From Chitinophagaceae bacterium (GTDB taxonomy: Bacteria; Bacteroidota; Bacteroidia; Chitinophagales; Chitinophagaceae), in the NCBI GenBank assembly GCA_014879545.1, contig JACSRV010000140.1:1-39347 (forward strand): DNA of 39,347 nucleotides, given 5' to 3'. The translations under genes were made by a program, and so were the position numbers. Of the stretch, positions 1 through 39,347 are shown in pieces (position 1 is the first letter of the stretch; each line of letters starts with the position of its first letter). The notes beneath the pieces are model-generated. The model was not told the origin of the DNA, ran no database searches, and worked only from the letters and a program-made list of their open reading frames with translations.

Positions 1-246
1 CAAACGGCAGGTCTTAGAATAATAAGTGTCCATCCAAATCCTGCACACGATGTATTGGAGATAGACGGCGTTCAGCAAGGAGCTACAGTTGTTGTCACAA
101 ATGTATTGGGATCACCGGTTGCATCGGCAACTTATGACGGGACTGGTGCGTTTAGGGTGTCATTGCATGGACTGTCTGTCGGGTTGTATGTGGTCCGTTA
201 TACCGATGCTGTTGGGACAGTTGCAAACACAGTTATAAAACAATAG
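1..246 (+). CDS. C-terminal fragment of a secreted protein with a type IX secretion (Por) sorting domain (5' truncated by window)
   Basis: Frame 1 is open from base 1: QTAGLRIISVHPNPAHDVLEIDG...VVVTNVLGSPV...GLYVVRYTDAVGTVANTVIKQ*, a typical T9SS C-terminal domain (VxPNPxxDxLxI ... GxYxxR). Confidence 0.8.
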   Translation, partial: QTAGLRIISVHPNPAHDVLEIDGVQQGATVVVTNVLGSPVASATYDGTGAFRVSLHGLSVGLYVVRYTDAVGTVANTVIKQ

Positions 247-249
247 ATC

Positions 250-1494
250 TTAGAGTTTCTGCTCCTTGAGTGCATCTTTTTCCATTGCCGATACGCGGAA
301 CAGCATGTACATACTAAGTACTGAGATGGCGACAATAATATAGCCGAGGGTATTGTAGTGTTGCAACGGACTCGATTTATCGGGCTGCACCACAATTATG
401 CCGGCGAAGGCAGCGGCAATACCGCCCGCAATCTGTTGCAGTGAGGCATTGATACTCATGAAAGCCCCACGGTCGGCCATGGCAGGTACGGCAGATACCA
501 ATGCTGACGACGGTATGATACGGGCCATTACTCCGGACATCATCAGCACATTGAGCAGGATAACCAGCCAAAGCGCTGAAGGTCCGAGATTTGTGTAGAT
601 AACCACCATAATGCACATCCAGGTAGTGGCGATAGTAAACACCCGGAACTTATCGATCTTGTCGCTCACTTTCCCTATCAAGGGCATAATGACCAGCGAG
701 GCAATCCCTGATACCATGAATAGCATTGGTAATTGTTCGTTGGTGAGTTTCAGATTATTGATAGCGAATGCGCTGCCGAATGGCATCATCATAAACCCGC
801 CTATAGATAGGAGTGCCGTGGTGAGAAACGCGATGCGGTATTTACGTTTCGCCACGGTGTGCCATAGGTGCAGAAATGCATTCTTGTCTGTTTGCAGTGA
901 CAGGTGATGTGACACCGGTTTCATTTTAGACAGAATGAGAACTGCAATAACAATACCCAATGCCCCAACCATCATAAACGGCATTTGCCAGCCCCAGTGG
1001 TTGGCTATATACAGACTGATGGGAATGCCCAGGACCTGACTGGCGCCGAAACCCATCTGAATAAAGCCCATGACACGTCCACGGTGGTGCAGGTCGAAGA
1101 GGTCGGTAATGATGGCCATAGCGATTGATCCTATGACCCCTCCAAAGAGACCTGTAAAAATTCGGGCGGCTATCAACTGCGGATATGTATGCACCATTCC
1201 GCAAAGGAAGGTGCCTGCAATGAAGCCCAGATAAAAAAACAGATAGAGTTTCTTCCGGTCGAACCGGTCGGCGAAACCAGCTGTCAATAAACCGGACAAA
1301 CCCGCACTGATGGCATATGCTGAAACTGCCAGTCCGAACTGTGATGGGGTGAGGTTCATAGACTTCATCATCATATCGCCCAACGGCGACATGACCATAA
1401 AATCCAGTACAACGGAGAATTGTGTAAGGGCAATGATCAGAATAACGAATTTCTGATAGGACGAATACGGGATAGAGGAGGTGTCTTTTTTCAT
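250..1494 (-). CDS. MFS transporter
   Basis: About 12 hydrophobic segments and the MFS signature GLLTAGFADRFDRKKLYLFFYLGF. Start placed at MKKDTSSIPYSS (1494), just downstream of a TAGTTTTG -7 element, rather than the ORF-track start at 1545. Confidence 0.85.
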   Translation of the reverse strand: MKKDTSSIPYSSYQKFVILIIALTQFSVVLDFMVMSPLGDMMMKSMNLTPSQFGLAVSAYAISAGLSGLLTAGFADRFDRKKLYLFFYLGFIAGTFLCGMVHTYPQLIAARIFTGLFGGVIGSIAMAIITDLFDLHHRGRVMGFIQMGFGASQVLGIPISLYIANHWGWQMPFMMVGALGIVIAVLILSKMKPVSHHLSLQTDKNAFLHLWHTVAKRKYRIAFLTTALLSIGGFMMMPFGSAFAINNLKLTNEQLPMLFMVSGIASLVIMPLIGKVSDKIDKFRVFTIATTWMCIMVVIYTNLGPSALWLVILLNVLMMSGVMARIIPSSALVSAVPAMADRGAFMSINASLQQIAGGIAAAFAGIIVVQPDKSSPLQHYNTLGYIIVAISVLSMYMLFRVSAMEKDALKEQKL

Positions 1495-1500
1495 GTGCAG

Positions 1501-1508
1501 CAAAACTA
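1501..1508 (-). promoter_or_regulatory. Candidate Bacteroidetes -7 element (TAGTTTTG on minus strand)
   Basis: CAAAACTA on + strand, 6 nt upstream of the preferred MFS start codon; matches TAnnTTTG. Confidence 0.4.
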
Positions 1509-1597
1509 AGCATGCGCAGCCTAAATTCATTCTTCTTGTCGGCAACTGCCCGGTTTTTGTCGGAAAGCAGACGTAAAACTGCTAAATTGCACAGCAA

Positions 1598-2731
1598 ATG
1601 AAGGTGGCGTTTGTTCAGGACTGGTTTAACGCCAACGGCGGAGCCGAGAAGGTGGCCGGGGAGATCCTGGAGGTTTACCGCAACGATGAGGTTGATGTCT
1701 ATGCCTTGTTCAATAAGTTTGGTCCAGGCCCCACGCAGTCTATACTGAAGGGAAGAAAGGTGCGAACATCATTACTTCAGTTTGTGCCGGGGATCACAAA
1801 ATTCTATCGTTATTTTTTGCCCGTTATGCCATGGCTCATGGGGCGGTTCCGTCTTCGTGGATATGATGTGGTGATCTCCACCTCACATGCCGTGGCGAAA
1901 GGTTTTTACAGCGATCCGGCTATTCCGAACATTTGCTACTGTCACACACCACTTCGTCCCATCTGGGATATGTATGACGATTATGCCGAGGGTCACCCGA
2001 TGGGCAGGTCGTGGCTGTACAGGAAGTTTGTAGCATGGTTGCGCAGGTGGGATGTTTCCACTGCATCAAGGGTTCATTTCTTTATTGCCAACTCAAAGCA
2101 CATACAGCAACGTATAGAGCGGAGTTACGGAAGAAGTTCTGTGGTCATCTACCCTCCTGTTCGCACCGGTCGGTTCGAGTTGCACAATGGTCCGCGGAAA
2201 GACTACTACATGTGTCCCGGCAGATTTGTACCCTACAAAAAGATCGACATGGTCATCAGAGCATTTCAGCAGATGCCCGATAAGAAGCTTATCCTGATAG
2301 GGGAGGGTTGGGGCGCATCTGGTTTTGACCAGTTGTTGCAAGGTCACCCCAACATCGAATGGTTGGGGTATAAGGACGACGCTGATATGATACGCTACAT
2401 GCAGGAGGCAAGAGCATGCATTTTTGCTGCCAAGGAAGATTTCGGTATCATGTGTGTGGAAGCGCAGGCTTGCGGCACACCGGTGCTGGCGCTCGATTAT
2501 GGTGGTTATCGCGAAACGGTGGTAGATGGGGTGAGTGGCTACCTGTTTGCCGAGCAGACAGAACAGTCGGTGATAGACGCGGTAAACCGCCTTGAAGCCA
2601 ACCCCCTCACTGATAATGCAGGAATCAGACAGAATGCGCTCAGGTTTTCCGATGACCGTTTCAGGCGAGAGATCGGCGAATTCGTTACCCGCTCCATGCA
2701 CGAGCATAAATCCGGTTCGGCTACCCGCTAA
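1598..2731 (+). CDS. Glycosyltransferase family 4 protein
   Basis: MKVAFVQDWFNANGGAEKVAGEIL N-terminus and the GT-B C-terminal motif FAAKEDFGIMCVEAQACGTPVLALDYGGYRETV. Confidence 0.88.
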   Translation: MKVAFVQDWFNANGGAEKVAGEILEVYRNDEVDVYALFNKFGPGPTQSILKGRKVRTSLLQFVPGITKFYRYFLPVMPWLMGRFRLRGYDVVISTSHAVAKGFYSDPAIPNICYCHTPLRPIWDMYDDYAEGHPMGRSWLYRKFVAWLRRWDVSTASRVHFFIANSKHIQQRIERSYGRSSVVIYPPVRTGRFELHNGPRKDYYMCPGRFVPYKKIDMVIRAFQQMPDKKLILIGEGWGASGFDQLLQGHPNIEWLGYKDDADMIRYMQEARACIFAAKEDFGIMCVEAQACGTPVLALDYGGYRETVVDGVSGYLFAEQTEQSVIDAVNRLEANPLTDNAGIRQNALRFSDDRFRREIGEFVTRSMHEHKSGSATR

Positions 2732-2770
2732 AAGCCGCTAAAGCTATTATCTTTACATAAACATCCGGGT

Positions 2771-3178
2771 ATGGCAATTTTCGGAAAATTGGGGCGCTAT
2801 CAGAATATTGGTCTTTTGGTCCTTCGTATCGGCCTCGGTGCCATGATGATACTGCACGGTAAAGACAAGTTGATAGGCGGTCCACAGGTATGGACCGAAT
2901 TGGGCGGTGCCATGGGCAAGTTGCATATTCACTTTTGGCCGGCCTTCTGGGGCTTCATGTGTGCCATCACAGAAACCATCGGTGGCCTTTTCTGCATCCT
3001 CGGTCTTTGGTTCCGCCTTGTATGCGCACTTTTGGTCATCAATTTCATTGTTGCCGCACTGTCGCAGTACACAAATATCTACCGTATTGCCGAGATCAAC
3101 CACGCTGTCGAGCTTGCTTCGGTCTTTTTCGGGCTCATGTTCATAGGTGCCGGGGCATATTCTGTCGATAAAAGTTAG
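2771..3178 (+). CDS. DoxX family membrane protein
   Basis: Four TM segments; LGLVLRIGLGAMMILHGKDKLIGG-like start and FWGFMCAITETIGGLFCILGLWFR typical of DoxX. Confidence 0.8.
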   Translation: MAIFGKLGRYQNIGLLVLRIGLGAMMILHGKDKLIGGPQVWTELGGAMGKLHIHFWPAFWGFMCAITETIGGLFCILGLWFRLVCALLVINFIVAALSQYTNIYRIAEINHAVELASVFFGLMFIGAGAYSVDKS

Positions 3179-3204
3179 ACTGGGGAAAACTAACCTTCAC
3201 TTAT

Positions 3205-3235
3205 TTTGGATTTGGCTATGCAAAACTTAAATTTG
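3205..3235 (+). promoter_or_regulatory. Candidate Bacteroidetes promoter (-33 TTTG, 19-nt spacer, -7 TAAATTTG)
   Basis: TTTG at 3205-3208, TAAATTTG at 3228-3235, ATG of the downstream hydrolase at 3262. Confidence 0.6.
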
Positions 3236-3240
3236 CATAG
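3216..3240. repeat. Perfect inverted repeat CTATGCAAA-N7-TTTGCATAG, operator-like
   Basis: CTATGCAAA (3216-3224) and its exact reverse complement TTTGCATAG (3232-3240), overlapping the -7 element. Confidence 0.7.
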
Positions 3241-3261
3241 GTATTCCATAATTTACATTAC

Positions 3262-3942
3262 ATGAAATTTACATACTTCGGGCATTCCTGTTTTATGGTA
3301 GAAACAGGCGGAAAGAAATTTTTATTCGACCCCTTCATTTCGGGTAACGAATTAACGAAAGGGATTGTTGACGCTTCTACTATAACCGCCGATTATATCA
3401 TGGTTTCGCACGGGCATGTCGATCATGTTGCAGACCTCGTTGATATTGCAAAACGCACGGGAGCAAAGGTGATCAGTTCCTGGGAAGTGGTTGCCTGGGC
3501 GCAGAAGAATGGCGTGGAAAACGTACACCCTATGAATTTCGGGCCTGCCCGTTTCGAGTTTGGAAAGGTACACTACACACCGGCACAACACAGTAGCAGC
3601 ATGCCCGATGGGTCTTACGGAGGAAACCCGGGAGGATTCCTGTTTCATGATACCGAAAAGAAATTCTACTACAGTGGTGATACCGCGCTTACAAAAGACA
3701 TGGAGCTTATTCCGTTGTATGCTGTACCGGATGTAGCTATTCTGCCCGTTGGCGGAAATTTCACTATGGATGTCGATGATGCCCTCATCGCGGCAGATAT
3801 GATCAGGTGCAAAAAGGTGATCGGTGTTCATTTCGACACTTTCGGGTACATCATGATCGACCATGAAAAAGCGAAGGAGGCATTCCGAAATGCAGGAAAA
3901 GAGTTGATCTTACCTGCCATTGGGGAATCAATAGAATTATAG
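3262..3942 (+). CDS. Metal-dependent hydrolase, UPF0173/metallo-beta-lactamase fold
   Basis: MKFTYFGHSCFMVETGGKKFLFDPFISGN, SHGHVDHVAD, YYSGDTALTKDM, GVHFDTF. Confidence 0.9.
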   Translation: MKFTYFGHSCFMVETGGKKFLFDPFISGNELTKGIVDASTITADYIMVSHGHVDHVADLVDIAKRTGAKVISSWEVVAWAQKNGVENVHPMNFGPARFEFGKVHYTPAQHSSSMPDGSYGGNPGGFLFHDTEKKFYYSGDTALTKDMELIPLYAVPDVAILPVGGNFTMDVDDALIAADMIRCKKVIGVHFDTFGYIMIDHEKAKEAFRNAGKELILPAIGESIEL

Positions 3943-4019
3943 GAGCACGAAGATCTCAGTGGAGGCAGAGCCGGTATTTTACCTGTTGAACCAAAACCCA
4001 AAAAACGAATCAAGAGAAA

Positions 4020-4826
4020 ATGGCAAAAGTAATAGCAATAGCAAATCAGAAGGGTGGTGTAGGGAAAACTACTACGGCCATCAACCTCGCTGCAAGCCTC
4101 GCAGTGCTGGAATATAAAACATTGCTTGTAGACGCTGATCCGCAGGCGAATAGTACCACCGGCAACGGATTCGATCTAAAGAACATTCAGATAAGCCTGT
4201 ACGATTGCATGGTCAACGAAACGCCTGCAGCACAGGTTATTTTAGAGACTGAAACACCAAATCTTCATTTGCTTCCCAGTCACCTCGATCTGGTGGGTGC
4301 GGAGATTGAGCTCATTAATCAGCCCAACAGGGAACATGTGATGCGCAAGTCGCTGGAGGGTGTTATCGCTAATTACGATTTCATCATCATAGACTGCTCT
4401 CCCTCACTGGGTCTCATTACCGTCAACGCGCTCTCTGCTGCCGACAGTGTGGTGATACCGGTACAGTGCGAATATTTCGCGCTTGAGGGATTGGGGAAAT
4501 TGCTGAATACGATCAAGATCGTTCAGACGAGGATAAACTCACGACTGAAGATCGAAGGTATCCTGATGACCATGTACGATGGCCGTCTGCGTCTGTCTAA
4601 TCAGGTTGTTGAAGAGATCAAGAATCACTTCGGGGATCTGGTATTCAATACCATACTTCACAGGAACACCCGTTTGGGCGAGGCCCCTAGTTTCGGTATG
4701 CCTGCGTTGCTGTACGACGCCGAAAGTACCGGCGCCGTTAACTATCTGAATCTGGCCAAAGAGATCTTGCAGAAGAACAACATGACCAAGATAAAGAACG
4801 AAGACAAAATTTTTGAAACGGAATAA
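4020..4826 (+). CDS. parA: Chromosome partitioning ATPase ParA (Soj)
   Basis: Deviant Walker A MAKVIAIANQKGGVGKTTTAINLAASLA; DADPQANSTTG; IIDCSPSLGLITVNAL. Confidence 0.95.
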   Translation: MAKVIAIANQKGGVGKTTTAINLAASLAVLEYKTLLVDADPQANSTTGNGFDLKNIQISLYDCMVNETPAAQVILETETPNLHLLPSHLDLVGAEIELINQPNREHVMRKSLEGVIANYDFIIIDCSPSLGLITVNALSAADSVVIPVQCEYFALEGLGKLLNTIKIVQTRINSRLKIEGILMTMYDGRLRLSNQVVEEIKNHFGDLVFNTILHRNTRLGEAPSFGMPALLYDAESTGAVNYLNLAKEILQKNNMTKIKNEDKIFETE

Positions 4827-4920
4827 GATCGGGTAGTCGGGTGTTATTGGTTTTTCGCCTCTGCACCTGGTATTCAATTCATTCATACACAAGATCATTT
4901 ACGCTGCCTACAACATAAAA

Positions 4921-5832
4921 ATGTCGCAGATCAACAAAAAACAAGGGCTGGGAAAGGGTATCCGGGCATTGCTCGATACCATTGATGACGAGATGCAAGC
5001 CCCCAAAGAAGGAGTGCCTGCGGTATCGGGTCAGAATGCCAACACGATTGCACGCATCCCGCTCGATCAGATCACGGTAAACCCGAAGCAGCCAAGGAAA
5101 GATTTTGAAGAACAGCCCCTGCAGGAACTCGCCGCAAGTATCAAATTGCACGATGTTATCCAGCCGGTTACTGTCGTCAAGACCGGACCATCGTCTTACC
5201 AGCTTATCAGTGGTGAGCGCAGGTTGCGTGCGTCAAAGATCGCCGGTCTCACCGATATCCCGGCATACATCCGCACAGCCGATAGCCAGGGTATTCTGGA
5301 AATGGCCTTGTTGGAGAACCTGCAGCGCGAGGACCTGAATGCTATTGAGATCGCGCTCAGCTATCGCCAGTTGATGGACGAATGCGGCCTCACACAAGAG
5401 CAGGTGTCTGAGCGCATGAAAAAGGAGCGCAGCACTGTGGCGAACTACCTTCGCTTGCTGAAGTTGCCTCCCGATATTCAAAAAGCAGTTCGCGATGGCC
5501 AGATCAGCATGGGCCATGCACGTGCCATTATTGGTTTGGATCATGTGGAGCAGCAGTTATATGTTTATCGCGAGATCACACAACGTGGTCTTTCGGTAAG
5601 GCAGGTAGAGCAAATGGTGAAAGAGCTGTCGTCAAACGACGCCGCTCCTATCGCACCCAAGGGATCTGCTGCAAAACTGCCGGTTGCCTACAAACGCATT
5701 GAAGACAATATGGCATCTCACCTGTCTACAAAGGTGAAACTGGACCGCAAAAAGAGCGGAAAAGGTAAGATCGTTATAGAGTTCTATAACGACGAGGATC
5801 TCGAGCGTATCATGAGCAAAATGAACCTTTGA
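4921..5832 (+). CDS. parB: Chromosome partitioning protein ParB (Spo0J)
   Basis: QLISGERRLRASKIAGL (GERRxRA box), HTH ERMKKERSTVANYLRLLKLP, adjacent to parA. Confidence 0.95.
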   Translation: MSQINKKQGLGKGIRALLDTIDDEMQAPKEGVPAVSGQNANTIARIPLDQITVNPKQPRKDFEEQPLQELAASIKLHDVIQPVTVVKTGPSSYQLISGERRLRASKIAGLTDIPAYIRTADSQGILEMALLENLQREDLNAIEIALSYRQLMDECGLTQEQVSERMKKERSTVANYLRLLKLPPDIQKAVRDGQISMGHARAIIGLDHVEQQLYVYREITQRGLSVRQVEQMVKELSSNDAAPIAPKGSAAKLPVAYKRIEDNMASHLSTKVKLDRKKSGKGKIVIEFYNDEDLERIMSKMNL

Positions 5833-5834
5833 TC

Positions 5835-6557
5835 ATGAAAATAGCATTGATCGGGTACGGTAAAATGGGAAAGGCGATCGAAGAGATCGCCGTTAGTCGT
5901 GGCCACGAGGTGGTACTGAAGATCACTAGTGCTAACCGGGCAGAGCTTACTGCCGCCAATCTGGCGCAGACCGACGTGGCCATTGAATTCACGGGACCGC
6001 ATGCTGCCTGGGTAAACGTGAAAGATTGTCTGGAGGCAGGTATTAATGTGGTAAGTGGTTCAACGGGTTGGAACGATCATTTTGCCGACGCTAATGCACT
6101 GGCGCTAGCGCACAACAGAGGTTTCCTCCACGCATCTAACTTCAGTGTGGGTGTCAACATCTTTTTTGAGGTAAACAAGTTGTTAGCCTCGCTCATGCAG
6201 GGGCGCGATGAGTATGCCGTTAAAGTGGAAGAGACGCACCACGTTCATAAAAAAGATGCGCCGGGTGGCACGGCGATCACGATAGCCGAGCAGATCATTG
6301 CCCGGTTAAGTACCAAGAATTCCTGGCAGTTGGATGGTGCTGATGCATCAGATGTGTTGCCGGTTATCGCTCATCGGGTAGGCGAGGTACCGGGAACCCA
6401 CAGGGTCAGTTACAGCTCCCCAATCGACACCATTGATATCATTCACACAGCGCATAGTCGCAAGGGGTTTGCGCAGGGAGCCGTGCTGGCTGCCGAATTT
6501 CTGGCGGGCAAAACAGGAGTATTTACAATGAAAGACGTCCTGGGAATCGCCGGTTAG
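5835..6557 (+). CDS. dapB: 4-hydroxy-tetrahydrodipicolinate reductase
   Basis: MKIALIGYGKMGKAIEEIA, EETHHVHKKDAPGGTA active-site region, FAQGAVLAAEFLAGKTGVFTMKDVLG C-terminus. ORF track starts at a TTG at 5829. Confidence 0.93.
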   Translation: MKIALIGYGKMGKAIEEIAVSRGHEVVLKITSANRAELTAANLAQTDVAIEFTGPHAAWVNVKDCLEAGINVVSGSTGWNDHFADANALALAHNRGFLHASNFSVGVNIFFEVNKLLASLMQGRDEYAVKVEETHHVHKKDAPGGTAITIAEQIIARLSTKNSWQLDGADASDVLPVIAHRVGEVPGTHRVSYSSPIDTIDIIHTAHSRKGFAQGAVLAAEFLAGKTGVFTMKDVLGIAG

Positions 6558-6593
6558 CGATTTTTTTGTATATTTATTTTCAGAAAACTTTAT

Positions 6594-6995
6594 ATGAATA
6601 AAACTGCTATTTACGTAACGGCAATGGCCGTGTGTTCGTCTTTTGCATCGTGTCGCGAAGAGTCTGATATGGCCTATATGCAGCAGTTGCAAGACTCTGT
6701 CTTTGCTGCATATCCGGGCAAAGTGGGCGCGGTGCACATTAAACCCGAAGACAGGGAGCACCTGATAGTGGTGCTGGGTGCCCCCGGTATGTACGACATG
6801 CCGGAGGAGCAAAGGCAAAAAGAGGCGGTTGCGTTAGGGGCAATGGCACTTCGGATCTTCGGAGATGGTAATTTGCTTAAATCAGGCCGACTTGTGTTCA
6901 CCAAAGACGAACGCAACACGCTTGATGCCCCGGCCGACGGCTTGGCCAGCGACATGAAAATAGACAGCCTGAAAAAAGCATCAGGTGGCAAATAA
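6594..6995 (+). CDS. Small hypothetical lipoprotein
   Basis: MNKTAIYVTAMAVCSSFASCREES: signal peptide with lipobox-like SFASC; no recognised domain. Confidence 0.6.
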   Translation: MNKTAIYVTAMAVCSSFASCREESDMAYMQQLQDSVFAAYPGKVGAVHIKPEDREHLIVVLGAPGMYDMPEEQRQKEAVALGAMALRIFGDGNLLKSGRLVFTKDERNTLDAPADGLASDMKIDSLKKASGGK

Positions 6996-7191
6996 GTGCC
7001 TGTGTGAGATGTATTTGTATTTCGCATAATTGAACAAATTATATGAATAATGCAATACAGGCATTGTTAAAATTTGATTTGAAATGATTAGATTTGCCTG
7101 ATTATTGTTATCTGAACCAGAGCCCGGTTTGTTAATTCTATAACAATAGGGTGATGATTACTTAATACATAGGAAAAATAAAATAACGAAC

Positions 7192-9225
7192 ATGAAAAAA
7201 AGTGTTTACTTATCCAGTCTGCTGGCGTTCTGTCTCAGTCTTTTCGCTGCAAAAGCTAATGCACAGGCTCCGGTGGTAACTACAGACCCTGCCAACAGCA
7301 CCATTTGTGCGCACGACACTACTTATTTCCACGTTGTGGCAACAGGTGCAACGCCTCTTTCATTCATGTGGCAGTATTCTGATGATGCAGGTACATCATG
7401 GGATACTGTTTTTAACGGTGCCTCTTACTTCTGGGCTACTAACGACACACTCGCTGTGATCCCTTCGGTTGCAAAGAATGGTTATTGGTACCGTGCGATC
7501 GTTTCCAATGGTACAGGAAAAGACACATCTGCAGCCGCTATGCTGACAGTTGACACTGCGTTTGCAGGCGTTATCAGCGGCATGACTCCTGTGTGTGTGG
7601 GTAGCACCATCACACTCACCAGTTCTGTTGCCGGTGGTACATGGGGCAATGTGAACCATGCCATCGACACAGTAAGCCCGTTGGGTGTTCTGGAAGGTCG
7701 CGCGTTCGGTGTCGATACTATCAAGTATTCATTCACTAACACTTGCGGTCTGTCTGTATCTAAGATCAACTCAAGGGTAGACACCGTTGTTACTTTCTCA
7801 ATTACAACCGGCCCAACTCACGTTTGTGTCGGTAACGTAATTACACTCGTAAACAACAACTCTATCGGAACCGCTACATGGTCTACAGCCGCAGGAAATG
7901 TGGTTGTTGCTCCGGGTGGTGCTACAACAGGTGTTTCTGCCGGTTCTGATATTGTAACGCATACGTTCACAAATGCCTGCGGATCTATCGTTTCTACTAA
8001 GTCAGTATTTGTAGAGGTGTTGCCTTCAACGGGCACTATCACCGGTGCCGGTGCGCTCTGCTCTGGTTCATGGATCCACCTTACGTCATCAGTATCAGGT
8101 GGCATGTGGCTTAGCGGCAATCCGTCAGTTGCTCCGGTTGATGCCTCAGGTTTTGTAACAGGTACTTCCCAGGGTACTTCAGTTATCTCTTACTACAGGT
8201 CTAACAGCTGTGGTGCTGCATATGCAACACACACGATCACTGTTGAAGTTCCAGCAGCAGCAATAGGCGGTAACGACAGCGTGGGTATCGATTCATTCCT
8301 TGTTCTCACTAATACTACTCCTGGTGGTGCATGGGTATCTGCCGATACTATGATCGCTAAGTTCACAACAGGTAGCACAATCAAGGGTATTGACACCGGT
8401 GTTACTTCCGTTACTTACACAGTAAGCAACACTTGCGGAACTACTTCAGCAACTTCGCCAATGCACGTTGGTCCACTCCCTAATCCGGGTACTATTTCCG
8501 GTCCTGACACAGTGTGTGTTGGTTCTACTATTTCTCTGATCTCATCAGTTGCCGGTGGTACTTGGGTTAGTCTGCAGGATACATTGGCTACAGTTGCATT
8601 GTTCAATGATACAACAGGAAAGCTTACCGGTGTTGAGCGTGGTAAAGACACAGTTGTATACTACGTTACTACAGCATTCGGAAGGTCATCGATCAAGAAG
8701 CCTGTTTACGTGAACGATCGTCCTGACGTAACTATCACAGGTCCGGCATCTGTTGCACTCAGTGGTTCATACACGCTCATTGGCTCTCCTGCAGGTGGCG
8801 CATGGTCAACCAGCAACATGGCAATGACTCCACTCATTGGTTACGGATTCTTCGTTGTTATCGATACAGGTACTTCCGTATTCACTTATGTTGCAACCAA
8901 CACATGCGGATCAACTACGAAGACATTTACTGTAGCACTTCACGGTTCAAGTTCAGGTGTGAATGGCGTAGCTGCTGAAGGTTCTTCTCTCAACGTGTTC
9001 CCTAACCCATCTCAGGGTACGCTGACAGTGAAAATATCCGGTGTTGCTAACGAGCAGGCTAAAGTGGTGATCACTAACATAGCCGGACAGACAGTAAAAG
9101 AATTTACTGCTGTTAACAATACAAACGTAAATGTGTCTCTCAATGAGCCTGCAGGTGTTTATCTGTTGACAGCAGTTGCTGCTGACGGTAGCAGGCACAC
9201 TGCAAGGATCACAATAGCAGACTAA
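7192..9225 (+). CDS. Secreted T9SS cargo protein with tandem Ig-like repeats
   Basis: Signal peptide MKKSVYLSSLLAFCLSLFAAKANA; repeated (V)C-G-S-I-LTSSVAGG-W ... NTCG units; C-terminal NVFPNPSQGTLTVKISG...AGVYLLTAVAADGSRHTARITIAD. Confidence 0.85.
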   Translation: MKKSVYLSSLLAFCLSLFAAKANAQAPVVTTDPANSTICAHDTTYFHVVATGATPLSFMWQYSDDAGTSWDTVFNGASYFWATNDTLAVIPSVAKNGYWYRAIVSNGTGKDTSAAAMLTVDTAFAGVISGMTPVCVGSTITLTSSVAGGTWGNVNHAIDTVSPLGVLEGRAFGVDTIKYSFTNTCGLSVSKINSRVDTVVTFSITTGPTHVCVGNVITLVNNNSIGTATWSTAAGNVVVAPGGATTGVSAGSDIVTHTFTNACGSIVSTKSVFVEVLPSTGTITGAGALCSGSWIHLTSSVSGGMWLSGNPSVAPVDASGFVTGTSQGTSVISYYRSNSCGAAYATHTITVEVPAAAIGGNDSVGIDSFLVLTNTTPGGAWVSADTMIAKFTTGSTIKGIDTGVTSVTYTVSNTCGTTSATSPMHVGPLPNPGTISGPDTVCVGSTISLISSVAGGTWVSLQDTLATVALFNDTTGKLTGVERGKDTVVYYVTTAFGRSSIKKPVYVNDRPDVTITGPASVALSGSYTLIGSPAGGAWSTSNMAMTPLIGYGFFVVIDTGTSVFTYVATNTCGSTTKTFTVALHGSSSGVNGVAAEGSSLNVFPNPSQGTLTVKISGVANEQAKVVITNIAGQTVKEFTAVNNTNVNVSLNEPAGVYLLTAVAADGSRHTARITIAD

Positions 9226-9243
9226 TTAAATAATGTCTTTTTG

Positions 9244-9275
9244 AAAAGCCGGCAACAAACTTGCCGGCTTTTTTT
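9244..9275 (+). terminator. Rho-independent terminator
   Basis: AAAAGCCGGCAA-CAAAC-TTGCCGGCTTTT followed by a T tract, just after the T9SS protein gene. Confidence 0.9.
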
Positions 9276-9338
9276 ATGGACTGAACGGTGTTGTGCGTGT
9301 CGCCACCGTTTAATACATTTGTTTGAATAGCTATAAAC

Positions 9339-11051
9339 GTGAGCAAGAACAAGATAAAACAGGCCGGAGGCATTGATCGATCTACCCAACGAACAGCGAC
9401 TGCTGACGCGGGTAGTGCATTTCGTATCCCATACCCGGTGCTGCTGCTTATTGCTGCAGTGCTGCTGGTTTACCTGCCCTCATTGTCACTGGGTTTTACC
9501 GAGCTGGATGATAGTATTTTCATTAAAGAATTCAGAGCGTTTAATGAGGACACTTCCAACCTGATAGCGTCATTCTCGCGAGGACTTTTCGATGCTGTAA
9601 AGGACCCTTACTACCGTCCCCTGTTCTCCGATGCGATGATCCTCAATTACCAGATGAGTGGTGAGGAGCCTTTCGGATATCATCTTGTGAACGTACTGCT
9701 GCATATGGGAGTAGTGGTAATGTTATACTGGTTGCTCCTTCGCCTCGGCATAACGGCTGCCAATTCGTTTTATCTCTCGGTTATTTTCGCGGTACATCCT
9801 GTGCTCACTCAGGCCGTTACGTGGATACCGGGCCGCAATGATACGCTGCTGGCTTTGTTCGTGGTTCCGTTTCTATATCATTCGCTGGGATATGCTCACT
9901 CAGGCAAAGCAAAGTCGCTGGTGCTTTCCGGGTTGTTCCTTTTGTTGGCGTTCTTCACCAAAGAGACCGCGGTGTTTGCTGCACCTGCCGCATTTTGCTT
10001 GCTGGTGTTATATAAAGGTCTGCGTTGGAATGATAAGAATTTGCTTGTTCAGTATGGAGTTTGGGCCGGTTGTTTTCTGTTATGGTATGCGGCACGATCG
10101 GCTGCTACTATTCAGTCGTCGGGTATAGGTTCTGCCGCAGCGTTTAGTGATATGGTTCATCGTTTACCGGTGATCATACAATACATAGGAAAGATATTTT
10201 TGCCGGTAAATCAAAGTGTATTCCCTACTCAGGAGGACACTGTCGTGTATTTCGGATTGATGGGCATCGTGCTGTTCGGAGCGCTTGTCGCGCTTTCGTC
10301 CAACCGAAGTTCTGAGTCGCTCGAGGCGTTGGCGGGTGCATTGGGTATCTTCCTGTTATTCCTCATGCCTGCGTTGCTGGTGCCTGCCGCGCTTAACCAA
10401 CAAACGTTCGAACATAGGCTCTATTTACCGGCTATCGGTGTTCTGCTGGCGTTACCACATACTGCGCTGCTCAACAATAGATTTTCAGAGAAACAGCGTG
10501 CCGCCGTTATTGGTGTGTTGTGTGGTGTATTGGCGCTGCTGAATGTGCGCCATCAGCACAATTTCTCCGATCCGCTCACATTCTGGACAAGTGCCGCCGA
10601 AACATCGCCCAACTCTGCGTATGCGAATATGATGCTGGCCGCGCGTCTCGATAAGACAGAGAATGCACGGTCCGAGCAATTATTCCGTAAAGCATACAAG
10701 CTGAACCCCAAAGAGAAATACCTCAATTTCTACATGGCAGAGATGTTGCAGCGCAAGGATTCTGTTATGGCGTCAGAACCATATTTGCTGGTGGAGAAAA
10801 AGATCTCGGACTACGTGCAGTGCGATTTCCTGCTGGCGCGCGTGGCTATGGAGAAAAGGGACCTTAACGGTTCAATAGGTTATCTGGAACGTTACTTGCA
10901 GCGTGATCCATACAATCCGATGGCTCATAACAATCTGCTGCTATTGTATGTGGACACCCAACAGCCCGACAAAGCAAGGAATCTGATTAGAAGTATGCAA
11001 CAGAAGGGTATGGATGTGCCGGCCCCGCTAAGAGCAAAGTTGGGTATGTGA
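9339..11051 (+). CDS. Multi-TM protein with C-terminal TPR-like region (glycosyltransferase/TMTC-like)
   Basis: GTG start; ELDDSIFIKE...YYRPLF...GYHLVNVLLHMGVVVMLYWLLLRLG...VHPVLTQAVTWIPGRNDTLLALF, similar to membrane TPR proteins; C-terminal TPR-like helices. Confidence 0.7.
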   Translation: MSKNKIKQAGGIDRSTQRTATADAGSAFRIPYPVLLLIAAVLLVYLPSLSLGFTELDDSIFIKEFRAFNEDTSNLIASFSRGLFDAVKDPYYRPLFSDAMILNYQMSGEEPFGYHLVNVLLHMGVVVMLYWLLLRLGITAANSFYLSVIFAVHPVLTQAVTWIPGRNDTLLALFVVPFLYHSLGYAHSGKAKSLVLSGLFLLLAFFTKETAVFAAPAAFCLLVLYKGLRWNDKNLLVQYGVWAGCFLLWYAARSAATIQSSGIGSAAAFSDMVHRLPVIIQYIGKIFLPVNQSVFPTQEDTVVYFGLMGIVLFGALVALSSNRSSESLEALAGALGIFLLFLMPALLVPAALNQQTFEHRLYLPAIGVLLALPHTALLNNRFSEKQRAAVIGVLCGVLALLNVRHQHNFSDPLTFWTSAAETSPNSAYANMMLAARLDKTENARSEQLFRKAYKLNPKEKYLNFYMAEMLQRKDSVMASEPYLLVEKKISDYVQCDFLLARVAMEKRDLNGSIGYLERYLQRDPYNPMAHNNLLLLYVDTQQPDKARNLIRSMQQKGMDVPAPLRAKLGM

Positions 11052-11061
11052 TTTGCAGATA

Positions 11062-11775
11062 TCAAATAACTAAAGTTGCGGTAATTGGCATGTGGTCGCT
11101 CCATTTTATCCACGATTCCGGTTCTCCAACCTCAAGGGCGGTGTCATTTGATGAGAGAATTGCCTCGTCGGCAAAAACATAGTCTATGTGATAAGGCTTG
11201 AGTAGGTTTTTCTGAAGAAAGAATGTGGGCACAAGTTCTTTACCCGGCAATTCATTCCGAAGATGGTGATACGCACTGACAATGCCAAAGTTGCTAAGTT
11301 CAAAAGTGACATCGGAATGGTTCCAGTTTCGTGTCCGTGTGTCCCATATTGGGTTGCTGTTAAGGTCGCCTGCGATTATTGAATCTGACAACCTGTCTTT
11401 ATGGCGACGGATAAATTGCCAGAGTTGTCCAATATATCTGTATGTAGGCATCTTCGCGCCATGACACCATGCAGCGACAATATTTACTTTGTTTGACAAT
11501 GAGAACGGAATAAAGTACTCAAGCCCGTTTACGTCCCATTCAAGACGTGTAATATGATGACCGCTAGGACTAAAGACTCCAAGCCCCTTGTGTCGACTGG
11601 CACCTATCCATAACGCGTTATGTCCCCAGGTCTTATAGCCTTCGTCTTTTGTAAAAGCTGGATCCTCGCATTCCTGAATAATGTAAACATCCGCATTGAG
11701 GCGCGCAATTTCTTTATACTTCTCACGAAACTTCCCATTACAATTCCAAGTAACTATTTTGAGTGGCTGAGACAT
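11062..11775 (-). CDS. Endonuclease/exonuclease/phosphatase family protein
   Basis: LKIVTWNCNGKFREKYKEI, DVYIIQECED, IIAGDLNSN, YVFADEAI, WSDHMPITATL, the canonical EEP motifs. Confidence 0.88.
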   Translation of the reverse strand: MSQPLKIVTWNCNGKFREKYKEIARLNADVYIIQECEDPAFTKDEGYKTWGHNALWIGASRHKGLGVFSPSGHHITRLEWDVNGLEYFIPFSLSNKVNIVAAWCHGAKMPTYRYIGQLWQFIRRHKDRLSDSIIAGDLNSNPIWDTRTRNWNHSDVTFELSNFGIVSAYHHLRNELPGKELVPTFFLQKNLLKPYHIDYVFADEAILSSNDTALEVGEPESWIKWSDHMPITATLVI

Positions 11776-11785
11776 GGACTTTGAT

Positions 11786-12082
11786 TTACGCTACATCATA
11801 CCGTTGCACCACACTCCATGCCTGAGGAGGTGCTGCAAACATTGCCTTCGTAATTCCCCATGTTTCCTTGAAGAATTCTGAAAATCGGTAATGGTCCAAA
11901 TCACTCTCGGAGTCCCAATGGCTGTACGTGAAAAATATTTCAGGTTGCTTCTTGTCTTGCCAAAGCTCCAGATGCCTGCAACCATCAAAATGACGGATGC
12001 GGTCTTTTCGTTCGTTGAACATCGCTACAAACTCATCTGTTTTGTCAGCCCTGAAGGTCATCTGCACTATACGTACTATCAT
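11786..12082 (-). CDS. Antibiotic biosynthesis monooxygenase (ABM)-like domain protein
   Basis: MIVRIVQMTFRADKTDEFVAMFNERKDRIRHFDGCRHLELWQDKKQPEIFFTYSHWDSESDLDHYRFSEFF. Confidence 0.75.
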   Translation of the reverse strand: MIVRIVQMTFRADKTDEFVAMFNERKDRIRHFDGCRHLELWQDKKQPEIFFTYSHWDSESDLDHYRFSEFFKETWGITKAMFAAPPQAWSVVQRYDVA

Positions 12083-12858
12083 TCAAACGTGATTTTTAGG
12101 TAATTATGCTTACTTCCGGTTCTTAGTCCGAACAGGCTGGCGGCGCTGCCCTGATTCACGCAGATCTCCAACAGACCGTTTCTGTTAAACCTGCATAGCA
12201 GCTCGCCCGGGGGCACATCTGCATAGCTACCGGAAATGGTATTCAGTTCGGTAACATGCATGATATCGAGCCGGAACCGGTTGCCTGAGTTCATTTCTTC
12301 GAAGTACTCTCTGTGTATATTGGTAACCGCATTTCCAAAGTGATCTACATATTGCACATCCACGTTTGAATCTGCTTGTTTCTCGTCTTTCTTTGTTTCC
12401 ACCTTTTCCATAGGCGAAAGGTGAATGGACGGTAGCTGGTCGACGCTGCCGTTTGCTATCATAGATACGCACTTTGCAGCTGCCGACAGCCAGTCTGCAA
12501 ATGAATTCCCCGCCTGCAATTCAAATGAAAGCCGCCCCTCAGGTACATTAATTACCAGTGCTGCCGGAAGTATCCCGTTATCGGGTGCAATGAAATAGTG
12601 CCCCTCATGGTACACGCATACCAGTCGCGGCACAGCGTCATGATATACATCGACCAGAACCAGATGCACAGTGCCGGGCGCAAAGTGCGGATACGAAGAT
12701 CGAAGCACATAGCTTGCCATATCCTTTCGGAAAGGCTGAATCTCGTGGCTCACATCAATAACCCGGGTATCGGGCAGTGCCGACAGAAGAATGCCCCGTG
12801 CCATGCCTGCCGACGCGTCATGCGTCCCGAAGTCTGTTATGAGTGTTACGATTGCCAA
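12079..12858 (-). CDS. SAM hydroxide adenosyltransferase (DUF62/chlorinase-fluorinase family)
   Basis: MAIVTLITDFGTHDASAGMARGIL, VIDVSHEIQPF, VDPGV-like LVLVDVYHDAVPR, APDNGILPAAL, VDHFGNAVTNI. ATGA overlap with the downstream gene. Confidence 0.85.
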   Translation of the reverse strand: MAIVTLITDFGTHDASAGMARGILLSALPDTRVIDVSHEIQPFRKDMASYVLRSSYPHFAPGTVHLVLVDVYHDAVPRLVCVYHEGHYFIAPDNGILPAALVINVPEGRLSFELQAGNSFADWLSAAAKCVSMIANGSVDQLPSIHLSPMEKVETKKDEKQADSNVDVQYVDHFGNAVTNIHREYFEEMNSGNRFRLDIMHVTELNTISGSYADVPPGELLCRFNRNGLLEICVNQGSAASLFGLRTGSKHNYLKITFE

Positions 12859-12875
12859 TGTGATTCAGTCTGTAA

Positions 12876-12883
12876 CAAAAGTA
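12876..12883 (-). promoter_or_regulatory. Candidate -7 element TACTTTTG (minus strand)
   Basis: CAAAAGTA on + strand, 17-18 nt upstream of the SAM hydrolase start. Confidence 0.45.
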
Positions 12884-12919
12884 CGATACAGCCGGTGTAT
12901 TTATTAGTGAATACAGGCG

Positions 12920-12927
12920 TAAGTTTG
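12920..12927 (+). promoter_or_regulatory. Candidate -7 element TAAGTTTG
   Basis: TAnnTTTG match 28 nt upstream of ATG 12955. Confidence 0.45.
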
Positions 12928-12954
12928 CGTTGCGGCAACTGCCGCTTCTTGACT

Positions 12955-13533
12955 ATGGAATTGGTGATCGCTTCAAACAACAAGGGTAAGATCCGCGAGA
13001 TAAGGGAAATGTTGCAACAGGTGCAGTTGCTTTCCCTTCAGGACATCGGGTTCACAGAAGATACACCAGAGCCCTGGCACACATTTGAAGAGAATGCGTA
13101 CGCCAAGGCAAAAGCAGTATATGATTTCTGCGGTAAGAGTGTTTTTGCCGATGACAGCGGTATTTGCGTCCCTCATCTTGGTGGTGCGCCGGGCGTAGAT
13201 AGTGCCCATTATTCAGGCTCGCGCGATGATGAGGCCAACCTGCAGCATCTGCTGCGCAATATGAACGGTGTTGCCGACAGAGCTGCCTATTACAAGGCAG
13301 TTATTTGTCTTATATGGAGCGGAGAGGTCCACTATTTCGAGGGTACTTGCGAAGGGACGCTATTGGAGCACAAACGCGGCACAGGTGGTTTCGGATATGA
13401 TCCGGTATTTGTGCCGGCGGGTTACGAATTGACTTTTGCTGAGTTGTCGCCGGAGATCAAGAACGCGATCAGTCATCGTGGCAAGGCAGTGCGAAAGATG
13501 GTTGAGTTTATTAACGAAAGGATCAACGGCTGA
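12955..13533 (+). CDS. Non-canonical purine NTP pyrophosphatase, RdgB/HAM1 family (XTP/dITP diphosphatase)
   Basis: MELVIASNNKGKIREIREML, TFEENAYAKAKAVYDF, FADDSGICV, GGFGYDPVF. The ORF-track start at 12598 is too far upstream. Confidence 0.93.
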   Translation: MELVIASNNKGKIREIREMLQQVQLLSLQDIGFTEDTPEPWHTFEENAYAKAKAVYDFCGKSVFADDSGICVPHLGGAPGVDSAHYSGSRDDEANLQHLLRNMNGVADRAAYYKAVICLIWSGEVHYFEGTCEGTLLEHKRGTGGFGYDPVFVPAGYELTFAELSPEIKNAISHRGKAVRKMVEFINERING

Positions 13534-13534
13534 T

Positions 13535-14536
13535 ATGAAGTTTTCAATAGGGGATAAGGTAGTGCTGAAGCGCACAGGGGAGGAGGGACGTGTCACCGCC
13601 TTCATAGACAAACAACTCATAGAAGTAGAGGTGAACGGGACTGCGTTTCCTGTTTATCTCGAAGAGGTCGATCATCCCTACCTCCGTTGGTTCACCGAAA
13701 AGACTGTTGTCAAAAAGAAGCCCCTGCCGGCCGAGCAGATCCCCGTGGAGAAGCCCCTGGCGCGCCCGCAACGATTGGCACGTGGCGTTTATCTTTCCTT
13801 CATTCCTGTTTTTCGTATGGTAGATATGGAAGAGATGGCCACCCACGTAAAGGTCTATCTGCTGAATGAGTTGCCGGTGAACGTCCGGTTCAGCTACGAT
13901 GTTCGTGTGAAGGAGAGTAGTGTATTCATGCACGAGGGTTCATTGCACGCCTTTGGTAATCTGTATCTCCATACCATAGAGTATCAGGATATGAATGACC
14001 AACCCCGGTTCAACTGGGAGCTTACAGATGTGCAGAACGAAGATAATGGTGAGGAAGCCGGTACTCTGCGCATAAAACCTGCAAAGCTATTCGGGCATAT
14101 TTCTGATGTCCTGGCCGGAAAGAGCCCTTCTTTCGACTACTGCCTGATAGATAGCTTCGGTCCTAAAAAGGACGAACCGCAGCCGGTGAGTACACCCGTT
14201 GTCCGCCGATCGGTAGTAGAGCCGGTAACTACCCGCAATATCGAAAGCCCGGTGCACGAACTTGATCTGCATATAGAGCAATTGGTCAGTAACACGCGTG
14301 GCCTCACGAATGCCGAGATCATCCAGATACAGCTCAGTACCCTGCAGCGGTATGTTCATCTGGCCATTGTGCACCGGCAAGAGCGAATGGTAGTGATACA
14401 CGGACTTGGTAAGGGCAAGCTGCGCGATGAAGTGCATGCCGTGTTGAAAAAGGTGCCCGAGGTGGCCAGGTATAAGAACGAATGGAGCGGCAAATATGGC
14501 TTTGGAGCCACAGAGGTTTGGTTCCGGTACATATAG
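13535..14536 (+). CDS. DUF2027 and Smr domain-containing protein
   Basis: MKFSIGDKVVLKRTGEEGRVTAF...; C-terminal ELDLHIEQL...VIHGLGKGKLRDEVHAVLKKVPEVARYKNEWSGKYGFGATEVWF Smr motif (HGxGxGxLR). Confidence 0.88.
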   Translation: MKFSIGDKVVLKRTGEEGRVTAFIDKQLIEVEVNGTAFPVYLEEVDHPYLRWFTEKTVVKKKPLPAEQIPVEKPLARPQRLARGVYLSFIPVFRMVDMEEMATHVKVYLLNELPVNVRFSYDVRVKESSVFMHEGSLHAFGNLYLHTIEYQDMNDQPRFNWELTDVQNEDNGEEAGTLRIKPAKLFGHISDVLAGKSPSFDYCLIDSFGPKKDEPQPVSTPVVRRSVVEPVTTRNIESPVHELDLHIEQLVSNTRGLTNAEIIQIQLSTLQRYVHLAIVHRQERMVVIHGLGKGKLRDEVHAVLKKVPEVARYKNEWSGKYGFGATEVWFRYI

Positions 14537-14640
14537 GGAGCACCTCCCGTTGTCTGAGAAGATTTTTTCACTTTGCCGCGTTCGCGCGTTGGGTATTATT
14601 GTTGTACTTTCGGAGTAGTATATTAAATCTGTGATCTATC

Positions 14641-15777
14641 ATGAGTGACATGCCTGTTACGGTACGCCGTTCAATTGAACTTCTTGGTTTGTGCGCGTTG
14701 GGTGTTGTGGTCAATGTGGGGCAAAGTGTCATAATGCCGTTGCTGATGGCGGTTTTCCTGTCGCTGCTCCTATTGCCTGTCCTACGGTGGTTGCGTGCTC
14801 GTCGTGTTCCCGAGGTGATCGCAATTACTTTGTGCATAGTGTTGGTGTTGTTGATAGCATCCGGCATCACGGCGTTTTTGCTGTATCAGATCGGCGGCTT
14901 TCTCAGCGATCTCGACGCCATTCAAACAAACCTTACTGCCCATTGGAATAGCCTCAGCGAGTGGATAAGCGCTAAGACGCACTTCACCATGAAGCAGCAG
15001 ATGGCGCTCATAAAGCAGCAGGGCACCGGCCTCTCTGAAAACATCTCAGGTTATTTCCGCGATGCCTTCAGCTCAGTTAGTAATATTTTTATCTTCCTGG
15101 GTTTGTTACCGATTTATATCTTCCTCATTCTCTATTACCGCAATCTCCTCATTCATTTCATCTACATGTGGTTTGATGAGACACAGCACCAGCGGGTGAA
15201 AGAAGTGGTGCGCGAGACGGAGGTGATAGTTAAGTATTACTTGCTGGGCCTGCTCATTCAGATCACTTACCTCACAGTATTGTTGGGGGGCATACTGTTG
15301 TTGTTCGGCATACAGCACGCTATTCTCATCGGTGTCACTTTTGCCATTCTTAACCTCATTCCCTATGTAGGTGCACTCATCGGAAACCTTATAGGAGTGC
15401 TGCTCACACTCACTACATCGCAGGAGCTGTGGCAGATATGGGCTGTGCTTGGCACTATTGCATTTGTTCAGTTTTTGGATAACAACATACTTATGCCCCG
15501 CATTGTAGGCTCTAAAGTGCGTATCAACGCGCTCGTGAGTATTGTGGGCATTGTGCTGGGTGGCGCGCTTGCCGACATCTCAGGCATGATCTTGTCCATA
15601 CCTGTTATGGCAGTGCTGAAGATCATTTTCGATAAGTCGCGTCATATGCGTCAGTGGGGACTCTTGCTGGGTGATACACGCCCCGAGCCGGCCTTGGGTG
15701 AGCACATAACACAGGTGAGGCAGGAGTTGGAGCGGCGCCATGACGATGAAATAGATAAGAGACTCCTTGACGATTGA
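14641..15777 (+). CDS. AI-2E family transporter (UPF0118 permease)
   Basis: Multi-TM; LNLIPYVGALIGNLIGVLLTL and FVQFLDNNILMPRIVGSKVRINALVSIVGIVLGGALADISGMILSIPVMAVLKIIFD. Confidence 0.9.
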   Translation: MSDMPVTVRRSIELLGLCALGVVVNVGQSVIMPLLMAVFLSLLLLPVLRWLRARRVPEVIAITLCIVLVLLIASGITAFLLYQIGGFLSDLDAIQTNLTAHWNSLSEWISAKTHFTMKQQMALIKQQGTGLSENISGYFRDAFSSVSNIFIFLGLLPIYIFLILYYRNLLIHFIYMWFDETQHQRVKEVVRETEVIVKYYLLGLLIQITYLTVLLGGILLLFGIQHAILIGVTFAILNLIPYVGALIGNLIGVLLTLTTSQELWQIWAVLGTIAFVQFLDNNILMPRIVGSKVRINALVSIVGIVLGGALADISGMILSIPVMAVLKIIFDKSRHMRQWGLLLGDTRPEPALGEHITQVRQELERRHDDEIDKRLLDD

Positions 15778-15810
15778 GACAGTCTGAAATTACGTACATA
15801 TCAACTGATT

Positions 15811-16224
15811 ATGGAACCAAGACATCCGTTGCCTCCATTTACCGAGGAGACTGCCAAACAGAAAATACAGATGGCGGAAGACGCCTGGAACAGCAAAGAC
15901 CCGGAGCGTGTCTCCAAAGCGTACACACCCGACAGCGAGTGGCGCAATCGCAACGTTTTCTTGCGTGGCCGCGACGAGATCATCGCCTTTCTGAAAGACA
16001 AATGGGCGAAGGAACAGGACTATAAACTTAAGAAGGAATACTGGGCACACACCGGCAATCGGATAGCCGTGCGCTTTGAGTATGAATATCACAACGATGC
16101 CGGTCAATGGTTCCGTGCGTATGGAAACGAGAATTGGGAGTTTGACGAGAATGGCTATATGGCAAAACGCTTCGCCAGCATCAACGACCTTCCTATTGAC
16201 GAGAAAGACAGGAAGTTCCGCTAG
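15811..16224 (+). CDS. DUF1348 / NTF2-like (SnoaL-like) protein
   Basis: [58 protein letters not shown]. Confidence 0.85.
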
Positions 16225-17198
16225 CCCTTCCCGTGTTTGGCATCAGCCCATACATTTTCCGTATTCCATTCCAGCTGTTCTGCAAATGGCTCTTTGCGTT
16301 CGGGGCAGTCCTGCATGCTGCACAATCGGCACTGGTAGTGCATGCAGCTATCTATGTGAATGAACAATTCCACTCGGTTACTGAAGTGCGATTGTATCAG
16401 CGTTTCAAGTGCGTGTATCTCTCGGTCGGCATCTTCCACCTTTTGATACCAGGGCAGCGTGAGGTGGGCATCTATGTGCAGTAGTTCCCCATAGTGTATA
16501 ACACGTAGGTTGTGCAGATCCACCCATTGTGCCTTGCGGTTTTTCTGCAACAGATCTATCACTTTCGCCAGTGTGCCCATATCCATCTCATCCATCATGC
16601 CCGACAGCGATTTTCTCAATACCCTGTATCCTGTCACTATCGTCACTACTGCGAACACCAATGCCACTGCACTATCCAGCCATGGGTACTTCCCGTTCGT
16701 TATCAGCAAGAGCCCCACGCCCACAACCACTGCGATGGTAGAGTAGGCATCTGACAGCAGATGACTCCCTGCCGATTCCAGCACCATGCTATGCAGCTTT
16801 TTGCCTTGTCTTACTGCATATTTGCCCGCAGCAAAGTTCAGCGCGCCGGCCCCCGTAACTATCATCAATCCTATGTCAAGGTGCTGGATAGTATGTGGCG
16901 TCATCAGCTGATGTATCGCCTCGTAGATGATCAATAGCCCTGCTACAATGATCAATGTTCCCTCCACAGCTGATGAGATGAATTCTACTTTGCCGTGGCC
17001 ATACGGGTGATTGGTATCGCGTGGCCGCGCCGACATTACCACACTGAAAAGACCCAGAAAACCTGCCACAACGTTCACTATCCCCTCCAGTGCATCGGTC
17101 AGCACAGTCACCGATCCTGTTAGCCACCAGGCCAGCATCTTGCCACCAAACAGCACCACAGACAGTAAAGCAATGTAACGTTGGATCCTTACAGGCAT
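16221..17198 (-). CDS. Cation diffusion facilitator family transporter
   Basis: [52 protein letters not shown]-terminal cysteine-rich [15 protein letters not shown]. Confidence 0.9.
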
Positions 17199-17273
17199 CT
17201 TGTAAAACTAAAGATCGTTGGGTGGAATATCAAGAGATGTTTCCGCCCAACGATCCGTATATGATTTGTACCC

Positions 17274-19382
17274 TTACGGGTGTGTTTCTTTGTACTTGGC
17301 TATTACTCCGTCCAGATGTTTGATGAACTTCGCCACATCAGGGTCGTAACTATATCCCTTTTCTGCCAGTTTATTGCCGTTTTCATCAACAAAGAAGTAG
17401 AACGGCTGTGTGTTTGCTCCGAATTTTGATGCCTGCAGATCAGATATTTTATTGCCCACAGTAATGACTTGTGAGTTCAGGTCTTTAGAGAAATGCTGCT
17501 CGCTTTCAGGCAGGTCCACGCTATTGAAATCGCAATACAATGACGCAATAATAAAGTCTTCCTTGAGCCGTTTTGCAACTTCCGGATCGGACCACACTTC
17601 CCCTTCCATTTTTCGGCAGTTTGCACAATTAATGCCTGTAAAGTCAAGCAGCACGGGTTTCTTCAGGGCTTTGGACGCCGCCAACGCTTCTTCATAATCA
17701 AAGAAAGTTACCAGGCCAAGCTTTTTTACTACATAGGGCTCGTTTGGCTTCAGTTCCTTGACATACTTTACTGGGCGTATTCCTCCTATATCTTCCGAAT
17801 GTTCACTGGCACTACCACCTCCACCAAACGAGTCGAAGGTGCCGGGAGGCGGCAGGAATGCGCTCATGCCATTCAGCGGTGCGCCCCACATACCCGGCAA
17901 CAGGTAGGTTGCGAACGTGAACGAGATAATAGCCATGAACAATTTGAAGATGGATACATACTCTTGTCCATACAGATTCTTTGCCGGAGCGTCATCGTGC
18001 GACAGTTTCAGTTTGCCCAGCAGGTAGAAGCCAAGCAGCAACGATATCACTATCCAGCAGGCAATGAATATCTCCCTGTCCAGCAGGCGCCATCCCTGTG
18101 CCAGATCAGCATTTGAAAGGAATTTCAATGCCAGCATCAGTTCCAGGAATCCCAGCACCACTTTCACCTGGTTAAGCCAGCCGCCCGATGATGCCATTTT
18201 ATTCAGCATGCCCGGGAATATCGCAAACAATGCAAATGGCAATGCCAGACCTATTGAGAATCCGAACATACCAACGGCCGGGCCCGCAATACCGCCCTTG
18301 CCCGCCAACACCAGCAATGGTCCTACTATAGGGCCTGTACACGAGAACGATACAATAGCCAGCGTGAGCGCCATGAAGAAGATGCCACCAAAGCTGCCTA
18401 CACCTGCCTTGGAGTCGGTCTTACTGGTCCACGAAGACGGAAGTGTTATCTCAAACGCTCCCAGGAAGGAGATACCGAACAGCACGAAGATGAAGAAGAA
18501 GAACAGGTTCGCTATCCAGTTGGTAGAAAGGGTATTCAATGCATTAGATCCGAATATGGCAGAGATGGCCACGCCCAGAACCGTAAAGATGATGATGATT
18601 GAAGCCGAATAATACAGCGCGTTCCTGATGCCTTCTTTGCGGGTCTTGCTGCGCTTGGTAAAGAAGCTCACCGTAATAGGTATCATCGAATACACACATG
18701 GCGTTATTACAGCCGCAAGTCCGCCGCCAATAGCCGCGAGGAATAACCACAGCAATGACTTGCTGCCACCTTCCTCTGCAGGTGCTGTATCAGGTGTTGG
18801 TGCTTTTGCCGTATCGGTTGGCGCATTGTTGCTGTTTGTTGCAGCGGCAGTAGCTGTTGAATCAACTTGCGCTGAATCGGCAACTGAAGAATCAGGTGCT
18901 CCGCCGGCATCAGTTACTGTTATAGTAAAGGGAACATTCTTGGGCGGAAGGCACATTTTATCGTCGCACACCTGGTAGGTATAAATGCCCTTGATGGTGG
19001 TGTTGCGCGCTATCGTCAGTTTCTGTGTGTAGTCTACATTGTCGTGAAAGTAGGTAACAATGCCGTCCACGCCATCCATGGGGCCGGTGATGTTGTGTCC
19101 TTTTTCTTTCACTTTCCCAGACACTGTGAAATCCGCAGTCTTCCTGAATTTGAATTCAGGTGGTATCTGCAGTCCGTCACCACCCGGTGTCAACGACCAA
19201 ATATGCCATCCTTTTGCCAGTTTCAGGTGAAAGGTCACCTCATATTCGTTACCCTGAATCTTTTTCGTTTCTATCTGCCACGTGGTAGGGTCCTTGGTTA
19301 TCTGCGCTATTGCGCTGCCTGCGCCCCACAGGCACATCATGGCTATCAGCAGTATTTTGGTCAGCTTCGTCATACTTGACAT
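17274..19382 (-). CDS. DsbD-type thiol:disulfide interchange protein (N-terminal DsbD-alpha-like domain, TM domain, C-terminal thioredoxin-like domain)
   Basis: N-terminal PTTWQIETKKIQGNEYEVTFHLKLAKGWHIWSLTPGGDGLQIPPEF; TM ITPCVYSMIPITVSFF...SFSCTGPIVGPLL; C-terminal FTGINCANCRKMEGEVW (CxxC). Confidence 0.9.
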   Translation of the reverse strand: MSSMTKLTKILLIAMMCLWGAGSAIAQITKDPTTWQIETKKIQGNEYEVTFHLKLAKGWHIWSLTPGGDGLQIPPEFKFRKTADFTVSGKVKEKGHNITGPMDGVDGIVTYFHDNVDYTQKLTIARNTTIKGIYTYQVCDDKMCLPPKNVPFTITVTDAGGAPDSSVADSAQVDSTATAAATNSNNAPTDTAKAPTPDTAPAEEGGSKSLLWLFLAAIGGGLAAVITPCVYSMIPITVSFFTKRSKTRKEGIRNALYYSASIIIIFTVLGVAISAIFGSNALNTLSTNWIANLFFFFIFVLFGISFLGAFEITLPSSWTSKTDSKAGVGSFGGIFFMALTLAIVSFSCTGPIVGPLLVLAGKGGIAGPAVGMFGFSIGLALPFALFAIFPGMLNKMASSGGWLNQVKVVLGFLELMLALKFLSNADLAQGWRLLDREIFIACWIVISLLLGFYLLGKLKLSHDDAPAKNLYGQEYVSIFKLFMAIISFTFATYLLPGMWGAPLNGMSAFLPPPGTFDSFGGGGSASEHSEDIGGIRPVKYVKELKPNEPYVVKKLGLVTFFDYEEALAASKALKKPVLLDFTGINCANCRKMEGEVWSDPEVAKRLKEDFIIASLYCDFNSVDLPESEQHFSKDLNSQVITVGNKISDLQASKFGANTQPFYFFVDENGNKLAEKGYSYDPDVAKFIKHLDGVIAKYKETHP

Positions 19383-19436
19383 CTTCTTTTTCCTTTGTTA
19401 CTAAGGGCTTTTCTTCAGCAGGGTCTCCCCTCACTA

Positions 19437-19895
19437 TTACTTGATCACAAATTCAAAACTTTTGTCCACCGGTGCAAGGCATTGCTTATCATCGCATACC
19501 TGATAGGTGTGTTTGCCGGTTATTTTGGTCGGGCCCTTCACTACAACGTCCTGCACATAATCTATCTGACCGCTCAGGTACGTCACTTTGCCATCCACCC
19601 CATCCATAAGGGTAGTGGTGGCTTTCCCGTTCTCTTTCAGCCCCTTCACCTGTACCTTGTCGTTCTTGTCTATCCTGAATTCAGGCACTATCTGAAAGCC
19701 ATCTCCTCCCGGATGTAACGACCATATATGCCACCCGCTTTTCAGGTTCAGGTGATAGATCAGCTGATACTCTGTAGCCGATTTTTTCTTCAATTCATAC
19801 TTCCAGGTGGTCGGGTCTCCTGTTTGTGCATATCCCATCACACCTGCAAGAGAAAGTGCTGTTGAAAAGGCAAGATTGCGGAGGGTTGTTATCAT
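19437..19895 (-). CDS. Stand-alone DsbD N-terminal-domain-like periplasmic protein
   Basis: GDPTTWKYELKKKSATEYQLIYHLNLKSGWHIWSLHPGGDGFQIVPEF...CDDKQCLAPVDKSFEF, closely parallel to the N-terminus of the neighbouring DsbD. Confidence 0.8.
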   Translation of the reverse strand: MITTLRNLAFSTALSLAGVMGYAQTGDPTTWKYELKKKSATEYQLIYHLNLKSGWHIWSLHPGGDGFQIVPEFRIDKNDKVQVKGLKENGKATTTLMDGVDGKVTYLSGQIDYVQDVVVKGPTKITGKHTYQVCDDKQCLAPVDKSFEFVIK

Positions 19896-20040
19896 TTTTA
19901 CGCGTTTTGCAATATATAAGACAGTGCAATATAGTTTTCCTGATGGGTAAATTCAGTCATATAGCCGTCTTTTTAACGTTTGTTTTGTATCAGCACAGGT
20001 CCGGTGTGCCACAGTTTTTTCCGTATCCGGGTTTATACTA

Positions 20041-20075
20041 TACATCAATGAGCCGATATACGGCTCATTGATGTA
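20041..20075 (-). terminator. Strong perfect hairpin downstream of purQ (terminator-like, weak U tract)
   Basis: TACATCAATGAGCCG-ATATA-CGGCTCATTGATGTA, 15-bp perfect arms. Confidence 0.55.
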
Positions 20076-20125
20076 GGTTTTATGAACAGAGACCGCTTTC
20101 GGTCCCGGTTATTATTTCAGACAGA

Positions 20126-20815
20126 TCAGTTGTGGGCCAGCGCCATCAGTATCGCCTTGCCGTCTATGTTGTTCAGCGGCTCCGAGCACGCCCTTTCAGG
20201 GTGGGGCATCATCCCGAACACGTTGCGGCCTGCATTGCAGATACCCGCTATGTTATTCACAGCGCCGTTCGGGTTCGAGTCTATGTGTATCTCTCCCTGC
20301 TCGTTGCAGTAGCGGAAAACTACCTGGTCGTTGTCATGCAGCTGTTTCAGTGTGGCTGCATCGGCATAATAGCGTCCTTCACCATGTGCCACCGGTATTT
20401 TCAGCGCCTTTGCACCCACGGCCGCGCCAATGCGGTTGTTGGTGCTTTCGCTCTTGATATATACGTTTTTGCACGTGAATTTCTGATGGTCGTTCTGCAG
20501 CAGTGCGCCTGGAAGCAATCCCGCTTCGCACAGTATCTGAAAACCGTTGCACACACCCAGCACCTTGCCACCGCGGTTGGCGAATTCTATCACCTGCTCC
20601 ATCAGCGGACTGAACCTTGCCAATGCACCGCACCGCAGATAGTCGCCGTATGAAAAGCCGCCCGGAAGCACTATACAGTCGTTGGTCGAGAACATGCTCA
20701 GGTCACGGTCTTTGTGCCAAAGCATCACTGTTTCTTGTTTCAGATCGTCTCTCAGTGCGTGCATCATGTCGCGGTCACAGTTCGAGCCGGGGAAAACGAT
20801 AATACCGAATTTCAT
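20126..20815 (-). CDS. purQ: Phosphoribosylformylglycinamidine synthase subunit PurQ
   Basis: MKFGIIVFPGSNCDRDMMHALRDDL, LPGGFSYGDYLRCGALARFSP, GKVLGVCNGFQILCEAGLLPGALLQN, MMPHPERACS. Confidence 0.95.
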   Translation of the reverse strand: MKFGIIVFPGSNCDRDMMHALRDDLKQETVMLWHKDRDLSMFSTNDCIVLPGGFSYGDYLRCGALARFSPLMEQVIEFANRGGKVLGVCNGFQILCEAGLLPGALLQNDHQKFTCKNVYIKSESTNNRIGAAVGAKALKIPVAHGEGRYYADAATLKQLHDNDQVVFRYCNEQGEIHIDSNPNGAVNNIAGICNAGRNVFGMMPHPERACSEPLNNIDGKAILMALAHN

Positions 20816-20821
20816 TGAAGG

Positions 20822-21805
20822 TCATTTGCCTGCCCAAAGGCAGAATAAGAGTAATAAAAGAGAAAAATAAAAGATAAAATTACTAAACCGTTTGTTCTTT
20901 TCAAGCAAAAGCCCGTGAGATATAATTATGCTTAATCCGGGCATGGCTATCAGCCACGTGCTTTTTATAGCCACATCGGTAATGATAGCCACCAAAAGTG
21001 ATATGATCAGGTAAAATGATATGGCTGTCCAGTCGCGGCGCACATATATATTACTGAGCGCCACATTCTCCTGCATTGCATATACGCCTGTTCCCAGTAA
21101 TATGATGATACCAGCTATAGTGACGATCAGGTAAAAAGGCGAAACTACGTTTGAAGAAAGCGATACACCAACATGTGGCCACTGTTGCAGCAGATAGAAC
21201 CTGTCCACCAGAAATAAGATACATACCAGAAAATATAACGGAGTGATGTAACCCATCAATGCCACGCTCCATTCTCCCAGATTAAACGGCCGGAACATCA
21301 CCATGCCCACTGTCAGCAGCAAAAAGAACGCCAGTAACGAGAATTGGAACAGTGCTGCTGTACATAGCAGGAACCCTGCATTATAGATCAGCTTTCGGGG
21401 TTGCGTCGTTTGTGTGAAGCTGAACATGACATCCACTGCACCCAACAGCAGTGTATTCAGTACCATCGTCTCATTAAAGAAATTGAACGGCTGATAAAGC
21501 GATGTCAGTAGCAAAAATACAAAGGCAGGTATATATGTGTTTCTTGGAAACAGTTTGTGCCGCGATGCAATGTCTTTTATATATAGAGACTGCAGGAACA
21601 ATACCGTGATCCCCAGCAGCGTGTAGGCAAACGAACTGTGCCTGAACACAACGTCTATGGCCCGCAGCATATAGTTATACAGAAAATGCCCTGCTACCGG
21701 TGTGGGTGCTACAGGGTGCAGCAGCGCCTCTATCTTCACAACAATAGCGAAGAGAAATAGTACCAATACCGTAAAGGGGCTGTTGTTTCTGAATAACCGG
21801 AGCAC
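20822..21805 (-). CDS. Multi-TM protein, DUF6427-like
   Basis: MLRLFRNNSPFTVLVLFLFAIVVKIEALLHP...LFFRPFNLGEW-type Bacteroidetes membrane protein; many TM segments. Confidence 0.65.
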   Translation of the reverse strand: MLRLFRNNSPFTVLVLFLFAIVVKIEALLHPVAPTPVAGHFLYNYMLRAIDVVFRHSSFAYTLLGITVLFLQSLYIKDIASRHKLFPRNTYIPAFVFLLLTSLYQPFNFFNETMVLNTLLLGAVDVMFSFTQTTQPRKLIYNAGFLLCTAALFQFSLLAFFLLLTVGMVMFRPFNLGEWSVALMGYITPLYFLVCILFLVDRFYLLQQWPHVGVSLSSNVVSPFYLIVTIAGIIILLGTGVYAMQENVALSNIYVRRDWTAISFYLIISLLVAIITDVAIKSTWLIAMPGLSIIISHGLLLEKNKRFSNFIFYFSLLLLLFCLWAGK

Positions 21806-22003
21806 GCTCTGATTTTGCAGCGAAGGTAAGCAGTCTCAGGCACCTTTAAAAGGTGGTTTGCTCCACGATGTGGATAAATATAAAATGGCAGCATAACCCG
21901 GTTCGCAGCTTGGTTTAGTACATAAAATTCACCAAAACAATATATGATGGCCCGCTAAGGTCGCAGCCTGTTTTCTCGTCTTTAACTGCAATATCTTTGT
22001 TGT

Positions 22004-22648
22004 ATGTACCCTCTACGCCGCATTATTATCATCATTCTTACGTTGCTCCCGTGGGCGCTTCATGCTCAGCATCGGGTCGATCAGCCCGAAATTCTGCTCG
22101 TTCAGCTCTCCACCGAGCAGAACCGGCGAACCATGCTTCAGCGCAGCACCAATCCCAAACTCCTCGAGCAACTCAACCGCGATATGAGCGCCATTTACCG
22201 GGTCATACGCAACGACTTTCGTGATCATTTCACATTTTGCCCCGTTTATTACTTCCTCGATACCGACCTTGTTGCTGTGCGCGCCGGCCAATACATAAAT
22301 GTCATCCTGGACAGTGCCGGCCATACGGTGTACCCATCGGCAATAGACGGTAAGAATGTATTGATCGCTGTATATGGCTACGCCCACCACCAGATGCCAC
22401 CCATTGGTCACATCCGCGACAAGGACGGCGCGCATTCTTTCGATACCCGAAAAGGCCGCCGCTGGGTGGTTTACGATACCAATATGGATCAGGTGGCTTA
22501 CACACCGGTGCAGACAACCACCCGTGGTGACAAATGGAGGCCCGGCGCTGATAAACGTTGGTACTATCGCTCGCCCCGGTTTGATATCGAGTATCACCCT
22601 TGTGCAGCAGACCTCGCGGCAACTCTTTACGACCTCGCCCCCCGTTGA
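22004..22648 (+). CDS. Secreted hypothetical protein
   Basis: MYPLRRIIIIILTLLPWALHAQHRVDQPEILLVQLSTEQNRR: signal peptide; no recognised domain. Confidence 0.6.
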   Translation: MYPLRRIIIIILTLLPWALHAQHRVDQPEILLVQLSTEQNRRTMLQRSTNPKLLEQLNRDMSAIYRVIRNDFRDHFTFCPVYYFLDTDLVAVRAGQYINVILDSAGHTVYPSAIDGKNVLIAVYGYAHHQMPPIGHIRDKDGAHSFDTRKGRRWVVYDTNMDQVAYTPVQTTTRGDKWRPGADKRWYYRSPRFDIEYHPCAADLAATLYDLAPR

Positions 22649-22745
22649 TAATGGGTTTATTAATAATTTTCACTATCTTAGAGGTGGTTAACACATAGCG
22701 ACTAGGCATACGTTCCATAAGACTGTTTCAGGATCATAGTAAGTA

Positions 22746-24548
22746 TTGTTTCACCTCACAAAACAACAACTATTGAAACCTACAGATATCAAAGACCCGG
22801 AGTATTTCCATAAGGTCGTGGATTGCCAGTATGCCTGTCCTGCCCACACTCCCGTTCCCGAATACATCAGGCTCATAGCTCAGCAGAAATACTCAGAGGC
22901 CTACCTGGTCAACTGGGAGTCTAATGTATTTCCCGGCGTGCTGGGCCGCACCTGCGACCGTCCTTGCGAGCCTGCTTGCCGCAGGGGTAGGGTAGAGGAA
23001 GAACCCGTTGCTATTTGCCGGCTAAAACGTGTTGCTGCCGACAATAAGGGCGATGTGAAGAAACTGATGCCGCAAGGGCCGTTTGCGCCCAATGGCAAAA
23101 AAGTGGCGCTGGTTGGTGCAGGCCCGTCTGCGCTCACCGTTGCCCGCGATCTCGCTCCCCTCGGATATGAGTTGCACATTTATGACGAGCAAAAAAACGG
23201 CGGCGGCTTCATGCGCAGTCAGATCCCGTCCTTCCGTCTGCCCGAGGCAGTGCTCAACGAGGAGGTGGGTTTCATTTTAGATATGGGTGTGCATCGCCAC
23301 TTCAACCATTATGTCAAAAGTCTGCGCGATCTGCTGGCGCAGGGCTACAATGCGGTGTTTGTGGGCACCGGTGCGCCACGTGGCCGCGACCTCGACATTC
23401 CCGGTCGCAAAGAAGGTGCCGCAAATATTCACATAGGGATCAATTGGCTCGCCAATGTTGCTTTCGAACATACCCATTCTATTGGCAAGCGCGTTATTGT
23501 ATTGGGTGGCGGGAATACCGCAATGGATTGCTGCCGCACCGCGCGCCGCCTGGGTGGCAACGATGTGAAGGTGCTGGTCCGCAGCCCCTTTGCCGAAATG
23601 AAGGCATCGCCGTGGGAGAAAGATGATGCCATACACGAGGACATTCCCATAATAGACAACCACGTTCCTGTTGCTTTCGTTACAGAGAATGGCAGTCTCA
23701 CAGGCATGACATTCCAAAAGGTGCATGCCGTATATGAAGGTGGTAAAAGAAAACTAGTTCCCACCGGAGAACCAGATGTCTTCTATCCTGCCGATGATGT
23801 GCTCGTAGCCATTGGTCAGGAAAATAGCTTCCCCTGGATAGAGCGCGACCTCGGTATCGAATTCGATAAATGGGATATGCCGGTGGTCAATGAAACCACA
23901 TTTGCTTCCACTCATCCAAAGGTGTTCTTTGGTGGCGACGCGGCATTTGGCCCCAAGAATGTGATCACGGCCGTAGCCCATGGGCATCAGGCTGCGGTCT
24001 CCATTCACCTTCATTGTAGCGGAAAGGCGCTTACCGACCGTCCCGCGCCCTTCGTTAATCTCGTAAGTCAAAAGATGGGTATTCACGAGTGGAGCTACGA
24101 TAGCGAGGTGGTGACCGATGCCCGTTATGCAGTGCCCCACGCCGACAAAGCTATTACGCTTACGAACCGAAAGAAAGAAGTGGAACTGGGCTTCGACCTG
24201 CCTACCGGTTTTAGAGAAGCCGAGCGCTGCCTGAACTGCGATGTACAGACCGTTTTTACTGAAAGTAAATGTATAGAGTGCGATGCCTGCATGGATATCT
24301 GCCCCACGTCTTGCATCACGTTTACTCAAAACCTCGACGAGCCCGACCTTCGTCTGCATCTGAAGGTGCAAGCCTCCAATACCTCACAGGCGCTTTATGT
24401 GTCTGATGTCCTGCCCACAACCAAGGTCATGGTCAAGGACGAGGATGTGTGCCTGCACTGCGGTCTGTGTGCCGAGCGTTGCCCTACATCTGCATGGGAC
24501 ATGCAGCGGTTCCTTTACAAGGTCACAAAGGCGGAGGGCTGCTGTTGA
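22746..24548 (+). CDS. GltD-like FAD/NAD(P)-dependent oxidoreductase with N- and C-terminal 4Fe-4S domains
   Basis: CQYACPAHTPVPEYIRLI, CDRPCEPACRRG, KVALVGAGPSALTVARDLAPLGYELHIYDEQ, VIVLGGGNTAMDCCRTARRLG, ferredoxin motifs CIECDACMDICP and CLHCGLCAERCP. Start is non-ATG (TTG at 22746 or 22773). Confidence 0.88.
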   Translation: MFHLTKQQLLKPTDIKDPEYFHKVVDCQYACPAHTPVPEYIRLIAQQKYSEAYLVNWESNVFPGVLGRTCDRPCEPACRRGRVEEEPVAICRLKRVAADNKGDVKKLMPQGPFAPNGKKVALVGAGPSALTVARDLAPLGYELHIYDEQKNGGGFMRSQIPSFRLPEAVLNEEVGFILDMGVHRHFNHYVKSLRDLLAQGYNAVFVGTGAPRGRDLDIPGRKEGAANIHIGINWLANVAFEHTHSIGKRVIVLGGGNTAMDCCRTARRLGGNDVKVLVRSPFAEMKASPWEKDDAIHEDIPIIDNHVPVAFVTENGSLTGMTFQKVHAVYEGGKRKLVPTGEPDVFYPADDVLVAIGQENSFPWIERDLGIEFDKWDMPVVNETTFASTHPKVFFGGDAAFGPKNVITAVAHGHQAAVSIHLHCSGKALTDRPAPFVNLVSQKMGIHEWSYDSEVVTDARYAVPHADKAITLTNRKKEVELGFDLPTGFREAERCLNCDVQTVFTESKCIECDACMDICPTSCITFTQNLDEPDLRLHLKVQASNTSQALYVSDVLPTTKVMVKDEDVCLHCGLCAERCPTSAWDMQRFLYKVTKAEGCC

Positions 24549-24625
24549 TACGTTTTTGCCTGTTTTAACATTTTGTTTTGGGTGTAAAAGTGCTGCTCCT
24601 GCGTTTATTGAAAAAACACAACCGC

Positions 24626-25321
24626 ATGAGATCACTTTCAGTTTGTTTATTGCTGCTGCCATTGCAGATTTTTGCCGGCGATACCACCACGCACAAGAAC
24701 GCACTCGGCATCTATACCGAGACCAACGCTGCTTTTGCGGCCACCACAAATCCCGGCATGGGAACAGTGGGGCTGATGTACAAGATAAAGCGCAGCCCCG
24801 TTAATTCATTCGTTGCTACCCTCGGCTACACCGGCTACAACGACCGCCCCGAGCCTCGTTTCAGCACTTTTAACAAAGACACCGCATTCTCGCGTCCGGG
24901 TGTTACCAAGGTGGGCCTTGTCACTGCTGGTTTCGGCATCGAAGCACAGCGTCATTTTTACCGACGTATAAGTCTGTATGCCGGTGCCGAGCTGCGCGCC
25001 GGTTACGGAGCGGGTACTACTGACACCTTCAGTCGCGCTCATTTTAACAGGCCCTACACCAATCCCGCAAATGGTCACGTCAGCCCCTATAACGATTTCA
25101 CCGACACCAGAATATTGACCAGCGATGTAACAATGGTCACTGGTAGTTTCACCGCCTATCTCGGTGCTCGTGTCGATATTAAGCGTTTGTCCATCGGGTT
25201 GCAGTTCATGAACGGCATGCGCTACGAAAACATCATGCCCGACAAAGGTGCCGGTTATTCCAACCTCACCTGGGATCTGTCTAATTTAACCCAGCGTCTC
25301 TTGTTCACCTATCGCCTCTGA
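24626..25321 (+). CDS. Outer-membrane beta-barrel-like hypothetical protein
   Basis: Signal peptide MRSLSVCLLLLPLQIFAGD; alternating aromatic/polar strands ending LTQRLLFTYRL (terminal aromatic motif-like). ORF track starts upstream at 24578. Confidence 0.6.
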   Translation: MRSLSVCLLLLPLQIFAGDTTTHKNALGIYTETNAAFAATTNPGMGTVGLMYKIKRSPVNSFVATLGYTGYNDRPEPRFSTFNKDTAFSRPGVTKVGLVTAGFGIEAQRHFYRRISLYAGAELRAGYGAGTTDTFSRAHFNRPYTNPANGHVSPYNDFTDTRILTSDVTMVTGSFTAYLGARVDIKRLSIGLQFMNGMRYENIMPDKGAGYSNLTWDLSNLTQRLLFTYRL

Positions 25322-25324
25322 CGA

Positions 25325-25897
25325 TCATTTCCTGATCTTGTTCCTGATCCGGCTCAGTGTCTCGTTGGTGATCCCCAGGTAAGACGCTATGTACTTCAAC
25401 GGTATTTTCAGCAACAGTTCAGGGTATGCTTCTGCAAAGTACTGATAGCGTTCTTCAGCACTTTGTTTGCGCAATAGTTGTAGTCGTTCCTCGCTCTTTA
25501 CAAAGTAGCGTTCTGTTATCACACGACCCACATAGTTCAGGTCAGGGTGTTGGTCATACAGTTGTTGCAGCCTATGGTAGTGAATGCGCGCAAGCCGCGT
25601 AGGCACTACCGCCTGAAGGCACATATAACCCGGCTTCCGCGAGTAAAAGCTATCAGGTGCAGTGAACGGAGCAAACGGCTCAAGGAACATGGAGCTTATT
25701 TCCTCGTCCTCTTTTATATAATACATACGCACCAGCCCCTCTGTGATGATGTACAGATAGTTGCATACTTCTCCGTCACGAAGAAGGTATTCATTTCTTG
25801 CCACATCAATATATTCACACCCTTCATCAAAACTACGAATGACATCTGCATCAAGTTTGCGGATGTCATTCATGTAGTTATAAAATGGTTGTAACAT
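25325..25897 (-). CDS. Crp/Fnr family transcriptional regulator
   Basis: cNMP-binding LRDGEVCNYLYIITEGLVRMYYIKEDEEISSMFL; C-terminal KIPLKYIASYLGITNETLSRIRNKI HTH. Confidence 0.88.
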   Translation of the reverse strand: MLQPFYNYMNDIRKLDADVIRSFDEGCEYIDVARNEYLLRDGEVCNYLYIITEGLVRMYYIKEDEEISSMFLEPFAPFTAPDSFYSRKPGYMCLQAVVPTRLARIHYHRLQQLYDQHPDLNYVGRVITERYFVKSEERLQLLRKQSAEERYQYFAEAYPELLLKIPLKYIASYLGITNETLSRIRNKIRK

Positions 25898-25982
25898 AGT
25901 CTGTGTTAGTACGCAATATTATCGCCTGGTGAATGTACAAAAATTGACAAATGTCATTTTATGTAATTGTTTTCTCCTGCCA

Positions 25983-26372
25983 TCACTCAACTGCCGCCCG
26001 TGCGCACAACAAACAAGAAAGTACTGTCAATGGTGTAAAGATCACTGTTTCCAATGTCGCTTTCGCAGCCAGGTTGCCTGCACTGTTCAGCGCAAAGAGA
26101 ATGACAAACACCCATAGCACCATATTCACAAGCCTGCCCGGCACTTTTGCTCTTACTTTTTTTGCTTTTATCGCCACAGTTAGCGCCAGCACCATATTCA
26201 CAATAATTGACGACAGCTCAAATACCAGCATTTCCTGTTGGTTCGTCAGCCGGCCACCCCACACTATGTTGTAAGGCACCACACCCACCATCACACACAA
26301 GTGAAACACGGTCACCAGACCTGTGATGACCAGAATGGTATTTACTGCGGCTGTGAATGGTATTCGTCTCAT
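25983..26372 (-). CDS. Four-TM hypothetical membrane protein
   Basis: MRRIPFTAAVNTILVITGLVTVFHLCVMVGVVPYNIVWGGRLTNQQEMLVFE. Start 26372 preferred over 26399 because TACATTTG lies at 26389-26396. Confidence 0.6.
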   Translation of the reverse strand: MRRIPFTAAVNTILVITGLVTVFHLCVMVGVVPYNIVWGGRLTNQQEMLVFELSSIIVNMVLALTVAIKAKKVRAKVPGRLVNMVLWVFVILFALNSAGNLAAKATLETVIFTPLTVLSCLLCARAAVE

Positions 26373-26388
26373 TTTTCTTGTGTTGCAG

Positions 26389-26396
26389 CAAATGTA
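26389..26396 (-). promoter_or_regulatory. Candidate -7 element TACATTTG (minus strand)
   Basis: CAAATGTA on + strand, 16 nt upstream of start at 26372. Confidence 0.4.
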
Positions 26397-26523
26397 CACG
26401 ACTTTAACTTCGTTGGGTGAGGTAATACTCCGAAGTTGCCACTGGCGGTACCCATCTTACGTTTCCTTTACCCCTGTTCGTTCGTCTCTCATCAAATTTC
26501 ACCTGATCACCTTCAATCGTTTT

Positions 26524-26560
26524 TAAAAAAATCCGGCCTGCCGAATTATCGACAGGCCGG
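26524..26560 (-). terminator. Rho-independent terminator for folE (minus strand)
   Basis: CCGGCCTG...CAGGCCGG stem with TTTTTT tract on the minus strand (ttttaaaaaaat on plus). Confidence 0.8.
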
Positions 26561-26596
26561 TCACACCCAATAAAACACCACCTCTATGTCATCTTC

Positions 26597-27310
26597 CTAT
26601 CTATTGTCACTCATACCCACGTACGTCAAAAACTCTGTCCTTGTCTTTTCGTCAGCAAATTTTCCTTCGTAAAATGCAGTTACAGTAGAAGACGTGGCGT
26701 CCTTTATCCCCCTTGTCGATACACACATATGGTGCGCGTCTATCACCACCGCCACGTCTTTTGTACCTAATATTCGTTGTAATTCTTGTCCTATTTGTAT
26801 GGTTAATCTTTCCTGCACTTGCGGGCGCTTGGCGAAGTACTGCACGATCCGGTTCAGTTTCGACAATCCTATCACATGCCCGTTCGAGATGTAGGCCACA
26901 TGTGCTTTTCCGTATATCGGCACAAAATGGTGTTCACAATTGCTGAACAGGCTTATGTCACGCTCCACCAACATCTGGTTGTATTGATATTTGTTCTCAA
27001 ACAGCGCGATGTTCGGCTTATTCTCAGGATTCAATCCCGAAAAGATCTCCTTCACATACATCTTAGCTACTCTGCGTGGTGTTCCTTTCAGGCTGTCGTC
27101 CGTCAGGTCCAGACCCAGTGTGTGCATGATCTCCGCAAAATGATGTTCTATCTTGCGTATTTTCTCTGCATCGCTCATGTCAAACGCATCCTCTCTCAGC
27201 GGTGTTTCGCTGCCGCTCGACACATGGTCGTCGCCCATTTCATCTACTTCCACGTCGTTCAGGTCGTTATCGTTATGCAGGGTATTCAACAAAGTTCCGT
27301 TCAGTTTCAT
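26597..27310 (-). CDS. folE: GTP cyclohydrolase I
   Basis: GTPRRVAKMYVKEIFSGL, DISLFSNCEHHFVPIYGKAHVAYI, VIGLSKLNRIVQYFAKRPQVQERLT, HMCVSTRGI. Confidence 0.95.
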   Translation of the reverse strand: MKLNGTLLNTLHNDNDLNDVEVDEMGDDHVSSGSETPLREDAFDMSDAEKIRKIEHHFAEIMHTLGLDLTDDSLKGTPRRVAKMYVKEIFSGLNPENKPNIALFENKYQYNQMLVERDISLFSNCEHHFVPIYGKAHVAYISNGHVIGLSKLNRIVQYFAKRPQVQERLTIQIGQELQRILGTKDVAVVIDAHHMCVSTRGIKDATSSTVTAFYEGKFADEKTRTEFLTYVGMSDNR

Positions 27311-27683
27311 ACAGATATATTTTTAGGTCCAGGTCCGCCGGCAATTTGCCACGCAGGGTGTCATATATCACCACTGCTACGTTCTCGGTTGTGGGGTTAA
27401 GTGTCTTAAATTCTTCTACATCCAGGTTTAAGTTCTTGTGATCAAACCTATCAGTCACATGTTCTTTGATAATATTGCTGAGTATCTTGGTATCTACGAC
27501 ATATCCTGTTTTTCCGTCAATCACGCCGGTCACCTTCACCACCACTTCATAGTTGTGTCCGTGGAAGTTCGGATTGTTGCATTTGCCATACAGTTCCTTG
27601 TTTTCGTCATCCGTAAGCAGAGGGTTGTGTAACCTGTGTGCCGCGTTAAAGTGCTCTTTCCTGTATACCGATACTTTTTTCAT
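27273..27683 (-). CDS. 6-pyruvoyl-tetrahydropterin synthase family protein (eukaryote-like PTPS, QueD superfamily)
   Basis: MKKVSVYRKEHFNAAHRLHNP...YGKCNNPNFHGHNYEVVVKVTG (C-x5-HGH), DHKNLNLDVEEF...PTTENVAVVIYDTL...YETERNFVEY. Confidence 0.9.
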   Translation of the reverse strand: MKKVSVYRKEHFNAAHRLHNPLLTDDENKELYGKCNNPNFHGHNYEVVVKVTGVIDGKTGYVVDTKILSNIIKEHVTDRFDHKNLNLDVEEFKTLNPTTENVAVVIYDTLRGKLPADLDLKIYLYETERNFVEYPA

Positions 27684-27694
27684 TGTTGCTGACG

Positions 27695-27702
27695 CAAAGG
27701 TA
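27695..27702 (-). promoter_or_regulatory. Candidate -7 element TACCTTTG (minus strand)
   Basis: CAAAGGTA on + strand, 11 nt upstream of PTPS ATG (27683). Confidence 0.5.
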
Positions 27703-27884
27703 GAGTGAAAATGTTTAAGAAAACCATAAAAAAGATGAACAAAATAATTCATCGCCGTTTTTCTGTGGTTGTAGTTCGTCGAAACCCTTTCCCATGCTGC
27801 ATTTCAGTATCGATATACAATTTGACTATAGCACTATTGTCTTATGCTGTTCTCGACGGTCGTTATTTCACCTTTTATCTCTTG

Positions 27885-27892
27885 TACTTTTG
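27885..27892 (+). promoter_or_regulatory. Candidate -7 element TACTTTTG
   Basis: TAnnTTTG match 30 nt upstream of SDR ATG (27923). Confidence 0.45.
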
Positions 27893-27922
27893 TTTATTAA
27901 AATATTGTAAAAAGTAAACAGA

Positions 27923-28609
27923 ATGAAAACATACATTTTTGCAGGTGCTTCATCTTCGGTCGCGGTTGAGGCTGCACAGCAGCTCATTGCTGCAGGGCAT
28001 CGCGTCATTGGTATCAGCACACACGAATCGGTTGGTCCTTACACAGAGTCATTTAAGGTGGAAAGCTACACAGCCGGGCAACTTCCGGCAATCTCAGGCC
28101 CCGTAGATGGTTTGGTTTATTTCCCCGGCACCATATCGCTGAAGCCTTTCAGGGGCCTTACGGAGGCCGATTTCCTCACCGATTATCGCATCAACTGCCT
28201 TGGGGCGGTGGCTGTAATCCAACAGTACCTAGCATCGTTGAAGCAGGCGGGGAATGCTTCTGTTGTGATGTTCAGCTCAGTTGCGGCTCAGCGTGGCATG
28301 CCTTACCATGCGTCAATAGCTATGGCAAAGGCTGCTATAGAAGGGCTCACGCGATCGCTGGCTGCCGAGTTCGCACCTGCCATTCGCGTCAACTGTATCG
28401 CACCGTCACTCACCGATACGCCACTTGCATCGCGTCTGCTAAATACCCCCGACAAAGTAGAGGCAGCTCGCAAGCGCAATCCTATGAAGATCGTTGGTGA
28501 ACCGGCAATGCTTGCCAATACAGTCGCCTACCTCCTTTCCGACGCCTCGGCATGGACCACCGGTCAGGTGCTTGCTGTAGATGGCGGCATGGCAGCACTG
28601 TCGTTATAA
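27923..28609 (+). CDS. SDR family oxidoreductase, atypical active site
   Basis: Rossmann start MKTYIFAGASSSVAVEAAQQLIAAG; MFSSVAAQRGMPYHASIAMAKAAIEGLTRSLAAEFAPAIRVNCIAPSLTDTPLA; GQVLAVDGGMAAL. Confidence 0.88.
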   Translation: MKTYIFAGASSSVAVEAAQQLIAAGHRVIGISTHESVGPYTESFKVESYTAGQLPAISGPVDGLVYFPGTISLKPFRGLTEADFLTDYRINCLGAVAVIQQYLASLKQAGNASVVMFSSVAAQRGMPYHASIAMAKAAIEGLTRSLAAEFAPAIRVNCIAPSLTDTPLASRLLNTPDKVEAARKRNPMKIVGEPAMLANTVAYLLSDASAWTTGQVLAVDGGMAALSL

Positions 28610-28899
28610 GAACACACAACGTAGATGGACTATCGTCAGTTTTCAGTATGTTTCACATGAGGAAAAAAGTATCCGAAATAATTGATCTGTGCGTTCCGAA
28701 AGAATGTGGATATGTTCTTCGACCATCGGCACTTTGTGGCATACCATTTGTGCAACCTTGTCAGCAAGTGCAGCTATTCATTGGTTAGGTTGTCGGGTCG
28801 CTCGCTACAGATCATCTATATCAGCGAGACGATTTTTACAGATACGTAACGTGAAACGGCGCATGTGTTTCATATGGCAAATTTCACGCGTGATAAAAG

Positions 28900-28921
28900 T
28901 GGGAGATTTTTGGGAGATTTT
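28900..28921. repeat. Perfect tandem 11-bp direct repeat (TGGGAGATTTT x2) in intergenic region
   Basis: TGGGAGATTTTTGGGAGATTTT read directly. Confidence 0.8.
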
Positions 28922-29100
28922 GTTTCGATAAGGTGCTGAGAAGCAGTCTGATAGGTTGTTTTTATTTTTTTCTGCACATTGTGGGCTGTTTTTCAAAGAA
29001 TGGTATCTCGAATGTATAAACGGATATAAGGCATATAAATGACTCTATTGGCATAAACTATTCTAAAAATGATTTAGCATTTCGATACATGTTCAACCAT

Positions 29101-29108
29101 TAGTTTTG
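29101..29108 (+). promoter_or_regulatory. Candidate -7 element TAGTTTTG upstream of RND operon
   Basis: TAnnTTTG match 34 nt upstream of the first putative ORF (29143). Confidence 0.45.
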
Positions 29109-29142
29109 CGCACAAATTAAAAAAGGCAGGTTACTGAGCCCG

Positions 29143-29547
29143 TTGAAATATATTCGCTACATATCGATCTTTCGCCGGTCATTTGGGTCGTTCGCGCTCA
29201 GCATTTTGCTGGTGGTGGCAACGCTGTTTTGTGTCAGCGGATTTGTAAATACATCTGCACCTGTCTCAGAAATTGTTGAACTGTCCGATATGCAGGGAGA
29301 GAGCCTGTCATCGGGTGGTCACAACACAGGTTCAGATATCTCCACAGGTTCGCATCGTCACCGCAGGCATCATCACATTGCCAGGCGCAGGGGCATATCA
29401 GCGTTCTTTTTCGGCACTCGCCTTCCCGATGAAGTTCGGTCGGTGGTCTCTTATCCGTTACGCCTAAAAATAGGCTACCGCCGGGCGGTGGTGCGTTCGG
29501 TCAGGCCTTTTTATTATACCTTTCTTTATAGATATACACTGTTTTAG
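29143..29547 (+). CDS. Small single-TM hypothetical protein with His/Arg-rich cluster, first gene of RND operon
   Basis: TTG start; FGSFALSILLVVATLFCVSGFV TM segment; GSHRHRRHHHIARRR; followed directly by RND genes. Confidence 0.5.
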   Translation: MKYIRYISIFRRSFGSFALSILLVVATLFCVSGFVNTSAPVSEIVELSDMQGESLSSGGHNTGSDISTGSHRHRRHHHIARRRGISAFFFGTRLPDEVRSVVSYPLRLKIGYRRAVVRSVRPFYYTFLYRYTLF

Positions 29548-29614
29548 AGAGTGAGATTTTGTTAAGTCACAGGCTCTTTGCCTGATCTCATTTATTCAAC
29601 TCTCATAAACAGAT

Positions 29615-30742
29615 ATGCGTCAAAACGTCTTAATATCGTTGTGTGCGGCCTTGGCAGTTATGTCATCCTGCAACAACATGGAATCAAAACAAACCGAAAA
29701 GCCTTTGGAGGTGCCTGTGGTGAGCATCAGGTCGGTCCCCCTCCAGCTCGATAAACAGTATGTAACAGATATTCAGGCCATCAGAAATGTGGAGGTCCGC
29801 AGTAAGGTCTCCGGCTTCCTCGATGCTATCTACGTCGATGAAGGTGCCAAGGTCAGCAAAGGGCAGGTCTTGTTCCGCATCGGCGATAACGAGTACAAGG
29901 CTCAGGTGGCTAAGGCCAGGGCCGTTCTCCATAGCATGAGCGCAGAAGCGAACGTCGCTGAATTGGAGGCCGAACGGGTGCGGCTCATGGTTGAGAAAAA
30001 GATCATTGCTGCCACCGAACTGGAGCTCGCAAAGTCAAAATTAAAGGCAGCCCGCGCCCGTGTAGAGGAGGCTCAGTCCACCCTCGATCATGCTACCCAT
30101 TTGTTGTCCTACACCGTTATACGTGCACCTTTTGACGGTGTGGTAGATCGTATCCCGCTCAAAACAGGTAGTCTGGTCAGCGAGGGAACGCTCATCACCA
30201 CTGTGTCGGACGTGAACTCTGTATATGCTTATTTTAACATATCGGAGAACGAATATCTGGCCTTCAACAAGAATGATGATCCCACTACCATAGACGAGAA
30301 TAAGGTCGCTACGCTGATTCTGTCAGATGGTACAGAGTACCGCCATAAGGGCAAGATCGAGACTGTGGTAAGTGAGTTCAACGAGAACACAGGTGCCATT
30401 TCTGTGAGAGCCGCCTTCCCCAACCCAGACCACTTACTCAAGCACAATGCCACCGGCAAAGTGAAGTTGGTGTCGGGCAAAGTCGAGTCGTTGGTGTTGC
30501 CTCAGAAGGCTGCTTTCGAGATCCAGGACAAGAACTATGTCTATGTTGTAGGGGTCGACAATGTTATCAAGATGAGGAGTTTCGACCCGTCGGGCAGATA
30601 TGGTCAGTACTATATCGTAAACTCCGGCCTGATGGCAGGCGACAAGATCGTTTTCGAGGGGATACAGAATCTCCGCGAAGGTGTAAAGGTCATTCCTCGG
30701 TCACTACCGGTCGACAGCCTGCCTGGTATTGCTGCTCAATAG
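29615..30742 (+). CDS. RND efflux periplasmic adaptor (MFP), lipoprotein
   Basis: Lipobox MSSCNN; VRSKVSGFLDAIYVDEGAKVSKGQVLFRIGDNEY; YTVIRAPFDGVVDRIPLKTGSLV. Confidence 0.92.
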   Translation: MRQNVLISLCAALAVMSSCNNMESKQTEKPLEVPVVSIRSVPLQLDKQYVTDIQAIRNVEVRSKVSGFLDAIYVDEGAKVSKGQVLFRIGDNEYKAQVAKARAVLHSMSAEANVAELEAERVRLMVEKKIIAATELELAKSKLKAARARVEEAQSTLDHATHLLSYTVIRAPFDGVVDRIPLKTGSLVSEGTLITTVSDVNSVYAYFNISENEYLAFNKNDDPTTIDENKVATLILSDGTEYRHKGKIETVVSEFNENTGAISVRAAFPNPDHLLKHNATGKVKLVSGKVESLVLPQKAAFEIQDKNYVYVVGVDNVIKMRSFDPSGRYGQYYIVNSGLMAGDKIVFEGIQNLREGVKVIPRSLPVDSLPGIAAQ

Positions 30743-30791
30743 TGCCCGACCATGCGGTTTGGGTTCAATTCCATTCACTTAAAGGATAGTC

Positions 30792-33700
30792 ATGTTCAAT
30801 ATATTCATAAGAAGACCCATTTTGTCTTTGGTGATATCGCTCATCATTGTGTTATTGGGTGTCATCGCATTATTAAAGATACCCGTTACTCAGTTCCCCG
30901 ATATCGTTCCGCCGTCAGTAACAGTAACGGCCAACTACACAGGTGCAAATGCAGAGGTGTGTGCCAATGCAGTGGCCATTCCGCTGGAGCGTGCCATCAA
31001 CGGTGTGCCCGGCATGACCTACATGTCAACAGTAACCAGCAACAATGGTACAACAACCATTCAGGTCTATTTTAAAGTAGGCACCGATCCGGATGTGGCT
31101 GCGGTAAACGTTCAGAACCGAGTCACCACCGTGCTCGATGAATTGCCGGAGGAGGTGATAAAAGCCGGTGTTACCACAGAGAAGGAAGTGAACAGTATGC
31201 TCATGTACCTCAACATCATGAGTTCCGACACATCATTGGACGAGAAGTTCATTTACAACTTCACCGATATCAATATACTTAAAGAGTTGAAGCGTATCGA
31301 CGGTGTCGGCTTTGTAAACATCATGGGGCTGCAGGATTATGCCATGCGCGTTTGGCTGAAGCCCGACCGCATGCAGGCATACAATCTCTCTACCGATGAA
31401 GTGATCAACGCCATAAGGAGCCAGAATGTGGAAGCCGCTCCCGGCAAATCGGGCGAAAGTTCCGGTCAGGACCCGCAGGCGCTGCAATACGTTATTAAAT
31501 ATACAGGCAAATTCTTCAAGCCCGAACAGTACCAGAACATCGTAATTCGTGCTGACAACTCAGGCTCATTCCTCCGGCTGAAAGATATAGCGGATGTCGA
31601 GTTCGGATCCCTTTCTTATTCAATGACCTCAAAGACCGATGGGCGTCCCTCCGCTTCTATTATGATTAAGCAGCGTCCGGGCTCCAACGCAAACGAGGTG
31701 ATAGACAACATAAAAAGTACCATGGCGCGCCTCAAAGAAAGTTCGTTTCCGTCGGGTATGACCTACAATGTCAGCTACGACGTATCACGCTTTCTGGACG
31801 CATCTATCCATGAGGTGCTTAAAACGTTGTTCGAGGCGTTTTTGTTGGTATTTCTCATTGTGTACCTCTTCCTGCAAGATTGGCGCTCCACTATCATTCC
31901 TGTATTGGCGGTGCCGGTGGCCATCATTGGAACTTTATTCTTCATGCAGGCGTTCGGGTTCTCGCTCAATCTGATGACGTTGTTCGCCCTGGTGCTGTCC
32001 ATCGGTATCGTGGTCGATAATGCCATTGTGGTGGTCGAGGCCGTCCATGCCAAGATGGAACAACATGGGCTTCCTGCGTTTGAGGCTACTATCAATTCCA
32101 TGAAGGAGATCAGCGGCGCTATCATCGCTATCACGCTCGTTATGTCAGCGGTGTTTGTGCCGGTAGCATTCATGGATGGGCCCGTGGGTATTTTTTACAA
32201 ACAGTTTTCTATTACACTCGCCATTGCTATCGTCATATCAGGTATCAACGCCGTCACGCTCACTCCCGCCCTGTGTGCTATTATTCTGAAGCCGGTTCAT
32301 CACGGGAGTGGTGACGTGAAGAAAGGATTACTGGATCGTTTCTTTAGTGGTTTCAATCGTGGTTACGATGGCATGTTAGGTAAGTATAAGTCTTTATTGC
32401 TGGGCATCACCGGTCGACGGATCATAATAATTGGTTTGCTGGGTGTATTCTTTGCTGCAACTTGGGGCGTCAGTTCATTGTTGCCATCAGGGTTCATTCC
32501 CGAGGAGGATCAGGGTATGATCTACGTGAACGTTACTACGCCCGCCGGTGCCACTCTGGAGCGTACCGAAAAGGTGCTGGATCAGTTGGAACGCATTGCA
32601 TCAAAAGAAGATGGGGTAGAGTCGGTGTCAACACTGGCTGGTTATAACCTCATGAATGACATTGCAGGTGCGTGTTATGGTATGATAATGATCAACCTTA
32701 AGCCGTGGGACCAGCGCAGGCATGTGAAAGAGGTGATTGCCTCACTTACCGACAAAGCAGCAGGTATATCTGATGCCAGTATTCAGTTCTTCGCGCCTCC
32801 AACGGTTCCGGGCTTCGGTAATGCCGGCGGCTTTGAATTGCGATTGCTGAACAGGAATGGTGATGATGCCATTACGCAAACGGCTGAACAGACCAAACGG
32901 TTCATGGATAAGTTAGCTCAGTCTAAAGAGATCACGAATCTCGTGACTGGTTACAATCCCTATTTCCCGCAATACATGATCAGCATAGATCAGGATGTGG
33001 CAGCAAAGAAGGGTATCAATATAGACAACGCCCTCAGTACGCTCAAAACGCTCCTGGGTAGTTATTACACGTCTAATTTCATCCGCTTCGGACAGATGTA
33101 CAAGGTGATGTTGCAGGCTGCGCCCGACTATCGCCGGAAGCCGGAGGACATACTTGATCTGTATGTGAAGAACGACAAAGGCGAAATGGTGCCCTATTCA
33201 ACATTCATCAAGTTGGAGCGTGTGTATGGTCCGGAGCAGCTCACACGTTACAACATGTATCTGTCGGCCATGATCAATGGTGATGCCGCCAAGGGATATA
33301 GTAGTGGTGATGTGATTAAGGTAGTGGAGCAAACAGCTAAAGAGATACTACCACGCGGATTTGGAATAGAGTGGTCCGGTATGACGCGCGAACAGGTGCT
33401 TGCCGGAAATCAGGCCATTTACATTTTCATTATTTGCCTGGTCTTTGTATATCTGTTGTTGGCAGCACAGTACGAAAGTTTCTTGCTTCCGTTGCCGGTA
33501 ATACTCTCGTTGCCAACGGGCATTTTCGGCTCGTATTTTCTGTTGTTCCTTACCGGTCTCGAAAACAACATATACGCGCAGGTGGCATTGGTCATGCTTA
33601 TTGGTCTCTTGGGTAAGAATGCCATTCTCATAGTCGAGTATGCAGTGTTGGTGCGCAAAAAGGGACATACTGTCATGCAGTCCGCTATAGAAGGGGCAGT

Positions 33701-33989
33701 ACTTAGACTGCGTCCCATTCTCATGACATCACTCGCCTTCGTAGCGGGCCTTATGCCGCTCTGTTTTGCAAGTGGTGCCGGTGCTGCCGGCAATAAGGCT
33801 ATCGGCGTTGCAGCTGCAGGTGGTATGCTCACCGGAACTATTTTCGGTGTCATTCTCATTCCGGGTCTTTACTTCATTTTCGCTTCGCTCGATGAACGGC
33901 TGCGTAGAAAAAAACACCTGCCCATTCAGGACCTGAGTATTCATCATAATCAACACAAAAAGCACGAAGAGCATGATCACGAAAACTAA
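30792..33989 (+). CDS. RND efflux inner-membrane permease (AcrB/HAE1 family)
   Basis: MFNIFIRRPILSLVISLIIVLLGVIALLKIPVTQFPDIVPPSVTVTANYTGANAEV; GIVVDNAIVVVEAVHAKM; LIGLLGKNAILIVEYAVLVRKKG. Confidence 0.95.
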   Translation: MFNIFIRRPILSLVISLIIVLLGVIALLKIPVTQFPDIVPPSVTVTANYTGANAEVCANAVAIPLERAINGVPGMTYMSTVTSNNGTTTIQVYFKVGTDPDVAAVNVQNRVTTVLDELPEEVIKAGVTTEKEVNSMLMYLNIMSSDTSLDEKFIYNFTDINILKELKRIDGVGFVNIMGLQDYAMRVWLKPDRMQAYNLSTDEVINAIRSQNVEAAPGKSGESSGQDPQALQYVIKYTGKFFKPEQYQNIVIRADNSGSFLRLKDIADVEFGSLSYSMTSKTDGRPSASIMIKQRPGSNANEVIDNIKSTMARLKESSFPSGMTYNVSYDVSRFLDASIHEVLKTLFEAFLLVFLIVYLFLQDWRSTIIPVLAVPVAIIGTLFFMQAFGFSLNLMTLFALVLSIGIVVDNAIVVVEAVHAKMEQHGLPAFEATINSMKEISGAIIAITLVMSAVFVPVAFMDGPVGIFYKQFSITLAIAIVISGINAVTLTPALCAIILKPVHHGSGDVKKGLLDRFFSGFNRGYDGMLGKYKSLLLGITGRRIIIIGLLGVFFAATWGVSSLLPSGFIPEEDQGMIYVNVTTPAGATLERTEKVLDQLERIASKEDGVESVSTLAGYNLMNDIAGACYGMIMINLKPWDQRRHVKEVIASLTDKAAGISDASIQFFAPPTVPGFGNAGGFELRLLNRNGDDAITQTAEQTKRFMDKLAQSKEITNLVTGYNPYFPQYMISIDQDVAAKKGINIDNALSTLKTLLGSYYTSNFIRFGQMYKVMLQAAPDYRRKPEDILDLYVKNDKGEMVPYSTFIKLERVYGPEQLTRYNMYLSAMINGDAAKGYSSGDVIKVVEQTAKEILPRGFGIEWSGMTREQVLAGNQAIYIFIICLVFVYLLLAAQYESFLLPLPVILSLPTGIFGSYFLLFLTGLENNIYAQVALVMLIGLLGKNAILIVEYAVLVRKKGHTVMQSAIEGAVLRLRPILMTSLAFVAGLMPLCFASGAGAAGNKAIGVAAAGGMLTGTIFGVILIPGLYFIFASLDERLRRKKHLPIQDLSIHHNQHKKHEEHDHEN

Positions 33990-35379
33990 GATTTCTTTCC
34001 TGGCCATTGCGTCGGTATTATTTGTAAGCAGTTGTAAGATAAAGGACAGAACATATCTGGCGTCAGATGCGGTTGTGCCCGCTACTTTCTCGGGCCGTTC
34101 CGATTCAGCATCTATGGCAGCACTTTCGTACGATAAGTTTTTTAGTGATCGCCAATTGGTTGCACTCCTGGACACTGCCCTGCAAAACAATGCCGATGTG
34201 CGGATAGCTTATGAACGTGTAGAAGCCGCTGCTGCAGGTCTGTTATCGGCCCGTGGTGCGCTTCTCCCGTCTTTTAACGTGCAGATGACAGGAGGTTCTA
34301 CCCGTTTTGGTAACTATACCATGGACGGTATGGGCAACGCCACTACACCGGGTGTTCCTTTCCCCATTATCAACGATTATTTCCCCGGTGTTAGCAGCAG
34401 TTGGGAGGCAGATGTGTGGGGTAAGTTGAAGAACAAGAAGCGCGCGTCCCGCATGCGTTACTTTGCCACCAAAGCCGGCGCCGATCTCGTGAAGACGCGA
34501 CTCATCTCGGAAGTGGCGTACCGTTATTACAACCTCTGTGCGCTCGACGAAGAGTTGTCTATTATCGATACCAATATCCGCCTTCAGACGCGTGCTTTGG
34601 AGATAGTGAAGCTGCAGAAGGAAGCCGGCCGGGCTACAGAACTGGCAGTGAAACAATGCGAGGCGCAGCTGGCGCGAACTCGCGGTATGGAGTATCGTGT
34701 TAAAACGGACATACTAACCGCGGAGAACGAACTCAACTTTTTGTTGGGCCGCTACTCGGTGCCGGTGAAGCGCAGTGGCATAAAGTTGGAGCAGGCGGAT
34801 AGGATCACCGGCATAGGTGTGCCGGCTCAGCTGCTGCAACGGCGGCCCGATGTGGTGCAGGCAGAGATGGAGCTTGCGGCATCCAATGCCGATGTAGCCG
34901 CTGCGCGGGCTGCCTTCTTCCCTGCACTTACCATCTCAGCAACAGCCGGTTTTAATGCCTATCATACTTCCGTCCTGTTCGATCCCGTTTCTGCAGCCTA
35001 TGCTGCTATGGGCGGACTGGTGGCTCCTGTGTTCAACAAAAACCTGATAAAGGCGGGCTACAATGCTGCAAAGGCCGGAAACAGAGAGGCATTTGCTCAG
35101 TATGGCAAGACAGTTATGAATGCAGTGTACGAGGTATCCACCAATGTTGGCCGAATAGCCAATCTCAAAGCGCAGTATGCGCAGAACGTAACTGCGGCAG
35201 CGGCACTTGACGAAGCCGTTGCTATATCCGGAGACCTGTTTATTGGTGGTTATGCCAACTATCTTGAGATCATCACCGCTCAGCGAAACGCTATAGAGGC
35301 CGACCTGGAAGTAGTTCAAAGCAAGAAGAATATCATGATTGGTGTTGTAGATCTTTACCGCGCTCTCGGCGGACGATAG
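33973..35379 (+). CDS. TolC-family (NodT-type) outer-membrane efflux lipoprotein
   Basis: Lipobox LFVSSCKI; GVSSSWEADVWGKLKNKKRASR; QLLQRRPDVVQAEMELAASNADVAAARAAFFPALTISATAGF; 17-nt overlap with permease gene. Confidence 0.93.
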   Translation: MITKTKISFLAIASVLFVSSCKIKDRTYLASDAVVPATFSGRSDSASMAALSYDKFFSDRQLVALLDTALQNNADVRIAYERVEAAAAGLLSARGALLPSFNVQMTGGSTRFGNYTMDGMGNATTPGVPFPIINDYFPGVSSSWEADVWGKLKNKKRASRMRYFATKAGADLVKTRLISEVAYRYYNLCALDEELSIIDTNIRLQTRALEIVKLQKEAGRATELAVKQCEAQLARTRGMEYRVKTDILTAENELNFLLGRYSVPVKRSGIKLEQADRITGIGVPAQLLQRRPDVVQAEMELAASNADVAAARAAFFPALTISATAGFNAYHTSVLFDPVSAAYAAMGGLVAPVFNKNLIKAGYNAAKAGNREAFAQYGKTVMNAVYEVSTNVGRIANLKAQYAQNVTAAAALDEAVAISGDLFIGGYANYLEIITAQRNAIEADLEVVQSKKNIMIGVVDLYRALGGR

Positions 35380-35389
35380 AACAAAAGAA

Positions 35390-35423
35390 AGAAGCCTTCG
35401 ATATCTCGAAGGCTTCTCTTTCT
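35390..35423 (+). terminator. Terminator hairpin after the RND operon
   Basis: AGAAGCCTTCGA-TATC-TCGAAGGCTTCT, perfect stem followed by CTTTCT. Confidence 0.8.
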
Positions 35424-35555
35424 GTGGGAGCACACGTGCCATAGGTATATATTCGTAATTCATCGTAAAACGATGTGAATATTTGCCAGTGCGAGTTTGA
35501 AAAGGACAGTCACATATGTTCATGCCTTACTATGTTGATTGGTGCTTGTGACATT

Positions 35556-35574
35556 TGCCGACTATCTGCCGACT
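35556..35574. repeat. Short direct repeat TGCCGACT-ATC-TGCCGACT at edge of accessory module
   Basis: Perfect 8-bp repeat, 3-nt spacer, read directly. Confidence 0.75.
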
Positions 35575-35620
35575 GAGTCAAACTTTAGATTCAAAATTTT
35601 TCTTCGATAAGACGATTCTT

Positions 35621-36847
35621 TTAGCTCTTACTCATAATGGCTCTGATGTCATCATTTACCGGATTAGTGTCCTTTGTTAAAACATCGTCATGAAGATCTC
35701 TAAATAATTTAGAGTAAGGATGATTGTTGAAATTCTTTTCATCAAAGGAAGCTCCCCCAGCTTCCCACTCATACCATTTTTTATAATTATCAGTCGAATG
35801 GGCCAACCCCATTCTAGTTAAAAAGCCGTTCAGGGAAGATCGAGACGATATTAATTCATAAACCTTGTCAACAAAATGCGAAGCATTCTTACGGACATGG
35901 GAACGATTATATTTTGTTCTCAACTTAAAAACGTTGATGTTTCCAAACTTGCTAGCTTCATTAATTTTCTTACATTTCCCTATAAGCTGCCGATATTCCG
36001 TAGAACCATAAACGGGCTTAATATTCAAGTGTATCTCCGCTATTTCTGATCCAATTTTACCAAGTATAGGTTCAAACACCATTGTTTTGGAAAAGCCTTT
36101 GATGTAAGGATTTAAATGAAACTTATCGTCAAAATTCGTCCCTCCTTTGTTAATTGTACTATTGCATGTGTTGTCTCCAGGCACTAAGTTAAATGCTGAA
36201 TAACACAGCAGTGGATAGGAAGCCTTATCAAAAAAATGATCTAAATAATGAATGGTAGCAGGGGTTCCATGTTCCGTTTTGCTATAATCAGCTTCGCCTA
36301 TATTACAATATGGGCAATACAGCACAAGGTTCTCAACACGGAAGTGTGTCTTTATTTTATTTGAAACATCCTTAAAAAGGTCGTAGTTAAAGCCTAGCTT
36401 AATTATTGTGCGGTCATCTACGCTATCTACTTTATAATTGGATAAAAGCTTTTTGTTTAACTGTTTTAATTGATCGGGAAGGCAAATCAGCAAGTCCTTG
36501 AGGTTAGCGCCTTTTTTTTGCGTTAAAAAAGTCATTAAATCGAATAATCCTTTGAGATTAATTTTGAGTAGATTATTTGGACTTTTCACATAGTTCGTCA
36601 CTGTAGTGACATAGTTGTAAGTATCAAAGTCACTTTCAGGAAGATTCCATCCTTCCACTGTATTGATAATCTTTCTTGTAATATGTTTGTACCGCAGGTA
36701 TCCTATGTCGGCTGTCGAAATTCCGACACCATTCAAATGCTTTAATGAAACAAGAAGTATATTCACCCTTGCCAAGGCAACATTAGCAACTCGTTTTAAA
36801 TATTTTTTTCTAAAAGTGGGAAGGTCATCGATTTGTATTCTAATCAT
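35621..36847 (-). CDS. HNH endonuclease-like protein (candidate PtuB-like component of a Septu-like defense module)
   Basis: C178PYC181 ... HYLDHFFDKASYPLLCYSAFNLVPGDNTCNSTINKG: CxxC + DH + N + CN arrangement of HNH nucleases; 8-nt overlap (ATGATTAG) with upstream ATPase gene. Confidence 0.75.
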   Translation of the reverse strand: MIRIQIDDLPTFRKKYLKRVANVALARVNILLVSLKHLNGVGISTADIGYLRYKHITRKIINTVEGWNLPESDFDTYNYVTTVTNYVKSPNNLLKINLKGLFDLMTFLTQKKGANLKDLLICLPDQLKQLNKKLLSNYKVDSVDDRTIIKLGFNYDLFKDVSNKIKTHFRVENLVLYCPYCNIGEADYSKTEHGTPATIHYLDHFFDKASYPLLCYSAFNLVPGDNTCNSTINKGGTNFDDKFHLNPYIKGFSKTMVFEPILGKIGSEIAEIHLNIKPVYGSTEYRQLIGKCKKINEASKFGNINVFKLRTKYNRSHVRKNASHFVDKVYELISSRSSLNGFLTRMGLAHSTDNYKKWYEWEAGGASFDEKNFNNHPYSKLFRDLHDDVLTKDTNPVNDDIRAIMSKS

Positions 36848-39047
36848 GGCGACTTCTCAGTTGTTTAAAACTTGAACGTAAAAAAGAGTCTCCAATCATT
36901 CCAATTAGTTTTTCATCATTACTCGACAGGGGCTTTTTCGATTTTATTTTATCAATCATTCGGTTCAGTTGATCTTCTGCGAATTTTCCCATTAAAGTGC
37001 CTTTAAGGAAAAAACTATCAGCAAGCAACTCATGGATATTTGCTGCAAACGTCTGAACAGTTACCGCTGCGGGACGAGATTTGCCCGTTTTCTTGTTTAT
37101 CTCCAGTCTCATTATGTTTTCACCTGGAATGTCCGACAAAATAAATGGTGAGTGTGTCAAAAATAGAATATTAACTGCATCAATTCTGTCATTACTGCCC
37201 AAGTGTAATCGAGTGAACGCCCGCAGCAAATCTGTAATAAATCTCCGTTGATACTCTGGATGAAAATAAAGCTCGATCTCATCATATACTATATTCACAG
37301 CGTGATATTTCAATCTACCGGCAACGCTAAAGTGAGCAGATTGGAGATTGTTAATGTGATAAATTACCGATTGAATCGTATGGATTAATTGTTGTTCGCC
37401 TGAACTTAAAGAGCTGAACTGAGAAATCGAACCTGCATTATTCGACAACTTGAAATCCACTTCAAAAATAGATGGGGGCAGGAACTTCATTATATCAGAT
37501 CCACGAGGATTATGCATCCAAGTCATTAATTCAGGGAGAGAGAATATTATCTCAGTTTTTTTATTCCCTGTTTCTTGTCGACTATCTAAGAAAAATGGCT
37601 CATTGGGCTTCGCTACAATTAAATATTTTAAAAAATATACTGCCTGCTTCAGCTTATACGTGATATGACTTTCATCCACTTTTAGAGCCTTAAAGAACTT
37701 CTCATTCTCAACAAATGGCGTGCTTTCGCTAAATTGATAACCAATCTCGAATCCTGGGTAACGTTCGGCTATGAACTCAATTTTTTGGACAATGTAATTT
37801 AGAATAGTTTCTTTCAATGGGAAGGATTCGGTCAGTATGTAAGTCAAATCCTGCGGACCAACGTAATCATTTAGAAAAGTGGTCAGTAAGTTCACGTTCC
37901 TCGGACTTCCAGCAATCCCAGAAGGCGTTTTCTTAAATAATTTTGGTAGATTATTGATTTTTTTTGTGTTGAGGGTAAAGACAACTTCATGAATATACTG
38001 ATGGTCTGTAATAAAGACTTTTCCATCCTGATCTTTTTTGTATAAGTTTTCAATCAGTACATTGGAAAGAAGTCGATATTTAGCAAAACCGTTTTCTGAG
38101 TTAATGTTGAAATTCCCTTCGTTACGCATTGGATTGATAACCACAGGTGTTTGATAGCCATCGTTTTTATGAAAGAGAGAATTTATCCAACCGCCAAAAT
38201 ATTTTGCATTTAAGGAATAGTGCGAGTAGTTAACCGCTATTGTATAAAAAAAGTATTTAGCTAAAGTTGATGGTTCAATTTCTACATTCTGTATTTTACT
38301 GACAGCAGGCGGACCGTCACTTTGAGATTTTTGAGACGGAACAATAGAGAGCTTCGTTCCCACATCAGGAGAAACAATCAATTTGTAACAGGTATTTGAT
38401 AACTCGTAGTAGATTTCTGCTTTTAACCCATTACGCATCTCATTAATTTCAGCAATCTTATTTGGGATTTTTTTAGGCTCACGCTCTAATGTATGCTTTT
38501 GCAATGACAAGTCGTCTTCTTCATTTTTGAATTGCTCTATGGCCTTCTCTATCTCTTCGAAACTATATTCCATCGTCTTATTAATGCGTTGAGCTTCGAA
38601 CTCCTTGGCAAATTTCTTCTTCTTGACAGCTAATTGCGACAAACGACTTTTTACTTCTAACAGATCCTTTTTCAAGTCCACCTTTAAATCTTCTAAACTT
38701 GTTAGGTTTGGTTTCAAAATCTCATGGTTTATTGAAAACATATAGATTGTTGCAAATAACAATTCTACGATGGAGCTCTTACCGGAACCATTTTTTCCTG
38801 CGATAGCTGAAATATTTACAGCTATCGTTTGGTTATCGGCCGATTGAACCGAATATAAGTTTTCGGGAACACTGTGCTCAACGGTGATGAAATCAACATT
38901 GCTATTCCCATCGATTTCTTCAAATTCGCTGTTGTTAAACTTGTACGAACTATAAAACCTATATATCTGTCCGGCTGTTAGGTTTTTAAGATAGTTTTTA
39001 TGACAGCCAAGAAGCGGTCTAATTCCAATAAGCCTAAAATCATTCAT
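36840..39047 (-). CDS. AAA/ABC-type ATPase with coiled-coil insertion (candidate PtuA-like component)
   Basis: Walker A ISAIAGKNGSGKSSIVELLF; signature FSSLSSGEQQLIHTIQ; Walker B VNIVYDEIELYFHPEYQRRF; H-loop NILFLTHSPFILSD; C-terminal LIGMIGDSFLRSSF. Confidence 0.88.
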   Translation of the reverse strand: MNDFRLIGIRPLLGCHKNYLKNLTAGQIYRFYSSYKFNNSEFEEIDGNSNVDFITVEHSVPENLYSVQSADNQTIAVNISAIAGKNGSGKSSIVELLFATIYMFSINHEILKPNLTSLEDLKVDLKKDLLEVKSRLSQLAVKKKKFAKEFEAQRINKTMEYSFEEIEKAIEQFKNEEDDLSLQKHTLEREPKKIPNKIAEINEMRNGLKAEIYYELSNTCYKLIVSPDVGTKLSIVPSQKSQSDGPPAVSKIQNVEIEPSTLAKYFFYTIAVNYSHYSLNAKYFGGWINSLFHKNDGYQTPVVINPMRNEGNFNINSENGFAKYRLLSNVLIENLYKKDQDGKVFITDHQYIHEVVFTLNTKKINNLPKLFKKTPSGIAGSPRNVNLLTTFLNDYVGPQDLTYILTESFPLKETILNYIVQKIEFIAERYPGFEIGYQFSESTPFVENEKFFKALKVDESHITYKLKQAVYFLKYLIVAKPNEPFFLDSRQETGNKKTEIIFSLPELMTWMHNPRGSDIMKFLPPSIFEVDFKLSNNAGSISQFSSLSSGEQQLIHTIQSVIYHINNLQSAHFSVAGRLKYHAVNIVYDEIELYFHPEYQRRFITDLLRAFTRLHLGSNDRIDAVNILFLTHSPFILSDIPGENIMRLEINKKTGKSRPAAVTVQTFAANIHELLADSFFLKGTLMGKFAEDQLNRMIDKIKSKKPLSSNDEKLIGMIGDSFLRSSFKQLRSRHD

Positions 39048-39185
39048 AAAATTCGATTTCTATAGTATTATGAGTTGGCCATTTAGCCACCCTACTTTCA
39101 TTGATAACCTACCTGCATTGACCGTACTTTTGCCAAAATAATATTTATCATAGAGTATTTCGAAATAAGTGTTGCCGAAGGAGCT

Positions 39186-39193
39186 CAAATATA
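39186..39193 (-). promoter_or_regulatory. Candidate -7 element TATATTTG upstream of ATPase-HNH operon
   Basis: CAAATATA on + strand; 138 nt upstream of the ATPase start at 39047. No convincing -33 element seen. Confidence 0.3.
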
Positions 39194-39306
39194 ATAGAAA
39201 ATGAATTATTTTGCGCTACGATCCTGATTGTAAAATATTTATTATCGCCCACGAGTTCTTTCAATAGGAAAGTTTGGTTTAACAAGGTTTGGGCAAAAAC
39301 ACTCAC

Positions 39307-39347
39307 ATGGAAAATGTAATTCTATCTAAAGAACAGGTAAAAAAACG
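39307..39347 (+). CDS. 5' end of a divergent CDS truncated by the window edge
   Basis: ATG at 39307 then open to end: MENVILSKEQVKK(R). Too short for family assignment. Confidence 0.4.
   Translation, partial: MENVILSKEQVKK

What the first reader, a model, noticed from the sequence alone, without database searches (positions are those of the whole stretch)
35621..39047. Septu-like (PtuA/PtuB-type) ATPase-HNH two-gene module
Seen: two minus-strand genes overlapping by 8 nt (ATGATTAG), indicating translational coupling. The first is an ABC/AAA-type ATPase with complete Walker A, LSSGE signature, Walker B and H-loop motifs. The second has an HNH core (CPYC...LDH...NLVPGDNTCN). The pair is visibly AT-richer than the conserved RND operon to its left and sits just beyond that operon's terminator. 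Established: Septu defense pairs an ATPase (PtuA) with an HNH nuclease (PtuB), and the same pair is the effector of some retrons (Ec78/Eco7 type). Inference: this is a Septu-like anti-phage system, possibly a divergent subtype. No reverse transcriptase is visible in the window.
Basis: partly seen in the sequence, partly recalled or inferred. Interest (0 to 1): 0.78.

Follow-up and report, generated by a model that had tools for sequence, protein, structure and literature searches.

The report
Septu-like ATPase–HNH defence gene pair
A horizontally acquired two-gene bacterial anti-virus module (an ATPase plus an HNH nuclease) sits at the end of this contig; it belongs to a known but apparently untested candidate family (PADLOC's PDC-M62) related to the Septu defence system, and the gene neighbours of some relatives hint that the family cuts RNA, perhaps tRNA.

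Summary
In detail: two overlapping minus-strand genes, a 735-aa ABC-type ATPase (36840-39047) and a 408-aa HNH protein (35621-36847), at 36% GC against 49% for the rest of the contig. The pair matches PADLOC's unpublished candidate system PDC-M62 (A 4.5e-46; B 3.4e-27) and canonical PtuA1/PtuB1 only weakly (2.1e-14; 5.5e-5). Profile and fold searches put the ATPase nearest PtuA of Septu and retron I-A. In 73 of 80 fetched relatives the HNH gene follows directly, mostly overlapping by 4, 8 or 14 nt; the tree mixes bacterial families, and many relatives lie in restriction or Gabija loci. The sister species has the same RND operon without the module. No reverse transcriptase was found in the host genome, so a retron is unlikely. 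Most likely it is an abortive-infection Septu-like effector whose HNH subunit cuts nucleic acid; tRNA is my preferred target. New side evidence: predicted RNA-repair genes (RlaP) lie beside relatives in 3 of 80 loci, and in another genome flank an AriAB/OLD-like ATPase. Ordinary as a member; the RlaP link is the part worth testing.

The parts
36840..39047 (-). 735-aa PtuA-like ABC ATPase (PDC-M62A) with a helical-hairpin (coiled-coil-like) insertion at about residues 115-207
   Evidence: ORF; PADLOC PDC-M62A 4.5e-46; conserved motifs; AlphaFold pLDDT 87, nearest PDB folds PtuA
35621..36847 (-). 408-aa PtuB-like HNH nuclease (PDC-M62B); HNH core at residues 178-229, N-terminal helical domain
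   Evidence: ORF; PADLOC PDC-M62B 3.4e-27; invariant C178, C181, D203, H204, N220, C228, N229; AlphaFold pLDDT 93.6
36840..36847 (-). 8-nt start/stop overlap ATGATTAG (translational coupling, inferred)
   Evidence: Sequence; overlaps of 4, 8 or 14 nt are the commonest arrangement in relatives
35388..35419 (.). Bidirectional terminator-like hairpin between the RND operon and the module
39048..39347 (-). Upstream region of the module up to the contig end; likely holds the promoter, not identified with confidence
   Evidence: One 10-of-12 promoter-like match at 39234-39205, within chance expectation

Best explanation
This is a horizontally acquired two-gene anti-phage effector module of the Septu (PtuAB) superfamily, specifically a member of PADLOC candidate family PDC-M62. 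Inferred mechanism: the ABC ATPase forms an ATP-dependent oligomer that scaffolds and holds back the HNH subunit and responds to a phage cue; on activation the HNH subunit cuts nucleic acid and the infection aborts. I think the target is more likely RNA (tRNA) than DNA. Shown here: the gene pair, intact catalytic motifs, conserved operon, defence context, mobility, relation to PtuA/PtuB. Inferred: phage defence, oligomerisation, trigger, target. The confidence given is for a Septu-like defence effector pair; for the tRNA target alone I give about 0.5.
For: PADLOC PDC-M62A/B full-length matches to both genes. Profile search: retron Ec83 ATPase 1.3e-8, Septu PtuA 2.7e-8, Ec78 PtuA; HNH profile to the retron I-A HNH protein 1.8e-4. 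48 PDB matches at E <= 0.001 for the ATPase model, all PtuA apart from AriA of PARIS. HNH gene directly downstream in 73 of 80 relatives. Relatives lie beside type I, IIG and III-like RM, Gabija and PifA-like genes, HerA and recombinases. Sister species G034 has the RND operon but not the module. Cross-family mixing in the tree; plasmid copies. tRNA target: PtuAB of retron-Eco7 and Septu EcB88 cleave tRNA-Tyr (PMC11555353, PMC13096335); the H204-N220 spacing of 16 equals H75-N91, the pair shown essential in EcB88 PtuB; RlaP genes tightly linked to relatives.
Against: No experiment on any PDC-M62 member was found. TM-scores of the ATPase to PtuA are low (0.14-0.40), and the HNH model has no significant PDB match: its best meaningful hit is a chain of the Ec78 PtuA:PtuB:RT complex, TMt 0.50, E 2.9. 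The window's own pair has no visible defence neighbour and its genome has no RlaP. E. coli ATCC25922 Septu was reported to act on DNA (cited in PMC11555353).
Confidence: 0.87

Rival explanations
1. Same module, but the HNH subunit is a DNA endonuclease that cuts phage or nicked DNA when activated, as reported for E. coli ATCC25922 Septu.
For: Literature on that Septu as cited in PMC11555353; relatives sit in DNA restriction operons with helicase and methylase.
Against: The two more recent studies on PtuAB found tRNA-Tyr cleavage; linkage of RlaP to relatives points to RNA damage.
Confidence: 0.35
2. It is the effector part of a type I-A retron whose reverse transcriptase and msr-msd lie beyond the contig end or were lost.
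For: The closest solved ATPases include retron I-A effectors; the contig ends 300 nt upstream; one relative (L127) has an RVT_1 gene about 1.8 kb upstream on the opposite strand.
Against: No RVT_1 in the host genome (87.5% complete); only one RT-like ORF near 80 relatives (motif scan); no retron RNA match.
Confidence: 0.04
3. The pair is a housekeeping DNA-repair (SMC/RecF-like) ATPase-nuclease unit rather than defence.
For: Weak SMC/RecF/Rad50 matches around the Walker A region.
Against: Sparse distribution (3 of about 35 genomes of the genus give an HNH match), low GC, transfer across families, plasmid copies and defence neighbours.
Confidence: 0.04

Closest known systems
PADLOC candidate system PDC-M62 (PDC-M62A + PDC-M62B)
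   Same: Both genes match over most of the profile length, in the same order
   Different: Little in architecture; the window's ATPase has an insertion of about 90 aa and the HNH protein an Asp-for-Cys change
Septu (PtuA1/PtuB1; PDB 8ee4, 8eea)
   Same: ATPase-HNH pair, same motifs, same H-N spacing of 16, PtuA is a top sequence-profile and fold match
   Different: Longer proteins (735/408 aa; PtuA 465 aa in 8ee4), weak PtuA1/PtuB1 profile scores, extra N-terminal helical domain in the HNH protein
Retron I-A / Ec78 (Eco7) and Ec83 PtuAB
   Same: ATPase closest by profile and fold; HNH profile matches the retron I-A HNH protein
   Different: No RT or msr-msd; NCBIfam NF041760 36 bits against a cut-off of 500
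TIGR04435 restriction system-associated AAA ATPase
   Same: Matches the C-terminal half (2.7e-17); relatives L039 and L045 sit in helicase-methylase restriction operons
   Different: 62.7 bits against a cut-off of 300; no restriction genes visible beside the window's pair
PARIS (AriA/AriB) and Gabija GajA
   Same: Related ABC-ATPase fold (AriA matches); PADLOC AriA 1.4e-10
   Different: HNH partner instead of TOPRIM nuclease

Membership tests
PDC-M62 (PADLOC) | ATPase matching PDC-M62A | tested here: met
   4.5e-46, residues 77-730, profile 52-569 of 601
PDC-M62 (PADLOC) | Adjacent HNH protein matching PDC-M62B | tested here: met
   3.4e-27, profile 26-322 of 328; 8-nt overlap
Septu (PtuAB) | ABC ATPase next to HNH nuclease with intact catalytic motifs | tested here: met
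Septu (PtuAB) | Strong match to canonical PtuA1 and PtuB1 profiles | tested here: inconclusive
   PtuA1 2.1e-14 over the C-terminal part only; PtuB1 5.5e-5; both far below PDC-M62. PMC11811056 reports PDC-M62 and Septu calls on the same proteins
Septu (PtuAB) | PtuA-type fold | tested here: met
   Foldseek top matches are all PtuA (E to 2.6e-6), but TM-scores are low
Septu (PtuAB) | Anti-phage activity; PtuA-PtuB complex | not testable with these tools
   needs experiments
Retron I-A | Reverse transcriptase and msr-msd RNA beside PtuAB | tested here: not met
   No RVT_1 in the genome (87.5% complete); no retron RNA in 35300-39347; sequence beyond 39347 unavailable
Retron I-A | NF041760 PtuA above cut-off | tested here: not met
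   36.2 bits against 500

The most novel reading that the evidence does not exclude
PDC-M62 is an RNA-cutting (tRNA) branch of the Septu superfamily, and some members carry a cognate RNA-repair nucleotidyltransferase pair (RlaP1/RlaP2) that flanks an exchangeable ABC-ATPase nuclease slot: ATPase-HNH in L081 (and, more loosely, L104), an AriAB/OLD-like ATPase in L169. RlaP would then mend or restrain self-damage.
Probability: 0.33. Interest if true: 0.6.

Novelty: new member of a known kind. Interest (0 to 1): 0.35.

Why it matters
The window's pair is one more intact member of a widespread candidate defence family for which I found no experimental test. Its relatives give two useful handles: cultured close relatives for phage assays, and RlaP-linked loci that make the open question 'does this branch cut DNA or tRNA, and is there a built-in repair arm?' directly testable.

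Tried and rejected
A retron was considered and disfavoured. tRNA genes as an integration site: none in the window or in the sister locus; direct repeats in the region are short two-copy matches, so no attachment site is claimed. A first single-sequence HNH scan of genome contigs found nothing; an alignment of the ATPase worked. No HNH relative in 50,697 phage records. The Rfam match to ctRNA_p42d at 35381-35419 (27 bits, cut-off 50) is the terminator hairpin. The Asp-for-Cys change in the HNH protein was considered as an inactivating change and rejected: it recurs in 11 of 52 sequences, in more than one clade, with all catalytic residues kept. Krishnan 2020 (ABC ATPase classification) and Li 2024 (PtuAB structure) are not held in the library, so they were not read.

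Full report
What is there. The window is the whole of contig C236 of a 250-contig genome (G000; 87.5% complete). At its right end two minus-strand genes overlap by 8 nt: a 735-aa ATPase (36840-39047) and a 408-aa HNH protein (35621-36847). The ATPase has Walker A (G84-S91), the LSSGE signature (547-551), Walker B ending in D589-E590 and an H-loop histidine (H632). The HNH protein has CPYC (178-181), D203-H204, N220 and C228-N229. These residues are invariant or nearly so in 52-56 aligned sequences. The module is 35.9% GC against 48.7% for the rest of the window.

Acquisition. The closest available genome, G034 (95% identical outer-membrane factor of the RND operon), matches the window up to base 35378, the end of that operon, and then differs. 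It has no ATPase-HNH module in the 1.65 kb available before its contig ends, gave no HNH match genome-wide (it is among the genus genomes searched), and has no match to the 5' end of the ATPase gene. In the genus only G003 and G029 besides the window's genome gave an HNH match. In a maximum-likelihood tree of 56 ATPases the window groups at full support with sequences from Pedobacter and Chryseobacterium and then Mucilaginibacter, while its own family includes a Chitinophagaceae genome (G051 and the L108 record have contigs of the same length, 21,544): the module moves between families. Plasmid copies exist in Haliscomenobacter and Bernardetia, annotated only as 'AAA family ATPase' and 'hypothetical protein'.

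Family. PADLOC profiles: PDC-M62A 4.5e-46 and PDC-M62B 3.4e-27; PtuA1 2.1e-14 and PtuB1 5.5e-5. Pfam gives AAA_21 above its cut-off for the ATPase and nothing for the HNH protein. NCBIfam's retron PtuA and TIGR04435 fall well below their cut-offs. A profile of 56 ATPases finds retron Ec83 ATPase (1.3e-8), Septu PtuA (2.7e-8) and Ec78 PtuA among solved structures; a profile of 52 HNH proteins finds the retron I-A HNH protein (1.8e-4). The AlphaFold model of the ATPase (pLDDT 87) matches PtuA of Septu and of retron I-A first, then AriA, though TM-scores are low. The HNH model (pLDDT 93.6) has no significant PDB match; its one plausible hit is a chain of the Ec78 PtuA:PtuB:RT complex (TMt 0.50, E 2.9). 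A survey of Bacillus cereus genomes reports 203 cases in which PADLOC called the same proteins both Septu and PDC-M62, and describes the PDC systems as unpublished candidates of Payne et al. 2021 (PMC11811056). So it is a PDC-M62 member within a broader Septu-like superfamily, not a canonical Septu by profile.

Conservation of the pair. An alignment-guided scan of one genome per species found 253 relatives, of which 80 were fetched. In 73 the HNH gene follows the ATPase gene directly, most often with an overlap of 4, 8 or 14 nt; of the other seven, three are explained by a broken ATPase reading frame (L068), a longer overlap (L106) and a contig end (L098). L128 has a GmrSD-type gene in the HNH position instead. 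In a sample of 348 genomes of the order, 42 matched the PDC-M62B profile at 0.001, about half of them only weakly.

Neighbourhood. Relatives are operon partners or neighbours of ResIII helicase + N6/N4 methylase (L039, L045), a type IIG-like methylase (L038), type I RM (L044), Gabija GajA with a UvrD helicase and a PifA-like gene (L041), HerA/DUF87 (L047), Mrr (L094), and recombinases or integrases (L051, L054). An RT-like ORF was seen near only one pair, L127, and the window's genome has no RVT_1.

Likely mechanism. Published work on the nearest studied systems: retron-Eco7 PtuAB and Septu EcB88 lead to cleavage of tRNA-Tyr; in EcB88 the Walker residues and PtuB H75/N91 are required and the behaviour is typical of abortive infection; Septu of ATCC25922 was reported to act on nicked DNA (PMC11555353, PMC13096335). 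The H204-N220 spacing here (16) equals H75-N91. I infer an ATPase scaffold that holds back the HNH subunit until a phage cue; none of that was tested here.

RlaP evidence. RlaP is a Pol-beta nucleotidyltransferase family predicted to restore nucleotides lost from cut RNA before ligation (PMC7824862). In L081 the order is RlaP1-ATPase-HNH-RlaP2 with gaps of 3, -32 and -4 nt; in L104 RlaP1 lies 11 nt before the ATPase and RlaP2 about 10 kb on; in L073 an RlaP pair lies one opposite-strand gene away. The L081 and L104 pairs are themselves PDC-M62 by profile. RlaP occurs in 20 of 150 genomes of the window's order and 12 of 150 of L104's family; three linked loci in 0.83 Mb of flank has a rough Poisson probability of 4e-6 to 2e-5. 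It was noticed after looking at many neighbours and the baseline is approximate, so it is suggestive only. In another genome (L169) the slot between RlaP1 and RlaP2 holds a 661-aa ATPase with AriA/AriAB/OLD-like matches; AriB of PARIS is a TOPRIM nuclease that cuts tRNA (PMC12409363, title and abstract as listed). The window's own genome has no RlaP, so this bears on the family, not directly on this copy.

Verdict. Real, intact, mobile, and ordinary in kind: a new member of a known candidate family. The nuclease's target is open; I favour RNA (about 0.5) over DNA (about 0.35).

Noticed in passing
L081:884-6325; L104:5231-9238; L073:2682-9410: Predicted RNA-repair nucleotidyltransferase genes (RlaP, PF10127) sit beside or around the ATPase-HNH pair in three relatives; in L081 the pair lies between RlaP1 and RlaP2.
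   Followed up: partly
L169:322-4118: In an unrelated genome the slot between RlaP1 and RlaP2 holds a different 661-aa ABC ATPase with AriA/AriAB/OLD-like matches, as if RlaP pairs flank an exchangeable ATPase-nuclease slot.
   Followed up: partly
L128:5992-9824: ATPase relative followed 12 nt downstream by a GmrSD_N-type gene instead of the HNH gene: a possible change of effector.
   Followed up: no
L127:1124-1990: RVT_1 reverse transcriptase on the opposite strand about 1.8 kb upstream of an ATPase-HNH pair.
   Followed up: no
L072:9265-10107; L078:9296-10138; L111:9205-10044; L122:9043-9882: A gene of about 280 aa with a C-terminal DUF4357 domain follows the HNH gene within about 25 nt in four relatives: a possible third component.
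   Followed up: no
L089, L094, L103, L105, L115, L118, L124, L127 and others (ATPase genes of 865-972 aa): A subgroup of the ATPases has an added N-terminal region of about 250-330 aa before the conserved start motif.
   Followed up: no
window 36160-36189 (HNH residues 220-229): Asp replaces the usual Cys in the second zinc-ligand motif (PGDNTCN); the change recurs in 11 of 52 sequences, in at least two clades.
   Followed up: partly
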